64,000 nt of DNA, taken from the NCBI GenBank assembly GCA_018267285.1, contig JAFDYU010000007.1, forward strand, positions 62,206-126,205, in the 5' to 3' direction. The first letter of the stretch is position 1. Each line of letters opens with the position of its first letter. The stretch comes from Bacteroidota bacterium (GTDB taxonomy: Bacteria; Bacteroidota; Bacteroidia; Cytophagales; Cyclobacteriaceae). Below the pieces are notes generated by a model. That model was not told the origin of the DNA, did no database searches, and worked only from the letters and a program-made list of their open reading frames with translations. Both the position numbers and the translations under genes were made by a program. This document shows, piece after piece, positions 1 to 64,000 of this stretch.

Positions 1-1
1 C

Positions 2-94
2 TTTGTGAAGCCCGGAAAAGAAAACCGCACTGTGCAAAATCTGGTCAACTCATTTTTGGTAAACCCGAAAAGCGCTGAGGTTTTGGTTTTTTGA
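2..94 (+). CDS. C-terminal end of an unidentified protein (partial, runs off the left edge)
   Basis: An open frame enters from the left edge and ends with TGA at 92-94. It encodes about 30 residues ending in SAEVLVF. The fragment is too short to assign to a family. It lies 77 nt upstream of the MoxR gene on the same strand, so it may belong to the same transcription unit. Nothing visible identifies its function. Confidence 0.5.
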   Translation, partial: FVKPGKENRTVQNLVNSFLVNPKSAEVLVF

Positions 95-171
95 AAAAGT
101 CCAATCGTATAGAAAACTATTCAAAACTTCGTTCGTATTAATTATACTTGCGGTTTGATAAACTCAGAACT

Positions 172-1161
172 ATGGCATTTGCAACAACAACGGAACAACA
201 ACAGGCGCATCAGGAAAAAATAAAACAGGTTTTTACCGAAGTTGGTAAAGTGGTGGTAGGCCAGGAATATATGGTAAACCGATTGCTGGTGGGTCTTTTT
301 ACCAACGGCCATATTTTATTGGAAGGTGTGCCCGGGTTGGCAAAAACGCTGACCATAAGCACGCTTGCCAAAGCCTTGCACCTCGATTTTCAGCGCATAC
401 AATTTACCCCCGATTTACTTCCGGCCGATTTGATCGGCACGATGATCTACAACCAGCGCGAAGGAAAATTTGAAGTGAAGAAAGGGCCGATATTCGCCAA
501 CATTATTTTGGCCGATGAAATCAACCGGTCGCCCGCCAAAGTGCAATCGGCTTTGCTCGAATCCATGCAGGAAAAACAAGTAACCATTGGCGAAACCACC
601 TTTAAACTCGATAAACCGTTTTTGGTGCTGGCCACTCAAAACCCCGTAGACCAGGAAGGAACGTATCCGTTGCCCGAAGCCCAAGTGGACCGCTTCATGA
701 TGAAAGTGTTTGTGGATTACCCCACTAAAGAAGAAGAACTTGAAATTATGCGCAGGATTTCGAACATGCAATTCTCGCTCGAAGTGAATACGGTGCTTAC
801 CAAAGAAGATATTTTTTCCATTCGCGATGAAGTGAACAAAGTAAAAATTTCGGAGTCGCTCGAAAAATACATCATTGAGTTGGTAACGGCTACGCGCAAG
901 CCCAAAGAATACAAACTCGACAAAGAGGCACAATACATACAGTTTGGAGCATCGCCCCGCGCCAGCATCAACCTGAATCTTTCGGCCAAAGCCACTGCCT
1001 ATATGGATGGCCGCGATTACGTGCTGCCCGAAGACATTAAAGAAGTGGCGTTGGATGTGATGAACCACCGCATCTTGCTGAACTACGAGGCCGAAGCCGA
1101 TGCCGTGAAAACGGCTGATATCATTAAAGCGTTACTCAACCGCGTACCGATCAGCAAATAG
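172..1161 (+). CDS. MoxR family AAA+ ATPase
   Basis: A 329-aa MoxR-type AAA+ ATPase. Walker A is seen as GVPGLAKT near residue 60 and Walker B as ILADEIN near residue 115, followed by sensor 1 (LATQNP) and the PLPEAQVDRF segment typical of MoxR. The C-terminal lid holds the GASPRAS motif. MoxR proteins act as chaperone-like ATPases that mature or activate partner proteins, often VWA-domain proteins. The usual DUF58/Bat partners are not downstream, where a TonB receptor follows instead. The ATG at 172 is preferred to the in-frame TTG at 148 because MoxR homologues start close to this point. The family call is firm, but the partner is unknown. Confidence 0.93.
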   Translation: MAFATTTEQQQAHQEKIKQVFTEVGKVVVGQEYMVNRLLVGLFTNGHILLEGVPGLAKTLTISTLAKALHLDFQRIQFTPDLLPADLIGTMIYNQREGKFEVKKGPIFANIILADEINRSPAKVQSALLESMQEKQVTIGETTFKLDKPFLVLATQNPVDQEGTYPLPEAQVDRFMMKVFVDYPTKEEELEIMRRISNMQFSLEVNTVLTKEDIFSIRDEVNKVKISESLEKYIIELVTATRKPKEYKLDKEAQYIQFGASPRASINLNLSAKATAYMDGRDYVLPEDIKEVALDVMNHRILLNYEAEADAVKTADIIKALLNRVPISK

Positions 1162-1284
1162 TCAAACAATTTTGTATCCATTTTATTTTGAGATAATATT
1201 TCTCTACTGATCTTAATGATTTAGTAACACAACCCATCAAATGGGGTAACCGTGCGTTGACACTTTTGCAGCAAAAAAAGCTGC

Positions 1285-4200
1285 ATGAAAAAAAATCTAC
1301 TTACTGCGTTTATTCTCTTGATTGGGGTAATCGGAGCCGCACAGGTTACTACCAGTGCGGTGAATGGCAAAATCGCTGACAGCAAAGGAGAAACCCTGCC
1401 GGGAGCTACTGTGCTGATCGTTTATAAACCTACCAATACTTCCCAAGGAGTTGAGGTAAACCTCGAAGGGCGTTACAATGTGGTAAACCTTACCCCGGGC
1501 GGGCCGTATGAAGTAACCGTTTCGTTTGTAGGCTATACAACTGAAAAATTTCATGATGTTTATTTAAAACTCGGTGAGACCCTAAAACTTGATGTCGTTC
1601 TTCAAGAAGAATCACACCAATTGAATGAAGTGGTTGTGACGGGCGTTAACCAGGAAGCAACGGAAAAAACGGGGGCTTCTACAAACGTTAACCGCCAGCA
1701 ACTCCAGTCGCTGCCCACGCTAACACGTAGTTTTTCTGATTTTACGAGATTGACCCCACAAAGCAGCAACAACTCCTTTGCGGGCACAAACTTCCGGTAC
1801 AACAACATTACATTAGATGGTGCAATCAATAACGATGCTATTGGCTTTAGCCCATCATTAGGCGGTATCAGCGGAACAGCAAACCAACCGGGCAGCAGCA
1901 CCAGAACAAACTCTTTCAGTTTAGATGCCATTCAGCAAGTGCAAGTACAAATTGCACCATACGATGTTTCGCTGGGCAATTTTACCGGTGGAAGCATCAA
2001 TGCCGTGTCGAGGAGCGGATCTAACACGGTAGAAGGCTCTGTATATGCTTTTGGAAGAGGTGCTGCCATTACCGGAAAATACAAAGGCTCGGATAAAATA
2101 AACGATGGAAGCATAAACAGTTCTTATTATGATTATCAAACGGGGTTCAGGCTCGGATTCCCCTTAGTAAAAGACAAATTGTTTTGGTTTACCAACGAAG
2201 AAATTACCAACAATTCTGTACCTGTTTTCTTCCCGGCTAATTCCCCGGGGTATTTTATGAATCAAACACTAAGTCAATTAGACAAAGGGGCTGTGCCAGC
2301 TTCGGAATCTGCGTATGCAAACATGGCTTTGGCGGATGTCATTATCGGCAAACTAAGTTCAATGCCAGTATCTGCTTACAATCCAATCGGTGGATTCAAC
2401 CCCGGAGCTACTGGTGCTTACAATATTTATTCAAAGAGCGTGAAATTCTTCAACCGTTTAGATTTTGTGATCAATAAAAAACATTCACTTGCTCTTCGCA
2501 ACAATACAATTATTTCATCGGCAAGTAATTTGGAGCGGTCAACAACCGAATTTCAATTTGGTAGTTATGACTTCATCCAGCACAACGCGAATAACAGTAC
2601 AGTGGCAGAATTGAAAAGTCGCTTTGCCAACAATGTAAGCAACAGTTTGATTGTAGGTTATACAGATATTAAAGATTACCGCGACCCAACCGGTACAGTT
2701 TTTCCCCAGATACAGATCAACGGCATCAGCGGGGGGCGCGTTTTAGTGGGCTCAAACCGCGAGGCAGGTATTTTCAACATGCGTCAACGCACGTTTGAAT
2801 TCACGGATAACTTGAAGTTTTTTACCGGAGACCACATGGTTACAATCGGTACTCACAACGAATTTTATAAAATCAATTATGGGTTTATCAACTCCTGGAA
2901 CGGCCGTTTTGATTACAGCAGCATGGACAATTTTTTACAAGATGCCCCCACTCGCATGAGGGCATTGTACCATACAACCGATAACTCGCGTACGGCTCAG
3001 TACAACAATGCCGCCAACGTAGGTGCCTTTAAGGTGCTACTCACAAGCTTGTATGCACAAGATCAATGGATAAAAGGGAATTTGACCCTGACCTACGGAT
3101 TAAGAGCTGACCTGCCGATTATGTCAACCGGCCCTGATGGGCTATCCCGCAGTAAGTTTCCCGCAAGCCCAGCGAATTATGGAACTACCTTTACGTACAA
3201 CAATCCGTCAACAATAAGCACCCAATATTTTAGCAGGGTTTATGTATCTCCGCGCATTGGATTTAACTATGATGCGAAAGGAGACCAGCACGTAATTTTA
3301 CGCGGTGGAGCAGGCTTATTTACAGGCAGAATTCCCTTCGCCTGGATTGGGTATTCATTTATTAACAATGGCTCAAGTTTTAATGCCTTAGATTTAAATC
3401 CACCGGCAAAAGGAACTACGATCCCTACAGACCAAACTCAATTTGGTGCGTTCGCTGCGGCCAATGGATCAAAGAATAGAACTGAGATTAACTTGCTCGA
3501 TAAAAGCTTCTCCTTGCCGCGCATGTGGAGAAGCAACATTGCTGCGGATGTAGCTCTGGGCAATGGTTATAAACTTACCCTGGAAGCAATTTATACGAAG
3601 ACGATCAAAGACGTAATGATTAAGCAAGTGAATTTAAAAGACTCGGTTGGGTATGCTTCATACGATCCGAGTCATTTGCAGCCTCTTTATTTGGCGCCAC
3701 CCTCAAGTTTTACAACAGCAACCGGTCAAAGGATTAGTAATAATTTTTCAAGTGTGTACTTGATCACTAATACAGACAAAGGATATCGTTACCAGTTAAC
3801 CGCACAGATTTCAAAATCCTATCCGTTTGGATTGAGTTTTATGGCTGCGTACACGTATGGCCAATCGAAAGATGTTTTGAACGGCATCCGCAACTCTCCC
3901 GAATCGGGATGGCAAACCAATCAAGGACTGAACCCGAATAATCTCGGCCTTGCTTACTCAAACTTCGACATCCGCCACCGCATCGTAAGCACAATTCAGT
4001 ACAAAAAAAACTGGGGAACCAAAGGAACCTCATGCCTATCTTTAATCCCCACGTTCCAATCAGGTTCACCCTTTAGTTACGGTATTACGTCAAGTAACAA
4101 CCTGACAAAAAATGGTCAGCAAGTTGATATGTTCTACATTCCAAAAGCAGGAGAGGATCCGTATCATTTGAATACTACGGATGCAACCGGCACAATGAAT

Positions 4201-4605
4201 GCGAACTTTAATAATTTCATCAGCAATGATGCCTATTTAAGCAAACACCGTGGACAATTCACAGAACGAAACGGTGCGCGCACACCCTGGAACAATCAAA
4301 TGGATTTGCGCCTGATGCACGATTTCCCCATCAACACCGGTAAGAAGGTAAATATATTGCAAGTCACTTTCGATATCATCAACTTCAGCAACCTGATCAG
4401 CAAGCACTGGGGAGTGTATTACTTCACGCCCAACACAATCAACTCTTCAGTTGACCCCGGGTTGGGAATCACTACACGTGCCTATAACTTAGGCACCGGG
4501 CTATACGATATTACGGGTACGTATAACACACCCACTTCCAAGTGGTCAGTCGATCAATTTAGTTCGCGTTGGCAAGCGCAACTGGGTTTGAGATACAGCT
4601 TTTAG
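1285..4605 (+). CDS. TonB-dependent outer-membrane receptor with N-terminal carboxypeptidase-regulatory-like domain (Oar-like)
   Basis: A 1106-aa outer-membrane protein. Residues 1-19 form a signal peptide ending in GAAQ. An Ig-like CarboxypepD_reg domain follows at about 23-110 (GKIADSKGETLPGATV). A plug domain begins after the TonB-box-like LNEVVVTG near 117, and the remainder is a beta-barrel ending in an aromatic residue (LGLRYSF). The large size and architecture match the Oar-like receptors of Bacteroidota, which import bulky substrates or export/anchor surface factors. No SusD-like partner is adjacent, so the substrate cannot be inferred. A hairpin terminator lies about 30 nt after the stop codon. 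Confidence 0.92.
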   Translation: MKKNLLTAFILLIGVIGAAQVTTSAVNGKIADSKGETLPGATVLIVYKPTNTSQGVEVNLEGRYNVVNLTPGGPYEVTVSFVGYTTEKFHDVYLKLGETLKLDVVLQEESHQLNEVVVTGVNQEATEKTGASTNVNRQQLQSLPTLTRSFSDFTRLTPQSSNNSFAGTNFRYNNITLDGAINNDAIGFSPSLGGISGTANQPGSSTRTNSFSLDAIQQVQVQIAPYDVSLGNFTGGSINAVSRSGSNTVEGSVYAFGRGAAITGKYKGSDKINDGSINSSYYDYQTGFRLGFPLVKDKLFWFTNEEITNNSVPVFFPANSPGYFMNQTLSQLDKGAVPASESAYANMALADVIIGKLSSMPVSAYNPIGGFNPGATGAYNIYSKSVKFFNRLDFVINKKHSLALRNNTIISSASNLERSTTEFQFGSYDFIQHNANNSTVAELKSRFANNVSNSLIVGYTDIKDYRDPTGTVFPQIQINGISGGRVLVGSNREAGIFNMRQRTFEFTDNLKFFTGDHMVTIGTHNEFYKINYGFINSWNGRFDYSSMDNFLQDAPTRMRALYHTTDNSRTAQYNNAANVGAFKVLLTSLYAQDQWIKGNLTLTYGLRADLPIMSTGPDGLSRSKFPASPANYGTTFTYNNPSTISTQYFSRVYVSPRIGFNYDAKGDQHVILRGGAGLFTGRIPFAWIGYSFINNGSSFNALDLNPPAKGTTIPTDQTQFGAFAAANGSKNRTEINLLDKSFSLPRMWRSNIAADVALGNGYKLTLEAIYTKTIKDVMIKQVNLKDSVGYASYDPSHLQPLYLAPPSSFTTATGQRISNNFSSVYLITNTDKGYRYQLTAQISKSYPFGLSFMAAYTYGQSKDVLNGIRNSPESGWQTNQGLNPNNLGLAYSNFDIRHRIVSTIQYKKNWGTKGTSCLSLIPTFQSGSPFSYGITSSNNLTKNGQQVDMFYIPKAGEDPYHLNTTDATGTMNANFNNFISNDAYLSKHRGQFTERNGARTPWNNQMDLRLMHDFPINTGKKVNILQVTFDIINFSNLISKHWGVYYFTPNTINSSVDPGLGITTRAYNLGTGLYDITGTYNTPTSKWSVDQFSSRWQAQLGLRYSF

Positions 4606-4633
4606 CTTACGTTCTTAAGTAGTTAGAATGAAG

Positions 4634-4656
4634 CCCTGCAACAATGCGGGGTTTTT
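4634..4656 (+). terminator. Rho-independent terminator after the TonB receptor gene
   Basis: Stem CCCTGCA / TGCGGGG (7 bp with one G-T wobble) around the loop ACAA, followed immediately by TTTTT. It is correctly placed to end the receptor transcript and lies 4 nt beyond the stop codon of the convergent gene. Confidence 0.75.
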
Positions 4657-4659
4657 CTG

Positions 4660-5358
4660 TTAATTGATTTTCCGTAGCCTTTCTAGGTGTGTCTCTTTCA
4701 CTTTTTTAATTTGAACGGCCGCGTTGGTTAGTGAGTCTTGCGCTTTTTTGTTTTTCTCCAATTTCACGTTCAACACTTCGTGTTCCAACTTGTTGAGCAT
4801 CGTAGATTTTTCCAACCTGATTTTTTCCTGTTCATTGTTGGTAAGCTGCAGCGTAAGGTCTTTGTTCTGGTTGACTAATTTTTGTTTTTGCTTCTCTACC
4901 GCATCGGCTGCCTCTTGCGTTTCGTTGATTTGGCCTTGTACTTTGTTTTGATAATATTTTATGCCGAATTGATACACCAGTTTTTCCAACTGTTTGTTGG
5001 CCGCAGCTACGTCTTTTTCGTTCCACTCGGTGGGGTTGATGCCCAGCCACACGCGGGTTTGCGTGCCGCTTTCGAATGTGTACGCATAGACAATTCCGTT
5101 GGGGTAAACCGTTCCGTTAAAATTAGGTTCCGTAACCACAACCGGTTCCGATGAAAATAATTTAACCCTGCCCCATTCTTTTAAAAACTTGCCCCACTGC
5201 AAACCCACCTCGGCAAGCTTGCCTTCGAGCTCGGTAGCGTAGCCACCCATACTTTCGTTTTTAATTTTTTCGTTTTGGGTTTTTACAGTCACGGTCTGCG
5301 CAAAACTTAGAGTGCCAAAAAATAGAAGAGCACTTGCAGCGTAAAACTTGTTTATCAT
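4660..5358 (-). CDS. Secreted coiled-coil protein of unknown function
   Basis: A 232-aa protein beginning with a cleavable signal peptide (MINKFYAASALLFFGTLSFAQ). The central part contains Trp-rich segments (LQWGKFLKEWG, TRVWLGINPTEW). The C-terminal 100 residues are a charged, heptad-like Gln/Lys/Glu-rich coiled coil. I do not recognise the family. An upstream in-frame start at 5397 would add 13 residues before the signal peptide and would overlap the divergent epimerase gene, so the ATG at 5358 is chosen. It is probably periplasmic. The divergent neighbour begins only 32 nt away, so their promoters must overlap. Confidence 0.75.
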   Translation of the reverse strand: MINKFYAASALLFFGTLSFAQTVTVKTQNEKIKNESMGGYATELEGKLAEVGLQWGKFLKEWGRVKLFSSEPVVVTEPNFNGTVYPNGIVYAYTFESGTQTRVWLGINPTEWNEKDVAAANKQLEKLVYQFGIKYYQNKVQGQINETQEAADAVEKQKQKLVNQNKDLTLQLTNNEQEKIRLEKSTMLNKLEHEVLNVKLEKNKKAQDSLTNAAVQIKKVKETHLERLRKIN

Positions 5359-5390
5359 AGAAACGTTAATTTGTGTCAAAGCTAAAAATA

Positions 5391-6290
5391 ATGGCACACA
5401 AAATCTTGATCACGGGGGCAAGTGGGTTGATCGGGCAGAAATTAACCGATGAGTTGATAAAGCTGAGGCACTCGGTTGTGCACTTCAGCCGAACGTTACA
5501 ACAAGGAAAGGTTAAAACGTTTGTCTGGAATATTTTTTCCGGTGAAGTTGATCCAACTGCTTTAGAAGGAGTAGATACCATTATTCATCTAGCCGGTGCC
5601 GGAATAGCCGATAAACGATGGACGCCATCGAGAAAAAAAGAAATTCTGGAAAGCCGCACCCGGTCAACACAACTGCTTTTCGAGACTTTAAAAAATAACT
5701 CCAATCAAGTTCGTTCGTTCATCTCTGCTTCCGCGATCGGCTATTATGGATTTAACGAAGAAAAGATTTTTGTCGAAACCGATGGCCCCGGCAATGATTT
5801 TTTGGCTTGCGTAACACAACGATGGGAAGCCGAGGCAGATAAAATAAATGAACTGGGAATACGGGTGGTGAAAATCAGAATTGGCATTGTGCTGAGCAAG
5901 CGCGGAGGAGCCCTCGCAAAAATGGCTAAGCCTATAAACTATTTTGTAGGCTCGCCACTCGGCACAGGCAAGCAAATGATGTCGTGGATACACCTCGATG
6001 ATCTCTGTTCTATTTTTAGCAAAGCAGTGGATGATGCTAAAATATACGGTGCATATAATGCGATTGCGGGTTGGAACACCAATGCTGAAGTAATCAATGC
6101 ACTCGCAAAAATTTTGAATAAACCAATTTGGCTGCCCAACGTTCCGGCATTCGCATTGAAAATGATTTTAGGTAAAATGAGTGAGATGGTTTTAAACGGG
6201 AGCCGTGTATCTTCCGAAAAAATTAAAAATACCGGGTTTCATTTTAAATTTTCAAAACTTGAAGAAGCGCTGGCCGACTTGTTTAATTGA
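5391..6290 (+). CDS. TIGR01777-type NAD(P)-binding epimerase (SDR39U1/YfcH family)
   Basis: A 299-aa extended-SDR protein. The N-terminal Rossmann motif is GASGLIG at residues 9-15. IHLAGAGIADKRW near residue 65 and SASAIGYYG near residue 115 are hallmarks of the TIGR01777/YfcH family. The C-terminal part has the MVLNGSRVSSEK segment, also typical of that family. The physiological substrate of these putative nucleoside-diphosphate-sugar epimerases is not established. The ATG at 5391 gives the canonical MAHKILITGASG start; an in-frame GTG at 5373 is less likely. Confidence 0.93.
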   Translation: MAHKILITGASGLIGQKLTDELIKLRHSVVHFSRTLQQGKVKTFVWNIFSGEVDPTALEGVDTIIHLAGAGIADKRWTPSRKKEILESRTRSTQLLFETLKNNSNQVRSFISASAIGYYGFNEEKIFVETDGPGNDFLACVTQRWEAEADKINELGIRVVKIRIGIVLSKRGGALAKMAKPINYFVGSPLGTGKQMMSWIHLDDLCSIFSKAVDDAKIYGAYNAIAGWNTNAEVINALAKILNKPIWLPNVPAFALKMILGKMSEMVLNGSRVSSEKIKNTGFHFKFSKLEEALADLFN

Positions 6291-6309
6291 TGATACGCAA
6301 GATAGGATT

Positions 6310-6392
6310 CGTCATTGCGAGCGCAGCGAAGCAATCCCGAATTACAGTGCAGAAATGGGATTGCTTCGGTCGTGCCCTCCCTCGCAATGACG
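6310..6392. repeat. REP-like inverted repeat pair
   Basis: The left arm begins CGTCATTGCGAG and continues to GAAGCAATCCC; the right arm reads GGGATTGCTTCG to CTCGCAATGACG. Each arm can itself fold (ATTGC / GCAAT stem), and the arms are reverse complements of one another at their ends. The element fills most of the gap between two genes and codes for nothing. Palindromes of this type recur in many Bacteroidota genomes. The left-arm loop contains GAGC-N4-CGA, the same skeleton as the hairpins at 47.0-47.8 kb. Confidence 0.85.
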
Positions 6393-6407
6393 TATTATTT
6401 ATTGTTT

Positions 6408-6419
6408 TGCGTAACATCA
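6408..6419 (+). repeat. 12-nt repeated tag TGCGTAACATCA, copy 1
   Basis: Exact match to the sequences at 19454-19465 and 37297-37308, all in the same orientation and each upstream of a plus-strand gene. This copy lies 16 nt after the REP-like palindrome and 40 nt before the LOG-family start codon. Flanking bases are also partly shared with copy 3 (GTTA follows). The function is unknown. Confidence 0.6.
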
Positions 6420-6459
6420 GTTATTTTGTAAAATTCTGTAATTTGAAATTTTAATAGAT

Positions 6460-7212
6460 ATGACGCCAGCAAAAAAGAAAGCGACAACCGAATTAATGCA
6501 ACAGGCTCTCGAAGAAGAACACCGCATCCGCGAGGCATTTAAAGACAAAAACTGGTCGGAGATCAAAAGCTCCGACTCGTGGGTGATTTTTAAAGTGATG
6601 AGCGAGTTTGTGGAGGGCTTCGAAAAAATGGCGAAGATCGGCCCGTGTGTAACTATTTTCGGATCGGCCCGAATCAAGCCCAGCAATCCATATTACAAAA
6701 CTGCCGAAGATATTGCCGAGCGGTTGGTGCAACAGGGCTACGGAGTAATCACGGGTGGAGGCCCCGGCATTATGGAGGCGGGCAACAAGGGCGCTCGCAA
6801 AGCCGGGGGTAAATCTGTGGGCTTAAATATTTATTTGCCGCACGAACAGAAAGGAAACATCTACATCGACCCCGATAAGCTCATTACGTTCGATTATTTT
6901 TTCGTTCGCAAAGTAATTTTTGTAAAGTATTCGCAAGGATTTATTGTGATGCCCGGTGGCTTCGGAACGCTGGACGAACTCTCGGAAGCGTTGACGCTGA
7001 TTCAAACCAAAAAAATTGGGCGCTTCCCCATTGTGATGGTGGGCAAAAAATTCTGGGCCGGTATGATCGACTGGTTTAAGCAAGTGTTGGTAGAAGAAAA
7101 GATGATCAGCCCCGAAGACCTCGATCTTTTTAATTTGGTCGATACACCCGAAGAGGCGGTGGCGGTGATCGAAGAGTTTTACGGAAAATATTTGTTGTCG
7201 CCCAACTTTTAA
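6460..7212 (+). CDS. LOG family protein (TIGR00730, cytokinin-riboside-phosphate phosphoribohydrolase-like)
   Basis: A 250-aa protein with the Rossmann-like lysine-decarboxylase-like fold. Diagnostic motifs are GGGPGIMEAGNKGA near residue 107 and PGGFGTLDE near 165, which form the nucleotide-monophosphate binding and catalytic site of LOG enzymes. These hydrolyse N6-modified AMP to release the base and ribose-5-phosphate; bacterial members often act on AMP-like nucleotides. The roughly 50-residue N-terminal helical extension is common in Bacteroidota members. The gene stands alone between a REP-like element and the convergent arsenate reductase gene. Confidence 0.92.
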   Translation: MTPAKKKATTELMQQALEEEHRIREAFKDKNWSEIKSSDSWVIFKVMSEFVEGFEKMAKIGPCVTIFGSARIKPSNPYYKTAEDIAERLVQQGYGVITGGGPGIMEAGNKGARKAGGKSVGLNIYLPHEQKGNIYIDPDKLITFDYFFVRKVIFVKYSQGFIVMPGGFGTLDELSEALTLIQTKKIGRFPIVMVGKKFWAGMIDWFKQVLVEEKMISPEDLDLFNLVDTPEEAVAVIEEFYGKYLLSPNF

Positions 7213-7245
7213 GAATACGCCCGTAGTCCTGTTGAAAGTCGATCG

Positions 7246-7650
7246 CTACGCGTGAGCCCACTTGATTTTCCCCAACAGCGTTTTCACTTTTTGTTCGATC
7301 AAATTTTTTACTTCGTTAAAACCGGATTCATCCATATCGCGTGGATCGGGAATGTTCCAGTCTTCGCGGTGTTTGGCTTTTACCATCGGGCACTCATCGC
7401 CACAGCCCATTGTGATGGCGTATTCGTATTCGGTTTTCGGAATTTCTTCCAACGATTTCGAGCGATGCGCGGTTAAATCGTACCCCGATAGTTTCATTGC
7501 GTCAATCGCTTTGGGGTTGATTTTCCCCGATGGGCGCGAACCGGCACTGAATGCTTCCACAAAATTTTTTCCGTGAATCGTTGCGAACGCTTCAGCCAGT
7601 TGGCTGCGGTTGGAGTTTTCCACACAGACAAACAGAATTTTTTTCTTCAT
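7246..7650 (-). CDS. arsC: Arsenate reductase, LMW protein-tyrosine-phosphatase fold (thioredoxin-type ArsC)
   Basis: A 134-aa protein whose N-terminus holds the CX5R phosphatase loop (CVENSNR) used by arsenate reductases of the Staphylococcus pI258 type. The redox segment MGCGDECP near residue 80 supplies the additional cysteines, and the DPRD acid segment lies near residue 100. It reduces arsenate to arsenite in the cytoplasm using thiol relay. It is the last gene of a three-gene minus-strand operon (ArsR regulator, ArsI/CadI-like enzyme, ArsC), with a 10-nt gap to the previous gene. No arsenite efflux pump is present in the window. Confidence 0.93.
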   Translation of the reverse strand: MKKKILFVCVENSNRSQLAEAFATIHGKNFVEAFSAGSRPSGKINPKAIDAMKLSGYDLTAHRSKSLEEIPKTEYEYAITMGCGDECPMVKAKHREDWNIPDPRDMDESGFNEVKNLIEQKVKTLLGKIKWAHA

Positions 7651-7660
7651 TCGCCCAAAT

Positions 7661-8098
7661 TTATACGGCTGGCGTGCAACACGCTATGGCCGTTTCGGTT
7701 TCGTAGTGCGGATCGTTGAAATCGGCATCGGCATGGAAATAATAAACTTCCCACTGAACGCCATCGGGGTCGTTCACCCAAAATTTGTCTTGTTTGGCGT
7801 AGCAACAATTGGTACCCACTTCTTCGCGTGCCACAATTTGCTTTTTGCGCGCTTCCCACAGCCGGATGTTCAATTCTTCAACGGTCTCTACCTGAAATCC
7901 GAGGTGCCCGAAATTTTGCTGCACCCGCTCTTTATTTTCTACAAACGAAATAATGAGCGATGGATTCTCCAACACATATTTGGCATACCCCGGTTTCACT
8001 TTGGCCGGCTCTTGATTAAAAAAAGTAGTGTAGAAGCCAATGCTTTTTTCAAGATCGCTTACGTACAAGCCCACGTGCATTCTTGGGAACGGATTCAT
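7661..8098 (-). CDS. ArsI/CadI family glyoxalase-fold protein (putative C-As lyase or metal-inducible protein)
   Basis: A 145-aa vicinal-oxygen-chelate protein. It has the N-terminal MHVGLYVSDLEKSIGFYTTFF strand-helix and the signature TNCCYAKQDKFWVNDPDG, which matches the paired-Cys motif of ArsI C-As lyases and CadI proteins. ArsI demethylates organoarsenicals by Fe(II)-dependent cleavage; CadI is metal-inducible and of unclear activity. The location between arsR and arsC favours a role in arsenic handling. The C-terminus ends in a second Cys pair (CCTPAV). The ATG at 8098 fits the family; an upstream in-frame start would overlap arsR. Confidence 0.88.
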   Translation of the reverse strand: MNPFPRMHVGLYVSDLEKSIGFYTTFFNQEPAKVKPGYAKYVLENPSLIISFVENKERVQQNFGHLGFQVETVEELNIRLWEARKKQIVAREEVGTNCCYAKQDKFWVNDPDGVQWEVYYFHADADFNDPHYETETAIACCTPAV

Positions 8099-8117
8099 AA
8101 AATTAAATTTTAATAGT

Positions 8118-8450
8118 TTAACAACAATTTGAATTTTGCACTTTGGTGCGATTAAAAAACTCGGTAAATGTTTTTTCAAACTTTTCAAATGTCTTCCAGT
8201 TGATGCAGTAGCACGACTTCACGCCATCTACCGTACCGATGATGAGGCCCGCGTTGAGGAGCTCTTTCAGATGCTGCGAAACGGTGGATTGCGCCAGGGG
8301 CAACACCCCCACAATTTCACCGCAAATACATTCTTCGCGTTTGGCAATTTCTTTTAAAATGGCCACGCGTGCCGGGTGCGCAATCACTTTCGCAAACGCG
8401 GCCAGTTCAATTTCTTTTTTATTAAATTCTTCGGTTCTTACGGCTGCCAT
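8118..8450 (-). CDS. arsR: ArsR/SmtB family metalloid-responsive repressor
   Basis: A 110-aa winged-helix repressor. AFAKVIAHPARVAILKEIA begins the fold, ECICGEIVGVL carries the Cys-x-Cys metalloid site in the alpha-3 region, and AQSTVSQHLKELLNAGLI is the recognition helix. Two more cysteines end the protein (NSNCC). It is expected to repress its own operon until As(III) or a similar thiophile binds. The ATG at 8450 lies 14 nt from a perfect palindrome, which fits autoregulation. It is the first gene of the operon, ahead of the ArsI/CadI-like and arsC genes. Confidence 0.93.
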   Translation of the reverse strand: MAAVRTEEFNKKEIELAAFAKVIAHPARVAILKEIAKREECICGEIVGVLPLAQSTVSQHLKELLNAGLIIGTVDGVKSCYCINWKTFEKFEKTFTEFFNRTKVQNSNCC

Positions 8451-8463
8451 TTCTTTAATTGTA

Positions 8464-8481
8464 TATCGTAAATATACGATA
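8464..8481 (-). promoter_or_regulatory. Probable ArsR operator overlapping the arsR promoter
   Basis: Perfect inverted repeat TATCGTA-AATA-TACGATA located 14-31 nt upstream of the arsR start codon. On the minus strand the centre reads TATATTTA, close to the Bacteroidota -7 consensus TAnnTTTG, so bound repressor would cover the promoter. The position and symmetry are those expected for an ArsR/SmtB site. Confidence 0.75.
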
Positions 8482-8545
8482 CATTTTAAAATAGGTTGCG
8501 AAAGCACAACATTTTTTTCAATCCTGAAGCACGTGTAATGAAAAG

Positions 8546-8577
8546 TTTGATTTTGGCCTCCATTTTCCCGATTTTTG
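8546..8577 (+). promoter_or_regulatory. Candidate Bacteroidota-type promoter for the nucleoside phosphorylase operon
   Basis: A TTTG at 8546-8549 is separated by 20 nt from GATTTTTG at 8570-8577, which matches the -7 consensus TAnnTTTG except for its first base. The start codon follows 22 nt downstream. This is a consensus match only. Confidence 0.4.
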
Positions 8578-8599
8578 ATAGGTTCTTATCACGTTAATT

Positions 8600-9415
8600 A
8601 TGCTCAATCAGATCAACGAAGCAGTACGGTTCATTCAAAGCCACGGCATTACCCAGCCGGAAATCGGAGTTATTCTGGGCACCGGTCTCGGCAACCGCTT
8701 TGTGAAAGAAATGAAAAACACGCTGGTTATTAACTACAATTCCATTCCGCATTTTCCGATCTCCACCGTAGAGTCGCACAAAGGCAAACTGATTTATGGC
8801 GATTTGAAAGGCAAAAAAGTGTTGGCCATGCAGGGGCGCTTTCATTTTTACGAAGGCTACGATATGCAGCAGATCACGCTGCCCGTGCGGGTGATGAAAT
8901 TTTTGGGCATCGATTATTTGCTGATCTCCAACGCAGCCGGCTGTATGAATTTGAAATGGAAAAAAGGAGAGCTGATGCTGATTGACGACCACATTAATCT
9001 GTTGCACGACAACCCGTTGCGCGGAGAAAATTTTGAAGTGCTCGGCCCGCGCTTTCCGGATATGAGCCAACCGTATTCAAAAAAATTAAACAAGCTCCTC
9101 ACCGAAATCGCTAAAAAGAAAAAGATAAAGTTAAACAAAGGTGTTTATGCTGCCGTGCAGGGACCAAGCCTGGAGACCCGTGCCGAATATCGGTTTCTCC
9201 ACCAGATTGGTGCCGATGCGGTGGGCATGAGCACCGTACCCGAAGTTCTGGTGGCCAACCACATGAGCCTGGCGTGTTGTGCCATTTCGGTTTTAACCGA
9301 TGAGTGCGACCCCGACAACCTGAAGCCTGTTAACATAACCGAGATTATTGCCACCGCAGAAAAATCGGAAGCCAAACTAACCGAGCTTTACATGGAATTG
9401 ATAAGTAAACTATAA
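8600..9415 (+). CDS. Purine-nucleoside phosphorylase (class I, trimeric type)
   Basis: A 271-aa phosphorylase of the PNP/MTAP superfamily. The phosphate-binding GVILGTGLG is at residues 23-31, HKGK near 60 and GRFHFYEGY near 80. The purine-site region reads LISNAAGCMN near 110, and GPSLETRAEYRFL and VGMSTVPEV follow in the C-terminal half. It cleaves inosine and guanosine with phosphate to give the base and ribose-1-phosphate in purine salvage. It opens a co-directional run of six closely spaced genes ending at 13557; the next gene begins 11 nt after its stop. Confidence 0.95.
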   Translation: MLNQINEAVRFIQSHGITQPEIGVILGTGLGNRFVKEMKNTLVINYNSIPHFPISTVESHKGKLIYGDLKGKKVLAMQGRFHFYEGYDMQQITLPVRVMKFLGIDYLLISNAAGCMNLKWKKGELMLIDDHINLLHDNPLRGENFEVLGPRFPDMSQPYSKKLNKLLTEIAKKKKIKLNKGVYAAVQGPSLETRAEYRFLHQIGADAVGMSTVPEVLVANHMSLACCAISVLTDECDPDNLKPVNITEIIATAEKSEAKLTELYMELISKL

Positions 9416-9426
9416 TTTCAAAAAAT

Positions 9427-9945
9427 ATGCTGCTCAACCTTGAAACCATTCCTTCCTTTTACAAGAATTATGTAAAACAAATTGAAGAACCCGATGTGCT
9501 CCAGGCGTTGCGCATTTCGGGCCACCGTATGTTGGAGTTGGTACATGCCATCCCCGACTCTAAAGCCGATTTTTCGTATGGTGAAGGCAAGTGGACGGTG
9601 CGCGAAGTGTTGTGCCACGCAATGGACACCGAACGGGTTTTTGCCTATCGCGCCTTGCGTTTTGCCCGCAACGATAAAACCCCTTTGTCGCCTTTCGAAG
9701 AAAACGACTATGCTCCGCAAGCCAACGCCACCGGGCGATCGCTGAAAAAACTGGCCGCAGAAATGGCGCATTTGAGAACGTCAACCATCGATTTGTTTGA
9801 AAGCTTCACCCCCGAAATGCTCAACCGAAAAGGCATTGCCAGCAACAAAGAACTTTCGGTTGTTGCGCTGGGCTTCATCATACCGGGGCATGAAACCCAC
9901 CACCGCAAAATATTACAAGAACGCTACCTCACCAATAAGAAATGA
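9427..9945 (+). CDS. DinB-fold protein (putative metal-dependent thiol transferase/hydrolase)
   Basis: A 172-aa four-helix-bundle protein of the DinB/YfiT superfamily. GKWTVREVLCHAMDTERVFAYRAL supplies the first metal His, and GHETHHRKIL at the C-terminus supplies the others. These proteins bind a divalent metal through three His residues; several use low-molecular-weight thiols such as bacillithiol, but the substrate here is unknown. The stop codon overlaps the next gene's ATG (ATGA at 9942-9945), so it is translationally coupled with the D,D-peptidase. A second, distinct DinB protein is encoded at 48.7 kb. Confidence 0.88.
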   Translation: MLLNLETIPSFYKNYVKQIEEPDVLQALRISGHRMLELVHAIPDSKADFSYGEGKWTVREVLCHAMDTERVFAYRALRFARNDKTPLSPFEENDYAPQANATGRSLKKLAAEMAHLRTSTIDLFESFTPEMLNRKGIASNKELSVVALGFIIPGHETHHRKILQERYLTNKK

Positions 9946-11219
9946 AAGTATTTTTTGCAGCTGCCATTATTTTTATCAGTTGCTCGCCAGCCCATTTCAT
10001 AAAAAAAGAAATAAAAAAAACAGAACAACAGTTGCAGGAACATCTGGGGTTTCACCTGCTCGATTTTGATTCCAAAAAAACGCTGATCAAATACCAATCT
10101 AGAAAATATTTTACGCCTGCATCCAACACCAAAATTTTTACATTCTACACCTCCCTCAGGTTGTTGGGCGATTCAATCGCTTCGTTGAAGTATTTTATCA
10201 GAAATGATTCGCTTTTTTTTCAAGGCGTGGGCGACCCATCTTTTCTGTACAAAAATGTGCACGATAACGGCCGGGTTTACAAGTTCTTAAAAGAACGCCC
10301 CGAAAAATTATTCTTCTCGTCCACAAATTTCCAAACCGAAAAATACGGCCCGGGCTGGGCGTGGGACGACTACAACGAATATTACTCGGCCGAGCGCTCG
10401 CCATTTCCACTGTATGGAAATGTAGTTTCAATTCAAAAAAATAAATTAGAAAGGTTAACAGCACAACCTCCCTTTTTTGATTCCCTTATTTTGTACAGAC
10501 CCGAAATCCATGCGAGGGAAGAAATAATTAGAGACTACCACACCAATGGGTTGAGCTATTTTGCCGGTAAAAGAAAATCAAAAGATTGGACCATTCCTTT
10601 TCAAACCAGCGACAGCCTCACCGTAAAATTATTGAGCGACACCTTGCACAGACCAATCGGATTAAAACAAATTACATTGCCTCTGGAATCAAAGACCTTG
10701 AAAAGCACACCCTCCGACAGCGTGTACAAAGTGATGATGCAAGAGAGCGACAATTTTATTGCAGAGCAATTGCTTTTGCAGTGTGCATCGGTGGTGAGCG
10801 ATACACTCAAGCCCGAAATTGCCATACGGTATTCACTTAAAAATTTTTTAAGCAACTTACCCGACAAGCCGTTGTGGGTGGATGGCTCGGGTTTATCGCG
10901 ATACAACTTGTTTACGCCCCGAACGATGGTGGCGTTGTGGGAGAAATTTGCATCCGCAGTTCCTAAAGAACGGCTTTTTAAAATACTAGCCGTTGGAGGC
11001 AAAAGCGGCACCATCAAAAACTCGTACAAAGCCGACAAGCCTTTTCTTTTTGCAAAGACCGGAACACTCAGCAACAACCATTCGCTGAGTGGTTTTTTAG
11101 TAACCAAAAAAAATAAACTGTTTATTTTCAGTTTTATGAACAACAATTTTCCTGCATCTTCGGGCGAAGTGCGCAAGCACATAGAATCAATTTTAAAAAA
11201 CATCAGAGACAAGTTTTAA
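9942..11219 (+). CDS. dacB: D-alanyl-D-alanine carboxypeptidase/endopeptidase (PBP4/DacB type) lipoprotein
   Basis: A 425-aa penicillin-binding protein. The N-terminus (FFAAAIIFISCS) looks like a lipoprotein signal with the acylated Cys near residue 14. Catalytic motifs of the S13 family are visible: SNTK (SxxK) near residue 61, SRYN (SxN) near residue 314 and KTGT near residue 369. It trims or cleaves D-Ala cross-links in peptidoglycan at the cell envelope. It is coupled by a 4-nt overlap to the DinB gene and lies 3 nt from the NagZ gene, making a cell-wall remodelling pair. At 425 aa it is slightly shorter than classical DacB. Confidence 0.9.
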   Translation: MKVFFAAAIIFISCSPAHFIKKEIKKTEQQLQEHLGFHLLDFDSKKTLIKYQSRKYFTPASNTKIFTFYTSLRLLGDSIASLKYFIRNDSLFFQGVGDPSFLYKNVHDNGRVYKFLKERPEKLFFSSTNFQTEKYGPGWAWDDYNEYYSAERSPFPLYGNVVSIQKNKLERLTAQPPFFDSLILYRPEIHAREEIIRDYHTNGLSYFAGKRKSKDWTIPFQTSDSLTVKLLSDTLHRPIGLKQITLPLESKTLKSTPSDSVYKVMMQESDNFIAEQLLLQCASVVSDTLKPEIAIRYSLKNFLSNLPDKPLWVDGSGLSRYNLFTPRTMVALWEKFASAVPKERLFKILAVGGKSGTIKNSYKADKPFLFAKTGTLSNNHSLSGFLVTKKNKLFIFSFMNNNFPASSGEVRKHIESILKNIRDKF

Positions 11220-11222
11220 CAC

Positions 11223-12461
11223 ATGAAGAAATTAAGTTTAATTTTTTTGATCGGATTTACGACACAAATCAACGCCCAAACATCCGATAGCCTGGATATA
11301 AAAATTGGCCAAATGATATTGGTGGGCATGCCCGAAGCCAAAGTCGATTTAAATGTGCTGGAAGATGTGCGACAGGGAAAAGTAGGCGCTTTGATTTACT
11401 TCGAGAAAAACATCCCTAAATCGGCCAGCGCATTTGCAGCTTTTAAAAAAATGAGTTGGGTCTATCAAAAAGCTGCGCCTATCCCGTTGTTCATTTGTAT
11501 CGATCAGGAAGGCGGCAAAGTAAACCGCCTGAAAGAAAAGTACGGGTTTACGCGCTCCATCACGGCTGCATCGATTGGTAAATTCAGATCGTTGGATTCG
11601 GTTCAATTTTATGCCGAAGCAACAGCCGCCACGCTCGCTGGCCTTGGCATCAACGTGAACTTTGCCCCGTGTGTGGACCTGGCCGTTAACCCCAACAACC
11701 CGGTAATTGTGAAAGCCGAACGCTCGTATTCTGCCAATGCCGACACCGTTGCCCTCTTTGCCAAAGAAGTGGTGAAGCAACATCGCAAGTTTGGGGTGGT
11801 TACCGTACTTAAACATTTCCCGGGTCATGGGAGCTCAAAAAACGATACCCACCTCGGCATGGCCGATGTAACCGATAGTTGGACAGACTACGAGCTAAAC
11901 CCCTACAGACAACTGATTGATTCCGGATATGTTGATGGCATTATGACAAGCCACATCGTAAACAAAAAATTAGACCGAAAGGCTTTGCCGGGAACTTTAT
12001 CGAAAGCTATCATCGATAGTTTACTCCGCAACAAATTAAGTTACCGGGGTGTGGCTTTTTCGGACGACATGCAGATGAAGGCCATTGCCAGTAACTATGG
12101 GCTGGAAGAAGCCATTAAGCTTTCGATCAATGCCGGAGTGGATGTGCTTTGTTTTTCCAACAACATTCAAGGAGTGGAGCAGCGCACTGTAGACCGGGTG
12201 CACGATATCATCAAAAAGTTTGTTCGTACGGGCGAAATTTCAATGGCCAGAATCAATGAATCGTATCAACGTATCATGGATCTGAAACAAACCATGGTGC
12301 CGCCCACAGAACAGGTACGCCAACTTCATGTACAAGCTTTGAAGATGGATGAGCAACACAGGCTGCAAACAAAACTTGCTGCCGATGAACGGATGCGTAT
12401 GGAGCAGGTACTTACCAAAAAACAAAAACGTAAATTGTACCGCAAACCAAAATCCAAATAA
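11223..12461 (+). CDS. Beta-N-acetylhexosaminidase, glycoside hydrolase family 3 (NagZ-like), exported
   Basis: A 412-aa GH3 enzyme preceded by a signal peptide (MKKLSLIFLIGFTTQINAQ). CIDQEGGKVNRL near residue 98 and the NagZ dyad loop KHFPGHGSSKNDTHLG near residue 198 are diagnostic. The nucleophile Asp is in AFSDDMQMKAI near residue 280. It removes GlcNAc from anhydro-muropeptides in peptidoglycan recycling; the signal peptide suggests a periplasmic location here. The last 60 residues form a Gln/Lys/Arg-rich basic tail beyond the catalytic domain. It follows the D,D-peptidase by 3 nt and precedes the next gene by 2 nt. Confidence 0.93.
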   Translation: MKKLSLIFLIGFTTQINAQTSDSLDIKIGQMILVGMPEAKVDLNVLEDVRQGKVGALIYFEKNIPKSASAFAAFKKMSWVYQKAAPIPLFICIDQEGGKVNRLKEKYGFTRSITAASIGKFRSLDSVQFYAEATAATLAGLGINVNFAPCVDLAVNPNNPVIVKAERSYSANADTVALFAKEVVKQHRKFGVVTVLKHFPGHGSSKNDTHLGMADVTDSWTDYELNPYRQLIDSGYVDGIMTSHIVNKKLDRKALPGTLSKAIIDSLLRNKLSYRGVAFSDDMQMKAIASNYGLEEAIKLSINAGVDVLCFSNNIQGVEQRTVDRVHDIIKKFVRTGEISMARINESYQRIMDLKQTMVPPTEQVRQLHVQALKMDEQHRLQTKLAADERMRMEQVLTKKQKRKLYRKPKSK

Positions 12462-12463
12462 TT

Positions 12464-12763
12464 ATGGAAACCGAACAACGAGGCGATTTAGAAAAAATTA
12501 AAGCAGCCAATTTGAAAAGAGCCAGGACAACGGCTATTGCATTTGGTGCGATTACCGGCTTTGCCCTTATCAGTTTGGTGCATGGGTTTGTTCAGAAAGG
12601 AAAAGTAGAGCAACAACGGATAACGATCGATTCGTTAAAGACAGAAATAAATGCATGTGTACAGAGAGCCCATTGGCAAATGGAATCAGCCCGAAAAGCT
12701 GCCGAGGAGATTGCGCGCCAAACACAGTTGCTTGAAGAAGCAAATTCAAAACTTAAAAAATGA
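12464..12763 (+). CDS. Small single-pass membrane protein with coiled coil
   Basis: A 99-aa protein of unknown function. It has a charged N-terminus, one hydrophobic segment at about residues 24-42 (TAIAFGAITGFALISLVHG) and a C-terminal helix rich in Glu, Gln and Lys that looks like a coiled coil. It lies 2 nt after the NagZ gene and overlaps the next gene by 4 nt (ATGA), so it is certainly part of the operon. The arrangement suggests a membrane-tethered scaffold, but nothing specific can be said. Confidence 0.8.
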   Translation: METEQRGDLEKIKAANLKRARTTAIAFGAITGFALISLVHGFVQKGKVEQQRITIDSLKTEINACVQRAHWQMESARKAAEEIARQTQLLEEANSKLKK

Positions 12764-13557
12764 ATTTCACAATTACGCCAGCACAAGGCAATGAAGTTCC
12801 AATACTGGTGAGCGTTCCGCACTGCGGCATCGATTTTCCCGATGAGTTAAAAAATCAATATCGTCAAAACTTAATCGCTGCCCCAGACGACACCGATTGG
12901 TTTGTACACCGGTTATACGATTTTGCACCCGCTATGGGCATGACCATGATCGCGGCAAAGTACAGCCGTTGGGTGATTGACCTTAACCGCGACCCACAGA
13001 GCAAACCACTCTATACCGATGGAAGAATCATCACGGCCCTATGCCCGGTCACTACTTTCCTTGGCGAGCCTTTGTACATCGATGAAAGAAAAGAAGTTGA
13101 CGCCAACGAAAACAAAAGGCGAGTTGACAATTATTTTCTACCCTACCACAATGAAATCCAAAATCACCTGGATCGATTAAAAAAGAAATTTGGAAAAGTG
13201 TTGCTGTGGGATTGTCACTCGATCCGGCAAGTTGTGCCCACGATTCAAAAAGAAAAATTTCCCGATTTGATTTTGGGCGATGCCGATGGCACGTCTGCTT
13301 CTCCCGGGCTGATCGAAACCACACTTAGTGTCTTAGATCACGGTAACTATTTGGTGAGCCACAACCATCCCTTCAAAGGTGGATATATCACACGGCATTT
13401 CGGGAAACCGTCAGAAAATGTTCATGCCCTTCAACTGGAAATGACCAAGGTAAACTACATGGACGACTCTCAATTAGAGTATAATACTGATCGTGCCGAC
13501 AAAATGAGAGTATTGCTGAAAAATGTTTTCAGTAAACTGATCGAACAGCTTCTCTGA
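12760..13557 (+). CDS. N-formylglutamate amidohydrolase family protein
   Basis: A 265-aa FGase-fold hydrolase. SVPHCGIDFP near residue 20 and the DDTDWFVHRLYD segment near 45 hold expected metal or substrate residues. RWVIDLNRDP near 71 and LWDCHSIR near 150 carry the conserved Asn-Arg and Asp-Cys-His-Ser motifs, and VSHNHPFKGGYITRHFG near 205 completes the site. The family hydrolyses N-formyl-L-glutamate (histidine catabolism) or related N-acyl amino acids. No other hut gene is nearby, so the substrate is uncertain. It is the last gene of the operon and its stop codon abuts the stop codon of the convergent lipoprotein gene. Confidence 0.88.
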   Translation: MNFTITPAQGNEVPILVSVPHCGIDFPDELKNQYRQNLIAAPDDTDWFVHRLYDFAPAMGMTMIAAKYSRWVIDLNRDPQSKPLYTDGRIITALCPVTTFLGEPLYIDERKEVDANENKRRVDNYFLPYHNEIQNHLDRLKKKFGKVLLWDCHSIRQVVPTIQKEKFPDLILGDADGTSASPGLIETTLSVLDHGNYLVSHNHPFKGGYITRHFGKPSENVHALQLEMTKVNYMDDSQLEYNTDRADKMRVLLKNVFSKLIEQLL

Positions 13558-14103
13558 TTATTTTATTTTATTGAGCCTCGACCCCGTAAAATAGCCTTCT
13601 TTAATGAGCTTCATCAACTGTGCCGGAGTGGGGTTAATCTGATAAAACGTGTCGTCTCTGCGTTTAACTTCGGTCACTTTCAACTGCTTGGAAATTTTTT
13701 TAAGCTTTTCCTTGCCTTTGCTTTCATCTTGCAAGTCGATAGACAGAAACTCGATCGAGCCATTTGGGTTTTGCTTAATCAGTCGGAGTACCCATTGGTT
13801 GGCAGCTTTAAAGTTTACGAAATAATAGTTTTCGTAAAATTTAAGAACCAACGTATCGCTTAGGCTGCCGCGCCCCAGCCAGTCTTTATCTTTTTTGTCT
13901 TTCATGTGGTAGCCCCACGATTCGATCATGAGTGTGTCGGAAAAGTCTCCGGTAATTTGATCGTAAGCTTGATAAATACCCCGAAGATTGGCCGGAACCT
14001 CTTTTAAAGCGGCTACCCCGGCCGGTTGAGCCTCGGTAAACGTCACCTCCTTGCACGAGGTGAGCAAAACTACCCAAACCAAGACTAAGAGATATATTCG
14101 CAT
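13558..14103 (-). CDS. Hypothetical lipoprotein
   Basis: A 181-aa protein with a lipoprotein signal peptide (lipobox LLTSC, acylated Cys near residue 17). The mature part has several Trp/Tyr-rich strands and a segment NPTPAQLMKLIKEGYF near the C-terminus. I do not recognise the family. It is convergent with the FGase gene with no spacer, and its start faces the divergent DUF6702 gene 88 nt away. Confidence 0.75.
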   Translation of the reverse strand: MRIYLLVLVWVVLLTSCKEVTFTEAQPAGVAALKEVPANLRGIYQAYDQITGDFSDTLMIESWGYHMKDKKDKDWLGRGSLSDTLVLKFYENYYFVNFKAANQWVLRLIKQNPNGSIEFLSIDLQDESKGKEKLKKISKQLKVTEVKRRDDTFYQINPTPAQLMKLIKEGYFTGSRLNKIK

Positions 14104-14191
14104 AATTATTTCCTTTGAAACGGAGTTTTGGCCTGACTATTGTAAAATCTTTTTTGTTTCACCAAGTTAAAAGTATTTTTGAAATCTATTT

Positions 14192-14686
14192 ATGACAATC
14201 TACAGTTTCATTCTGGCATTTTGGCCGCTGATGCACCCCATCCACATCTCGGTAACGGAAATCAACTACAATGAAAAATCAAAATCGTTGCAGATCATTT
14301 CGCGCATATTTATTGATGAATTGGAACTTGGCGTGCGTGCGCAGCAAAAAAACAAAGACCTTGATTTGCTGGAGCCACCCACTGGCCTGACTACAAAAGA
14401 ATTGATAAAAAATTATTTCGAAGCTCATTTCCGTATTAAAATTGACGGGAAACTTGTTAAGATGAACTACCTCGGTTACGAAAAAGAAGACATCTCCATA
14501 GTGTCGTACATCGAAATTGAAAACATAAAGAAATTAAAAACAATGGAAGTGTTTAACGATGCCATCACCGAAATCCGCGATGATCAGTCGAACCTGGTGC
14601 ACGTAACCTACAAAAGCCCGGTGAAGAGCACCAGGCTTACGGGCAGCAAAACCTCGGAAGTATTTAATTTCGATATCAAAAAATAA
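14192..14686 (+). CDS. DUF6702 family protein
   Basis: A 164-aa protein with an N-terminal hydrophobic segment that is probably a signal or anchor, followed by MHPIHISVTEINYNEKSKSL. That segment is the recognisable start of the DUF6702 family, widespread in Bacteroidota. The C-terminal half consists of alternating strands (SIVSYIEIENIK). The function is unknown; export to the periplasm is likely. It lies 21 nt upstream of tpiA and may share its transcript. Confidence 0.8.
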   Translation: MTIYSFILAFWPLMHPIHISVTEINYNEKSKSLQIISRIFIDELELGVRAQQKNKDLDLLEPPTGLTTKELIKNYFEAHFRIKIDGKLVKMNYLGYEKEDISIVSYIEIENIKKLKTMEVFNDAITEIRDDQSNLVHVTYKSPVKSTRLTGSKTSEVFNFDIKK

Positions 14687-14707
14687 ATTTAATTCAATTA
14701 CAAACCG

Positions 14708-15469
14708 ATGCGTCAAAAAATTGTAGCGGGCAACTGGAAGATGAATAAAACAGAAGAGGAAGCCCAAATTCTTACTTCTGAGATCATGGCCATGACAGGC
14801 GATGAAGCCGGCACGAGTACCACTGTGATTTTGTGTGTCCCTTTTCCTTTTCTGGGTTCGTTAAGAAATCAAGTAGGGAATTCGCCAATAAAAATCGGAG
14901 CTCAAAATTGCAGCGAACACCAATGGGGTGCTTACACCGGTGAAGTTTCGGCCTGGATGCTGAAGTCGATGAAAATTCCGTACGTAATTCTCGGACACAG
15001 TGAGCGCAGACAATATTTTGGCGAAGACGGGAAGTTGCTGGCAAAAAAAATCGATACGTCTCTCGCGGCAGATTTGATTTCGATATTTTGTTGTGGGGAA
15101 CCGTTGAGTGTTCGTGAGGCAGGGACACACGAGCAACTCGTTAAACAACAAGTAGAGGAAGCATTGTTCCACCTGAGTGCAGAGCAAATAAAAAAAGTTG
15201 TGGTTGCGTACGAGCCTGTCTGGGCAATAGGTACGGGCAAAACGGCCACGGCACAGCAGGCGCAAGATATGCACGCAGTGATTCGAAAACACCTGGCTTC
15301 AAAATATGGCGGAGCGGTGGCCGAAGAAATTTCGATCCTCTACGGAGGAAGCGTAAATGCTAAAAATGCTCAAGAGCTTTTTACCTGTCCCGATGTAGAC
15401 GGTGGGCTGGTAGGTGGCGCCTCGCTCAAGTCGCGAGAGTTTGTAGATATTGTGAAAGCGATGAAATGA
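14708..15469 (+). CDS. tpiA: Triosephosphate isomerase
   Basis: A 253-aa TIM-barrel enzyme. The N-terminal GNWKMN carries the substrate-binding Asn and Lys, the electrophilic His is in LGHSERR near residue 99, and the catalytic Glu is in AYEPVWAIGTGK near residue 171. Phosphate-binding glycines appear in YGGSVN and GGLVGGASL. It interconverts dihydroxyacetone phosphate and glyceraldehyde-3-phosphate in glycolysis and gluconeogenesis. Length and motifs are standard. It is convergent with the lipoprotein gene that ends 3 nt downstream. Confidence 0.98.
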   Translation: MRQKIVAGNWKMNKTEEEAQILTSEIMAMTGDEAGTSTTVILCVPFPFLGSLRNQVGNSPIKIGAQNCSEHQWGAYTGEVSAWMLKSMKIPYVILGHSERRQYFGEDGKLLAKKIDTSLAADLISIFCCGEPLSVREAGTHEQLVKQQVEEALFHLSAEQIKKVVVAYEPVWAIGTGKTATAQQAQDMHAVIRKHLASKYGGAVAEEISILYGGSVNAKNAQELFTCPDVDGGLVGGASLKSREFVDIVKAMK

Positions 15470-15472
15470 TTT

Positions 15473-16480
15473 TTAAGGCTGCGTAACAAAAATCCCGGTA
15501 GGAGTTACGTCATTTTTTGACTCAGCAAAGGGGAGTGCAACTCCGTTTTTCCAGAATGCAATGTGTGCAATCGGCCCTTTCGAGTCGTAGCCGGCAGCAT
15601 AAATAGTATCGCCTACTACCGTAACTGCGGTTGCGCCTGCATTTTCCGATCCTTCACTAAGTGTTTTGGAAATGCCGTTCTTCCACAGTTTTGCTACAAA
15701 CCCATTGCCGGTATCTTCATACCCTGCCACGTAGACATCCTTACCGGAGATCGTAACCACGGCTGCAGAGGAAGCTCTTTGTTCATCTACGATTTTTATT
15801 TCGTGGCCATTTTTCCAAAGCCTTGCTAATACAATGTTTCGTGCCGAGTCAACCTCCAGCCCGGCAACATAAACATCATTGCCTGAAACAGCTATAGAAT
15901 TTGCAAAAGCATTACTTTTTCCATCCGATAAATTAACACCAACACCGTTCTTCCAATACTTCGCTACATTTTTGGATTCGATAACCTCAAAGCCCGCCAC
16001 ATAAATATCTCCGCTTGATACGGTGATACAAGATGTCCTTGCGTTTTGCGTTGTATCCGACAACAATGTTTCAACGCCATTCTTCCAATACTTAGCGACT
16101 ATTTTTACACCAAAAATTTCGTTGCCGGAAACATAAACATTGCCATCACTTACAAATACAGAACTTGCGAACGAATTATTTTTTCCGTCACTAAGGTTAA
16201 CCGATTTATTATTTTTCCAGTACTTGGCAATCATTTTGTTGCCGTTCGATTCTCCCCCCGCTATGTATAGGTCTCCGTCAAAAAAGAAAATAGAATTTGC
16301 AGAGGAGGGCCGTATGCCATTTCCTAATTGAACGGGAACACCGTTCTTCCAATATTTTGCTACTTGAACCCTTTGCTCTGCGAGTACTTCATTTCCGGAA
16401 ATATAAACATCGGTCTGTTTCCGACCACAGGAAATTATTAGATTGAGAACAACCAAAGCAGCTACAAATTTTATTTTCAT
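15473..16480 (-). CDS. Lipoprotein built of seven propeller-type repeats
   Basis: A 335-aa protein with a lipobox (LIISC, Cys near residue 18). Seven repeats of about 45 residues are visible, each with a core AKYWKNG (variants ARLWKNG, AFWKNG), then a hydrophobic strand, then SIxVSGxDVYVAGxE. Seven repeats of this length suggest a seven-bladed beta-propeller on the cell surface or in the periplasm. I do not recognise a named family. The repeats have diverged in sequence but the WKNG core is invariant apart from WKNN in repeat 2. Confidence 0.8.
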   Translation of the reverse strand: MKIKFVAALVVLNLIISCGRKQTDVYISGNEVLAEQRVQVAKYWKNGVPVQLGNGIRPSSANSIFFFDGDLYIAGGESNGNKMIAKYWKNNKSVNLSDGKNNSFASSVFVSDGNVYVSGNEIFGVKIVAKYWKNGVETLLSDTTQNARTSCITVSSGDIYVAGFEVIESKNVAKYWKNGVGVNLSDGKSNAFANSIAVSGNDVYVAGLEVDSARNIVLARLWKNGHEIKIVDEQRASSAAVVTISGKDVYVAGYEDTGNGFVAKLWKNGISKTLSEGSENAGATAVTVVGDTIYAAGYDSKGPIAHIAFWKNGVALPFAESKNDVTPTGIFVTQP

Positions 16481-16502
16481 GGTAACACTTAATCTTTAAA
16501 TT

Positions 16503-17978
16503 TTAATATGCCCTTGCAAACAACACTCTTTTGTTCGAAGGCTTTCCTGAGTAAATGCATTTTCCGGTTTCTTCCGGGGCATCCAATGGAATGCACCGAA
16601 TGGTGGCTTTTGTTTCTTCTTTGATAGCCGCTTCGGTTTCCGTTGTGCCGTCCCAATGAGCTAAAATAAAACCGGGTTTTTCGTCCAGTGCTTTTTTAAA
16701 CTCATCGTACGAGTCGATCTTGAGTGTGTTGTCATTTCTGAACTTCAGTGCTTTCTGATAAATAGTTTGTTGGATATGGTCAAGCAGTTTCGGAATTTCA
16801 TTGGCCACATTTTCCATTTTCATCACTTGCTTTTCCTTGGTGTCTCTGCGGGCTACCTCAATGGTGCCGTTTTCCAGATCGCGGGGCCCGATGGCAATGC
16901 GTACGGGCACTCCGCGCATTTCATATTCTGCAAATTTGAAACCCGGTTTGAAGTTATCACGGTTGTCGTATTTTACGGTATACCCTTGCTGGCGCAAACT
17001 CAATGCAAGGCTTTCGGCTTTTTCAGAAATTTTAGTCAGTTCATCCTCCGTTTTGAAGATCGGCACAATCACCACATGTATGGGTGCTAGTTTGGGGGGT
17101 AGCACCAGGCCATCATCGTCAGAGTGGGCCATAATTAACGCACCCATCAGGCGCGTGCTTACGCCCCACGAAGTGCCCCATACTAATTCGAGCTTTCCTT
17201 CTTTGTTGGTGAACTGAACATCAAAAGCTTTTGCAAAATTTTGACCCAGAAAATGCGAAGTGCCGGCTTGTAAGGCTTTGCCGTCTTGCATCAGTGCTTC
17301 GATGCAGTAGGTGTCTATGGCGCCCGGAAATTTTTCGCCTTCTGTTTTTTTTCCTTTGATAACGGGCAAGGCCATAAAATTTTCGGCAAAATCGGCATAG
17401 ACTTCAAGCATCTGCCGGGTTTCTTTTATGGCTTCATCGGCAGTGGCGTGTGCGGTGTGCCCTTCTTGCCATAAAAATTCTGCCGTGCGCAGAAACAAAC
17501 GGGTGCGCATTTCCCAACGCACCACATTGCACCACTGATTAACCAGGATGGGCAGATCGCGATAGGATTGAATCCATTTTTTGTAGCTGTTCCAAATCAC
17601 TGTTTCCGAGGTAGGGCGAACAATCAGTTCTTCTTCCAGCTCGGCTTCCGGATCAACGATCACACCGCTTCCGTCAGGCGAATTTTTTAACCGATAATGC
17701 GTTACAATTGCGCATTCTTTGGCAAAGCCTTCCACATGGCTGGCTTCCTTTGCAAGAAAAGATTTAGGTATGAACAACGGAAAATAGGCATTGGAGTGCC
17801 CCGTGTCTTTAAACATTTTGTCGAGGGCTTGTTGCATTTTTTCCCAGATACTGAAACCATAAGGTTTTATAACCATGCACCCGCGCACGTCTGAGTTTTC
17901 GGCCAGATCGGCTTTTTTAACTAAATCAATGTACCACTGTGAGTAATCGGCTGCCCGGTTTGTAATTTCTTTTCCCAT
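16503..17978 (-). CDS. proS: Prolyl-tRNA synthetase (archaeal/eukaryotic type, ProS type 3)
   Basis: A 491-aa class II aminoacyl-tRNA synthetase without the editing insertion of the E. coli type. Motif 2 region [21 protein letters not shown] and the TXE loop RPTSETVIW are present. The anticodon-binding domain and the zinc-like C-terminal domain follow, ending in VLFARAY as in archaeal/eukaryotic ProRS. It charges tRNA-Pro in the cytoplasm. This type is the normal one in Bacteroidota. It stands as a single gene, with its upstream region shared with the divergent gene at 18149. Confidence 0.97.
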
Positions 17979-18148
17979 TTTAATGTTGCTCTAATCAAAA
18001 TCCAATGAATCGCAAATATATTCGGAAGTGCATTAGCATAGGGTTATATTCGATAACTATTCTAAGAAATTTTAACTGGAATAGTTAAATTTACGTTATA
18101 TCATTACAGGAATTTTTTAGCTGACGACACACATCAAATCTCTTACTT

Positions 18149-19312
18149 ATGAAAACCAAACATGTGTTACCCGTATTGCTTGCGTTGACGAGCGGAAGTG
18201 CATTCGCACAGGAAATTGACGACATGTACTTTTCTTCAAAAGATCGGGCCAAGATGAATTTGCAAACACGCGAAGAAGTTGTGTTGGCATCGGCTAAAAG
18301 CACGGGTACGGTGCAGCGCATCAATCCATCCGACAGCTATTCAGCACGAAATGAAAACCCCGATTACGTGGCCGGCCAAAAGGTTGGCTCCAATCAAACC
18401 ACGTCTTCATACTTTTCGCCAAATTATCAGCCTGCTGTAAATCAAAGTTTGTATAGCAATAATTGCAACTGCAACTCGTATGCAGACAACTACGGAAATA
18501 ACTATGGTTATGGACTCAGCCCGTTCGGCTACGGAATGGGCGGTTTAGGTCGGTTCGGTTATGGATCGATGATGGGTATGTACGGATCACCGTATATGGG
18601 CATGGGTTATGGATATGGCATGAGTATGATGAACTATGGACTTGGTTATGGCATGGGGATGTATGGAATGGGTATGGGTTATGGTATGGGTATGTACGGA
18701 TCACCATACATGGGTATGGGCTATGGCTACGGCATGGGTATGATGAATTATGGACTTGGTTATGGTATGGGTTACGGGTCTTATTACAACCCATACGGTT
18801 ATGGCTCTACATCTGTTGTTGTAAACAACAATTATGTTGACCGGAGTAATTTGCCTGCTTATGGAAGGCGACCTGCCGGCCACTATGCAACAAACAATGG
18901 AAGTTATTATACCCATTCGGCCTCCAGGTCAACCGGAGGCACCATGTATTTTAATGGAAATGCCAATCGAAATTTTGTGAGAACGAACAGCGGTATCCAA
19001 AATAGGTCAGCTTACTATACCAGCAGCTGGAGACAAAACTCTAGCAATTCAAACAGGAGCTCGTGGAACAATTCTTCGGGCAACGGAGTATCTCGAAATT
19101 CTTCATGGAATAATTCCGGATGGAATAACTCAAATTCTAGATCAGGTTGGAACAACTCAGGAATGAGGACTGGCTGGAGCAACCCCACCAATAATGGATT
19201 CAGCAATTTTAATGGAGGTGGCATGCGTAGCAGCTTTGGCGGTGGTGGTATGCGGGGAGGCTTTGGTGGCGGTGGTGGCGGTGGTGGCGGCCATGCCGGA
19301 GGAAGGAGATAA
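18149..19312 (+). CDS. Exported low-complexity protein rich in Gly, Tyr, Met and Asn
   Basis: A 387-aa protein starting with a signal peptide (SGSAFAQ cleavage region). Residues 40-115 are Ser/Asn-rich with a CNCN motif. Residues 120-220 are Gly-Tyr-Met repeats (GYGM, MGMGYGYGM). Residues 285-350 contain SWNNS-type repeats and the C-terminus is polyglycine ending in GGRR. The core contains a tandem duplication of 38 residues (114 nt). No enzyme domain is visible. It could be an adhesive or structural surface protein, by composition only. Confidence 0.75.
   Translation: MKTKHVLPVLLALTSGSAFAQEIDDMYFSSKDRAKMNLQTREEVVLASAKSTGTVQRINPSDSYSARNENPDYVAGQKVGSNQTTSSYFSPNYQPAVNQSLYSNNCNCNSYADNYGNNYGYGLSPFGYGMGGLGRFGYGSMMGMYGSPYMGMGYGYGMSMMNYGLGYGMGMYGMGMGYGMGMYGSPYMGMGYGYGMGMMNYGLGYGMGYGSYYNPYGYGSTSVVVNNNYVDRSNLPAYGRRPAGHYATNNGSYYTHSASRSTGGTMYFNGNANRNFVRTNSGIQNRSAYYTSSWRQNSSNSNRSSWNNSSGNGVSRNSSWNNSGWNNSNSRSGWNNSGMRTGWSNPTNNGFSNFNGGGMRSSFGGGGMRGGFGGGGGGGGGHAGGRR
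18578..18775 (+). repeat. Tandem duplication of 114 nt inside the Gly/Tyr/Met-rich gene
   Basis: The segment beginning ATGTACGGATCACC at 18578 recurs at 18692, an in-frame offset of 114 nt (38 codons). Similarity continues to about 18775. The differences are mostly silent (CCGTAT versus CCATAC). Both copies encode MYGSPYMGMGYGYGM followed by MNYGLGYGMG. Confidence 0.8.
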
Positions 19313-19372
19313 TATTTTTCAGCTCTTTCAAATGCCTTACTTAGCAGTTGATGTTAGCTGGTTTTCAATGAT

Positions 19373-19440
19373 TGACAGCCAGAACAAGTCGAATGCGTTT
19401 AGCCCACCGAAATCAGATTTCGACAAGCTTATCCTGACAA
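19373..19440. repeat. Degenerate REP-like inverted pair
   Basis: The right half contains TCGACAAGCTT (10 of 11 matches to the loop of the hairpins at 47 kb) flanked by CAGATT and ATCCTGACAA. The left half contains GAACAAGTCGA, which matches 8 of the 11 loop bases in the opposite orientation. It therefore looks like a decayed copy of the 47-kb repeat pair. It sits in the gap before the FadL-type gene, followed 13 nt later by the TGCGTAACATCA tag. Confidence 0.55.
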
Positions 19441-19453
19441 CTAACTATAGTTT

Positions 19454-19465
19454 TGCGTAACATCA
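19454..19465 (+). repeat. 12-nt repeated tag TGCGTAACATCA, copy 2
   Basis: Exact copy of the tag at 6408 and 37297, in the same orientation. It lies 27 nt upstream of the ATG of the FadL-type porin gene and just after a decayed REP-like pair. Confidence 0.6.
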
Positions 19466-19492
19466 ATCAACAGTAAACCCTTTCTTTTGTAT

Positions 19493-21067
19493 ATGAATAA
19501 AAGTATCGGCCTTTGGCTCGGAGGTTTTCTTGTGGTTACATCGTTCTCTGCTTTTGGTCAATCGTATGCCGAAGAAGCTCTTACCCTCACACGTAATAAC
19601 CCGGGAGGGAGTGCGCGTATTCAGGGCATGGGCGGGGCACAAGTGGCGTTGGGTGGCGATTACAGCACAGCGTATTCAAACCCGGCAGGGCTCGGTTTTT
19701 TTAACCGTTCTGAATTCACCTTGTCGATCGGAACTAATTTTTATAATTCTTCGGCCAACTACCTTGGAACTTCAACCTCAGACTCAAAAAGCAACGCCAA
19801 CCTCAACGGACTCAGTCTGGTGCTGCACAATGAGAACAGTAAAGGCAAGATGTTGAATGGAAATTTTGCCGTATCGCTTACAAGGACAAAAAATTTTAAT
19901 CAGAATATTACTTATCAGAGCGCGAACAGTGCTTCTTCAATGATCGACTATTTTATCGGGCAGAGCAGCAGCCAGAATTCGTACGATCCTGATTTTTTTC
20001 CAAATCAGTTTCAACAAGGAGGATATTTGTATTACAGCCTGGCAATGCTTGGCTTTGATAATTTCTTGTTTGGTCCACAGAGTGAAGTAACTCCGGGTGG
20101 AGATTCTTCCAAGTACCATACCTATGTGGCAACGCCACCATCGCTACAAAAAGAACAACTGCAAACAACGGGGTCTCAATATCAATGGAACTTTGCGTAT
20201 GGACTGAACTTTAGTGATTTTTTTTATGTGGGTGCGGCTCTGGGCATACCTTCCTTTAATTATACTTCTCAGAAAACATACCAAGAAACTTTTTCAAGTG
20301 GACCGCTTCCCGGGTTTCAACTGAATGAAAATTTACACATTACGGGCACGGGTGTAAATGGAACGATTGGAGCAATCATAAAACCAAAAGACTTCGTTCA
20401 ATTTGGTTTATCCGTATCCACGCCTACCTACTACCCCGTGATGAGTGAAGATTATACAGCTACCATGAAATCGAATTGGAATGGCTATAATTACATCGAC
20501 CTCACATACCCGAGCAACAACCAAACCTTATTCAATAAAGCTGATTCTATTTATTATCAGTCACCCTTCTTGTATTCGCTCACCACACCGTGGAGAATTC
20601 GTGCGGGCGCCACAGTCTTTATACAAAAGCATGGGTTGATCACCGCAGAAATAGAAAAAGTAAATTACAGTAAGCCTAGTTTTGGCTCGAACTCCAATAC
20701 ACCTTATGATTTTTCTGGTGACAACTCGAACATCCGATCCTTCTTTAAAAATGTTTTTAACATTCGTGTGGGAGGTGAGTACAGGTATAGTAATTTTCGT
20801 TTTCGGTTGGGGTATAGTTATGCGCCCAGCCCGTATAACCAAACCATTACAAGCGTAAACAATTCCATTACGAGCTATTCTGCTGGTGTTGGATACCGAA
20901 CAGCCAAATATTTTGTAGACCTCGGGTTGATTCAATCGGCTTGGAATTCTTCGTACCTTCCGTACAGCCGGGGCACGGTGCGCTCTAACGATGACCCAAT
21001 CAGCAGTGTAGTTTCCATCAAAAATGGAAATTTTTCTGCGATGGTAACCGTAGGCTTTAATCTTTAA
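19493..21067 (+). CDS. Outer-membrane transport protein of the OMPP1/FadL/TodX family
   Basis: A 524-aa beta-barrel protein with a signal peptide ending SAFGQ. The N-terminal segment RIQGMGGAQVALGGDYSTAYSNPAGLGFF carries the NPAG motif typical of FadL-type channels, which admit hydrophobic compounds such as long-chain fatty acids. Alternating aromatic strands continue to the C-terminus (VTVGFNL). The ATG at 19493 directly precedes a proper signal peptide; an in-frame TTG two codons upstream is less likely. The last 11 nt overlap the 3' end of the convergent aroK gene. Confidence 0.88.
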   Translation: MNKSIGLWLGGFLVVTSFSAFGQSYAEEALTLTRNNPGGSARIQGMGGAQVALGGDYSTAYSNPAGLGFFNRSEFTLSIGTNFYNSSANYLGTSTSDSKSNANLNGLSLVLHNENSKGKMLNGNFAVSLTRTKNFNQNITYQSANSASSMIDYFIGQSSSQNSYDPDFFPNQFQQGGYLYYSLAMLGFDNFLFGPQSEVTPGGDSSKYHTYVATPPSLQKEQLQTTGSQYQWNFAYGLNFSDFFYVGAALGIPSFNYTSQKTYQETFSSGPLPGFQLNENLHITGTGVNGTIGAIIKPKDFVQFGLSVSTPTYYPVMSEDYTATMKSNWNGYNYIDLTYPSNNQTLFNKADSIYYQSPFLYSLTTPWRIRAGATVFIQKHGLITAEIEKVNYSKPSFGSNSNTPYDFSGDNSNIRSFFKNVFNIRVGGEYRYSNFRFRLGYSYAPSPYNQTITSVNNSITSYSAGVGYRTAKYFVDLGLIQSAWNSSYLPYSRGTVRSNDDPISSVVSIKNGNFSAMVTVGFNL

Positions 21068-21563
21068 GGCTGTGCACAATTTCTTCTGCAGAAATTTTCG
21101 TCCCCATGAATTTCAACTGAGCTTTTTGATAAAAAGTAATCCGCTCGGAAAGTAAAAGCTCTAATTTTTCTTTAAGCTGTTGAGGATTTAGATTCCTGAA
21201 CATAGGGCGTTCTTCAAGATTTTGTTTGTTTAGCCGAAGTATGATTTCATCAACAGGCACATGGATGAAAATCGTTTTGCCCGCTTGGTTCATGGTTGCC
21301 ATGTTATCAAAAAAACAGGCTGCTCCGCCACCGGTAGCCATTACAAAATCGGTTTTAGAAAGACACAATTCTTTCAACGTTTTAGATTCAATAACGCGGA
21401 AAGCACTTTCTCCGCTTTCTGAAAAAATTTGTTGTACGGTTTTAGTTTCAGTCTTTTCAATTTCCAAATCTAAATCGATGAACACTAGATTTAGTTTTTC
21501 TGCGATCTGTTTCCCAAGCGTAGTTTTACCACAGCCGGGCAGTCCAACCAAAAAAATTTTCAT
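21057..21563 (-). CDS. aroK: Shikimate kinase
   Basis: A 168-aa P-loop kinase. Walker A is GLPGCGKT at residues 7-14. The shikimate-binding FIDLD lies near residue 32, the GESAFR segment near 53 carries the binding Arg, and the GGG motif lies near 78. The lid Arg is in EERPMF near 118. It phosphorylates shikimate at the 3-OH in aromatic amino-acid synthesis. It is the distal gene of a pair and overlaps the BT_3928-type gene by 4 nt (ATGA), so translation is coupled. Confidence 0.96.
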   Translation of the reverse strand: MKIFLVGLPGCGKTTLGKQIAEKLNLVFIDLDLEIEKTETKTVQQIFSESGESAFRVIESKTLKELCLSKTDFVMATGGGAACFFDNMATMNQAGKTIFIHVPVDEIILRLNKQNLEERPMFRNLNPQQLKEKLELLLSERITFYQKAQLKFMGTKISAEEIVHSLKD

Positions 21564-22666
21564 TGGGTTGCAATCAGGTGCTGAATTTCTTCGGCCGTAG
21601 GGGTGTCGTTATGGTGCCAGTTACCCAGCACTTTGCCTTGTTGCCACAATGCAATTCCGGGGTTCGACCGTATAATTGTTTTCAATACCGTGGCATCTAC
21701 AAAATAAAACGGCACAGCGAGATTATTTTCATGCCTGATTTTCTCAATCGTTTCGGCTGAAGAAGCCGTGAGAATAAAACAATCTACTTTTCCTTCGAGC
21801 TGCTGTGTAAGTTCTCGTATGGCTTTTATGTTTTTTAGAGAAGCCTTGTCGGCATTGGCAATAACAATTAACAACCGATTACCCTCAAAAGTATATTCGG
21901 TTTTGTCTTCGCCTTCGGGCGAGGTAACGTTGTAATCTGTAATTTTTGGCTTGATCTTATCTTCATTCAGGATATTTGAAGAAACATATTTGTAGCCGCT
22001 TTCCATCAAATATTTTTGAGATTTTATTTCTTTTCCGTCCTTTTCAAAAACGTATTCGATGATGGGCTGCTCTTGCGGCTGCATTTGCTGTGGTATTACA
22101 CTCCCCACTTTGTAGGCCCGAAAATCAACGAAGGGCAAGTGGTTGATTGCCCGAGTGCCCAGGAACAAACTCAACAAAACAGTTGCACCGATCAAGCTGT
22201 CGCCCTCGCGTGTGCGCAATGCAGGTACGTAAGTATGCTTGTACCAAAACAAGTGAACGACAAAAACCATCAACACCATGTCTTTGGTGAACGATTGCCA
22301 GGGAGTAAGTTTAATTGCATCGCCAAAGCAACCACAATCGGTTACTTTGTTAAGATAAGCCGAGTAGAAGGTGAGAAAAGTGAAGAACACCATCAACAGT
22401 AATAATACCCACCCGGTAATTTTCATACGCCAAAAAACGAGGATACCCACCCCGAGCGCCAATTCAAGCACGATCATGATCATGCCGATTTCCAGCGACC
22501 ACGGAATGAAATGATGAAAGAATGATCCGAAATCATCAGCAAAGACCTCAAAATATTCTTCCATCTTAATTTGGGTGCCGATTGGGTCGTTGAGTTTAAT
22601 CAGACCCGAAAAAATAAAAAGCGCCCCAACAAAATAGCGCGAGAAGGAATCGAAAATTTTTTGCAT
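21560..22666 (-). CDS. BT_3928 family protein: DoxX-like membrane domain fused to a thioredoxin-like domain
   Basis: A 368-aa protein. The N-terminal 180 residues contain about four to five membrane segments with the DoxX/MauE-like signature (GALFIFSGLIKLNDPIG, then KVTDCGCFGDAIKLTPW with a Cys-Gly-Cys). The C-terminal part resembles a thioredoxin-like fold but lacks a CxxC active site. The family is typical of Bacteroidota and is commonly next to DUF1599, as here (gene upstream at 22736-23272). A role in envelope redox is possible but unproven. Confidence 0.88.
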   Translation of the reverse strand: MQKIFDSFSRYFVGALFIFSGLIKLNDPIGTQIKMEEYFEVFADDFGSFFHHFIPWSLEIGMIMIVLELALGVGILVFWRMKITGWVLLLLMVFFTFLTFYSAYLNKVTDCGCFGDAIKLTPWQSFTKDMVLMVFVVHLFWYKHTYVPALRTREGDSLIGATVLLSLFLGTRAINHLPFVDFRAYKVGSVIPQQMQPQEQPIIEYVFEKDGKEIKSQKYLMESGYKYVSSNILNEDKIKPKITDYNVTSPEGEDKTEYTFEGNRLLIVIANADKASLKNIKAIRELTQQLEGKVDCFILTASSAETIEKIRHENNLAVPFYFVDATVLKTIIRSNPGIALWQQGKVLGNWHHNDTPTAEEIQHLIATQ

Positions 22667-22735
22667 CTCTGGAAACTCTTAGATTTTTTTACCTACATAG
22701 ATTCCGGACTTATGAATCGAGAACCTATGTTATTG

Positions 22736-23272
22736 TTACTTTAGTTTTATCAAACAAAACACTGCGTAATTAATCATGTCCTGATAATTAGCTTTTACAC
22801 CTTCGCTAACGAGGGTTTTACCTTCGTTGCCCTCAATTTGTTTCACTCTTAACAATTTCATAAGAATGATGTCCGTCATGGAGCTTACCCGCATATCGCG
22901 CCAAGCCTCGTTGTAGTCGTGGTTTTTATTTTGAAGTAAGCCAAAGGTTTCATTTACGGCCTCATCAAACAATGGTTCAACCTCGCTCCATTTCAAGTCT
23001 ATTTCGGAAGATTGGTTCAGCTTTATCTGAATCATTGCCATCAAACAATAATTGATGATGCCGATGAAATCGTCTTTAATATCATCTTCTACTTTTTGTG
23101 TGCCTTTTTCCTGAATGCTGCGGATGCGATGTGCTTTGATATAAATCTGATCGGTGATGCTGGGCAAACGCAAAATGCGCCAAGCAGTGCCGTAGTCGTG
23201 CAACTTGTGCGAAAACAGCTTTTTGCAAGCCGCAATCACCTCTTTATATTCGTGTTCGGTTTGAGGGTTCAT
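22736..23272 (-). CDS. DUF1599 protein with internal duplication
   Basis: A 178-aa protein composed of two related halves. KLHDYGTAWRILRLPSITDQI with INYCLMAMIQ in the first half mirrors KNHDYNEAWRDMRVSSMTDII with INYAVFCLIKL in the second. This tandem DUF1599 arrangement is the normal form in Bacteroidota. The function is unknown. The ATG at 23272 is preferred to an in-frame TTG at 23287 that would overlap the divergent folP start. It is the first gene of a minus-strand run with the BT_3928-type protein and aroK, separated from the former by 69 nt. Confidence 0.88.
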   Translation of the reverse strand: MNPQTEHEYKEVIAACKKLFSHKLHDYGTAWRILRLPSITDQIYIKAHRIRSIQEKGTQKVEDDIKDDFIGIINYCLMAMIQIKLNQSSEIDLKWSEVEPLFDEAVNETFGLLQNKNHDYNEAWRDMRVSSMTDIILMKLLRVKQIEGNEGKTLVSEGVKANYQDMINYAVFCLIKLK

Positions 23273-23281
23273 AAATAAAGG

Positions 23282-24139
23282 ATGCAAAATAAAATATTTT
23301 CGGCCAACAAAACACTGAATATCAGAGGCAGCCTGATGGATTTATCCAAACCCAAAGTTATGGGCATTCTAAACGTAACGCCCGATAGTTTTTACGATGG
23401 ATTTCGATATACCGATGAGGCTTCCATTTTAAGGCAGTCGGAAAAAATGATTAACGAAGGGGCCGATTTTATTGATGTAGGCGGATATTCCACCCGGTCG
23501 GGCGCAGAAGATATTTCAATAGATGAAGAACGGAAACGCGTATTGCCCGCCATAGAGGCGATTGTTAAAAATTTTCCCGAGGCAATTCTTTCCGTTGACA
23601 CCTTTCGATCGGCTGTTGCCCGTGAGGCGATTCAGGCCGGAGCTTGTTTGGTCAACGATGTTTCGGGTGGCGAGCTCGACCCCGAAATGTATAGCCTTAT
23701 CTCAACATTAAATGTGCCCTATGTAATGATGCACATGCGGGGCACACCTCAAACCATGAACCGGATGACCGACTATGAAAACCCGGTTAAAGAAATGGCC
23801 GATTATTTTCATCGAAAAATTTTTGAACTTCAAGAATTGGGCGTTAAAGACATTATTATTGATCCGGGCTTTGGTTTTGCAAAAACGGCACAGCAAAGTT
23901 TTCTGCTGTTGAGTCAGCTCGATTATTTCAAAATTTTTGAAAGGCCAATTATGGTTGGGCTTTCGCGCAAGTCTATGATTTGGAAAACATTAAAAATAAA
24001 TCCCGATGATGCATTAGACGGAACAACGGCATTGAATACCATCGCCCTTTTAAAGGGTGCTTCTATTTTGCGTGTTCACGATGTGCGCGAGGCAAGAGAG
24101 GTACTCGAGCTGGTTCAACAACTTGATTTTGATAAATGA
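23282..24139 (+). CDS. folP: Dihydropteroate synthase
   Basis: A 285-aa TIM-barrel enzyme. GILNVTPDSFYDGFRY at about residues 29-44 and FIDVGGYSTRSGA near 80 are the two DHPS signatures. NDVSGG, MMHMRGTP, DPGFGFAKT and GLSRKSM follow in order. It joins p-aminobenzoate to the pterin diphosphate in folate synthesis, and is the sulfonamide target. Its start codon is only 9 nt from the divergent DUF1599 start, so the two promoters must overlap each other's coding sequence. The last 4 nt overlap the next methylase gene. Confidence 0.97.
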   Translation: MQNKIFSANKTLNIRGSLMDLSKPKVMGILNVTPDSFYDGFRYTDEASILRQSEKMINEGADFIDVGGYSTRSGAEDISIDEERKRVLPAIEAIVKNFPEAILSVDTFRSAVAREAIQAGACLVNDVSGGELDPEMYSLISTLNVPYVMMHMRGTPQTMNRMTDYENPVKEMADYFHRKIFELQELGVKDIIIDPGFGFAKTAQQSFLLLSQLDYFKIFERPIMVGLSRKSMIWKTLKINPDDALDGTTALNTIALLKGASILRVHDVREAREVLELVQQLDFDK

Positions 24140-24669
24140 AAAAACTTAAACTGGATGAGCTCGGACGGATCTCTATTGATCAATTTAAGCAAGTAGAAAA
24201 AATTCCGGTTTGTATTTTATTGGATAACGTAAGGAGTCTTCACAATGTGGGTTCGGCTTTTCGTACAGCCGATGCGTTTCGAATAGAAAAAATTTATTTA
24301 ACGGGCATCACGGGCACGCCACCGCATCGCGAAATACACAAAACCGCACTGGGCTCAACCGAATCAGTTGATTGGCTGTATGTAGAAAAACCAGAAGAGG
24401 TGGCAAAGGAGTTGATGGATAACAATTATCAAATTATTGTGGTTGAGCAAACCACCGAAAGCATACCGATGCAAAAATTTATCCCCGAAAAAAATGCGAA
24501 ATATTGTTTGGTGTTTGGTAATGAAGTAAATGGGGTGAGCGAATCGGTTGTTTCAATGGCGCATCGGGCCATTGAAATTCCACAAGCAGGCACAAAACAT
24601 TCGTTAAATATTTCTGTGTGTGTGGGTATTGTAACGTGGCATGTTTTTTCATCGCTCCATTTGAAATAA
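24136..24669 (+). CDS. TrmH/SpoU family RNA 2'-O-methyltransferase
   Basis: A 177-aa SPOUT-class methylase. The three family motifs are visible: motif 1 LDNVRSLHNVGSAFRTADAF near residue 29, motif 2 LVFGNEVNGVSE near 128 and motif 3 EIPQAGTKHSLNISVCVGI near 147. It transfers methyl from SAM to a ribose 2'-OH of tRNA or rRNA; the exact position cannot be read from sequence. It lacks a separate N-terminal RNA-binding domain. It is coupled to folP by a 4-nt overlap. Confidence 0.92.
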   Translation: MKKLKLDELGRISIDQFKQVEKIPVCILLDNVRSLHNVGSAFRTADAFRIEKIYLTGITGTPPHREIHKTALGSTESVDWLYVEKPEEVAKELMDNNYQIIVVEQTTESIPMQKFIPEKNAKYCLVFGNEVNGVSESVVSMAHRAIEIPQAGTKHSLNISVCVGIVTWHVFSSLHLK

Positions 24670-24727
24670 TTATAGAATCATAAAATTGAAAGTGATTCGT
24701 TAATTTTGAACCGAAAAACGAAAGGTT

Positions 24728-25510
24728 ATGTCAAGAATAAGTGTGTTGTTTTTTGTTGTGTGTTGCACCACAGCCTATGCGCAAAAAGGCTTAAAAGAAA
24801 GCATTGGTTTTGAAAAACCTCCTGTGATCGATGGCAAAATGGAAGACTGGCCTTCCGAATGGTGGCTTGATCCGGACGGAAAGTTTATTTCTAACGTGGG
24901 CAACGATGCCGAAAACTTATACGTTCGGTTAAAGATTGCCGATGATATTACCCAACAAAAAATCGGGTGGTTTGGGTTGTCGGTAAAACTTAATCCAAGT
25001 GGCAAGCGCAAAGGTAAGGTAGGGTTAAAATATCCGGTGGGTAAAGACGCTACCGAAATAAAAAAAGAAAAGCCCGAAGCAGTATCCGCATCCGACAACC
25101 GCAACGCCATGGTCGAAATGAAGAAAGATTTAATCAGCGATGTTGAAGTGGTTGAATTAATCGGCCTTGCCAAAAAAAATATTGTTTCGAGTAGGTTGGG
25201 CCTCGCCAACGGAATTGAAGCTATTATTGTAGCGCAAGAAGATGGTTCCTATATCTACGAAGCAAAAATTCCTTTCAAAGCTTTTCGTATCAACAAAAAG
25301 GAAGTTGAGGTGTTGGGAGTTGAGTTTGAGACAGGCAAGTATAGCCCGCCTTCAAAAAGCACCTCGACCTCATCTCAAACAGATCCAACGTATAGAGCTG
25401 CTTACCGATCGGGAATGGCCCCCAGGCCTTACCTGATGGCGTCCAGCGGCTATCAGTATAATGCTTTTTCATCGCCCGGCTATTTGTTTCTTCCGGTTAA
25501 ACTGAAATAG
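24728..25510 (+). CDS. Exported protein with an N-terminal CBM9/DOMON-like domain
   Basis: A 260-aa protein with a signal peptide ending in AYAQ. The segment PPVIDGKMEDWPSEWWLDPDG followed by NLYVRLKIADD is the pattern of carbohydrate-binding module 9-like domains, which open with a VIDG-x-x-x-DW strand. The middle is Lys-rich, and the C-terminal third contains a Ser/Thr-rich linker and aromatic segments. No catalytic domain is seen. It is likely periplasmic or surface-exposed; the ligand is unknown. Confidence 0.7.
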   Translation: MSRISVLFFVVCCTTAYAQKGLKESIGFEKPPVIDGKMEDWPSEWWLDPDGKFISNVGNDAENLYVRLKIADDITQQKIGWFGLSVKLNPSGKRKGKVGLKYPVGKDATEIKKEKPEAVSASDNRNAMVEMKKDLISDVEVVELIGLAKKNIVSSRLGLANGIEAIIVAQEDGSYIYEAKIPFKAFRINKKEVEVLGVEFETGKYSPPSKSTSTSSQTDPTYRAAYRSGMAPRPYLMASSGYQYNAFSSPGYLFLPVKLK

Positions 25511-25523
25511 AATCAATTCTACA

Positions 25524-26693
25524 TTGACTTTAGATCGCTACACACAACGCGGGGTTTCCGCCAGCAAAGAAGACGTTCACCGGGCTATTAAAAATATAGA
25601 CAAGGGTCTTTTCCCAAAAGCGTTTTGCAAAATTGTACTCGATCACCTGGGGGGAGATGAAAATTTCTGCACGGTGATGCATGCCGATGGCGCAGGCACC
25701 AAATCATCGCTGGCATACATTTATTGGAAAGAAACCGGAGATAAAAATATTTGGCGTGGTATTGCACAAGATGCCATCGTTATGAATGTAGACGATCTGC
25801 TCTGTGTTGGTGCCACGGGTCCGATCGTACTTTCTTCCACCATAGGAAGAAACAAAAACAAAATTCCCGGAGAAATTATTTCTGAGGTGATCGAAGGCAC
25901 TGAACAAACATTGGAAATGCTGAGAGCACACGGCATGGAAATCCATAGCACGGGTGGTGAAACAGCCGATGTGGGAGACCTCGTTCGCACAATTATTGTC
26001 GATAGCACGGTAACTGCCCGCCTGAGGAAAAACGAAGTAATTGATAACAGTAAAATTCAAGCCGGAGATGTTGTGGTTGGTTTAGCTTCGTATGGGCAAG
26101 CCACGTATGAAAATGAATACAATGGAGGCATGGGCAGCAATGGCCTTACTTCGGCACGCCACGATGTATTTCACAAAGAGTATGCAGCAAAATATCCCGA
26201 ATCGTTTGATGGCGATGTAAATGCTGATTTGGTTTATTCGGGAAAATATAAAGTGACAGACTTTGTTCCGGGAGTGCCGGTCAACGTTGGCAAACTTGTA
26301 CTTGCGCCAACCCGAACGTACGCGCCTGTGGTGATTCCGATACTTGCCGAAATGAGAAATCAAATTCACGGAATGGTGCATTGCAGTGGAGGCGCCCAAA
26401 CTAAAATCCTTCACTTTATAGACAGCCTCCACGTTATCAAGGATAATTTGTTTGCCGTGCCACCACTCTTTAAACTTATACACGAATGCAGCGGCACCGA
26501 CTGGAAAGAGATGTACAAAGTGTTTAATATGGGCCATCGGCTGGAAATTTACCTTAACGAAAAATTAGCCGACCACGTAATTCAGTTTGCAAAAAGCTTT
26601 GGCATAGAAGCACAAGTAATTGGCCACGTAGAAAAAGCGGTAAATAAAAAAGTTACCGTGAAAAGTACAGCCGGAATATTCGAGTATCCGTAA
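25524..26693 (+). CDS. purM: Phosphoribosylformylglycinamidine cyclo-ligase (AIR synthetase)
   Basis: A 389-aa enzyme of the PurM/HypE fold. VMHADGAGTKS near residue 50 is the ATP/FGAM site signature and MNVDDLLCVGA near 88 carries the conserved Asp pair. GGETADVGDLV near 141 and GMVHCSGGAQTK near 284 follow. It makes aminoimidazole ribonucleotide in purine synthesis. The only plausible start is the TTG at 25524, which gives the family-like LDRYTQRGVSASKEDVH N-terminus. The length is the larger form usual in Bacteroidota. Confidence 0.93.
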   Translation: MTLDRYTQRGVSASKEDVHRAIKNIDKGLFPKAFCKIVLDHLGGDENFCTVMHADGAGTKSSLAYIYWKETGDKNIWRGIAQDAIVMNVDDLLCVGATGPIVLSSTIGRNKNKIPGEIISEVIEGTEQTLEMLRAHGMEIHSTGGETADVGDLVRTIIVDSTVTARLRKNEVIDNSKIQAGDVVVGLASYGQATYENEYNGGMGSNGLTSARHDVFHKEYAAKYPESFDGDVNADLVYSGKYKVTDFVPGVPVNVGKLVLAPTRTYAPVVIPILAEMRNQIHGMVHCSGGAQTKILHFIDSLHVIKDNLFAVPPLFKLIHECSGTDWKEMYKVFNMGHRLEIYLNEKLADHVIQFAKSFGIEAQVIGHVEKAVNKKVTVKSTAGIFEYP

Positions 26694-26721
26694 ATTTTTG
26701 ACAGCACAACTTTTTTGATTT

Positions 26722-27723
26722 ATGAGAAAAATTTTTCTCTCATTTTTTTTGATTGCCATAGCCTTTTATTCATGCCAACAGGAAGAAAAAAGATGCGTGA
26801 TTGCACCCGAGATTAATATTGAAGTGAATTTTTTGCCGCTCGAAGATTCAATTCCGAGCATAAAAACAAAACAACAGTTGGTTGATTTTTTTTCGCGACA
26901 TGTAGCTCTACGCGATTTGATTTTTGCTCGACAGAGCTACCCCAGCGATTCGGCCTTTATCAATCAGCTTTTTCAGCGATTTACCCACCCCTCTTTCGAT
27001 ACTTTGTTGATCGAAACAAAAAAAGTATTTGGCAATGGCGAGTCGCTTAAAGAAGAATTTCGTCAGGCATTCGCCAATATGAAATATTATTACCCGGGTT
27101 TCACACTTCCAAAAATTGAAACGGTGATTACCGGATTGGAGAGCGATTTATTTGTGAGCGACACGCTGATCATTATCGGGCTTGATTATTACCTCGGCAA
27201 AAAGGCCAGATACAGACCCAACATGCATGAGTATATGTTGCGCAGGTATGAGAAAAATTTTATTGTGACTTCTGCACTGTTGTTGTACGGTATAGACAGC
27301 CGCTATAATTCGATCGACATGAACGATCGCACTATGCTGGCCGAGATGATCGCTTACGGCAAAGCGTATTATTTCGCCAAGCAAATGATGCCGTGCATAC
27401 CCGACAGTGTTTTTATAGGCTACACCCAAAAAGAGATTGACGGAGCTAAAGCGAATCAGGAAACGATTTGGAAACGACTCGTTGAAGACGAAGCGTTGTT
27501 CTCAACCGCTCAGCAGATGAAACAACGGTTTATTAAAGAACGGCCAAAGACATTTGAAGTAGGCAACGAATGCCCGGGGCGCATTGGCACGTGGGTAGGC
27601 TGGCAAATGGTAAACGAATACTCCAGGCGCAACCCTAAAATTTCTTTGCCCGATCTGATGCAAACCAGCGAAGCACAAAAAATATTTCGAGGATCTAAAT
27701 ACAATGCACTGATCGATAAATAA
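26722..27723 (+). CDS. gldB: Gliding-motility lipoprotein GldB
   Basis: A 333-aa lipoprotein with lipobox AFYSC (Cys near residue 18). Family features include LIIGLDYYLGKKARYRP in the middle, SALLLYGID, and the C-terminal block PGRIGTWVGWQMVNEY that is highly conserved in GldB. GldB is required for gliding and type IX-associated functions in Flavobacterium and relatives; its molecular action is unclear. Other gld genes are not adjacent. This gene supports placement in Bacteroidota with gliding ancestry. Confidence 0.9.
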   Translation: MRKIFLSFFLIAIAFYSCQQEEKRCVIAPEINIEVNFLPLEDSIPSIKTKQQLVDFFSRHVALRDLIFARQSYPSDSAFINQLFQRFTHPSFDTLLIETKKVFGNGESLKEEFRQAFANMKYYYPGFTLPKIETVITGLESDLFVSDTLIIIGLDYYLGKKARYRPNMHEYMLRRYEKNFIVTSALLLYGIDSRYNSIDMNDRTMLAEMIAYGKAYYFAKQMMPCIPDSVFIGYTQKEIDGAKANQETIWKRLVEDEALFSTAQQMKQRFIKERPKTFEVGNECPGRIGTWVGWQMVNEYSRRNPKISLPDLMQTSEAQKIFRGSKYNALIDK

Positions 27724-27816
27724 TTCTGCCGGCTGCTTCTTTTTATTTTTTCTCTATTGTTCGTTGCCTAACATCTAATGTGTAACTTTCAATTCTAACG
27801 AAACCGGATTGCCATT

Positions 27817-29025
27817 ATGAAACCACTCCTTCGCCTACAACTTTCATCTATGATGTTTTTAGAATTTTTTATATGGGGGGCCTGGTTTGTAACTATGGGC
27901 ACGTACTTGACCAAGTCGCTGGGGGCAACAGACGCAGAGAACGGTATGGCGTACGGCACTCAATCGTTGGGGGCTATCATCGCTCCATTTATTGTGGGGC
28001 TCATTGCCGATCGTTTTTTTTCTGCCCAACGAATCATGGCGGTACTTCACTTAGCGGGAGGAGGGTTGATGTACTTTATTTCAAAGCAAAGCGACTTTGT
28101 TTCTTTTTACCCGTACTTATTGGCTTACATGGTGTTGTTTATGCCCACGCTGGCGTTGGCCAATTCGGTTTCTTTTCGGCAGTTAACCAACTCTGAAAAA
28201 GAATTTTCGAGCCTACGCGTTTGGGGAACCATCGGCTGGATAGCGGCCGGGCTCACCATTGGTTGGCTGTCTTGGGAAAAAAACAATTCGTTGGTTAACA
28301 CGTTTCAGCTTGCATCTGTAACTTCATTTGCGCTTGGACTTTTATGTTTCTTTTTGCCGGATACTCCACCCGCTTCAAAAGGAAAAAAGATAGATATTGA
28401 TGCCATCCTTGGCACTGATGCGCTGAGTTTGCTGAAAGACAAAAACTTTTTGATTTTCTTTGTTTCGTCCATGCTCATCTGTATACCGCTCGCATTTTAC
28501 TATCAGGAAGCCAATAAATTTTTAAATGAAATCAATTTGTCTAATGCTGCCGCTAAGATGACGCTGGGGCAGGCATCGGAAACGTTGTTTATGATTTTGA
28601 TGCCGTTTTTCTTTAGCCGATTCGGTATCAAAAAGATGTTGCTCATTGGCATGGGAGCGTGGGCGCTGCGTTATTTCCTTTTTAGTTTTGGTGATGCAAC
28701 CGACTCAACGGTTTCTTTTTTGTATCTCGGAATACTCCTTCATGGTATTTGTTACGATTTCTTTTTTGTAACCGGCCAAATCTATACCGACAAGCGGGCA
28801 GGCGAAGAATACAAGTCGGCCGCACAAGGGTTGATTACCTTGGCCACTTATGGTGTGGGTATGTTTGTTGGTTTTTGGGTAGCTGGCCAGATCGTTGGAA
28901 ATTACAAAACGGAGGCTAGCCACAACTGGCAAACGATTTGGATGATACCCACAGCCATAGCGGCAGCACTTGTGGTATTATTTTCTCTTTTCTTTAAAGA
29001 GGATACTGCGAGTGCCCGGAGCTGA
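27817..29025 (+). CDS. MFS nucleoside permease (nucleoside:H+ symporter family)
   Basis: A 402-aa, 12-helix transporter. LSSMMFLEFFIWGAWFVTMGTYL at the N-terminus is the signature of the NupG/XapB-like nucleoside:H+ symporters, followed by GTQSLGAIIAPFIVGLIADRFF containing the MFS loop 2-3 motif. Hydrophobic helices continue to about residue 395. It probably imports nucleosides across the inner membrane, which would complement the purine phosphorylase and deoxynucleoside kinase elsewhere in the window. Confidence 0.88.
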   Translation: MKPLLRLQLSSMMFLEFFIWGAWFVTMGTYLTKSLGATDAENGMAYGTQSLGAIIAPFIVGLIADRFFSAQRIMAVLHLAGGGLMYFISKQSDFVSFYPYLLAYMVLFMPTLALANSVSFRQLTNSEKEFSSLRVWGTIGWIAAGLTIGWLSWEKNNSLVNTFQLASVTSFALGLLCFFLPDTPPASKGKKIDIDAILGTDALSLLKDKNFLIFFVSSMLICIPLAFYYQEANKFLNEINLSNAAAKMTLGQASETLFMILMPFFFSRFGIKKMLLIGMGAWALRYFLFSFGDATDSTVSFLYLGILLHGICYDFFFVTGQIYTDKRAGEEYKSAAQGLITLATYGVGMFVGFWVAGQIVGNYKTEASHNWQTIWMIPTAIAAALVVLFSLFFKEDTASARS

Positions 29026-29032
29026 TTGGATT

Positions 29033-29056
29033 TATCATTTTAATGATATAATTTTG
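29033..29056 (+). promoter_or_regulatory. Promoter and palindromic operator of the Phd/ParE-type toxin-antitoxin pair
   Basis: The perfect inverted repeat TATCATT-TT-AATGATA spans 29033-29048 and is followed directly by TAATTTTG at 29049-29056, a full match to the Bacteroidota -7 element. A weak -33 (ATTG) lies 20 nt before it. The antitoxin ATG follows only 4 nt after the -7 element. The layout fits autorepression by the antitoxin complex. Confidence 0.65.
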
Positions 29057-29060
29057 ATAC

Positions 29061-29342
29061 ATGGCAATCATCAAACCAATTTCAGATTTAAGAAACAAAT
29101 CAAATACCATATCGGAGTTGGCACACGAAACCCAAGAGCCCATTTACATTACAAAAAATGGCGAAGGAGATTTGGTTGTTTTGTCCATTCATGAATACCG
29201 GAAGATGCAGCAACGACTTGAGTTATTTGGCAAACTCTCGATAGCCCAGGCACAATTTGATGCCGGGAAAAAAGGGAAGACGTATCACGAAGTTTTGAAA
29301 TCTGCCCGTAAAATAATCGATGAAAAGAAAATGCGAAGTTAG
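29061..29342 (+). CDS. Type II antitoxin, Phd/YefM family
   Basis: A 93-aa antitoxin. The N-terminus MAIIKPISDLRNKSNTISELAHETQEPIYITKNG is the DNA-binding Phd/YefM fold with the usual prevent-host-death pattern, and LSIHEYRKMQQ completes it. The C-terminal region is Lys/Ala-rich and would neutralise the toxin. It overlaps the toxin gene by 23 nt. It should repress the shared promoter through the palindrome just upstream. Confidence 0.92.
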   Translation: MAIIKPISDLRNKSNTISELAHETQEPIYITKNGEGDLVVLSIHEYRKMQQRLELFGKLSIAQAQFDAGKKGKTYHEVLKSARKIIDEKKMRS

Positions 29343-29625
29343 GCTTCTTCCACAGGCGGAGGAAGATTTAATAGAGATCATTGAATACATTACGGAAGAC
29401 AAGCCTTCGGCTGCCGAAAAAATGTTAGATCGATTTGAAAAAGCCTTTCAAGCCCTTAGTGAAAACCCAATGGTCGGAAGAATGGCACGCGAACACCGAT
29501 TGAAATTATTGCAATACCGTGTCTTGGTAGTGGAGCCATACCTGTTATTTTATCAGATAAAAAAGAAGTCCATTTTTATTTTTAGAATACTTCATGGCGC
29601 GAGAGATTATAGTAACATCGTTTAA
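29320..29625 (+). CDS. RelE/ParE family toxin
   Basis: A 101-aa toxin of the RelE/ParE superfamily. The N-terminus EVRLLPQAEEDLIEIIEYI and the core NPMVGRMAREH and VEPYLLFYQIKK match ParE-type toxins, with the terminal RILHGARDY motif intact. ParE members poison gyrase while RelE members cut mRNA; sequence alone does not decide. It appears full-length and uninterrupted. It overlaps the antitoxin by 23 nt. Confidence 0.92.
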   Translation: MKRKCEVRLLPQAEEDLIEIIEYITEDKPSAAEKMLDRFEKAFQALSENPMVGRMAREHRLKLLQYRVLVVEPYLLFYQIKKKSIFIFRILHGARDYSNIV

Positions 29626-29645
29626 AAAATATAAACCAATAGAAA

Positions 29646-31004
29646 ATGATCAAAGAATATATCCAAACTCATCAACAACGTTTTCTCGATGAATTGTTTG
29701 ACTTGCTGCGCATCCCTTCGGTGAGTGCCGATAGCCGCCACAAAAACGATGTGCGCAAGGCGGCTGAATACATTGTTGCTAAATTAAATGCAGCAGGTGC
29801 CGATCGTGTTGAATTGTGCGAAACCAAAGGACACCCGATTGTATTTGGGAAAAAAATAGTCGACCAATCTTTACCCACGGTTTTGGTCTATGGCCATTAC
29901 GATGTTCAGCCGCCCGATCCGCTCGACTTGTGGAGTTCGCCTCCGTTTGAACCCGTAATTAAAGACGGGAAAATTTTTGCGCGCGGCTCGTGCGATGACA
30001 AAGGCCAGGTGTACATGCACATAAAGGCATTTGAAGCCATGATGAAACTGAACCAACTTTCGTGCAACATCAAGTTCATGATTGAAGGCGAAGAGGAAGT
30101 GGGCTCCGACAACCTCGGAACTTTTGTAAAGGAAAATAAAGATAAACTTAAAGCGGACGTCATATTGATTTCTGATACCGCCATGATTTCTTTAGAGCAT
30201 CCATCCATTACGGTAGGCCTTCGAGGGCTAAGTTATCTTGAAGTGGAAGTAACAGGGCCAAACCGCGATCTGCATTCGGGTGTATATGGAGGCGCAGTGG
30301 CCAATCCAATCAATGTGCTCTCGCAAATGATTGCATCGCTACACGATGATACCGGACGAGTAACCATACCCGGATTTTACGATAGCGTGATTTCGCTGTC
30401 GGAAGACGAGCGTAAAAAATTAAACGAAGCTCCGTTTGATTTGAATGAATACAAAAAAGATTTAAACATTGATGACGTTCGTGGTGAAAAGGGCTACACT
30501 ACGCTTGAACGAACGGGCATCCGGCCAACACTTGATGTAAACGGAATTTGGGGAGGCTACACGGGGGAAGGAGCAAAGACCGTGCTGCCATCGAAAGCTT
30601 CGGCTAAAATTTCGATGAGGCTTGTGCCCAATCAAGATAGCCGGGAGATCAGCGAGCTTTTCACCAAACATTTTTTATCTATTGCACCAAAATCGGTAAA
30701 GGTAAAAGTCACCCTTCATCATGGCGGCCAGCCGGCCGTAACACCAACAAACTCAAAAGCCTTCAAAGCCGCGAGCGATTCGTTTGTTGAAGTGTGGGGC
30801 AAAGCACCCATCCCCACGCGCGATGGTGGCAGCATTCCCATTGTTTCGCTTTTCAAAAAAGAGCTTGGCCTCGACACGGTACTTATGGGCTTTGGGCTCG
30901 ACAGCGATGCCATCCATTCACCTAACGAACATTATGGTGTAAAGAATTTTTTAAGCGGTATCGAAACAATCGTTACGTTTTACAAACATTACAGTAAGCA
31001 ATAA
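29646..31004 (+). CDS. M20 family dipeptidase (carnosinase-like metallopeptidase)
   Basis: A 452-aa peptidase. VLVYGHYDVQPPDPLDLW supplies the first metal His and catalytic Asp, ARGSCDDKGQVYMH the bridging Asp, EGEEEVGS the catalytic Glu pair and metal Glu, and LISDT a further metal ligand. The dimerisation lid (DLHSGVYGG) is in the middle. It hydrolyses dipeptides or peptide C-termini in the cytoplasm. It begins 20 nt after the toxin gene and lies 4 nt from the following peptidase gene, so the two peptidases are probably one operon. Confidence 0.94.
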   Translation: MIKEYIQTHQQRFLDELFDLLRIPSVSADSRHKNDVRKAAEYIVAKLNAAGADRVELCETKGHPIVFGKKIVDQSLPTVLVYGHYDVQPPDPLDLWSSPPFEPVIKDGKIFARGSCDDKGQVYMHIKAFEAMMKLNQLSCNIKFMIEGEEEVGSDNLGTFVKENKDKLKADVILISDTAMISLEHPSITVGLRGLSYLEVEVTGPNRDLHSGVYGGAVANPINVLSQMIASLHDDTGRVTIPGFYDSVISLSEDERKKLNEAPFDLNEYKKDLNIDDVRGEKGYTTLERTGIRPTLDVNGIWGGYTGEGAKTVLPSKASAKISMRLVPNQDSREISELFTKHFLSIAPKSVKVKVTLHHGGQPAVTPTNSKAFKAASDSFVEVWGKAPIPTRDGGSIPIVSLFKKELGLDTVLMGFGLDSDAIHSPNEHYGVKNFLSGIETIVTFYKHYSKQ

Positions 31005-31008
31005 CGAT

Positions 31009-32712
31009 ATGAAAAGAATACTGATTTTTTTTACGATCGCTCAAGCCGGATTGGTTGCTCAAGCACAACAAAAAGTAACCGGCCTCAGCGAAATGCGAGA
31101 TGCGCTGGCTCAATATCAATCGGATAAAATAGGGCTCGCAAGAAAATATCAGGTTAAAGAATCGGATGAGTACTACAATCGGTACACGCTACTTTTCAAC
31201 GATTGGCTAAAAAATCTAAAAGACTATCCGTTTGAAAAGTTCAGCCAAGACGGAAAAGTAGATTATGTTTTGTTGCGCACAGAAATAGAAAAAGACACCC
31301 ACCAATTGCAACAAGAAAAAAGTGAATTCGAAAAAATCAAATCAACAATCCCGTATGCCGAAAAGGTGATGACACTCGTTCATCAGCGGAGAGTAGGGAC
31401 ACAGCTTGATGGCCAGAAAACATCAAAACTTTTTTCCGAACTGAAGAATGACGTACAATCACTTCGGAAAGAAATAGAAAAACAACCCAAGCTTTCCGAA
31501 CAATTTTCTAAACGAGCAGTTGCCGCAGCGCAAGACTACCAAAAAGCCCTAAACGAATTATTCTTTTTTTACAACGATTACGATGCACAGTTTAGCTGGT
31601 GGGTAAGTATCGCACACAAAGAACTTGATTCAGCTTTTAGCCGACACATCCGTTTTTTAAAAACCTGGAAAACCGTAGACACTTCGAAGGACGATGGCAG
31701 CGGAATTTTTGGCAACCCAATCGGCCGTGATGAAATCATTAAGAGCTTAGGCTATGAATTTATTTCGTACACCCCCGAGCAATTGATTGAAGTAGCCAAC
31801 AAAGAATTTGCCTGGTGCGAAAAAGAAATGCTCAAAGCCTCTCAAGCTATGGGTTTTGCGCAAGACTGGAAAGCTGCCCTTGAAAAAGTGAAGACCGATT
31901 ATGTAGAACCCGGTAAACAACCTGAGCTCGTTCAATTTCTGGCAACTGAAGCGGTAGAGTATTTAGAGAAAAATGATTTGGTTACTGTTCCGGAAATAGC
32001 AAAAGAAGATTGGAGGATGCGCATGCTGAGCGCACAACGACAAAAATTTGCTCCCTTTTTTTTAGGAGGAGAGGATATTTTGATTGCGTTTCCCACATCG
32101 ACTATGTCGTTTGAAGACCGGATGATGAGCATGCGGGGTAACAACAAGCATTTTGCCCGGGCCACCGTTTTTCATGAATTGATACCCGGTCATCATTTGC
32201 AAGGATTTATGAACGACCGCTATAACACGCAACGACAAATGTTTTATACTCCATTTTGGATGGAGGGATGGGCTCTGTATTGGGAAATGATTTTGTGGGA
32301 TAAGGGTTTCCCTAAATCTCCTGAAAATAAAGTAGGCATGTTATTCTGGCGTATGCACCGGTGCGCACGTATTATTTTTTCGCTCAATTACCACATGAGC
32401 AAGTGGACTCCTCAACAGTGTATCGATTTTTTGGTTGATAAAGTGGGTCACGAGCGGGCCAATGCCGAAGCCGAAGTGCGCAGGTCTTTTACAGGCGGTT
32501 ACGGGCCATTGTATCAACTAGCGTATATGATTGGCGCTAAAGAATTTTATGCGCTAAGACAAGAGCTTGTAGCCACCGGAAAAATGAAAGAAAAAGATTT
32601 TCACGACACCATTTTGCAGAGTGGCCCAATGCCTGTTGAAATGGTACGGGCGTTGCTCACCAACCAAAACCTAACCAGAGATTTTAAAACTTGGTGGAAG
32701 TTTGGTTATTAA
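31009..32712 (+). CDS. DUF885 family exported zinc metallopeptidase
   Basis: A 567-aa protein with a signal peptide ending AQAQQ. The catalytic HELIPGHH motif (HExxH type) near residue 389 and the EGWALYWE motif near 423 provide zinc ligands and the third Glu, as in DUF885 peptidases. The N-terminal 350 residues are helical. It is probably periplasmic and acts on oligopeptides together with the M20 dipeptidase encoded just upstream. The stop codon overlaps that of the convergent AAA gene (TTAA at 32709-32712). Confidence 0.9.
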   Translation: MKRILIFFTIAQAGLVAQAQQKVTGLSEMRDALAQYQSDKIGLARKYQVKESDEYYNRYTLLFNDWLKNLKDYPFEKFSQDGKVDYVLLRTEIEKDTHQLQQEKSEFEKIKSTIPYAEKVMTLVHQRRVGTQLDGQKTSKLFSELKNDVQSLRKEIEKQPKLSEQFSKRAVAAAQDYQKALNELFFFYNDYDAQFSWWVSIAHKELDSAFSRHIRFLKTWKTVDTSKDDGSGIFGNPIGRDEIIKSLGYEFISYTPEQLIEVANKEFAWCEKEMLKASQAMGFAQDWKAALEKVKTDYVEPGKQPELVQFLATEAVEYLEKNDLVTVPEIAKEDWRMRMLSAQRQKFAPFFLGGEDILIAFPTSTMSFEDRMMSMRGNNKHFARATVFHELIPGHHLQGFMNDRYNTQRQMFYTPFWMEGWALYWEMILWDKGFPKSPENKVGMLFWRMHRCARIIFSLNYHMSKWTPQQCIDFLVDKVGHERANAEAEVRRSFTGGYGPLYQLAYMIGAKEFYALRQELVATGKMKEKDFHDTILQSGPMPVEMVRALLTNQNLTRDFKTWWKFGY

Positions 32713-34493
32713 CTTTCTCGTTGCTGAAACCCTAATTTTGGCTTGTGCGAAATTTCTTTAATTTCAAATTCTTTTACATCTTCCAAAATAACGGTATCCA
32801 GTAAAGCCTGAGTGCGTTCGTCTTTTTTCATGGAAGCAAGCCGCAGGTTTTGATTTTTCACCGATTCGCCAACCACCTGGCGCACGGTGCGGGCGTTGCC
32901 AAAATGCTGGTCGCGCTGTCCGAACAAGAAATTAAAATAATTTTTTAAGTGCGATGCCGCAGCTTCATCGGGCTTCACACTTTCTTTTTGAAAATGAGCA
33001 AGCGCAATGGTGTACATCTCTTCGGCCGAATAATCTTTAAATTGAAAATACTTATCGAAACGCGATCTTAACCCCGGGTTCGACTCGATAAACTCGCTCA
33101 TGTTTTCGGTATAGCCGGCCACTATCACGCCAAATTTGCCCCGCATGTCTTCCATTCGTTTTAAGATGATCTGTACGGCCTCGCCACCGAAATCGTATTG
33201 AGAACCTTTACCCGTTGCAAGCGCATAAGCTTCATCAATAAATAAAATGCCACCCATGGCTTCGTTTATTTTTTCTCCTGTTTTGATAGCCGTTTGACCA
33301 ACATAGCCCGCCACCAAGCCTTCGCGGTCTACTTCCACCAAATGGCCGCGCTCTAAAATACCGAGCCCTTTGTAGATTTTTGAAAGGATGCGCGCCACGG
33401 TAGTTTTGCCTGTGCCCGGGTTGCCGGTGAACACCGTATGCAAAGAGAACTTGTTGAGAATGTCTTTTCCGGTTTCCTGATAAAAGCGAACCAGCTTCAC
33501 CATTTCGTTCACCTCCTTCTTGATGTTGTCGAGCCCCGTAAGAGCATTTAATTCAGCCATACTTTCAAACAGCAGATCATCAGAAGTTTTGGCCTCGGGC
33601 GCTTGCCCGGCCGTAACCCCGGTTGCTTTGAAGCCCGCATTGGCATCGGTCAGCACCGCAGCATCGCCTTCTTCAAAATTCTCGCCTACCAAAAAGGGAA
33701 CGGTTGAAATCAAACTGTCGAGGAAAATAACTTCCATAGTATACGAATCGCTTTTCCATCGGCCGGGCTCATTACCACCCCAGCCCGCAAAAACGGTGTA
33801 CGTTTTATCTGCGGTGTTGGCAGCCACATTGGTGAGGTATGCATTGCTGCCTTTCAACTGGCCAGCCTTATCGTAAAAATTAAAAAAAATTTCTGCGTTG
33901 TAATCTTTAGGTGATTTGTTTTTGAATGTAAACTCACCCCAAACAAAACGCGTATCTTTTTGGCTGAATTTTTTCAGGTATTTTTTTTGAGGCAAGGTTG
34001 ATGCTTGCCCGTCACCTTCAAATACTTTGATGGAGACAATGTCGAAAAAAAGATTTTCTCCTGGTTTTGACAAGCCTACATCTTCAATAAAAAATTTTGA
34101 TTCGCCCACTTTAACCTCATCAATATAAGCCTCCCAAATGTAATCGCCCTTTAGCCAGTATGCACCAAGAGCCGCATTTCCCCACGAATAGCGGAAGTAA
34201 ACTATGTTTTCGTCTTTTAAAATCTTTCGTTTCTGTTCGTGGTTACAGAGTTCATTTTTCTGACTCCCGTTTACATGAAAACATTTTAGCCGCACGGAGG
34301 CCTCCCATTCGTCTTCATCAAAAAGTTTATTATAGAATGAAAACTCAACCCGGATATACGAGGTTTCGTACCGGTCGTACACCTTGCGGTATTTTTTGGT
34401 GGCGTCTGCCATCCATTCGTCAGACGAGTGGACTTTTACATCACGATATTTGTATTTGATCGCCATTTGTTTTTCATTGTTGTTCGTGCTCAT
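32709..34493 (-). CDS. CbxX/CfxQ-type AAA+ ATPase with duplicated beta-rich N-terminal domain
   Basis: A 594-aa protein. The C-terminal AAA+ module starts near residue 318 (LTGLDNIKKEV), with Walker A GNPGTGKT near 357, Walker B GILFIDEAYAL near 415, and the arginine-finger region NPGLRSRFDKYF near 472. This is the CbxX/CfxQ/SpoVK subfamily, which includes Rubisco activases and secretion-associated ATPases. The N-terminal 280 residues are unusual: two related beta-rich units, each with an EFxFxNK strand and a later Tyr/Phe-rich strand ending near a FxxxxVG turn. An upstream in-frame start at 34514 is possible. The function is unknown. Confidence 0.88.
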   Translation of the reverse strand: MSTNNNEKQMAIKYKYRDVKVHSSDEWMADATKKYRKVYDRYETSYIRVEFSFYNKLFDEDEWEASVRLKCFHVNGSQKNELCNHEQKRKILKDENIVYFRYSWGNAALGAYWLKGDYIWEAYIDEVKVGESKFFIEDVGLSKPGENLFFDIVSIKVFEGDGQASTLPQKKYLKKFSQKDTRFVWGEFTFKNKSPKDYNAEIFFNFYDKAGQLKGSNAYLTNVAANTADKTYTVFAGWGGNEPGRWKSDSYTMEVIFLDSLISTVPFLVGENFEEGDAAVLTDANAGFKATGVTAGQAPEAKTSDDLLFESMAELNALTGLDNIKKEVNEMVKLVRFYQETGKDILNKFSLHTVFTGNPGTGKTTVARILSKIYKGLGILERGHLVEVDREGLVAGYVGQTAIKTGEKINEAMGGILFIDEAYALATGKGSQYDFGGEAVQIILKRMEDMRGKFGVIVAGYTENMSEFIESNPGLRSRFDKYFQFKDYSAEEMYTIALAHFQKESVKPDEAAASHLKNYFNFLFGQRDQHFGNARTVRQVVGESVKNQNLRLASMKKDERTQALLDTVILEDVKEFEIKEISHKPKLGFQQRES

Positions 34494-34636
34494 AGCATAG
34501 CATTGACCGAACAAGTTAAGAAACTGTTACGAAAATAAATTGCAAAATTTCAGAGCTTTTATGCTACCGCCTGTAAAAAATTGATAGCCAATTTTTTTTA
34601 TGTCTCGTTGGTTCTTTTTTACGTTACTTTGCTGAG

Positions 34637-36703
34637 ATGCAACATTTAATTTTTGAGTCGAGCCCAGTATTTATTGTCCCGTGCATTTTAGCCGGAATCG
34701 GCTATGCTTGGTTGTTGTACAAGATAAAACACCCGTGGTCCGACAGACTTAATAATTGGTTGTTTTTGATGAGAACTATAGTTGTTGCTTTACTTTCGTT
34801 TTTGCTTGTTGGCCCTATCTTAAAACTAACCCATCAAATTTCTGAAAAACCGGAAGTTGTTTTATTGATTGATAATTCGGCTTCTCTCAAAGGAATGGTT
34901 GACTCATCTCAATTTCAAAATCACCTGAATGAAGTTAAAGCACAGTTGAAAAAAAGTGGATTCGATGTTATGGATAGAGGTTTGAATGGGGGGGGAATAA
35001 AAAAACTCGAGTGGAATCAACGATCATCGGATTTAACAGGAGCCCTCAAACAGATAGTAGCCGATCGGGAAGGAAAAAACCTTTCGTCTATTATTTTATT
35101 TTCAGACGGGATTTACAACTCCGGAACATCTCCGGTCTACACATCATGGCCGGTTCCCATACATACCGTTGGCATTGGCGACACGATTGAGCATCCGGAT
35201 TTGATTCTAAAAAATGTGGCGTACAATAAAATTGCTTACCAAGGCAATCGGTTTCCGGTTAAGGCGGAAGTAGTAGCGCAAAAATTGCCCAACACCATTG
35301 TAAAAGTAACTGTTTACAAGAATGGCACTCTGGCCGGAACTCAGTCTAAAGAAACCGGAAATAAAACGTTACTTGATTTTGATTTTTTGATAGATGCTGC
35401 CGAAAAAGGAATGAACCGAATTGATGTGGTGGTGGCGCCAACAGGTCGGTCGGAGCGTAACCTTCAAAATAATTCGGCAAGCACCTTCGTTGATGTGGTG
35501 GATGGTAGAAAAAAAATTTTATTGATAGCCCCCGCACCGCATCCCGATATAAAGGCGCTTCGTGCGGTGGTTGAAAAAAACCCGAATTACGAATTGATGG
35601 TGCACATCCCGGGCATTACAAAAACAGATTCAAAATATTTAACACCCGGCCAAACGGAGCTGATCATTTTTCATCAGCCTTTTGATGCCGATATGAAAAC
35701 CACACCACTATATACAACCTTCAGTAAAAGCAAGACTTCCCTTTTACTGATACTTGGGGGCAGTACAAATTTAAGAGTATTAGCCGCCAATGGTGTTCCG
35801 CTTAAATTTGAGAATACGATCCAAAAAGATAAAGCATCTCCGATTGCAAATACATCGTTTCACGATTTTGATTTTTCCGAAACCAATTTTTCTTTTTCAA
35901 AATTTCCGCCTCTGCAAGTTCCTTTTGGTAAAATCACCTTTCCGCCCCAAGCGCGCGTGTTGCTGAATCAACGGATTGGGAGCGTTGCCACCGATCGGCC
36001 CATGTTGCTGGCGTGGGACGAAGGCAACAGGAAAACGGCTGCTTTCATTGGCGATGGCTTGTGGCAATGGCGCATGGAAGAATTCTATTCCACCGAAAAA
36101 ACAGAATTGTTTGACGACACTTTTTCAAAACTGATACAATACCTGAGCTCGCTAGAAGACAAACGAAAGTTTAAATTCTTCCCCGAGAAAAACGAGTTCA
36201 CCGATGCCACACCACCCGTTTTTACCGGACAGGTGTACAATGATTTATACGAAAAAATTTATGGCAACAAGATCGACATTGAACTAAAAGACGAAGAGGA
36301 AAAAACAACGAGATATAGTTACACGTTGAGCCCCGGAGCAGAGCGTTACCGATTGGGCAGCTTAAAAGCCGGGAGCTACCACTACACGGCATCCACAATA
36401 GTTAATGATAAAAAAGAAACAGTTTCGGGGCAATTTCTTGTGGCGCAACAAAATATCGAACCACAAAATTTAGTTGCCGATTTCGGGCTGCTAAGGAAGC
36501 TTTCTGCGGGTACGGGAGGGAAGTTTTATAGCTTAGACGATTTTGGCAAACTAATTTCTGATTTCCAGCGAGCCGAGGCCAAGACTATTGTACACTCGGA
36601 AGACACACTCAACCCGTTGATTCACCTCAAATTGTTTTTCTTTTTGCTGTTGTTCCTCATCAGCGCAGAGTGGTTTGTTCGAAAATATTCGGGTGGCTAT
36701 TGA
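34637..36703 (+). CDS. Membrane-anchored VWA-domain protein
   Basis: A 688-aa protein with two N-terminal membrane helices (about residues 10-28 and 43-62) and one near the C-terminus (about 664-682). Between them a von Willebrand A domain begins at VVLLIDNSASLKGM, a near-complete MIDAS motif DxSxS with Asn in the second place, and continues through SSIILFSDGIYNSG. The layout resembles BatA/BatB-like and DUF4159-linked envelope proteins that work with MoxR ATPases. The only MoxR gene here is 33 kb away. The role is unknown. Confidence 0.8.
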   Translation: MQHLIFESSPVFIVPCILAGIGYAWLLYKIKHPWSDRLNNWLFLMRTIVVALLSFLLVGPILKLTHQISEKPEVVLLIDNSASLKGMVDSSQFQNHLNEVKAQLKKSGFDVMDRGLNGGGIKKLEWNQRSSDLTGALKQIVADREGKNLSSIILFSDGIYNSGTSPVYTSWPVPIHTVGIGDTIEHPDLILKNVAYNKIAYQGNRFPVKAEVVAQKLPNTIVKVTVYKNGTLAGTQSKETGNKTLLDFDFLIDAAEKGMNRIDVVVAPTGRSERNLQNNSASTFVDVVDGRKKILLIAPAPHPDIKALRAVVEKNPNYELMVHIPGITKTDSKYLTPGQTELIIFHQPFDADMKTTPLYTTFSKSKTSLLLILGGSTNLRVLAANGVPLKFENTIQKDKASPIANTSFHDFDFSETNFSFSKFPPLQVPFGKITFPPQARVLLNQRIGSVATDRPMLLAWDEGNRKTAAFIGDGLWQWRMEEFYSTEKTELFDDTFSKLIQYLSSLEDKRKFKFFPEKNEFTDATPPVFTGQVYNDLYEKIYGNKIDIELKDEEEKTTRYSYTLSPGAERYRLGSLKAGSYHYTASTIVNDKKETVSGQFLVAQQNIEPQNLVADFGLLRKLSAGTGGKFYSLDDFGKLISDFQRAEAKTIVHSEDTLNPLIHLKLFFFLLLFLISAEWFVRKYSGGY

Positions 36704-36719
36704 TTATTTTCACTGCACA

Positions 36720-37205
36720 CTAAAATTTGAGCGAAAAGAATCGGTTGTCAACGCGCACCAACGGAAAGCTTTTTGGCAAGTCTTCTTTTTGGATTTCGGT
36801 GAATGAATTTTTTATGTAAAACCGATGTGCCGCATGCATCGAATCGATGGTGCCTAGATAAATTTCTTTTACGTTTTTTTTTGTGCACCATGCAATTAAT
36901 TCATCCATGAGCAACTGGGCAACACCGGCATCTTTTCCGCGGTGCTTAGGATGAACAAACATTTTTCGCAAAGCCGACTGCCAGTTGCCAAAATCGATCA
37001 ACGCAATAGTGCCAACAACATTTTTACCACTTAGTGCCACCCAGAAATTACCGTACCCTTTTTGATAAACTGAACCAATGGTTTTTAAATCGGGTTGGTC
37101 GTCAAGGGTAATGGGCAGGTTAAATTCTTTTTGCTGTATGGGCAAAATCAGATCAATGACCTGCTGTTGATATTGAAGTGCAAATTCAACGATTGCGTAT
37201 TTCAT
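36720..37205 (-). CDS. GNAT family N-acetyltransferase
   Basis: A 161-aa GNAT-fold protein. Acetyl-CoA-binding motif A is seen as LRKMFVHPKHRGKDAGVAQLL near residue 80, with the R/Q-x-x-G-x-G/A-like loop slightly altered (HRGKDAG). IYLGTIDSMHAAHRFYIKNSFTEI forms the C-terminal strands typical of this family. The substrate cannot be predicted. It is convergent with the VWA gene with a 16-nt gap. Confidence 0.88.
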   Translation of the reverse strand: MKYAIVEFALQYQQQVIDLILPIQQKEFNLPITLDDQPDLKTIGSVYQKGYGNFWVALSGKNVVGTIALIDFGNWQSALRKMFVHPKHRGKDAGVAQLLMDELIAWCTKKNVKEIYLGTIDSMHAAHRFYIKNSFTEIQKEDLPKSFPLVRVDNRFFSLKF

Positions 37206-37296
37206 AAAACAAGATTATAGCAGTTACACAAACCGTTCAAAACATTGTAGGTCTGTCCAAAGGACTCTGACTCAACCTGACAGCTAAACTGTATTG

Positions 37297-37308
37297 TGCG
37301 TAACATCA
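37297..37308 (+). repeat. 12-nt repeated tag TGCGTAACATCA, copy 3
   Basis: Exact copy of the tag at 6408 and 19454 in the same orientation. It lies 89 nt before the GTG start of the deoxynucleoside kinase gene. The 45 nt before it contain GTCTGTC and CTGACA fragments reminiscent of the 47-kb repeats, but too decayed to be sure. GTTA follows, as in copy 1. Confidence 0.55.
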
Positions 37309-37397
37309 GTTAATATACATTTTTACCGATGTTTTTTTTGAAATATAACTGCTTCTGTTAAAGAATTGTTTCAACTTTGAGAAACAAATTTTCGATA

Positions 37398-38027
37398 GTG
37401 AAAAAACTTACACATATAGCCGTGTGCGGTAATATAGGGTCTGGAAAAACAACACTGGTTGAACGCCTCTCCAAACACTACGGATGGTTGCCGTTGTACG
37501 AGTCGGTGGAGCACAATCCGTACTTGCGCGATTTTTATGAAGACATGCAACGCTGGGCGTTTCACCTGCAAATCTATTTTTTAAACAGCCGCTTCAATCA
37601 GGTGCGCAATATTCGCGAAAGCGAAAAAACAATTATTCAAGATCGCACCATTTATGAAGACGCCTATATTTTCGCAGCGAATCTTCATAAGAGCGGGTTC
37701 ATCAATGAGCGAGACTACCAAAGCTATCTCGACCTTTTTCATTCGATGATTAATTTTGTTCAACCGCCCGATCTGCTCATCTATTTAAAAGCAGACATAC
37801 CCAAGCTGGTACAGCAAATACAATTGCGCAATCGCGATTTTGAATACAACATCAAACTAGAGTATTTAAAAAAACTGAACGAGCACTACGAGCAGTGGAT
37901 TGGCTCGTATCGTCAAGGCAAGTTGCTGACCATTGATATGAACGACCTCGACTTTGTAAAAAACATCGAAGACTTTTCGCTTATCGTTGGCAAGATTGAT
38001 CTTGAATTGAACAGTTTGTTTAGTTGA
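37398..38027 (+). CDS. Deoxynucleoside kinase (dNK family)
   Basis: A 209-aa P-loop kinase. Walker A is CGNIGSGKTT near residue 9. ESVEHNPYLRDFYEDMQRWAFHLQIYFL near 37 and the DRTIYED motif (catalytic Glu/Arg region) near 80 are family hallmarks, and the lid has RNRDFE. It phosphorylates deoxynucleosides for salvage. The start is non-ATG: a GTG at 37398 gives the compact KKLTHIAVCGN N-terminus, while a TTG at 37377 would add seven residues. It ends directly against the stop codon of the convergent peptidase gene. Confidence 0.92.
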   Translation: MKKLTHIAVCGNIGSGKTTLVERLSKHYGWLPLYESVEHNPYLRDFYEDMQRWAFHLQIYFLNSRFNQVRNIRESEKTIIQDRTIYEDAYIFAANLHKSGFINERDYQSYLDLFHSMINFVQPPDLLIYLKADIPKLVQQIQLRNRDFEYNIKLEYLKKLNEHYEQWIGSYRQGKLLTIDMNDLDFVKNIEDFSLIVGKIDLELNSLFS

Positions 38028-40553
38028 TTACTGCCCTACCATAAAGATCGCGTTAGCAAAAAGCATTTTGCCGTTTTCCCAAAAGCAACGAAAGAGGGGG
38101 TTGTCGACCAGATAAACTACCTGGCCTTTCCCTTTGTCTTCCACCCCAAATACCAACGTGTTTTCGAGCTTGCCGTTGATTTGGCTTCCTGCAAAACCCG
38201 ATATGGGTTTTTGTTTTCCTTTGAGTGCGCCCACATTCCAGCCGTGTTCAAGATAAGAATAGTGGAGTTCGCCAGTGCGGAGCGAATAGTAGAAGTCATC
38301 AAGGCCAAATGCGAGCGGGTGCGATTTGTCGAGGGTTACTTTGTAGATCGCACCCGAAATGCTATTGCTAAGTTCTTTTCGTTCAGCCTCTGCGTATTTA
38401 ACCGGCCCTTCTTTTTCTTTTTGCTCTTTGTCATTCTTTTCCGATTTTTTCTTGGCCTCCTCGTCTGCAAATTCTTTTAATCCAAAACCCTTTTTATCGG
38501 CAAACGAAGACGTGGAACTGCCAATTAAAATAATCTTTCCACCCGTGGCCACCCATCGGTCGAGCACCGTAAGCTGCGACTCGTCAAATAGTTTGTAACG
38601 GCCTTCGGGTACAACAAGCACTGTGTATTTAGACCAATCTATACCTTTGACCTGGCGCGTATCGATCATCGTTACCGGAAAATGAATTTGTTGTTCAAAG
38701 AAGTGCCACACTTCGCCCACATTTAAAGAAGACGTCTGATCGCCCGCCAGTAACGCCACTTTAGGTTTCTTTAAAAAACTCACATCGTCCGATCCAAAAT
38801 CAAAACCCTTATCCACAAACCCGGTTAAGGAAGGGTATATTTTTCGGTTTAAGTTTTTGGCAATAGCTTGAATAACCTTATCGAAATCGGAAGTCTTTTC
38901 ATTATTTCTGCGGGTGATGATTAGCGTGCCGGGGTCAAAGGTTTGCTTGTTGAGTGTAAAATGTTTTTTAGCAGAACGAACTTTTAAACCTTTCTTCAGG
39001 AGAGCTGCCAATAGTTCGGCATCGGTTAGGCTTTGATACTTGAAAATGTAGGCATAAGGTTTTTCCGGAAGACTTTCTGCGGTTAGAGTTTTAGGTTGAT
39101 ATTTTTTGGAGACACCTATTTTTTCAGAAAGCGCAAAAGCTTTTAGTCCATAACTGTAAAACAAATTCCACGCAGTAATATCATACGTGAGTGAATCGGA
39201 GAGTTTGTTTTGAGGTTCGAAAACCGTAGTGATGAATCGGCCTTTGGGTTGGTCAATGTTAAATACAATGTCGTCTGTGGTTAGGTTGAAATTATTTATG
39301 GATTGTGTGGCGAAATCAAAACCGCGCGCGGGCTTGCCGGCAGACGAATGGCCAAACTGAATTCCCTGAAGGGTCATCCAGTCGGTTATTCTTTTTATTT
39401 TGTCGGGGTTATTATCGGCTTTGATTACGTACGTTTTGTAGGGCGCGGAAAGATTGGTAGCGTTTTCTTTGAAATATTTTTCGAACTCATCGTTCAATTT
39501 CGAAGCATTCATCGAAGAGATTTCAATGGTGCTCATACCCGTGGTGTAGTGATGCGTAAGCCGGTCTTTCAGCGAGAGCGAGTCGCCTTCGTCTGTGGTA
39601 ACGATCATGCCGGAGCCGCCTTGTTCGTACGTCATACCGATGGCACCGTTGTAAATGGGATACGTGTCTCCGTAGCTCGGATAAAACAAATCAAATTTTT
39701 CTTTGGTAAAATAGAGCCAGCCTTGCTCATCAAAATACTTAGCGTTGTTTTTGCCAATGGTTGTTTGAAACTCGCGCTGCCACGCACTGATGACTTCGTG
39801 AAACGGTTCGGCTGCCGGTGCGAAATAATACGGTGAGTTATAGCCTTGCTCGTGAAAGTCTACGTGCACCTGTGGCATCCATTGGTTGTAAATTTTTATC
39901 CGCGCTTGCGATTCCGCTTGGGTAGTCCAGGCCCAATCGCGGTTCAGGTCGAACATATAATGGTTGGCTCTTCCGCTGGGCCAGCCTTCGTGGTGTTCGC
40001 GCGCCTGTGGGTCGGCATTAGGAGGGTTATTACCAACCTGATTGATGAAGTTGGCGTAACGGTCGCGGCCATCGGGGTTCATGCACGGGTCTATGATTAC
40101 CACGGTGTTTTTCAACCACTCTTTTGTTTTAGTGTTCTGCGGATTTACCAGTTCATAAATTGTTTTCATTGAGGCTTCCATCGAGTTGGCCTCGTTGCCG
40201 TGCACGTTGTAGCTCAGCCAAACAATGGCAACTTTGGTTGACGGAGTTCCCGCAAGCACCCCGGCTCTTTTAAGATTGTCGAGGCGAATGGTTTCTACGT
40301 TTTTCAGATTATCGGCAGATGAAAGGATAGCATAAATTAAAGGGCGGTGCTCGTAGGTTTCGCCATATTGTTGCACCAACACTTGGGTTGGAGCCGCAGC
40401 GGCTATGTGTTTAAAATACTCCACCATACGATAATGGTACGTAAACCGATCGCCCAGTTCGTAGCCTAAAAATTCGGCAGGCGACTGAAGTTTGGTTTGC
40501 GCGAAACCAAACACGGTAATGAAAATAAAAAGCGAGGATAGAATTTTTTTCAT
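38028..40553 (-). CDS. Exported M14 family zinc carboxypeptidase-like metallopeptidase
   Basis: An 841-aa protein with a signal peptide (MKKILSSLFIFITVFGFAQ). The M14 zinc site is visible as NVHGNEANS near residue 119 (HxxE) and the third ligand in VHVDFHEQG near 230; substrate-site NPDGRDRY and the catalytic TYEQGGSG region follow. The C-terminal 300 residues look like a glutamine-amidotransferase-like or flavodoxin-like domain (LLAGDQTSSLNVGEVWHFFEQQ, then LVVPEGRY). It is likely periplasmic or secreted and processes peptides. Confidence 0.9.
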   Translation of the reverse strand: MKKILSSLFIFITVFGFAQTKLQSPAEFLGYELGDRFTYHYRMVEYFKHIAAAAPTQVLVQQYGETYEHRPLIYAILSSADNLKNVETIRLDNLKRAGVLAGTPSTKVAIVWLSYNVHGNEANSMEASMKTIYELVNPQNTKTKEWLKNTVVIIDPCMNPDGRDRYANFINQVGNNPPNADPQAREHHEGWPSGRANHYMFDLNRDWAWTTQAESQARIKIYNQWMPQVHVDFHEQGYNSPYYFAPAAEPFHEVISAWQREFQTTIGKNNAKYFDEQGWLYFTKEKFDLFYPSYGDTYPIYNGAIGMTYEQGGSGMIVTTDEGDSLSLKDRLTHHYTTGMSTIEISSMNASKLNDEFEKYFKENATNLSAPYKTYVIKADNNPDKIKRITDWMTLQGIQFGHSSAGKPARGFDFATQSINNFNLTTDDIVFNIDQPKGRFITTVFEPQNKLSDSLTYDITAWNLFYSYGLKAFALSEKIGVSKKYQPKTLTAESLPEKPYAYIFKYQSLTDAELLAALLKKGLKVRSAKKHFTLNKQTFDPGTLIITRRNNEKTSDFDKVIQAIAKNLNRKIYPSLTGFVDKGFDFGSDDVSFLKKPKVALLAGDQTSSLNVGEVWHFFEQQIHFPVTMIDTRQVKGIDWSKYTVLVVPEGRYKLFDESQLTVLDRWVATGGKIILIGSSTSSFADKKGFGLKEFADEEAKKKSEKNDKEQKEKEGPVKYAEAERKELSNSISGAIYKVTLDKSHPLAFGLDDFYYSLRTGELHYSYLEHGWNVGALKGKQKPISGFAGSQINGKLENTLVFGVEDKGKGQVVYLVDNPLFRCFWENGKMLFANAIFMVGQ

Positions 40554-40604
40554 AGCAATTCGTAAAACTTAAAGGTAGAGAATTTTGCTAAAGAAGAACC
40601 CCGC

Positions 40605-41477
40605 TTATTCTTTGATCGACAATTCGGTCTTATTTTTCTTTCGGTGTTTCCATTCTTTATAGATGGTGCCGATCTGTACTTTTACACCAATGTTGTAGTA
40701 TTCGCCATTGAATCGGCTGTCGAAGCTGGTAGCCCGGTATTTTGACGAATAGTTTTGCGCCAATGTTTGCCGGTAGCCGATGGTGCCTTCCAGGTAAACC
40801 CAACGATGTGGTTTAATAAGCAAATCCAATCCAACCTGCCCCGGTAAGAAACTTCCGCTTGTAGTGCCCGGCTTCAGACCTGCTCCCAACGAACTGAAAT
40901 CGTTGCCCGACACATCGTATAGTTTTTCAGAGAAATTTCCATAACCAACTTCTATCGGAAGCGCAAACTCTACCAGCCGACTTACATAAAAACTGTACAT
41001 AAACCCAAGAGACGCAAACCATAGATCCAGTTGCTGCGAGCCCGAGATAAAGGAATTTAGTTTGCCTGCATCTACCAGCTTTTGCAGAGAAGTAACCGGC
41101 ACCGGAACACCCTTTGAGCCGACAATTACCCGGCCTTCCTTGGCGGCTCCATCGGCTGCTGTGTAAATGCCGAGAAGTTTATTGTTGAAGTTCTGATTGA
41201 TCCAATAATATCCCGCCCCCATTCTAAATCTTTCGTGCACTACAACGCCCAGGTTTAACCCGTAAACGTTAATGGGGAAATCTTTTACAAACGAATTGCG
41301 CGTGTCAATCTGAAAATCGATTTTCTTTGATTTGGCCACGTGCTTGATGGAAATGGGGGCGAAGTAATAGCCCAGATTTTTCTTAACCACCGCATCTTTT
41401 TTTAGAATGCGGGTAGTGTCTTGACCCTGTGCATGGCATAAGGTTATGGCAGTACATAGGAAAAGCCAGAGTTTCAT
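40605..41477 (-). CDS. Probable outer-membrane beta-barrel protein
   Basis: A 290-aa protein with a short signal peptide (cleavage near HAQG). The mature protein is made of alternating aromatic strands with short turns (MGAGYYWINQNF, LEGTIGYRQTL, YYNIGVKVQIG), which is typical of small outer-membrane barrels. A basic tail (EWKHRKKNKTELSIKE) follows the last strand. No named family is recognised. It lies 51 nt upstream of the M14 peptidase gene on the same strand. Confidence 0.7.
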   Translation of the reverse strand: MKLWLFLCTAITLCHAQGQDTTRILKKDAVVKKNLGYYFAPISIKHVAKSKKIDFQIDTRNSFVKDFPINVYGLNLGVVVHERFRMGAGYYWINQNFNNKLLGIYTAADGAAKEGRVIVGSKGVPVPVTSLQKLVDAGKLNSFISGSQQLDLWFASLGFMYSFYVSRLVEFALPIEVGYGNFSEKLYDVSGNDFSSLGAGLKPGTTSGSFLPGQVGLDLLIKPHRWVYLEGTIGYRQTLAQNYSSKYRATSFDSRFNGEYYNIGVKVQIGTIYKEWKHRKKNKTELSIKE

Positions 41478-41593
41478 AACGTGGATCTATAGATGGCATG
41501 AAATTTCGCAAAAACTATTCGTTTGTATTGCGCAAAAGTTTTGATAATTTTAGTTATTACCTCAAACATTTTACTAAACCAAACCTTTTAACT

Positions 41594-41977
41594 ATGGAAA
41601 ATGTGGACTACTCCGATAATGGAGGGCTCTTAGCAGTACTGGGAGCTTTTGGATTTATTTGGCTCATATTTGCAGTTTTGATGATTGTTAGCTTTTGGAA
41701 AATTTTTTCCAAAGCAGGTAAACCAGGCTGGGCAGCAATTATTCCCATTTACAATTTAATTGTCTGGCTGGAGATTGTAAATAAACCCGTTTGGTGGATA
41801 ATCTTATTGTTGATTCCAATTGTAAACTTTGTAATCCTTATCATTCTTGTTCACCGATTGTCACTTTCATTCGGACAAGGCATAGGCTTTACTTTGTTGC
41901 TGATTTTTGTGGGTATTGTAGGGTATCCCTTGTTGGCTTTTGGCGATTACAAATATGTAGGCCCATTGAAAGATTAA
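41594..41977 (+). CDS. DUF5684 family small membrane protein
   Basis: A 127-aa protein with three to four membrane segments. The segment FWKIFSKAGKPGWAAIIPIYNLIVWLEI is diagnostic of DUF5684 (signal-peptidase-I-adjacent small membrane protein family). The function is unknown. The ATG at 41594 is chosen because an in-frame start at 41498 would add a Lys/Phe-rich stretch absent from the family. It lies 9 nt upstream of the RDD gene and is likely co-transcribed. Confidence 0.85.
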   Translation: MENVDYSDNGGLLAVLGAFGFIWLIFAVLMIVSFWKIFSKAGKPGWAAIIPIYNLIVWLEIVNKPVWWIILLLIPIVNFVILIILVHRLSLSFGQGIGFTLLLIFVGIVGYPLLAFGDYKYVGPLKD

Positions 41978-41986
41978 ACGATAACT

Positions 41987-42463
41987 ATGAATACAAACTA
42001 TGCAGGCTTCTGGCAACGATTTCTTGCACTAATCATTGATGCAATTATTATCGGAATCGTTCGCTCGGTGATTGTGGTTCCCATTTTGGTGGCTACCGGT
42101 TTAAGTATTGCCTCTGAGGCTCAATCGTATGATTCGGACGACCCTTCATCGATGCTCCCGATCCTCGGCACTATTGCTGCCATGGCGGGAATAACCATGT
42201 TGATCTCTACGGTTATTTGGGTACTTTATTATTCACTGATGGAATCCTCAAAATATCAGGCTACCGTGGGTAAGTTGGCGTTGGGGATAATTGTTACGGA
42301 TGCTTCGGGCAATAAGCTTGATCTTTCGAAAGCTTTGATAAGAAACATTTGCAAAATAATTTCAAGTATGATCTTATGTATTGGTTTTATCATGGCTGCT
42401 TTTACCGAAAAGAAGCAAGCGCTGCACGATATGATTGCCAGTACGTTGGTGGTGAAAAAGTAA
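41987..42463 (+). CDS. RDD family membrane protein
   Basis: A 158-aa protein with three to four membrane helices. The N-terminal YAGFWQRFLALIIDAIIIGIV contains the Arg and Asp that name the RDD family. The middle carries ATVGKLALGIIVTDASG and the C-terminus the conserved KKQALHDMIASTLVV. RDD proteins are poorly understood; some are Na+/H+ antiporters. A strong hairpin terminator follows 22 nt after the stop codon. Confidence 0.92.
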   Translation: MNTNYAGFWQRFLALIIDAIIIGIVRSVIVVPILVATGLSIASEAQSYDSDDPSSMLPILGTIAAMAGITMLISTVIWVLYYSLMESSKYQATVGKLALGIIVTDASGNKLDLSKALIRNICKIISSMILCIGFIMAAFTEKKQALHDMIASTLVVKK

Positions 42464-42484
42464 CGGCTACCAAAATAAAAATGA

Positions 42485-42521
42485 GAAAGCTGATCAAAAT
42501 TCTTGATCGGCTTTCTTTTTT
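42485..42521 (+). terminator. Rho-independent terminator between the RDD gene and metK
   Basis: A 13-bp stem GAAAGCTGATCAA / TTGATCGGCTTTC (one T-G wobble) with loop AATTC, followed by TTTTTT. The opposite side is also A-rich, so it may serve the convergent metK transcript as well. It is the strongest hairpin terminator seen in the window. Confidence 0.85.
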
Positions 42522-42536
42522 CAGCCATCTGTGAGG

Positions 42537-43790
42537 CTAAATCCGAAAAACTTTTTTCAACGGATCTACATAATCCAGTTTCTCCCACGGAAACAACTCT
42601 ACTTTCACTTTCTTCTCGTTCTTCTGTCCCTTGTTAAAGATCTTCTCTACTACTTTAGATTCGCGGCCCATGTGGCCGTAGGCAGCCGTTTCCGAATAGA
42701 TTGGGGTGCGCAGGTTGAAACGTTCTTCTATGAAGTAGGGGCGCATGTCAAAAACCTTTTCTATCTTCTTAGCGATTTCGCCATCGTTCATTTTCACTTT
42801 TGAAGTACCGTAGGTATTTACATATAAGCCCACGGGTTTAGCTACGCCAATGGCATACGCTACCTGCACCAACACTTCATCGCAAATGCCCGCAGCCACC
42901 ATATTTTTTGCAATGTGCCGTGTGGCATACGCTGCCGAGCGATCTACTTTGCTTGGGTCTTTGCCGGAAAAGGCTCCACCACCGTGTGCGCCCTTGCCAC
43001 CGTACGTGTCTACAATAATCTTTCGGCCTGTTAACCCGGTATCACCGTGAGGCCCGCCAATCACAAACTTGCCCGTAGGGTTCACGTGGTATTTGATATC
43101 GGAACCAAACAATTTCTGTACCCGCTTGGGTAATTTCTTCATTACGCGCGGCACCAAAATAGAAATCACATCTTCTTTTATTTTTTTCAGCATGGCAGCA
43201 TCTTTATCGAAGTCATCGTGCTGAGTTGAAATAACAATGGCATCGATGCGTTGGGGCTTGTTGTCGTCACTGTACTCAATCGTTACTTGCGATTTTGCAT
43301 CGGGGCGCAAATACGTCATGGTTTTTCCTTCTCTGCGGATCACCGAAAGCTCGCGCAACAACAAGTGAGCTAACTCCAAAGGCAAGGGCATGTAATTGTC
43401 GGTTTCGTTGGTGGCGTACCCAAACATCATACCCTGGTCGCCCGCACCCTGGTCTTCTTTCTTTTTGCGCTCGACCCCCTGGTTGATGTCGGAAGATTGT
43501 TCATGAATCGCAGAGAAGATACCGCAACTGTTGGCTTCAAACATATATTCGCTTCGGGTATAGCCAATTTTTTTAATCACCTCACGGGCAATGTCTTGCA
43601 CATCGAGGTAGGCTTCCGATTTCACCTCACCGGCCAACACCACCTGGCCTGTGGTTACCAACGTTTCGCAGGCTACTTTTGAGTTGGCATCGTAGGCCAA
43701 AAAATAATCGATGAGCGCATCAGAGATTTGGTCGGCTACTTTGTCGGGGTGGCCTTCAGAAACAGACTCGGATGTGAATAAATAAGGCAT
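42537..43790 (-). CDS. metK: S-adenosylmethionine synthetase
   Basis: A 417-aa enzyme. The N-terminus [21 protein letters not shown] carries the ATP and metal-binding His and Asp. [12 protein letters not shown] (hexapeptide 1) lies near residue 119 and [19 protein letters not shown] (hexapeptide 2, P-loop) near 273. It makes SAM from methionine and ATP. It stands alone between the terminator at 42485 and a short tandem-repeat region upstream. I searched the 5' region by eye for a SAM riboswitch and saw none. Confidence 0.98.
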
Positions 43791-43799
43791 AGGCTAAAA

Positions 43800-43829
43800 A
43801 TTACGAATTACGAATTTAGAATTACGAGT
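43800..43829. repeat. Short tandem repeats of AATTACGA upstream of metK
   Basis: The unit AATTACGA, or close variants of it, occurs about four times in 30 nt directly upstream of the metK start codon. It encodes nothing and resembles simple slippage-type repeats. Any regulatory effect is unknown. Confidence 0.5.
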
Positions 43830-43923
43830 TTTAATCCAAACCATTCGGCTTAGAAGCGGCAAAAATAGTATTTATTTAACATTTATGTTGCGTAATTTTT
43901 AAACCTACTGATTGAGTAGAATT

Positions 43924-44631
43924 CTAAGCTAAAAACAAAAAAACAGCGGGTACTTTGGGCAAATTCGGAACATTCTTTTTCCAATCGGCAACCGCTTTGG
44001 TTTTGATAAATTCGTTTTCCCCGGTGAGGTCGAGTGCAAGGCATAACTGCGTAGTGGCGTGCAGCGAATCCAACAGATGTTTTAAAATTTGATTGTTGCG
44101 GTAGGGCGTTTCGATTAAGATTTGAGTTTGCCTTTTTTGGGTAGATTCTTTTTCGAGTTGTTTTATTTTTTGAGCGCACTCTTTGGCATCGATAGGAAGG
44201 TAGCCGTGAAAAGCAAATTGCTGGCCGTTAAGCCCCGATGCCATCAGGGCAAGTATAATGGAAGATGGCCCAACCAACGGAATTACCGGAATATTTTTCT
44301 GATGAGCATAAGCTACAGCCAGCGCGCCCGGATCGGCAACACCGGGGCAACCCGATTCTGAAAGAACGCCAAGAGGATGCCCCGAAAACACAGGCTTGAA
44401 AAGTTCGGGTAACTCATTCTCTGGGGTGTCCTTGTTCAGCACAGAGAAATTCAACTCCTCTATGCTTGCAAAAATTTTTAAGCCGCTCAAATACCTGCGT
44501 GCCGTGCGCACATCTTCAACTAAAAAATGTTGAATAGATTTGAGCGTTTCGAAAACAATAGGCGGAATGGTTTTAGTTTCAGATCCATCGGCAATGATGG
44601 TGGGTATCAGAAAAAGTTTGCCCGTGCTCAC
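43924..44631 (-). CDS. RsmI-like tetrapyrrole-methylase-fold SAM-dependent methyltransferase
   Basis: A 235-aa protein of the tetrapyrrole/RsmI methylase superfamily. GKLFLIPTIIADG starts the first strand, and GVLSESGCPGVADPGALAVAYA near residue 87 and PLVGPSSIILALMASGLNGQQFAFHGYLP near 116 are RsmI-like. It is shorter than RsmI and lacks its C-terminal region, matching the paralogue common in Bacteroidota. RsmI methylates 16S rRNA C1402; this paralogue's target is unproven. It overlaps the upstream hydrolase gene by 4 nt, so the two are coupled. Confidence 0.85.
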   Translation of the reverse strand: MSTGKLFLIPTIIADGSETKTIPPIVFETLKSIQHFLVEDVRTARRYLSGLKIFASIEELNFSVLNKDTPENELPELFKPVFSGHPLGVLSESGCPGVADPGALAVAYAHQKNIPVIPLVGPSSIILALMASGLNGQQFAFHGYLPIDAKECAQKIKQLEKESTQKRQTQILIETPYRNNQILKHLLDSLHATTQLCLALDLTGENEFIKTKAVADWKKNVPNLPKVPAVFLFLA

Positions 44632-45386
44632 TTCAGAAACTCGAAAACGGTTTTAGCAAAAGCCTGTGCGTTTTCTGCCTGCACCCAATGGCCAGTATCG
44701 AGTGTGGTAAATTGAGCCCGGGGAAATAGTTTCCGGATCAAGCCGTCATCGCCTTCGCTAAAATAATTCGACTTTTTCCCGTTGATGAAAAGAGAATCGC
44801 CATCAAACGTTCCGTTGTATTGCATGCCGGCACCAATTTCTTCCAAATGTGCATAGAGCGCTTGTAAGTTGAACCGCCAAAAAAATTTTCCTTGGTCATC
44901 GCGCCCCAGGTTTTTTAAAAGAAACTGCCGTACGGCTACATCGGGCTCGTAGCCCGACAAGATTACATCGGCCTCCGACCGCGAAGCGATTTCATCCAGC
45001 GGTATCGATTTCATGCCTTCAATCAGCCGATCGTGGTGTACTTTGTAATATTTGGGCACAATATCAACCACAATTAACCGATCTACCAGACTAGGGTTTT
45101 TAACTGCGAAATTCATCACGGTTTTACCACCCATGGAGTGGCCGATAAGATGCGCACGTTCGATTTTATTTTGTTTAAAAAAATCTTCAAGGTCTTCGGT
45201 CAAAACCTGGTAATCCATTTCATCGCGGTGGGGCGATTGTCCGTGGTTTCGCTGGTCAACGAGGTATACGGAAAATTTTTCTGAAAAAACTTTCCCGAGC
45301 GAGTGCCAGTTATCGGACGACCCAAAAAGCCCGTGTAGAATTACAAGCGGCTTGCCTTGCCCGTATTGACGGAAGAAGAGATTCAT
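44628..45386 (-). CDS. Alpha/beta-hydrolase (YbfF-like esterase)
   Basis: A 252-aa alpha/beta hydrolase. The oxyanion-hole motif LHGLFGSSDNW is near residue 18, VDQRNHGQSPH near 43, the nucleophile elbow GHSMGG near 87 and the catalytic His in LDTGHWVQAENA near the C-terminus. This pattern matches E. coli YbfF and its relatives, which hydrolyse short acyl esters and acyl-CoA thioesters. The natural substrate is unknown. It overlaps the RsmI-like gene by 4 nt. Confidence 0.9.
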   Translation of the reverse strand: MNLFFRQYGQGKPLVILHGLFGSSDNWHSLGKVFSEKFSVYLVDQRNHGQSPHRDEMDYQVLTEDLEDFFKQNKIERAHLIGHSMGGKTVMNFAVKNPSLVDRLIVVDIVPKYYKVHHDRLIEGMKSIPLDEIASRSEADVILSGYEPDVAVRQFLLKNLGRDDQGKFFWRFNLQALYAHLEEIGAGMQYNGTFDGDSLFINGKKSNYFSEGDDGLIRKLFPRAQFTTLDTGHWVQAENAQAFAKTVFEFLK

Positions 45387-45467
45387 AGCAGAAAGATACT
45401 ATGGGTTATGTAATAATGAATCACTCTTTGATTTTAAAATGACTAATTTTATAGAAAAATCGTAATA

Positions 45468-45698
45468 ATGAAAACGGTGGAACTGAGAACCAGCATTCAT
45501 AAGATTGTAGATTCAATTGAAAGTGAGCAATTATTAAAAACCATTTATGATTTTTTAAAAGTAAGGGAGAAATCCTCTTCGAGGCGTGTATGGGATTTTT
45601 TAACAGAAGAACAAAAAAATGAAGTGATTTCAGCTTTTGATGAATCTGAAGACGAAAATAACCTTGTCGACCCCAAAACTGTTTTTCAAAAAGATTGA
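45468..45698 (+). CDS. Orphan type II antitoxin-like protein
   Basis: A 76-aa protein with an N-terminal helical region (ELRTSIHKIVDSIESEQLL), a basic linker and an acidic C-terminus (FDESEDENNLVDPKTVFQK). This layout is that of a Bacteroidota antitoxin family usually followed by a RelE/ParE toxin. Here the stop codon overlaps an ATG (ATGA at 45698) that opens an 11-codon frame MRVFLTNRGAL and then stops. That looks like the first codons of a lost toxin. The functional toxin is absent; lysA follows. Confidence 0.65.
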   Translation: MKTVELRTSIHKIVDSIESEQLLKTIYDFLKVREKSSSRRVWDFLTEEQKNEVISAFDESEDENNLVDPKTVFQKD

Positions 45699-45733
45699 TG
45701 AGGGTTTTCTTAACCAATCGAGGAGCTCTTTGA
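45698..45733 (+). pseudogene. Vestige of a toxin gene after the orphan antitoxin
   Basis: An ATG overlapping the antitoxin stop codon begins MRVFLTNRGAL and then TGA. RelE/ParE toxins often start with M-[KR]-[VI]-x-[LF]-T-x-x-A, so this could be the remaining 5' end of a deleted toxin. Only about 50 nt separate it from the lysA start. The reading is an inference from context and the short peptide. Confidence 0.3.
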
Positions 45734-45786
45734 TACAAGACGTCATCCGGAGAAAAAACCAACCTAAACTTAATTTTTTTTACCAA

Positions 45787-47019
45787 ATGGAATTAGTTAA
45801 CGGAACGTATGCGTTGCAGAGCATTGATGTGAAGTCGTTGGCCGGAGAATACGGCACTCCTCTTTATGTGTACGATGGCGAGAAAATAGTTGCCCAACTT
45901 CAACACTTGAAGAACGCTTTTTCGCAAAACACCCTGAAGGTTAAGTATGCCATGAAAGCGCTCAGCAACATTTCCATTTTAAAATTGCTGAAGAAGCAAG
46001 GCTCTGGCATTGATGCCGTTTCTATTTACGAAGCACACCTGGCACTACGCGCAGGATTTAAACCCGAAGATATTCAGTTCACACCCAATGGGGTTGACTT
46101 TAGTGAGATTACAGCCGGTGTTGAACTCGGTCTTTGCATCAACCTGGATAATCTTTCGGCTCTTGAAAAATTCGGAAAAAAATACGGGAACACTTATCCG
46201 TGTGGCCTTCGGCTTAACCCGCACATTATGGCAGGCGGAAACCTAAAAATTTCTACCGGGCATGCTGCTTCCAAATTTGGTATTTCGGTACATCAGTTGC
46301 CGCAAATCATTCAACTGATGAATCAATACAACATCAACATCAACGGACTGCACATGCACACCGGCTCGGAGATTACCGACACGGATGTGTATTTAAAAAT
46401 GGCCAATTTATTTTTTGATACTGCAGTACATTTTACCGAGTTGAAGTTCATCGACTTTGGCAGCGGATTTAAGGTAGCCTACAAAGAGGGCGATCGCATT
46501 ACAAACGTAGATGAGTTGGGCTTGCAACTGGGCAGAGCCTTCCGCGATTTTTGCAAAAAGTATGGAAGAATGCTGGAGTTGTGGATTGAGCCCGGAAAAT
46601 ACCTCGTGAGCGAAGCCGGCTATCTATTGGCGAACGTCAACGTGGTGAAAGCAACGCCCTCGGTAACTTTTGTGGGCGTGGACACCGGGCTAAACCACCT
46701 TATCCGCCCCATGATGTACGATGCGTATCATGAGATTGTAAATGTTTCGAACCCTAACGGAGAAAAAAAGATTTATACCGTGGTCGGAAATATTTGCGAA
46801 ACCGATACGATTGGAACAGACCGGAAATTGAATGAAGTGCGCGAAGGCGATCTGCTCGCCATAAAAAATGCAGGAGCCTACGGCTACTCGATGGCCTCCA
46901 ACTACAATTCGCGCTTGCGGCCGGCCGAAGTTTTAATTTGGAACGGCAAAGCACAACTCATCCGCAAACGAGAGACCCTGGAAGATTTATTGAACAATCA
47001 GGTTGAAGTAGAGATTTGA
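45787..47019 (+). CDS. lysA: Diaminopimelate decarboxylase
   Basis: A 410-aa fold-type III PLP enzyme. The PLP lysine is in VKYAMKALSN near residue 58. The HMHTGSEI segment near 195 and the glycine-rich phosphate site DFGSGFK near 228 bind the cofactor. EPGKYLV and the C-terminal CETDT with AGAYGYSMASNYNSR form the substrate site. It converts meso-diaminopimelate to lysine. The ATG at 45787 is chosen; an in-frame upstream start at 45637 lies inside the antitoxin gene and adds non-homologous residues. Downstream lies the repeat nest at 47.0 kb. Confidence 0.96.
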   Translation: MELVNGTYALQSIDVKSLAGEYGTPLYVYDGEKIVAQLQHLKNAFSQNTLKVKYAMKALSNISILKLLKKQGSGIDAVSIYEAHLALRAGFKPEDIQFTPNGVDFSEITAGVELGLCINLDNLSALEKFGKKYGNTYPCGLRLNPHIMAGGNLKISTGHAASKFGISVHQLPQIIQLMNQYNININGLHMHTGSEITDTDVYLKMANLFFDTAVHFTELKFIDFGSGFKVAYKEGDRITNVDELGLQLGRAFRDFCKKYGRMLELWIEPGKYLVSEAGYLLANVNVVKATPSVTFVGVDTGLNHLIRPMMYDAYHEIVNVSNPNGEKKIYTVVGNICETDTIGTDRKLNEVREGDLLAIKNAGAYGYSMASNYNSRLRPAEVLIWNGKAQLIRKRETLEDLLNNQVEVEI

Positions 47020-47076
47020 AAATTTAGGTTGGAACTCACGGAGTTTACCTAAGTGCGATTCTGGCTTTTTGGAAGT

Positions 47077-47099
47077 CCGTCTTCGACAAGCTCAGACTG
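47077..47099. repeat. REP-like hairpin R1
   Basis: Stem CCGTCT / AGACTG (one mismatch) around the 11-nt loop TCGACAAGCTC. It is the first of nine related hairpins surrounding the GIY-YIG gene. Confidence 0.85.
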
Positions 47100-47126
47100 A
47101 AATTTATACTTTTTTATGGAACCATT

Positions 47127-47173
47127 ACTCTTAGCTTGTCGAAGGGAATGTCACCCTGAGCTTGTCGAAGGGT
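47127..47173. repeat. REP-like hairpins R2 (decayed) and R3
   Basis: R2 (about 47127-47146) keeps the loop core AGCTTGTCGA and the right stem AGGG, but its left stem has decayed to CTCTT. R3 (47153-47173) is intact: stem ACCCT / AGGGT with the 11-nt loop GAGCTTGTCGA. Both have the same orientation. Confidence 0.8.
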
Positions 47174-47203
47174 TATCAGTGCGATACTATTTTTTCGTAG
47201 CCT

Positions 47204-47273
47204 GTCATGCTGAGCTTGTCGAAGCACGACATGATTTTATTTTTTAGAGGCAGTCTTCGACAGGCTCAGACTG
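47204..47273. repeat. REP-like inverted pair R4-R5, upstream of the GIY-YIG gene
   Basis: R4 (47204-47230) has stem GTCATGCT / AGCACGAC with one A-C mismatch and loop GAGCTTGTCGA. R5 (47251-47273) has stem CAGTCT / AGACTG and loop TCGACAGGCTC, the opposite orientation. A 20-nt spacer (ATGATTTTATTTTTTAGAGG) separates them. An almost identical pair lies downstream of the gene at 47675-47747, so the gene is bracketed by direct copies of a 70-75 bp unit. Confidence 0.9.
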
Positions 47274-47317
47274 ACAATGAACCCCGAACAGAATATAATA
47301 TTATTTTACCTTTGAGA

Positions 47318-47638
47318 ATGTCCTTCAACAGAAATTATTTTGTTTACATCGTGGAGTGCTCGGATGGCCTGTACTATACCGGAGTAACAAATGATTTGGA
47401 CAGGCGAATATCAGAACACAATGAGGGCATTCACCCGAAAAGCTTTACTTTCAAGAGAAGACCCGTAAAACTAAAATACTGGCTTCGTTTTAGCGATGTC
47501 AATCAGGCTATTGATTGGGAAAAACAACTGAAAGGCTGGGGAAGAAAAAAGAAAGAAGCCCTGTTTAAAGAAGATTGGGAGTCAATCAAAAAATTGGCAA
47601 GGAGTAAAGGGAGTCAGTCTTCGACAGGCTCAGACTGA
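47318..47638 (+). CDS. Single-domain GIY-YIG nuclease embedded in REP-like repeats
   Basis: A 106-aa protein of the GIY-YIG superfamily. FVYIVECSDGLYYTGVTNDLDRR shows the two strands (VYI and YYTG) and the catalytic Arg. EHN follows, and DWEKQLKGWGRKKK carries the metal-binding Glu. It would be an Mg-dependent DNA endonuclease, as in UvrC-type domains and YhbQ-like proteins. The ATG at 47318 is chosen because the 37 in-frame codons upstream are merely the translated repeat. A perfect -7 element TACCTTTG lies 3 nt before the ATG. The last residues (SQSSTGSD) and the stop codon are encoded by repeat R6. The host or mobile role is unknown. Confidence 0.9.
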   Translation: MSFNRNYFVYIVECSDGLYYTGVTNDLDRRISEHNEGIHPKSFTFKRRPVKLKYWLRFSDVNQAIDWEKQLKGWGRKKKEALFKEDWESIKKLARSKGSQSSTGSD

Positions 47639-47639
47639 C
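47613..47639. repeat. REP-like hairpin R6, overlapping the 3' end of the GIY-YIG gene
   Basis: A perfect 8-bp stem GTCAGTCT / AGACTGAC with loop TCGACAGGCTC. The TGA stop codon of the GIY-YIG gene (47636-47638) lies in the right arm, so gene and repeat are physically fused. Confidence 0.9.
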
Positions 47640-47674
47640 AATGCTAATTTCTGATAAGACAATAAATGAAAAAT

Positions 47675-47747
47675 GTCATGCTGAGCTTGTCGAAGCACGA
47701 CTTGATTTTATTTTTTAGAAGTCTGTCTTCGACAGGCTCAGACTGAC
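47675..47747. repeat. REP-like inverted pair R7-R8, downstream of the GIY-YIG gene
   Basis: R7 (47675-47701) is identical to R4 over its whole length. R8 (47721-47747) has stem GTCTGTCT / AGACTGAC with one T-T mismatch and loop TCGACAGGCTC, like R5. The spacer again reads TTGATTTTATTTTTTAGA. It is a near copy of the upstream pair, in the same orientation. Confidence 0.9.
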
Positions 47748-47762
47748 AAGATCAAATAGTGT

Positions 47763-47785
47763 CACCCTGAGCTTGTCGAAGGGTG
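47763..47785. repeat. REP-like hairpin R9, next to the hydrolase stop codon
   Basis: Stem CACCCT / AGGGTG with loop GAGCTTGTCGA. It ends 4 nt before the stop codon of the convergent dienelactone hydrolase gene, so it may also act as that gene's transcript end. Confidence 0.88.
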
Positions 47786-47789
47786 GTGG

Positions 47790-48632
47790 TTATTTTAATC
47801 TCGCCTTAAAAAAAGCAATCGAATTTTTATACGCATCGGCCGCGGCTTCTTTGTTGTGTTTCGGGTTGCTGGGGTTGGCAAAAGCGTGGTCGGCATCGTA
47901 CGATTTTACCGTCAGTTTTTTTCCAACGGCTTTCATATTCGCTTCAAATTTTGAGGTTACATCTTTATTGATCCATTGATCTTGTGTGGCAAAGATGTCG
48001 AGCACATCGCAATTCAATCCTTTCAGCCGATCGAGGTTCTCTTCGGGCATTCCATAATAAATAACACAAGCCACAGCTTGGCTTCCGGCCGTAAGCGCAG
48101 CCTGCATGGACTGACCCCCGCCAAAACACCAGCCAATCGTTCCTATTTTAGCTTTGCTGCCCACGTAAGCCATTGCTCCTTTTACAATAGCAGTACCACG
48201 TTCTTGCTTAAACTCTTGCATGTATTTGCCCGCGTCTTTACCGTTGGTGGCCACTTTGCCATCGTACATATCGAGCGCCAGTACATTAACATTCCCTAAA
48301 TCGTTGTATATAGTTTCGGCTTCGCGCTTGATGTTGTCGTTCAGTCCCCACCACTCCTGAAAAACAAAAACCCAGTTGTCCGATTTTTTCTTGGATTCAA
48401 TTAAATAAGCATTTGCTTCTGCCGCATCGGTTTTTATTTTTATCATCCGGCCACCGGCTTCGCTTACGTGCGTGTAAAAAAGAGGTTGAGGATGAGCGCT
48501 GTTAAATTTTTTGTTGGACGCAAAGAGGGCAAACTTCTCGGTAGAAGGAGTGTGACAAACCGTTGGTTCGGACTGAGCCATTATTTTCGAGCAGACGAAA
48601 ATCAATGCGAGCAATGAAATTACTTTTGCCAT
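47790..48632 (-). CDS. Exported dienelactone hydrolase family protein
   Basis: A 280-aa alpha/beta hydrolase with a signal peptide (cleavage near KIMAQ). FVFQEWWGLNDNIKREAE holds the DLH Glu, the nucleophile Cys is in IGWCFGGGQSM near residue 170, and the catalytic Asp and His are in FATQDQWI and DADHAFANPSNP. DLH proteins hydrolyse lactones or esters; the presence of a signal peptide suggests a periplasmic substrate. Its 3' end abuts repeat R9. Confidence 0.9.
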   Translation of the reverse strand: MAKVISLLALIFVCSKIMAQSEPTVCHTPSTEKFALFASNKKFNSAHPQPLFYTHVSEAGGRMIKIKTDAAEANAYLIESKKKSDNWVFVFQEWWGLNDNIKREAETIYNDLGNVNVLALDMYDGKVATNGKDAGKYMQEFKQERGTAIVKGAMAYVGSKAKIGTIGWCFGGGQSMQAALTAGSQAVACVIYYGMPEENLDRLKGLNCDVLDIFATQDQWINKDVTSKFEANMKAVGKKLTVKSYDADHAFANPSNPKHNKEAAADAYKNSIAFFKARLK

Positions 48633-48678
48633 AAGAGTTTGATTTAATTATGAAAATACTTGATCTACCAATGTACAA

Positions 48679-49149
48679 TCAATTTTGTAATTGTCCACGC
48701 ATAATTCTGTCGTAAGTGATGAAATCCGTATTTACCGGCTCAAATCCATTTTGACGCAGGAGCAACGCTACCTGAGCCCGGTGATAACTGGCGTGATTGG
48801 CCGTATGGATGATGATGGACTCCATATTATTGGTGAACGGATCGCCTGCGTAATTGGTATAATTTAATTCACGATCAAAAACTTCCGTGGCTTCGATGAA
48901 CTCCAACCACTGCCGATCAATGTTATTAAACATTTCTTCCAACTCGCTTAGTGTGTACGTGCTCCACAATTTTACGTCAGGTTTGGGCAACGATTTCACC
49001 CGGTGCAGCCACAGCATTTCGGCAGCGGCCACATGCCCCATCAATGAAAAAATTTTTTTGTTAACCACATTCTGCTTGTTAAGTGCAAAAAGTACCTGGC
49101 GGTTTGCCCAGGCGTTGTATTGAAACAGTTTTAAAAAATATTTTTTCAT
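48679..49149 (-). CDS. DinB-fold protein
   Basis: A 156-aa four-helix-bundle protein of the DinB/YfiT superfamily. LFQYNAWANRQVLFAL at the N-terminus, GHVAAAEMLWLHRV near residue 38 and HTANHASYHRAQVALLLRQNG near 115 provide the metal-binding His residues and the HRAQ motif. The substrate is unknown. It is more typical of DinB than the first copy at 9.4 kb and is probably transcribed separately from the hydrolase gene 46 nt downstream. Confidence 0.9.
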   Translation of the reverse strand: MKKYFLKLFQYNAWANRQVLFALNKQNVVNKKIFSLMGHVAAAEMLWLHRVKSLPKPDVKLWSTYTLSELEEMFNNIDRQWLEFIEATEVFDRELNYTNYAGDPFTNNMESIIIHTANHASYHRAQVALLLRQNGFEPVNTDFITYDRIMRGQLQN

Positions 49150-49201
49150 GAAGACAGGCGTAAAATTACAAAATGCACTAACGGGGTTTTAAGTTATCGG
49201 T

Positions 49202-50380
49202 TTATGATTTTGCAAAAATATCAGCAAATTGATTTGATAATGTTGAGCGGTTGTATTTTTCTTCTGCTAATTTTCGTGCAGCTTGTTGATACGGCCTCAA
49301 GTTAAAACGAGATGAGAGAAACGGTTCTATTTTTTTTACGAAGTCTGTAGGCTGATTGGGGTTAACCGAGAAACCGCAATTATTTTTTTCAATTTCGTCT
49401 TTAATCCATCCACCAAAATTGGTTACAATAAGTTTGCCTGCTGCCAGGGCATCGAAATATTTGTTGGGCGAACCGGTTTCCAGAATTGGAACATTCTTAT
49501 AACAAATGAAAGCGACATCGGTTACGTTCAATATTCCACGTACGGTATTCCTATTCACTGCTCCTGTAAAAATTAGGTTGGTCAGGTTTAATTTTTCGGC
49601 TGATGATTTTAAGTGTTCAAATAGGGCACCCTGCCCGCATAGTATAAACTGAACAGCCAAATTTGCTTTACGCGAAGCATGGGCACACTCGATGAAATAG
49701 TCCAAACCGTTGGCCACGCCCAAAGCACCAACGTAAGAAACTACCAGCTTGTTTTCGGTTTTGTATTTCGCTTCTAAAATCGGGTCTTTTGTTTCAGGTT
49801 GGTAGAAATCGCAATCCGAAAAATTGGAAATAATGTGAATTTTCTTGGTGGAAATTTTTTTTTCGATGGCATCTTTAATCGGATGAGAGAGCGCAACAAT
49901 AGATTCGGCTTCGCGGTAAATAAATTTTTCGAGACGGTACAAGAGCGAAGCAAAGAAATAATTTTTTACAAAACCCATTTGCACGGGCGCATCGGGCCAA
50001 AGGTCGCCCACCTCGAAAACAAAAGGTATCTTCATTTTTGCTTTCAATCTATAGGCGGCAAGGCCGATGGTGAGCGGCACCGACATGGCATAGCACACAT
50101 CAATTCCTTTTATTTTTTTTGCCAGCCGCACACTTTTAAAAATATAATCGATAAAAGAAAAACTGCGAGCGATGAACCCGAACGAATTGTCGTAGGCAAC
50201 CGGAAGATAGTGTACCGCTATCCCTTCAACATTTTCAAATTTGTATTTTTTTTCATTGCAACCCGAGATCACTACGGTTTCTATACCGCGGTCAACCAAC
50301 GCTTTGGCAAGGTAGTACGAGCGGATGGCCCCTCCTTTTTCGGGGGTATTAAAATGCTGGTGGAGGATCAAAATTTTCAC
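49202..50380 (-). CDS. GT4-family glycosyltransferase
   Basis: A 392-aa GT-B glycosyltransferase. The N-terminal domain opens with KILILHQHFNTPEKGGAIRSYYLAKAL, as in WcaI/WbuB-like family 4 enzymes. The C-terminal domain has VSYVGALGVANGLDYFIECA and the nucleotide-sugar EX7E-like region ILETGSPNKYFDALAAGK. It adds a sugar to an envelope polysaccharide or lipid-linked glycan at the inner membrane. The start is a GTG at 50380, because that gives the family-like N-terminus; an in-frame TTG at 50422 would add a non-homologous stretch. Confidence 0.88.
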   Translation of the reverse strand: MKILILHQHFNTPEKGGAIRSYYLAKALVDRGIETVVISGCNEKKYKFENVEGIAVHYLPVAYDNSFGFIARSFSFIDYIFKSVRLAKKIKGIDVCYAMSVPLTIGLAAYRLKAKMKIPFVFEVGDLWPDAPVQMGFVKNYFFASLLYRLEKFIYREAESIVALSHPIKDAIEKKISTKKIHIISNFSDCDFYQPETKDPILEAKYKTENKLVVSYVGALGVANGLDYFIECAHASRKANLAVQFILCGQGALFEHLKSSAEKLNLTNLIFTGAVNRNTVRGILNVTDVAFICYKNVPILETGSPNKYFDALAAGKLIVTNFGGWIKDEIEKNNCGFSVNPNQPTDFVKKIEPFLSSRFNLRPYQQAARKLAEEKYNRSTLSNQFADIFAKS

Positions 50381-50424
50381 GATGCAAAGGAATAAGAAAC
50401 CTGTGAATCTAAAAAACTTCAAAA

Positions 50425-50455
50425 TTTGTTTTTAAGATACCGATCGGTATCTTTG
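50425..50455 (+). promoter_or_regulatory. Promoter with overlapping TetR operator, leaderless-type start
   Basis: TTTG (50425-50428), exactly 19 nt, then TATCTTTG (50448-50455): a full match to the Bacteroidota consensus. The perfect 20-bp palindrome AAGATACCGATCGGTATCTT (50434-50453) fills the spacer and enters the -7 element. The ATG of the regulator begins only 4 nt after the -7 element, so the transcript is probably leaderless or nearly so. Confidence 0.8.
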
Positions 50456-50459
50456 CGCC

Positions 50460-51050
50460 ATGCGAAACCGCGAGGAGACTATAGCTAAAATTTTGCATCG
50501 GGCAGGTGAGTTGTTCAATGTGCACGGCTACCGGGCTACTTCCATCAGCCACATTACGGATGCCACCGGCTATACCAAAGGTGCTGTTTACCGTCATTTC
50601 AAAAATAAAGACAAACTCGAAGAGCAAACGCTGGCTTACCTCACCTTAAAAGTTTATGAAAAATTGGGCGAGCAAATCAAGCGCGAAAAAAATGCGGGCG
50701 ATAAACTTCGTGCGGTACTTCGATATTTTGAATCGTATGTTACCGAGCCGCCCATCAAAGGAGGCTGCCCGCTATTGAACGCAGCCATTGAAGCCGATGA
50801 CAGCAACCCGTTGCTCCGAAAAAAAGCGATCGTCATTCTCCGTACGTTAAAAGAATCTATCTGCCACATTTTGGATAAAGGCATCGAATTTAGACAAATC
50901 AAAAAATCAGTTGATAAAAATTCTTTTGCTACGATTATGATTGCCTCATTAGAAGGTGCGATTATGATGAGCAAACTGGCTCGCAACAATGAAGACATCC
51001 GGATCGTGATTCACCACCTCGAAAATATGATTCGTGAAATTGAAGTTTAA
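50460..51050 (+). CDS. TetR/AcrR family transcriptional regulator
   Basis: A 196-aa repressor. The N-terminal helix-turn-helix reads TIAKILHRAGELFNVHGYRATSISHITDATGYTKGAVYRHFKNKDKL. The ligand domain contains PPIKGGCPLLNAAIEADD, a segment seen in the subgroup with TetR_C-type ligand domains of the YxaF/AcuR kind. It should bind the palindrome at 50434-50453 and repress itself, and very probably the hydrolase gene downstream, which has a related half-palindrome. Confidence 0.92.
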   Translation: MRNREETIAKILHRAGELFNVHGYRATSISHITDATGYTKGAVYRHFKNKDKLEEQTLAYLTLKVYEKLGEQIKREKNAGDKLRAVLRYFESYVTEPPIKGGCPLLNAAIEADDSNPLLRKKAIVILRTLKESICHILDKGIEFRQIKKSVDKNSFATIMIASLEGAIMMSKLARNNEDIRIVIHHLENMIREIEV

Positions 51051-51065
51051 AAAAATTTAATAATT

Positions 51066-51085
51066 AAGATACCGATTGGTACCAT
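51066..51085 (+). promoter_or_regulatory. Second TetR operator before the hydrolase gene
   Basis: AAGATACCGATTGGTACC repeats the left half and centre of the operator at 50434-50453; the right half has diverged. It overlaps the hydrolase start codon at 51084. A regulator bound here could control the downstream gene separately. Confidence 0.6.
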
Positions 51086-51911
51086 GAAAAATTTACTGAT
51101 TGTTACAGTTCGCATGTACTTGAACACCCTGGCCTGGGTAGCTCCTGGCAGAGCCGGAAAGGTTGGCTTCTATTTGTTTTGTCACCCGCAAAGGCGAGCC
51201 GTAAAACCCCGTCATCTTGAGTTTTTAAATACGGCCGAACGTTTTACAGTATGGTATGCTGGCAAAAAGGTGCAGGGCTACAAATGGGGATCGGGAGAAA
51301 AAAAACTGTTGCTGCTGCACGGCTGGGAAAGCCACAGTTACTGGTGGAAGAGTGTCGTCACAGCTCTTTCGAAAGAAAAATTTACCATCTATTGTGTTGA
51401 TGCACCGGGGCACGGTTTATCGGAAGGGAATTATATTAATGTGCCACATTACAGCGGACTTATTGAACAACTTGTTTTGGAGCATGGAGATTTTTATGCC
51501 ATCCTCGCACATTCGCTGGGTGCATTTTCAACCATTTATACGGCTTATCGGTTATCCAGTTTTCCGGTTTCAAAAATAGTTGCGATGGCAACCCCCGGTG
51601 AAGCAAAAGAATTTGTAACCTACTACCAGCATTTGGTTGGCATCAGCAATCGTTGCATGAAGCAGATATTAATGTATTTTGTAAACAAGCTTGGCCACGG
51701 TCCGGAATATTTTTCAACTGAAGAATTTGCGAAAACTATAACCAGCCAAGGGCTAATCATTCACGATACGGAAGACAAGGAAGCTCCTTACCGCTATGCG
51801 TTGACAACTCACAACAACTGGAAAAATTCTGAACTGATTACCACCACCGGGTTAGGCCATAACCTAAAATCAAAAGATTTAATAAAAGAGGTAGAAAAAT
51901 TTTTGGGTTAG
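51084..51911 (+). CDS. Alpha/beta-hydrolase under TetR-type control
   Basis: A 275-aa alpha/beta hydrolase. LLLLHGWESHSYWWKSVV gives the oxyanion hole near residue 78, DAPGHGLSEGN the following turn, and LAHSLGAFSTIY the nucleophile elbow (GxSxG variant AHSLG). The terminal GLGHNLKSK contains the catalytic His. The substrate is unknown; the pairing with a TetR regulator suggests response to a lipophilic ligand. It has an N-terminal stretch of about 25 hydrophobic residues that may be a membrane anchor. Its stop codon overlaps the convergent receptor gene by 4 nt. Confidence 0.85.
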   Translation: MKNLLIVTVRMYLNTLAWVAPGRAGKVGFYLFCHPQRRAVKPRHLEFLNTAERFTVWYAGKKVQGYKWGSGEKKLLLLHGWESHSYWWKSVVTALSKEKFTIYCVDAPGHGLSEGNYINVPHYSGLIEQLVLEHGDFYAILAHSLGAFSTIYTAYRLSSFPVSKIVAMATPGEAKEFVTYYQHLVGISNRCMKQILMYFVNKLGHGPEYFSTEEFAKTITSQGLIIHDTEDKEAPYRYALTTHNNWKNSELITTTGLGHNLKSKDLIKEVEKFLG

Positions 51912-53953
51912 AGCTCCGGAACGATTTTCAGTCCCACATAAAAGTTTCGGGGTGCAGCTGCATTGTAATATCGGCCGGCAACAGCGTTGAGGTCATTGCC
52001 CAAACTGTATTGCTGATTCAAGACGTTGTTAACTCCGGAAAAAAATTCAAATTGAGTCTTAGTTCCAATCTGTCCCTTAAACCCTAAGCGTGCGCCCGCC
52101 AGAAAATAGTCAGCGGCAGTTGTCGTGTTGCCGTTGGTGAGCGGAATCTCACTTACATACGTAGAGGTGAAATTGCCGTATAATTTTTTTAGAAAATTTA
52201 TGTCTAATCCACCCACAATAGTTTTAGGTGCAGTGCCCGGCAAACGCTGACCGGAGTAGTCGCTTCCATTATAGACATAGTTGGTAAACTTGTAATTGGT
52301 AAACGTGCACGAGGTCCACAGCTTGAGATAAGACACATCTGCTGCCATAAAATTCTTTTGCCATGAAAAATATATTTCCGCACCTTTTTGAGAGGTGCCG
52401 CCCGAATTGATAAAGTAGTCTCCCCCGTTTTGGCTAACGATGGCATGATCGAGTTCAAAATCATAAGTAACCAGATCAAATGAAAAGTCTTTCAAAAAAT
52501 TTCCGCGCACCCCGATTTCATAATTGATACCTACTTCGGGCGATAATTGATTGTTGTACACTCCGGTAGAGGGCAGCACTTCGGCCCACGTTGGCGTGGA
52601 AAAACCCTTGCTCAACGAAGTAAAAAGCGAAAACGATTCATTTATTTTTTTGAGTAAAGCAAGGCGAGGTGAAATTACCGGGCTGAAATTTCGTTGTTGG
52701 CTGCCAAGCGGAGTGCCCGCCACCCGGTTGAAATCGTATTTCAAAAAATTGGCACTTCCGCCCACGGTCAAAAAAAACCGGGATGGCAGTTGTAATTCAA
52801 TTTGCGAAAATAAAATGGCCGCTTGGGAGGTGAGCCGATCATCGGTTTGCACGGTATCTTTTACTCCAAGTTGGTTTCCGTAGTCGGTGAGTGGAGAATG
52901 AAAATATTGATACTCTGCTCCAAAAGTTAATTTCCCTTTTATTTTTTTTTCGAATTCGTATTGTGTGTCGGTGCGGCCGCCCCAGTTGGTTTCGGTGCGT
53001 CTTTCGTAGTTGAAAATCGAAGGGTTGGTGTAGTCGGTGTAAGAGCCATAAACACCCGCGCGGGTGGACCACTGTGGCGTCCATTGTTTTTCGTAATACA
53101 AACCCGAATAAATTGTTTTGTTGGAAATAGACGCTTGCTGCTGCACTGCTCCTTTTGGCGTTCCGGAAGGCGAAGGCTGTCGGGCTTCTTGAGGGGTATT
53201 GGCGTACTGCGTTTGTGTAAGACCGCCCGGGGTTTGATAGTATAGGTCTGTATAAAAAACAGAAGCCTGTAGAGTGCTCTGATTTTTAAGAACAAAATTG
53301 CTTTGCAAATTAAAAGCATCACGCCTCAAGGCCGACTGCTGTCGGTAACCACTGGCTTGCTGGTGTGCGTAGTTGAAGAAGAATTTTTTCCGCGCATTTC
53401 CGAAAGCGCTGCTAACCTGATAACGCTGCAAACCGTAGCTGCCAAGGGTAGAAGAAAACTGCAAACGGTTTTTGTTGATTTGCGGGCTCGATAGCAATAC
53501 CACACCTCCGCTGCCGGCTCCGTATAAACTTCCGCCCGGCCCTTTGATTATTTCGGCTTTGCCAAAGGAATCAAAATCTAAAAGATTAAGATAGGTGTTG
53601 CCACCTCCATCGGTCAGCGGCAGGCCGTTCCAATAAAATTTTACGTTGCGAATGCCAAACGGTGAACGGAGCGAACTTCCCCGAATGGAAAACCGGTAGC
53701 TGCCGGGCGAGCGTTCTTCCATGCGCACACCCGGAACGGTGTTCATGGCCGGAAGCACAGACGTTACGTTAAACCGATTCAATTCTTTTTCGCCTACTAA
53801 ACCCAATGCCACCGGAGTTTCCTTGAGTTTTCGGTTGTACAAGTAAGCATGAACCGTAATTTCAGTAAGTGCACGTGCTGTATCGGGCTCGGCAGTTTGC
53901 GCTAACGAGAAGCCGGGAATCAAAATTAAAACAATAGCCTGCCAGCGTATCAT
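51908..53953 (-). CDS. TonB-dependent receptor (siderophore/vitamin type)
   Basis: A 681-aa receptor with a signal peptide ending SLAQT. A TonB box (ALTEITVHAY) follows near residue 29, then the plug domain (VPGVRMEERSPGSYRFSIRGSS, and IKGPGGSLYGAGSGGVV), and a 22-strand-type barrel ends in FYVGLKIVPEL. It is smaller than the receptor at 1.3 kb and has no carboxypeptidase-regulatory domain. The architecture matches BtuB/FecA-like importers of metal chelates. No transporter genes adjoin it. Confidence 0.9.
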   Translation of the reverse strand: MIRWQAIVLILIPGFSLAQTAEPDTARALTEITVHAYLYNRKLKETPVALGLVGEKELNRFNVTSVLPAMNTVPGVRMEERSPGSYRFSIRGSSLRSPFGIRNVKFYWNGLPLTDGGGNTYLNLLDFDSFGKAEIIKGPGGSLYGAGSGGVVLLSSPQINKNRLQFSSTLGSYGLQRYQVSSAFGNARKKFFFNYAHQQASGYRQQSALRRDAFNLQSNFVLKNQSTLQASVFYTDLYYQTPGGLTQTQYANTPQEARQPSPSGTPKGAVQQQASISNKTIYSGLYYEKQWTPQWSTRAGVYGSYTDYTNPSIFNYERRTETNWGGRTDTQYEFEKKIKGKLTFGAEYQYFHSPLTDYGNQLGVKDTVQTDDRLTSQAAILFSQIELQLPSRFFLTVGGSANFLKYDFNRVAGTPLGSQQRNFSPVISPRLALLKKINESFSLFTSLSKGFSTPTWAEVLPSTGVYNNQLSPEVGINYEIGVRGNFLKDFSFDLVTYDFELDHAIVSQNGGDYFINSGGTSQKGAEIYFSWQKNFMAADVSYLKLWTSCTFTNYKFTNYVYNGSDYSGQRLPGTAPKTIVGGLDINFLKKLYGNFTSTYVSEIPLTNGNTTTAADYFLAGARLGFKGQIGTKTQFEFFSGVNNVLNQQYSLGNDLNAVAGRYYNAAAPRNFYVGLKIVPEL

Positions 53954-53972
53954 GACGCAAAGTAATCAACTG

Positions 53973-55190
53973 TTAAAATGCACGCATGATTTCTTCCACG
54001 GATTTAGCGTGTGGATAGAAACTTAGGATTTTCAGCATCACCCGGTCAACCAGGGTGTCGGGGCACGAAGCACCGCTGGTAAGTATAATTTTTACCGGAT
54101 TTTTTTCGGGAAGAAAACGAGGGGTAGCCTCCTTCTGTTTGCGGTGATAGTTGAAATGATAGATTTTTTTTTCCGAGATAATCTCATTCTCTGAATTGAT
54201 GAAATACGTAGGAAATTTTCGCTCGCAAAGTTCTACAATGTGCGAGGTGTTGCTGCTATTGTAGCCGCCCACCACCACCGCCAAGTCGGCATCGGTTTCT
54301 AGCAAACGATAGGTGGAATCTTGATTATCGTTGGTGGCATAACAAAGCGTGTCGCGGGTGTCGGCAAAATGATTTTTTATTTCGGCAGCCCCGTATTTTT
54401 TTATCATCGTCTGCCTGAAAAAATCGGCAATGGCTTGGGTTTCGGTTGCCAACATGGTGGTTTGGTTCACCACGCCCACACGCTGCAAATCGGTTGGTAC
54501 ATTAAACCCGGGCGAATACTTACCTTGAAACTCTCGGTAAAACTCTTCTTCCGTTTTTTCGCCCAGAATATATTTTGCAAGCCGCTGTGATTCGTTCAGG
54601 TCGTTCACAATTATGGAAGGGCCGTTGTGTGCGCTGTGCGAAAACGTAGCGCGCGTTTCTTCGTGGTTGGGTTTTCCGTGAATGACGATGGTATAATTTT
54701 CGTTGCCGAGTTTTTCTGCCCGGTTCCACACTTTCTCTACAAACGGACAAGTGGTATTGTATTTTTGAACATCCACTTGTTTGTCGAGCAGGCGGTTTTC
54801 TATTTCGAGTGTTGTGCCGAAGGCTGGGATAATGACAACGTCATCCTTGCCAATTTTTTCCCAAGAGATAAACTGTGTGCCATCGGTATCGGCAATAAAC
54901 CGGATGCCACGGCTTTGTAAATCGGCATTTACCTCCGGGTTGTGGATCATCTGGCTTAATAGATAAACATTTTTGCCGGGGTTTTCTTCCAGTGCCCTGT
55001 AGCTGATCTCGATGGCATTTTCTACCCCGTAGCAAAAACCAAAATGGCGTGCGATGTAAAACTGTACCGGCCCGAAGTCGATCAATGCGGGCGTGAAGTC
55101 TTGCTTTCGCAAATCTTTTCCTCTGCGCGATTCTTTTATTCTTCCGGTAATCGAAGAACGGTAGTATTCCGGTATTTCAAACTTTTTGAT
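53973..55190 (-). CDS. ispH: 4-hydroxy-3-methylbut-2-enyl diphosphate reductase, unusual start
   Basis: IspH catalyses the last step of the MEP isoprenoid pathway. The three iron-sulfur Cys residues are seen in FGFCYGVENA, NTTCPFVEKV and DTLCYATNDNQ. The TSGASCPDTLV segment follows. The long (about 400-aa) form is expected here. In-frame sequence upstream of the first usual start (TTG at 55112) reads KKFEIPEYYRSS and continues into the protein without a stop. That looks like the normal N-terminus of the long form, but the codon at the expected ATG (55190-55188) is ATC, and no ATG, GTG or TTG lies between. An ATT at 55205 is another option. The short version from 55112 would be 379 aa. The enzyme call is firm and the start is not. 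Confidence 0.9.
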   Translation of the reverse strand: MKKFEIPEYYRSSITGRIKESRRGKDLRKQDFTPALIDFGPVQFYIARHFGFCYGVENAIEISYRALEENPGKNVYLLSQMIHNPEVNADLQSRGIRFIADTDGTQFISWEKIGKDDVVIIPAFGTTLEIENRLLDKQVDVQKYNTTCPFVEKVWNRAEKLGNENYTIVIHGKPNHEETRATFSHSAHNGPSIIVNDLNESQRLAKYILGEKTEEEFYREFQGKYSPGFNVPTDLQRVGVVNQTTMLATETQAIADFFRQTMIKKYGAAEIKNHFADTRDTLCYATNDNQDSTYRLLETDADLAVVVGGYNSSNTSHIVELCERKFPTYFINSENEIISEKKIYHFNYHRKQKEATPRFLPEKNPVKIILTSGASCPDTLVDRVMLKILSFYPHAKSVEEIMRAF

Positions 55191-55200
55191 AGCGAGCTTC

Positions 55201-56277
55201 TTAATTCAATATCTTTTCCATGTAGCAATCGAGGAACTCTTCAGTTACACCCCTAAGCTTCCTTTTTTGACAAAGTGCATAAAGTTCCTCCACAGCAGAA
55301 TACGGAAAAAAGCGAGTATCTAAATCATTGAACTGTGGTTTGTTCGATTCCTTAATAACTTTATCCCTATCTTCATCAGGAGCAACAATTACATATCTAG
55401 TTGGAAAAGGAGGAAATTTATCCTTGAAATTTTTCATCCTTGAGAGACCACTAGTTACACCAGTAGAATGCTCCACTTCCATAACGGCAGGCATCAACTT
55501 ACCATTCTTGAACCAAATACAATCTATAAGTAGTGCTGCACGAATTGCATCATCGTAAGCAGACATTAGTTTTTCATCTTTCAGAGATACTATAATTCCA
55601 TCGAACTCACCGAGCTTTTTATTTTGATATAAAATACCCTTATCATTTTGAGCAATCCAAGTCCTAAAGCCTAACTGCAAACCAATGTGGTAGAGAGCAA
55701 TTTGAATTTGAGCATGCCTCCTTTGAACATTTATATCAATTTCATTCTTCTTGTCGTCAGAAGATACAACCAAGGCATCATAAAAAGCCTCTAGATTCGG
55801 AACTTCAGAAATAACAATTTCAGTTTTTGTTTCCTTAACTACACCTTTTTTGTGTGGCTCATCTGGGGTCCACATCAGGTGTTTATGACCACGTTTTATT
55901 GTTGGGTTTCCGCCAGTCGTCTCAATACGTCCAGGATAGCAAAATTGAAATTGCGGTGTATGTGCAAGCAATGCTTCCAAAACGCTCCGGGTGTTGTAAC
56001 TTCCGCCAAGTACTCTATCAAAATTTATTGGTTGATTAGCTGAAAAAGCATTGGCTATTCTCCATATCAACTCAATTGAAATAGGTTCGATCTTTTCCTT
56101 GACTGCCGATTCTCCTTTAGATGGATTCCACCTTTTAATTCTAATTGGCCCTTCGGGCAACTCAACTTCAACTATTTGAATGACACCCTTATTTTTTGGG
56201 TTTAGGTAATTATAAGTTGCTTTCTTATCTAGTTGATTAATGAATGCTACTATGTTGCTTGCCGTTAGCTTCTGCAT
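55201..56277 (-). CDS. Type II restriction endonuclease (predicted PD-(D/E)xK type)
   Basis: A 358-aa protein directly downstream of a cytosine methyltransferase, overlapping it by 41 nt. No close named family is recognised. The segment LIDCIWFKNGKLMPAVMEVEHSTGVTSGLSRM resembles a PD-(D/E)xK active site (Asp, then a strand with Glu-x-Glu). The upstream N-terminal region contains a Lys/Glu-rich SAVKEKIEPISIELIW. By context it is the cognate endonuclease. Base composition looks more AT-rich than the neighbouring genes. The stop codon is 10 nt from the point where ispH is expected to start. Confidence 0.75.
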   Translation of the reverse strand: MQKLTASNIVAFINQLDKKATYNYLNPKNKGVIQIVEVELPEGPIRIKRWNPSKGESAVKEKIEPISIELIWRIANAFSANQPINFDRVLGGSYNTRSVLEALLAHTPQFQFCYPGRIETTGGNPTIKRGHKHLMWTPDEPHKKGVVKETKTEIVISEVPNLEAFYDALVVSSDDKKNEIDINVQRRHAQIQIALYHIGLQLGFRTWIAQNDKGILYQNKKLGEFDGIIVSLKDEKLMSAYDDAIRAALLIDCIWFKNGKLMPAVMEVEHSTGVTSGLSRMKNFKDKFPPFPTRYVIVAPDEDRDKVIKESNKPQFNDLDTRFFPYSAVEELYALCQKRKLRGVTEEFLDCYMEKILN

Positions 56278-57418
56278 ATGAAACTTTCAAATCTTTAATT
56301 GGATTATTGTAGATGAAATCAAATATATTATCGGCAAGACCTTTTGCGGCTAAAAAAGGCACCCCATTCCCAATTGTCTTAAACATATCCGTTAGAGTGG
56401 TCGAATCTGGTATTTCAAAATTTTCAGGTAAAGACTGTATGGCAAGGGCCTCAGCAGCCGAAATTCGTCTAGCCTTGTAGGGATGCAAATGAACTTCATT
56501 GTTGCCGTAAGCAGCAGTAGGAGAATAACGCCAGCGATGTAACCTCTTGTATGATTTCTTTAAATCATCGCCCTCGTCTATGTTTTCAAACTTAGTTAAT
56601 CCTGCTCGTGGAGTAAAATAGTGTACAGAGTTGGTGTGCTTATCAACTTTGTTTTTTCTGAACCAATATTCAACGGTAAGTTCTAAGGGGATATTTGTCG
56701 GATTTTGGCGTTTAGAATTCTCTTTGAACTTTTCTTTAGCCGGCCACTTTAAATTGAAAACATCATTTGCCTTATACGAGGTATTTTTCTCCCAATTAAA
56801 ATTTTTAATTAACGGAGAGCCATTTAACTTAAAACCAAAATCACCCAATGTCTTTCTCTGAAACCCAATCAAAATTATCCTATCCCTATCCTGGGGCGCA
56901 CCAAATTCAATTGCATTAATTAGTTTTTCAGTAATGTAGTACCCTGCATTTATTAGCTTAACTTTTAAAGACTCAAAAAACTCCCTATGCTTTGTAGTTC
57001 TGTATAAACCCTTCACATTTTCAAAAAGAAAAAAATCAGGTTTATTGCGGCATATCAATTCAACATAAGTTCCTGACAATTTTCCGTTTTCTCCAGTTTT
57101 ACCTTTATTCTTTCCGCCAACTGAAAAATCAGGGCATGGCGGACCACCTATAAACCCAACGATATCATGCATTTTTTTGGCCTCCTTCAGATTTTCAGAA
57201 AGCCAATTTGAATTTAGGTTTGTTAAGTTCTCAGTTATATCCGCAACTTGATAACCGAAAATTGGTGGAGCAATATTTAATTTTTTTCTGGATTCAACAT
57301 AAATGTCAGCAAAAGCTTTATGGTATTCGTTCATAAAAAGTGTACTGTATCGTCCGGTCTTTTCAAAGCCTAAGTCGAGAAATCCGGCTCCTGCGAAAAA
57401 TGAAAATACACCTATCAT
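56237..57418 (-). CDS. DNA (cytosine-5) methyltransferase
   Basis: A 393-aa m5C methylase. Motif I is FSFFAGAGFLDLGFE at residue 4, motif IV GGPPCPDFS with the catalytic Cys near 91, motif VI ENVKG near 137, and motif VIII QDRDRIILIG near 175. The target-recognition region is followed by motif X GNGVPFLAAKGLADNI near the end. It protects host DNA from the endonuclease encoded just downstream. The recognition sequence cannot be read from the protein. The pair is likely a horizontally acquired restriction-modification cassette between ispH and a YodC-like gene. Confidence 0.93.
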   Translation of the reverse strand: MIGVFSFFAGAGFLDLGFEKTGRYSTLFMNEYHKAFADIYVESRKKLNIAPPIFGYQVADITENLTNLNSNWLSENLKEAKKMHDIVGFIGGPPCPDFSVGGKNKGKTGENGKLSGTYVELICRNKPDFFLFENVKGLYRTTKHREFFESLKVKLINAGYYITEKLINAIEFGAPQDRDRIILIGFQRKTLGDFGFKLNGSPLIKNFNWEKNTSYKANDVFNLKWPAKEKFKENSKRQNPTNIPLELTVEYWFRKNKVDKHTNSVHYFTPRAGLTKFENIDEGDDLKKSYKRLHRWRYSPTAAYGNNEVHLHPYKARRISAAEALAIQSLPENFEIPDSTTLTDMFKTIGNGVPFLAAKGLADNIFDFIYNNPIKDLKVSYAEANGKQHSSIH

Positions 57419-57465
57419 TTATATTTTGTGTTCTTCAAAGATAAGAACCTTTACGGACATTCATC

Positions 57466-57490
57466 AAAAAACCCCGATTGCTCGGGGTTT
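57466..57490 (-). terminator. Rho-independent terminator for the small YodC-like gene
   Basis: On the minus strand a hairpin CCCCGA / TCGGGG (loop GCAA) is followed by TTTTTTG. It lies 4 nt after the stop codon of the small gene at 57495-57668 and isolates it from the methyltransferase gene. Confidence 0.8.
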
Positions 57491-57494
57491 ACTT

Positions 57495-57668
57495 TTAAGC
57501 GGCTTTCGACAGCTTGTTTTCATTTATTTTATTCGTTCGCACCTCTTTTGTGCTCAGGTCGAACCACTTTACTTCAACCACTTTATTTTTAATGTACTTC
57601 AGTACCTCCATCACTTTGCCATCTACTTTGCTGCGCACGCGCTCGCCTTTTTTAAATAACCTTTTCAT
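57495..57668 (-). CDS. Small DUF2158/YodC-like protein
   Basis: A 57-aa protein. The start MKRLFKKGERVRSKVDGKVM and the following KYIKNKVVEVKWFDLSTKEV match the DUF2158 pattern (Lys-rich start, G-D/E-R/K-V-R/x-S/x-K, then a V-x-W strand). The function is unknown. A hairpin terminator lies 4 nt downstream of the stop codon, so it is a separate short transcript or the end of the degP transcript; degP ends only 16 nt upstream. Confidence 0.75.
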   Translation of the reverse strand: MKRLFKKGERVRSKVDGKVMEVLKYIKNKVVEVKWFDLSTKEVRTNKINENKLSKAA

Positions 57669-57683
57669 AACAAGTTGATTAAT

Positions 57684-59195
57684 TTAGAATCTGAATGCAT
57701 ATAAATACTCGCGGGGGAAGTCGGGGTAAACGCCCGCCAAAATAACCTGATCGCCCTGCTTTTTCTTATTTAAAATCTGAGTTAAATCTTTGGCCGAAGA
57801 AACTGGGGCATTATCAACATGCGTAATGATAAATCCTTCTCGCATATCGGTATATTTTTCAATTACACCGTGTGTAAGGGCAGTTACTTCCACACCGCTT
57901 TTCAAATCAAGTTTTTTCAGTTCTTTAGGATCGACATCTCTCAGGTCAATGCCGAGCGAAGCAACGGCATCTCGCTCTTCTTTTTTAACGGTGCCAACTT
58001 TCCCTTCCTTATTTTTTAATACAACCGCTATCACCATTGTTTTTCCTTTTCGGTCTACGGTAACGTTGATTTTATCGCCCGGTCGTTTGCGCCCTACAAA
58101 CTCAATTAGAGCCGCACTGGATTTGATTTCGCTGTTGTCCATTTTAATCACCACATCGCCTTCTTGAATGCCCGCTTCCTGGGCAGCACTTTTACCGTCT
58201 TTACTAAAACCGGCAACATAAGCGCCTTCGGTAACATCTAGTTCATTGGCTTTTGCCAAATCGCTATTAACGCTCGTAACCGAAATACCGAGCCATCCGC
58301 GCTGCACCATGCCGTAGGCAATAATATCTTCCACCACTTTGCTCACAATGTTGGAGGGTACGGCAAACCCATAGCCGGCATACGAGCCTGTGTTGCTTGC
58401 AATAGCTGTGTTGATGCCGAGCAAGCCACCCTCTAAGTCAACCAATGCACCACCGCTGTTGCCGGGGTTGATGGCCGCATCGGTTTGAATGAACGATTCG
58501 ATGGCAGTGCTTCCTCCTTGTTGGGCGTATCGAGAGGGGTTATTTGAATTGATGATGTTGATGTTTCTTCCTTTGGCACTGATGATACCGGCAGTAACCG
58601 TAGAAGTAAGGTTGAACGGATTGCCCACGGCCAAAACCCATTCGCCTACTTTTGAGTTATCCGAATTTACAAAGGAGAGGAACGGCAAATCTTTTTGATT
58701 GATTTTGATCACCGCCAAATCAGTATCGGGATCTGTGCCGATAACTTCTGCCTTGAACGAGCGGTTGTCCGACAGGATAACATCCACTATATCGGCATCT
58801 TGAACTACGTGGTTGTTGGTTACAATATAACCTTCGCCATTGATGAGTACGCCCGAGCCGCTGCTCACACTCGGCCCGTGCTGAATCGGCCCGTCTGGAC
58901 CGAAGAAAAATTGTTGGATAGGGTCGTTCGATCTGCGGTCTGCCGTAGTATTGCCCGATTGTGTAGAGCGAATGTGCACCACGGCTTTAGTTACCTTTTC
59001 GGCAACGGTTGTAAAATCAAGTGGCACAACTTCTCCTTTTTCATTTATGCGGTAGGCTACCTGCGAAGTGGGCAGGCCGTCTATATGAGAAATGGTTACG
59101 CCACGGTTTTCTTTTTTCCCTAGCCATTCATAACCGGCTATGGTAACGATGCTGCCCAAGATGGCAGCGAGAAGAAGGGTTCCAAAATTTTTCAT
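57684..59195 (-). CDS. degP: DegP/HtrA family periplasmic serine protease
   Basis: A 503-aa trypsin-like protease with two PDZ domains. The N-terminus (about residues 4-22) is a hydrophobic signal anchor. The catalytic triad is visible as NNHVV, DTDLAVIK and NPGNSGGALV. PDZ1 starts near GWLGISVTS and PDZ2 near SLGIDLRDVD. It degrades and refolds damaged envelope proteins. The ATG at 59195 gives the signal anchor; an in-frame upstream start at 59255 would add a 20-residue basic stretch. Confidence 0.95.
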   Translation of the reverse strand: MKNFGTLLLAAILGSIVTIAGYEWLGKKENRGVTISHIDGLPTSQVAYRINEKGEVVPLDFTTVAEKVTKAVVHIRSTQSGNTTADRRSNDPIQQFFFGPDGPIQHGPSVSSGSGVLINGEGYIVTNNHVVQDADIVDVILSDNRSFKAEVIGTDPDTDLAVIKINQKDLPFLSFVNSDNSKVGEWVLAVGNPFNLTSTVTAGIISAKGRNINIINSNNPSRYAQQGGSTAIESFIQTDAAINPGNSGGALVDLEGGLLGINTAIASNTGSYAGYGFAVPSNIVSKVVEDIIAYGMVQRGWLGISVTSVNSDLAKANELDVTEGAYVAGFSKDGKSAAQEAGIQEGDVVIKMDNSEIKSSAALIEFVGRKRPGDKINVTVDRKGKTMVIAVVLKNKEGKVGTVKKEERDAVASLGIDLRDVDPKELKKLDLKSGVEVTALTHGVIEKYTDMREGFIITHVDNAPVSSAKDLTQILNKKKQGDQVILAGVYPDFPREYLYAFRF

Positions 59196-59389
59196 AATTT
59201 TTTTGAAATAGTTTTTACGTTCAACCATGCGGGTTGGGATGAACTGCGGCAGCAAAAAGTTTTGATTTTGACAAACACCTCATTCAACGCCAATTCCGCA
59301 CCAGAATTTCAGTGGTTCAATGTTAACGAAAAATATGCCAACAGGGTTTGCAACCTAATAAAACTGACATTTTTTCATTGGTTATTAGT

Positions 59390-60121
59390 CTATTCCGTTT
59401 CATAATCCAGTTTTACGGTAATGGTTGCAGTTTTTCTTTTGGCCGAAGTATTGAACGATCCGCCCCAGGAAAACTCCTCGGAAGAATTTTGTGCCACGAT
59501 CTGAAAAACTCCCAAGTCGGCACGTTTCAACGGCCCTACTTTTCCGCCCGAGTTTTCGGCCATTTCTTTTGCTCGGGCGTAGGCGTCTTTGGTGGCCTCG
59601 GCAATCATCTCTACTTTAAGCGTGCTCAGCCCGGTATAATAGTATTGTGGGCTGTCGGAGTAAAATTCTACACCGGAGTTGATCAGCTCGCTCACCTGCC
59701 GCGAGATGCCCTCTACTTTGTCTACTTCGTTCGATTCGATCTGCACACGCTGGGTAAGGACGTATCCGGAGAAAACAGATTTCAGCCTTCGCCCATTGGC
59801 ATCGAACACATCGTCAAATTCTTTTTGTATTTCTACAGCAGAAAAAATTATTTTTTCGGAAGCGATTCCCTTGGAGATCAGGTATTTTTTAATGCTTTCA
59901 TTGTCGTGGTCGAGATCGGCATAAGCTTCTTTTAACGTATAGTTTTTTCGCATGAACGAGCCGCTCCAAACGATAAGGTCGGAAACAAAATCTTTTTTGC
60001 CAAGCCCGGTTACCCGGATGGTGTTGTCTCTTTTATTCCTGTTTTTGAAAGCATTCGAAAACAGTAAAGCGGTAGATACAATAGCGATTCCGATGATGAG
60101 TGTATTTAGATGTTGCTTCAT
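59390..60121 (-). CDS. SIMPL domain-containing protein
   Basis: A 243-aa protein with an N-terminal membrane anchor (LIIGIAIVSTALLFS). The SIMPL (DUF541) domain starts with IRVTGLGKKDFVSDLIVWSGSF and continues to GLSTLKVEMIAEATKDAYARAKEMAENSG, which is diagnostic of the family. Bacterial SIMPL proteins are periplasmic, bind interaction partners and are linked to stress; the exact role is unknown. It is divergent from the DUF6265 gene with 47 nt between start codons. Confidence 0.88.
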   Translation of the reverse strand: MKQHLNTLIIGIAIVSTALLFSNAFKNRNKRDNTIRVTGLGKKDFVSDLIVWSGSFMRKNYTLKEAYADLDHDNESIKKYLISKGIASEKIIFSAVEIQKEFDDVFDANGRRLKSVFSGYVLTQRVQIESNEVDKVEGISRQVSELINSGVEFYSDSPQYYYTGLSTLKVEMIAEATKDAYARAKEMAENSGGKVGPLKRADLGVFQIVAQNSSEEFSWGGSFNTSAKRKTATITVKLDYETE

Positions 60122-60168
60122 ATTCCTAATTTTACGGAAGGATACGAATGTATGCGAAAAATATCGTC

Positions 60169-60594
60169 ATGAAAAAAAAAATAATCGGAATTCTTTGGCT
60201 CTCTCCGATGCTGCTGCTTGCCCAGCAAAAAGAATTTAATTGGCTCGTGGGGAAGTGGCAAGAAGAAGGCAAACCTTCTTTTGAAATTTGGAAAAGTAAA
60301 GACACTTACCTCTTGGCCGAATCGTATGCTATAGAATCGGGAATAAAAAAAATTAACGAAACGATTAAGATAGTTAAGAAAGGAAACGATTTCTATTTTA
60401 TTGCTAGCGTAAAAGACCAAGGCTCGACAGAGTTTAAAATAACTTGGTACAATAAAAATTCTTTCGTAGCGGAAAACCCCCGGCACGACTTTCCCAGAAA
60501 GATTAATTACAAAAAAACAGATGCTAATCACATCCATGCTTCCATCGGTGACAATACCAAAACCATTGATTATTTTTTTACGAAAGTGCCATGA
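60169..60594 (+). CDS. DUF6265 family exported protein
   Basis: A 141-aa protein with a signal peptide (LSPMLLLAQQ). The segment FNWLVGKWQEEGKPSFEIWKSKD followed by LAESYAI resembles the DUF6265 pattern of lipocalin-like small proteins. It ends with the four-base overlap ATGA with the following methylase gene. The function is unknown. The second ATG (60169) is chosen because it starts the signal peptide; an in-frame ATG at 60148 is a possible alternative. Confidence 0.8.
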   Translation: MKKKIIGILWLSPMLLLAQQKEFNWLVGKWQEEGKPSFEIWKSKDTYLLAESYAIESGIKKINETIKIVKKGNDFYFIASVKDQGSTEFKITWYNKNSFVAENPRHDFPRKINYKKTDANHIHASIGDNTKTIDYFFTKVP

Positions 60595-61766
60595 TAAAAA
60601 TTTCAGCCTCTATTTTTTTAAAACGTGGGCGCGAAGCTTCGGTAAAGCGGAATCATCCGTGGATTTTTTCGGGTGCTATTCAATCGATGGAAGGCAAACC
60701 CGAAGATGGCGAATGGGTTGAGGTAAAAGATTTTCAACACGCAACATTAGGTTTTGGGCATTATCAAAAAGGAACGATCACCGTTCGCTTGTTGTCGTTT
60801 GAAAACAAAGCCCCGAATCTTTCCATCTATTCAAATAAAATCGGAGCCGCCTATGAGCAACGCGTGTTAACGCGAGTTGTTAACGAACACACCAATTGTT
60901 TTAGGTTGGTGCATGGCGAAGGCGATGGTTTGCCCGGCCTTATCGTTGACGTTTACAATGGCGTTGCAGTAATGCAGGCACATAGTCTGGGCATGCACAA
61001 CGATCGGCAAACGATTGCCGGGGCCATTCAAGAAAAATTAAATTTTGTCCATTCCATTTATTACAAAAGTCACGGTACGCTCGGCATAAAAGCGGAAAAC
61101 GAGTATTTGCTCGGCATGGGCGTAGTGCCTCATGTAATCACCGAACACAACAACAAATTTTATGTGGACTGGGAAGAGGGGCAGAAGACGGGCTTTTTTC
61201 TGGATCAACGCGAGAACAGGAAATTGTTGGGGCAAATGAGCCGAGGTGTTTCTGTGTTGAACACCTTCTGCTACACGGGCGGCTTTTCGGTCTATGCGCT
61301 GAATGCCGGTGCTTCGCGGGTGCATTCGGTCGATGCTTCTGAAAAAGCCGTTGAGCTTACCAAAAAAAACATCGAACTCAATGGTTTTGATGCCGGCCAA
61401 CACCCATGTTTTGATGCCGATACGTTTGATTTCATCAAAGACAAAAAGAACCAATACGATTTGATTATACTCGATCCGCCCGCGTTTGCCAAACACAAAG
61501 ATGCGCGCCATCAGGCCATGAAAGGATATCAGCGGTTGAATGCCGAAGCGATGAAAATAATTAAACCGAACGGAATTATTTTCACGTTCTCGTGCTCGCA
61601 GGTGGTGGATCAGCAATTGTTTTACGACACCATCGTTTCGGCAGCCGTTCAGGTAGGGAGGGAGATTAAAGTATTGCAACACCTTGGGCAGCCGGCCGAT
61701 CACCCGGTGTCTATCTATCATCCGGAAGGAGAATACTTAAAAGGGTTGGTGCTTTACGTTTTGTAA
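60591..61766 (+). CDS. Class I SAM-dependent 23S rRNA methyltransferase (RlmI-like)
   Basis: A 391-aa protein with an N-terminal PUA-like domain and a Rossmann methylase domain. LVHGEGDGLPGLIVDVY near residue 104, KTGFFLDQRENR near 201, VLNTFCYTGGFSVYA near 220 and LDPPAFAKH near 297 match RlmI/RlmK-type m5C methylases of 23S rRNA. CSQVV near 329 supplies the catalytic cysteine. It overlaps the convergent VapC gene by 13 nt. Confidence 0.92.
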   Translation: MIKISASIFLKRGREASVKRNHPWIFSGAIQSMEGKPEDGEWVEVKDFQHATLGFGHYQKGTITVRLLSFENKAPNLSIYSNKIGAAYEQRVLTRVVNEHTNCFRLVHGEGDGLPGLIVDVYNGVAVMQAHSLGMHNDRQTIAGAIQEKLNFVHSIYYKSHGTLGIKAENEYLLGMGVVPHVITEHNNKFYVDWEEGQKTGFFLDQRENRKLLGQMSRGVSVLNTFCYTGGFSVYALNAGASRVHSVDASEKAVELTKKNIELNGFDAGQHPCFDADTFDFIKDKKNQYDLIILDPPAFAKHKDARHQAMKGYQRLNAEAMKIIKPNGIIFTFSCSQVVDQQLFYDTIVSAAVQVGREIKVLQHLGQPADHPVSIYHPEGEYLKGLVLYVL

Positions 61767-62149
61767 ACCTTTAATGCCGTGTGCCGCGCAATCTTGTTGA
61801 AATCTGCATCGTTGTGTACAAGTTTCAGGTTGAAGTGGATGGCATAAAAGGCGATGATGCAATCGTTGGGTTTACGGATGGTGACGCCTTTTTTACGCAA
61901 CTCACGGTAAATTTTTGCAGCTTCCTCGGCAACGAAATAAGAATCCAGATAAAGAAAATGAAACCGGATGAGTGACTCCTTAACTGCTAAATAGTCCTTG
62001 TCTCGTTTTATTCCCTGAAGTACTTCTTGTAAAATTGGAGGGCAGATATAACCACGGATAACTCTTTCAAGGTTTGTATCAAGTACTTGGGTACTTGCAT
62101 TCTTTACTCCACGAAAATAATCAATCCAAATCGATGAATCGAATAACAT
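61754..62149 (-). CDS. vapC: VapC family PIN-domain toxin
   Basis: A 131-aa PIN nuclease. The start MLFDSSIWIDYFRG holds the first Asp of the acidic site, ILQEVLQGIKRD the Glu, and NDCIIAFYA with LVHNDADF the remaining Asp residues. VapC toxins cut tRNA or rRNA. It starts at the same base where vapB ends (TAATG arrangement), which is typical for VapBC. Its 3' end runs 13 nt into the rlmI-type gene on the opposite strand. Confidence 0.92.
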   Translation of the reverse strand: MLFDSSIWIDYFRGVKNASTQVLDTNLERVIRGYICPPILQEVLQGIKRDKDYLAVKESLIRFHFLYLDSYFVAEEAAKIYRELRKKGVTIRKPNDCIIAFYAIHFNLKLVHNDADFNKIARHTALKVYKT

Positions 62150-62355
62150 TAGATTAGACCTTCGCGCATTTTCATCAGGTCGCCCTCCCAAGCTATTTTT
62201 CCTCGTAGTGACCTTAATTTTTGAAATTTAAGATAGGTGACATATTGTTCAAGTGCTTTTTCAACGGCTTCACGTTTACTCTTTGCTTCTCCCATTTTAA
62301 TAATTTCTTTTATCAGATCATCGCGCAAGACGATATTCGTTCGGGTGGTTTTCAT
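62149..62355 (-). CDS. vapB: VapB-type antitoxin
   Basis: A 68-aa antitoxin. The start MKTTRTNIVLRDDLIKEIIK and SKREAVEKALEQYV resemble the ribbon-helix-helix VapB subclass with the VapB_antitoxin pattern (TNIVLDDxLIxEA). A full -7 element (TACATTTG on the minus strand, 62361-62368) lies 5 nt before the ATG, suggesting a very short leader. It precedes and is coupled to vapC. Confidence 0.9.
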   Translation of the reverse strand: MKTTRTNIVLRDDLIKEIIKMGEAKSKREAVEKALEQYVTYLKFQKLRSLRGKIAWEGDLMKMREGLI

Positions 62356-62360
62356 ACACA

Positions 62361-62368
62361 CAAATGTA
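62361..62368 (-). promoter_or_regulatory. Candidate -7 promoter element of vapBC
   Basis: On the minus strand TACATTTG matches the Bacteroidota -7 consensus exactly. No clear -33 TTTG is seen at the normal distance. The vapB ATG follows 5 nt later. Confidence 0.4.
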
Positions 62369-62384
62369 GTAAAATTATACACAT

Positions 62385-63626
62385 CTATTTTTTCCGTTCA
62401 TGAAAAGCACCTTTGTATTCGGGGTCTTCTTTTCGCTTTTGCCGGTCAATTTCGCGGGCCATTTCCTGGGCTTCCTCAAAAGAAGTTTCTGCGGTGGCGA
62501 TGGTAGCGGGCATTTTTCGCACCGGTATTTTTTCGCGAATGAGTTTTTCAATTTTTTCGATATGATACAACTCGGCCTTTGTGGCGAAGGTGATGGCCGT
62601 ACCTTCCTGAAAAGCCCGGCCTGTTCTGCCGATGCGGTGCACATAGTCTTCGTACAAAATCGGAACATCAAAGTTGATGACGTGCGAAACTCGTTCCACA
62701 TCAATGCCGCGGGCAGCAACATCGGTGGCAACCAGAATACGCAACTGACCTTGCTTAAATTCATTCATCGCATTGATGCGGCTGTTCTGCCCTTTATTGG
62801 AGTGGATCACCCGTGCAGGGCCAATTTTTTTCCGTTCCAAAAATTTAAAAATATTGTCGGCATTTTGTTTGGTGCGCGCAAAAACGATTACTCGATTAAA
62901 TTTTTCTTCATCGTTCAACAGCTGCTCGAGAAAATTTATTTTCGTTCGAAGGTTGGGAATGTGATAGACCTCTTGCTCCACGTGCTTGGCTGCGGTTGCT
63001 TGGGGCGTGATTTCAATTTTTAAAGGGAAAGCCAAAAATTCTTGCGAAAGCCTCTCCACCTTTTCTGGGAAAGTTGCCGAGAACAACAGGCTTTGCCGCT
63101 TGGGTGGGAGCACTTCAAAAATTTTCCGCAGTTGCGGCATAAAGCCCATGTCCATCATGCGATCGGCTTCGTCAATAACGAGCGTCTTAATTTCTTTAGC
63201 AGGCAGTTCCCCCCGCAAGTATATTTCCATGAACCGGCCCGGTGTGGAAATAACGATGTCGATTCCTTTTTTTATTTCTTCAATTTGAGTTTTGGGTCCC
63301 ACACCCCCATACAATACAACCATTCGGATATCGGTGTACTTAGAGAGTTTTAGAGCGTGCGAATGAATTTGCACGGCAAGCTCTTTAGTAGGCACCAGAA
63401 CCAATGCGCGCGGGTGTTGACTTTGCGCAAACTTTACCTTCATTAAAAGAGGTAAAATGTAAGCGGCCGTTTTACCTGTGCCTGTCTGCGCAATGCCAAT
63501 CACCTGCTGGCCTCCTAAAATCAATGGAATACTCTTTTGTTGAATTTCGGTGGGCAACGAAAATCCGGCCTCTTCAATGGCTTGAAAAAGTTGTTTATTC
63601 AATTTGAAATTCTCCCAGGCAGACAT
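62385..63626 (-). CDS. DEAD-box RNA helicase (RhlE type)
   Basis: A 413-aa helicase. Q-motif GFSLPTEIQ near 21, Walker A AQTGTGKT near 46, PTKELA, DEAD as VIDEADRMMDMGF near 149, SAT near 182, then the helicase C domain with RVIVFARTK, ATDVAARGIDV and HRIGRTGR. A basic tail (RQKRKEDPEYKGAFHERKK) follows. RhlE-type enzymes act in RNA metabolism and cold adaptation. The stop codon lies 30 nt upstream of vapB. Confidence 0.95.
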   Translation of the reverse strand: MSAWENFKLNKQLFQAIEEAGFSLPTEIQQKSIPLILGGQQVIGIAQTGTGKTAAYILPLLMKVKFAQSQHPRALVLVPTKELAVQIHSHALKLSKYTDIRMVVLYGGVGPKTQIEEIKKGIDIVISTPGRFMEIYLRGELPAKEIKTLVIDEADRMMDMGFMPQLRKIFEVLPPKRQSLLFSATFPEKVERLSQEFLAFPLKIEITPQATAAKHVEQEVYHIPNLRTKINFLEQLLNDEEKFNRVIVFARTKQNADNIFKFLERKKIGPARVIHSNKGQNSRINAMNEFKQGQLRILVATDVAARGIDVERVSHVINFDVPILYEDYVHRIGRTGRAFQEGTAITFATKAELYHIEKIEKLIREKIPVRKMPATIATAETSFEEAQEMAREIDRQKRKEDPEYKGAFHERKK

Positions 63627-63636
63627 CAGATTGCAT

Positions 63637-64000
63637 TCAATTAAAATAACCGCGGTGCCACAAACTCAACCAATTCATACTTAAAGCCACTGCCGAGTGG
63701 ATCAGCGAGCCCATCCAAATGGATTGAGTTTTGTAACTCATCAGCCCCAAAAATACGCCCGCAAAAATGGATCCGATACATTCGGGCAAAGGTTTTGCAA
63801 AGTGAATCATGCAGTAGGGCACAGTCATCACAAAAACCGAGTAAAAACCTAAATTCTTTTTCAGCCCGAGTACCATAAACCCACGAAAGAAAAACTCAAG
63901 TGCAAAAAAAGTCAAGACGTAAAGAAGTTCGCCAATGAGGTAGAACGGAACAAATTCTTCAATGGGTGGAACAAAAAACGGATACGTAACTTGAAATTCG
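63637..64000 (-). CDS. CPBP family intramembrane metalloprotease, C-terminal part
   Basis: A frame enters from the right edge, so the N-terminus is outside the window. The visible part contains LEFFFRGFMVLGL (motif 1, with the FFRG arginine), MIHFAKPLPECIGSIFAGVFLG (motif 2 with the His) and SIWMGSLIHSAVALSMNW (motif 3). This is the CAAX/CPBP intramembrane protease pattern. It is followed 11 nt downstream by the RhlE gene on the same strand. The complete length cannot be seen. Confidence 0.85.
   Translation of the reverse strand, partial: EFQVTYPFFVPPIEEFVPFYLIGELLYVLTFFALEFFFRGFMVLGLKKNLGFYSVFVMTVPYCMIHFAKPLPECIGSIFAGVFLGLMSYKTQSIWMGSLIHSAVALSMNWLSLWHRGYFN

Follow-up and report, generated by a model that had tools for sequence, protein, structure and literature searches.

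Small GIY-YIG nuclease genes are paired with sequence-matched, tagged hairpin repeats in Cytophagales and other bacteria

Here, we report that single-domain GIY-YIG nuclease genes of about 100 codons lie among short tagged hairpin repeats in many bacterial phyla, and that the repeats and the nucleases they surround change together in sequence. The analysis is centered on one such locus in a 64,000-nucleotide stretch of a Cyclobacteriaceae genome (GCA_018267285.1, contig C23; hereafter, the window). We have hardly any doubt that the pairing of gene and repeats is real, general, and sequence-matched: it is observed here and in many phyla, together with co-variation of repeat and protein, covariation within the repeat stem, and, at a conserved gene junction, presence or absence of the island as a whole. 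We also think it probable, with clear reservations, that the nuclease is the dedicated partner enzyme of the tagged repeats and thus the missing partner of CGTC-type REPs. Cleavage and mobilization of the repeats by the nuclease would be part of this partnership.

In the window, the gene and its repeats fill the space between two convergent host ORFs (Table 1). The preliminary description proposed a nest of nine hairpin repeats, four of them upstream. The core CTTCGACARGCTCAG indeed occurs nine times around the gene, once with one mismatch; one copy lies over the 3' end, as described, and three lie downstream, but five copies lie upstream. As the core at the 3' end overlaps the gene, the final codons (SSTGSD) fall within a repeat. 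An alternative in-frame start at 47207 gives a longer ORF (47207-47638, 143 aa), and since this reading begins within repeat R4, both protein ends could be repeat-encoded. The two dimers, one on each side of the gene, are direct repeats of each other with three mismatches and one inner gap.

Table 1. Features of the repeat island and its host flanks in the window. Strands of R1 to R9 give the orientation with the tag at the 5' end; core positions refer to CTTCGACARGCTCAG.
Feature	Coordinates	Strand	Core position (strand)	Basis or remark
Left host flank ORF, presumably lysA (diaminopimelate decarboxylase-like)	45637..47019	+		ORF list, homologs in relatives
Island between two convergent host ORFs	47020..47789	.		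770-bp gap; aligned protein ends 776 bp apart
R1, degenerate tag (TTTC)	47077..47100	-	47081 (+)	core and covariation alignment
R2, degenerate, no TGTC tag	47121..47147	+	47130 (-, one mismatch)	core search
R3, TGTC-ACCCT-GAGCTTGTCGA-AGGGT	47149..47173	+	47156 (-)	covariation alignment
Dimer 1 (R4-spacer-R5), ~75 bp	47203..47277	.		direct repeat of 47674-47749
R4, ATG-type stem, left half of dimer 1	47203..47229	+	47210 (-)	covariation, direct-repeat comparison
R5, AGT-type stem, right half of dimer 1, tags outward	47249..47277	-	47255 (+)	covariation, direct-repeat comparison
GIY-YIG nuclease gene, single-domain, 106 aa	47318..47638	+		PF01541; predicted fold nearest UPF0213 proteins, then SLX1
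R6, AGT-type stem, overlaps gene 3' end	47612..47641	-	47619 (+)	best hairpin of the nine, z -3.0
Dimer 2 (R7-spacer-R8)	47674..47749	.		direct repeat of dimer 1
R7, ATG-type stem, left half of dimer 2	47674..47698	+	47681 (-)	covariation, direct-repeat comparison
R8, AGT-type stem, right half of dimer 2	47720..47750	-	47727 (+)	covariation, direct-repeat comparison
R9, TGTC-ACCCT-GAGCTTGTCGA-AGGGT, identical to R3 over 25 nt	47760..47784	+	47767 (-)	covariation alignment
Right host flank ORF, presumably DLH (dienelactone-hydrolase-like)	47790..48632	-		ORF list, homologs in relatives

The clustering of cores at the gene is not due to chance. Across the genome (3,330,647 bases) the exact core occurs nine times, eight of them within 701 bp around the gene and the ninth as a lone copy at C18:141123, whereas the reversed control sequence is absent. 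When up to two mismatches are allowed in the 14-base core, 62 genomic sites are found versus 16 for the control, so degenerate copies probably exist elsewhere in the genome too.

Written with the tag first, the consensus of the window repeat is TGTC-A-NN-CTGAGCYTGTCGAAG-N'N', in which NN varies by copy (CC, TG, or GT) and the partner bases change along with it. In a set of 17 distinct copies, drawn from the window and a first group of loci, the two core-adjacent stem positions pair in 17 and 16 cases, whereas shuffling gives means of 5.8 and at most 12; positions farther out from the core show no covariation. A related form, CTGAGC N3-4 GCGAAG, pairs in 38 and 39 of 40 distinct copies, compared to shuffle maxima of 24 and 37. 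On our reading, the conserved GAG and CGA would oppose each other in the hairpin as G-A and A-G mismatches. Folding of the nine repeats as single-stranded DNA is weak (z of -2 or below in two, no better than the shuffle mean in two others). Because most single copies fold weakly, it is covariation and not stability that supports the stem; folding energies alone do not support nine stable hairpins. The TGTC tag is present in seven of the eight exact-core copies in the window. It is not strictly unpaired, however: its C stands opposite a G in 12 of the 17 distinct copies, without covariation, and the tag of R6 becomes part of the folded stem.

The gene itself is complete, as originally described, and its 106-aa product matches PF01541 (E 1.8e-17 in a profile search). 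Residues Y10, Y20, G22, R30, H34, and E68 are invariant across 23 aligned GIY-YIG rows; the domain match and the conserved Tyr, Gly, Arg, and Glu, residues with catalytic roles in such nucleases, place the protein within this family. The nearest solved structures by sequence are the UPF0213 proteins 1zg2 and 1ywl, followed by phage endonuclease II and SLX1 (E 0.007-0.02). Fold comparison of the predicted model (pLDDT 85.9) likewise ranks 1zg2 and 1ywl first; SLX1, which acts on branched DNA as a nuclease, comes next (E 0.007 and up). As there is no separate DNA-binding domain, recognition would have to reside in about 100 residues, and a nuclease that reads structure would be well matched to repeats that keep their shape although the stem sequence varies. 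By both sequence and fold, the protein belongs to the same single-domain family as the UPF0213 GIY-YIG proteins (1zg2, 1ywl, and YazA), to which the names YhbQ and COG2827 also apply. GIY-YIG chemistry also serves DNA mobility in homing endonucleases and in the endonucleases of Penelope elements, a role in common with the one proposed here. Unlike those enzymes, the window gene has no intron, separate DNA-binding domain, or adjoining reverse transcriptase that we could see, and its partner is a short hairpin repeat.

Whole elements are present in some genomes and absent from others at two gene junctions. A homing endonuclease cuts an allele that has no copy of it and is then copied in, and sites without the element exist at both junctions. 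The right-hand host gene of the window has relatives at E<=1e-30 in 38 of 58 genomes, and 30 of these loci were fetched. Both host genes fall within the fetched stretch at four: in the window, where 776 bp separate the aligned proteins, and in three genomes of the same genus, where 23-29 bp separate them and the island is absent (the other 26 are uninformative on island presence, the left-hand gene lying outside the stretch). Gain of the island in the window lineage would be the simplest reading of these alignments, with loss in the relatives as the alternative. At the second junction, in the genus of a Winogradskyella record (L087), yraN and nadD are both in the stretch at all 30 fetched loci. 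A GIY-YIG gene lies between them in only two, L192 (the genome of L087 itself) and L202, whose elements share the ends TGTCATTCTG...CAGAATGACA; the other 28 loci gave no GIY-YIG match at E 1e-6. Three loci (L211, L213, and L218) carry a short palindrome, ATTCTG...CAGAATGAC, between yraN and nadD, which resembles both element ends joined and is possibly a remnant. No target-site duplication was found at either junction. On plasmid AZO_p3 of Azospirillum lipoferum 4B (L222, 1351-1969), sufB and sufC are separated by a GIY-YIG gene that is flanked on either side by a CGTC REP dimer. The homolog of this strain is WP_014249537.1.

We then compared repeats and nucleases across genomes. Among 30 GIY-YIG loci from the 58 genomes, a window-type core (at most one mismatch) is present at six and absent at 24. 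The six comprise a broken copy in G047 and the five loci that best match the window protein in the 58 genomes (238 to 75 bits; its own genome G000, G006, G020, G029, and G019), and all six have a core within 300 bp. Five of the 24 loci without this core have a different repeat, GTCATTGCGA. The five genomes of the window clade, delimited by a 70-bit cut that was set after the scores were seen, hold 9, 7, 4, 7, and 7 exact cores; one or more are found in 17 of the other 53 (rank p 0.0004, one-sided, with the own genome counted). The expectation that repeat sequence and nuclease clade co-vary was borne out more broadly: over 137 loci (9,316 pairs), flank similarity and protein similarity are correlated with a Mantel rho of 0.349, compared to a largest value of 0.09 in 500 permutations and to 0.046 for DNA 0.9-1.4 kb away.

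The pairing extends far beyond these genomes. We examined the best-scoring 80 of at least 529 confirmed loci, one genome per species and not a random draw, whose record titles include Bacteroidetes, Chloroflexi, Cyanobacteria, Clostridiales, Nitrospirae, Delta- and Gammaproteobacteria, Elusimicrobiota, Omnitrophota, and Terriglobia, among others. The 300-bp flanks share a repeat (within-locus rank p<=0.05) at 56 of the 73 loci with at least 20 controls and miss this level at 17; of the remainder, six fell short of 20 controls and L094 gave no score. By type, the same test is passed by 46 of the 73 loci for inverted repeats alone, by 45 for direct repeats alone, and by 36 for the YGTCA count.

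Hairpins tagged with GTC were counted in the same 80 loci. At least one is found at 55 loci (vs 212 of 717 ORFs) and at least two at 43 (vs 52 of 717), with densities of 3.13 per kb at the GIY-YIG loci and 0.69 at the ORFs; for six other tags, two or more hairpins occur at no more than nine loci. They stand within 200 bp on both sides of the gene at 28 of 79 loci compared to 10 of 626 control ORFs, and with tags outward at 18 of 79 compared to three of 626. In other sets, both-side hairpins were seen at 17 of 29 Pseudomonadota loci, at six of 25 repeat-group relatives without tRNA genes, and at two of 25 tRNA-linked GIY-YIG genes, which serve as an internal negative. In L079 and L087 the gene lies between the inverted arms TGTCATTCTGA...GAAGAATC. 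A pattern scan with a 4-base loop, which shows dispersed copies only and passes over the 3-base loops seen, for example, in L079 and L087, detected 55 copies in nine of 30 genomes and none of the control pattern. As to the proposed check of whether genes of this subfamily are always flanked by the same repeats, flanking is frequent, both in close homologs and across many phyla, but not universal: 37 of the 80 loci have fewer than two tagged hairpins. A further sign of this is that 60 of 161 GIY-YIG loci were labeled 'none'.

Some of the repeats belong to a published class. According to the available text of a 2013 survey by Di Nocera et al., CGTC REPs form a superfamily beside the RAYT-borne GTAG REPs and are "apparently" without a dedicated transposase; Neisseria CGTC-1 is equated there with dRS3, and A. 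lipoferum is named (PMC3733652). Of the 299 genomes in Pseudomonadota (our name for the GTDB phylum to which the Gammaproteobacteria record L106 belongs), 92 contain a GIY-YIG match at E<=1e-8. Of 30 fetched loci (the query's own included), 22 have at least two GTC hairpins, at a density of 3.97 per kb near the gene and 1.17 beyond 600 bp. One of the six control tags, GAT, is also raised (19 of 30 loci; 3.51 vs 1.54 per kb), probably because the same hairpins are being viewed from their tail side. Five loci (L175, L179, L182, L187, and L188) carry an exact CGTC-1 REP, [CT]GTCATTCCCGCGNNNGCGGGAATCCA, in inverted orientation on both sides of the gene. The layout there is a CGTC tag (TGTC upstream in L175 and L179), a ATTCCCGC stem, a 4-nt loop, and a CCA tail, and these are CGTC REPs by the published description of a CGTC tag, an 8-bp stem starting with AT, a 4-nt loop, and a CCA tail (PMC3733652, available text). 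L176 has a CGTC-1 REP on one side and a ATCCCCGC variant on the other.

The window repeats resemble CGTC REPs in being short tagged hairpins that occur singly or as dimers with outward tags; the survey text describes no dedicated enzyme for CGTC REPs, whereas the window repeats adjoin a GIY-YIG gene (PMC3733652). With a TGTC tag, a shorter stem, an 11-nt inside bearing GAG and CGA, and no CCA tail, they fit none of the four families described there. Nor do their stem, loop, and tail match those of the superfamily (an 8-9-bp stem starting with two A-T pairs, a 4-5-nt loop, and a CCA-like tail), as the second stem position also varies. The superfamily tag, CGTC or a variant such as TGTC or CCTC, stands unpaired at one end; most exact-core copies in the window have TGTC, with the partial pairing noted above.

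Twelve named loci, chosen from 45 match rows of plasmid searches and including that of A. lipoferum 4B, were inspected individually. In a Neisseria gonorrhoeae record, CGTCATTCCCGC repeats flank the gene on both sides. Related repeats lie on both sides in Shinella and, by eye, in Sphingobium, and Spirosoma has TGTCATCC, of an unlike type, on both sides. Repeats are unclear or one-sided in S. meliloti, M. aquaticum, Photobacterium, and S. parapaucimobilis, and no convincing ones were seen in R. tumorigenes or at the yazA genes of B. subtilis and E. gallinarum. The two yazA genes, of the same UPF0213 family as the repeat-flanked window gene, have a conserved gene context.

Across the 299 Pseudomonadota genomes, REPs and nuclease also co-occur. 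A GIY-YIG match is found in 17 of 25 genomes with at least five exact CGTC-1 copies and in 75 of the 274 others (odds ratio 5.6, p 0.00007). This cut is one of four tried; at 1, 2, and 10 copies or more the odds ratios are 2.7, 3.8, and 4.1 (p 0.0014, 0.0002, and 0.007). No GIY-YIG match at E<=1e-8 was detected in 25 of 50 REP-positive genomes or in eight of the 25 with at least five copies, including G252 (71 copies) and G124 (69). Incomplete genomes, gene loss, a more distant GIY-YIG gene, or another enzyme could account for these cases.

The partnership of repeat and enzyme that the preliminary description proposed therefore stands as an association: close homologs share the repeat, the two co-vary, and the pairing recurs in many phyla and with known CGTC REPs. 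To explain it, we suggest a family of small mobile or homing-like elements to which the island, a GIY-YIG gene bracketed by its cognate tagged hairpins, would belong as an autonomous member and the scattered repeat copies as non-autonomous ones. The nuclease would recognize the repeat as a folded hairpin, with its YGTC tag, variable stem, and conserved GAG...CGA inside, and may cut there, after which host repair could copy gene and repeats to new sites. The simplest account of how such elements would move is a cut at the hairpin and subsequent repair or copying. Several observations weigh against this explanation: repeat-rich genomes in which no gene was detected, the loci that lack two tagged hairpins or a shared flank repeat, the raised GAT tag in Pseudomonadota, the yazA and R. 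tumorigenes genes without convincing repeats, and the weak folding of most single hairpins.

Alternatively, a free-standing homing endonuclease with a target preference may simply land on pre-existing REPs that are spread by something else. We consider this unlikely but deserving of serious attention, as insertion or recombination at repeats predicts that the gene should often lie between direct repeats, as it does in the direct-repeat test above and between the dimers of the window. Repeats are also abundant in some genomes in which no such gene was detected: G017 has 24 window-type copies and GIY-YIG matches of only 25.6-26.8 bits (no close homolog), and the eight REP-rich Pseudomonadota are a similar case. 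Such genomes are one half of what had been named in advance as evidence against a partnership; the other half, a lack of association between gene position and repeats, is contradicted by the data. Landing on pre-existing repeats is difficult to reconcile with the co-variation of repeat and protein sequence and with the location of eight of the nine exact cores of the window genome at the gene.

A role of the repeats as terminators or regulatory RNA hairpins, serving the gene and its neighbors and amplified by local duplication, seems improbable to us. The position of the island between convergent genes and the direct duplication of the dimers would agree with such a role, but outward-tagged hairpins recur at this type of gene across phyla, far above ORF controls, and no Rfam family reaches its gathering score at the locus. 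The five weak Rfam matches (the best with 27 of 97 bits) were rejected as an RNA-family identity and are read as inverted repeats fitting by chance.

A comparison with REPtrons, in which a RAYT Y1 gene is associated with GTAG REPs, is instructive. In both systems a small DNA-processing gene is bracketed by its own REPs, repeat copies are dispersed, and repeat and enzyme are matched. They differ in the enzyme, as the flanked gene here belongs to PF01541 and is unrelated to HUH/Y1 proteins, and in the tag, which is TGTC or CGTC at the GIY-YIG loci instead of GTAG. Consistent with the earlier statement that no Y1 transposase is visible in the window, no PF01797 match was found anywhere on contig C23. 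RAYT-type Y1 transposases could in principle move the repeats in trans, making the GIY-YIG gene incidental: the window genome has five PF01797 matches (on C6, C12, C17, and C24), and 44 of the 58 genomes searched have some. We rejected this reading as very improbable, because none of the five shares a contig with the exact cores, which lie on C18 and C23, and because G006 and G017 have window-type cores and no PF01797 match. In the available text of the 2013 survey, moreover, no tyrosine transposase gene is flanked by CGTC repeats (PMC3733652). Least probable of all is that the gene encodes a domesticated, structure-specific nuclease for the removal of lesions caused by hairpins and is kept close to REPs by chance or regulation, for although the SLX1-like predicted fold and the repeat-free yazA genes are compatible with it, the presence/absence at junctions, the suf-operon copy, and the in-frame stops in the gene copies of G029 and G047 look mobile.

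If the nuclease is indeed the partner enzyme of the repeats, a sequence-matched GIY-YIG protein would answer the question of the CGTC REP enzyme left open in the 2013 survey, as far as its available text goes (PMC3733652). A second, unrelated enzyme class would join REP biology, and many small genes whose sole annotation is 'GIY-YIG nuclease family protein' would gain a suggested role. Judged by titles and the starts of abstracts, no GIY-YIG/REP link appears among the literature matches listed, which cover few subscription papers or preprints. In the available text of one study, RayT and a GIY-YIG gene are both among clade-specific genes and are not linked to each other (PMC9465073), and that of a 2025 REP survey has no word starting with 'transposase', 'nuclease', or 'RAYT' (PMC12306157). 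Searches with the repeat letters (10-14-mers) listed no paper relevant by title, except for one on meningococcal transcripts.

Distant GIY-YIG relatives in the same genomes adjoin tRNA genes. This is the case at 17 of 20 low-scoring loci fetched from a longer list, always with the tRNA gene within 300 bp of the GIY-YIG gene, while none of 23 better-scoring loci has a tRNA gene in the stretch. Overall, 25 of 161 loci carry the tRNA label, and none of these is within L052-L131 or L163-L191. On a tree of 159 proteins, which is built from few columns and leaves 75 of 155 inner branches open, the label requires six changes compared to a shuffled mean of 22.8, and none of 500 shuffles is as low. A broader proposal, which we offer tentatively and would not yet bet on, is that hydrolytic, hairpin-reading GIY-YIG nucleases of ~100 residues drive a whole prokaryotic class of mobile elements. 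This class would explain the orphan CGTC and TGTC REPs in many phyla, and a sister group of the nucleases would target tRNA genes. Under that proposal, the tRNA-targeting sister group would suggest a common principle, the recognition of a folded nucleic acid rather than a linear site. The single-domain GIY-YIG genes that adjoin tRNA genes do so with tRNA genes of many kinds (L031, L039, L040, L048-L051, L234, L236, L237, L239, L240, and L242-L253). In the genome of the window, two loci (L003, 1-1049, on contig 11 of G000; L009, 1310-2477, on contig 14) each have three tandem GIY-YIG units that alternate with fragments of tRNA-Pro or tRNA-Ser, and an intact tRNA-Ser(tga) closes the L009 array.
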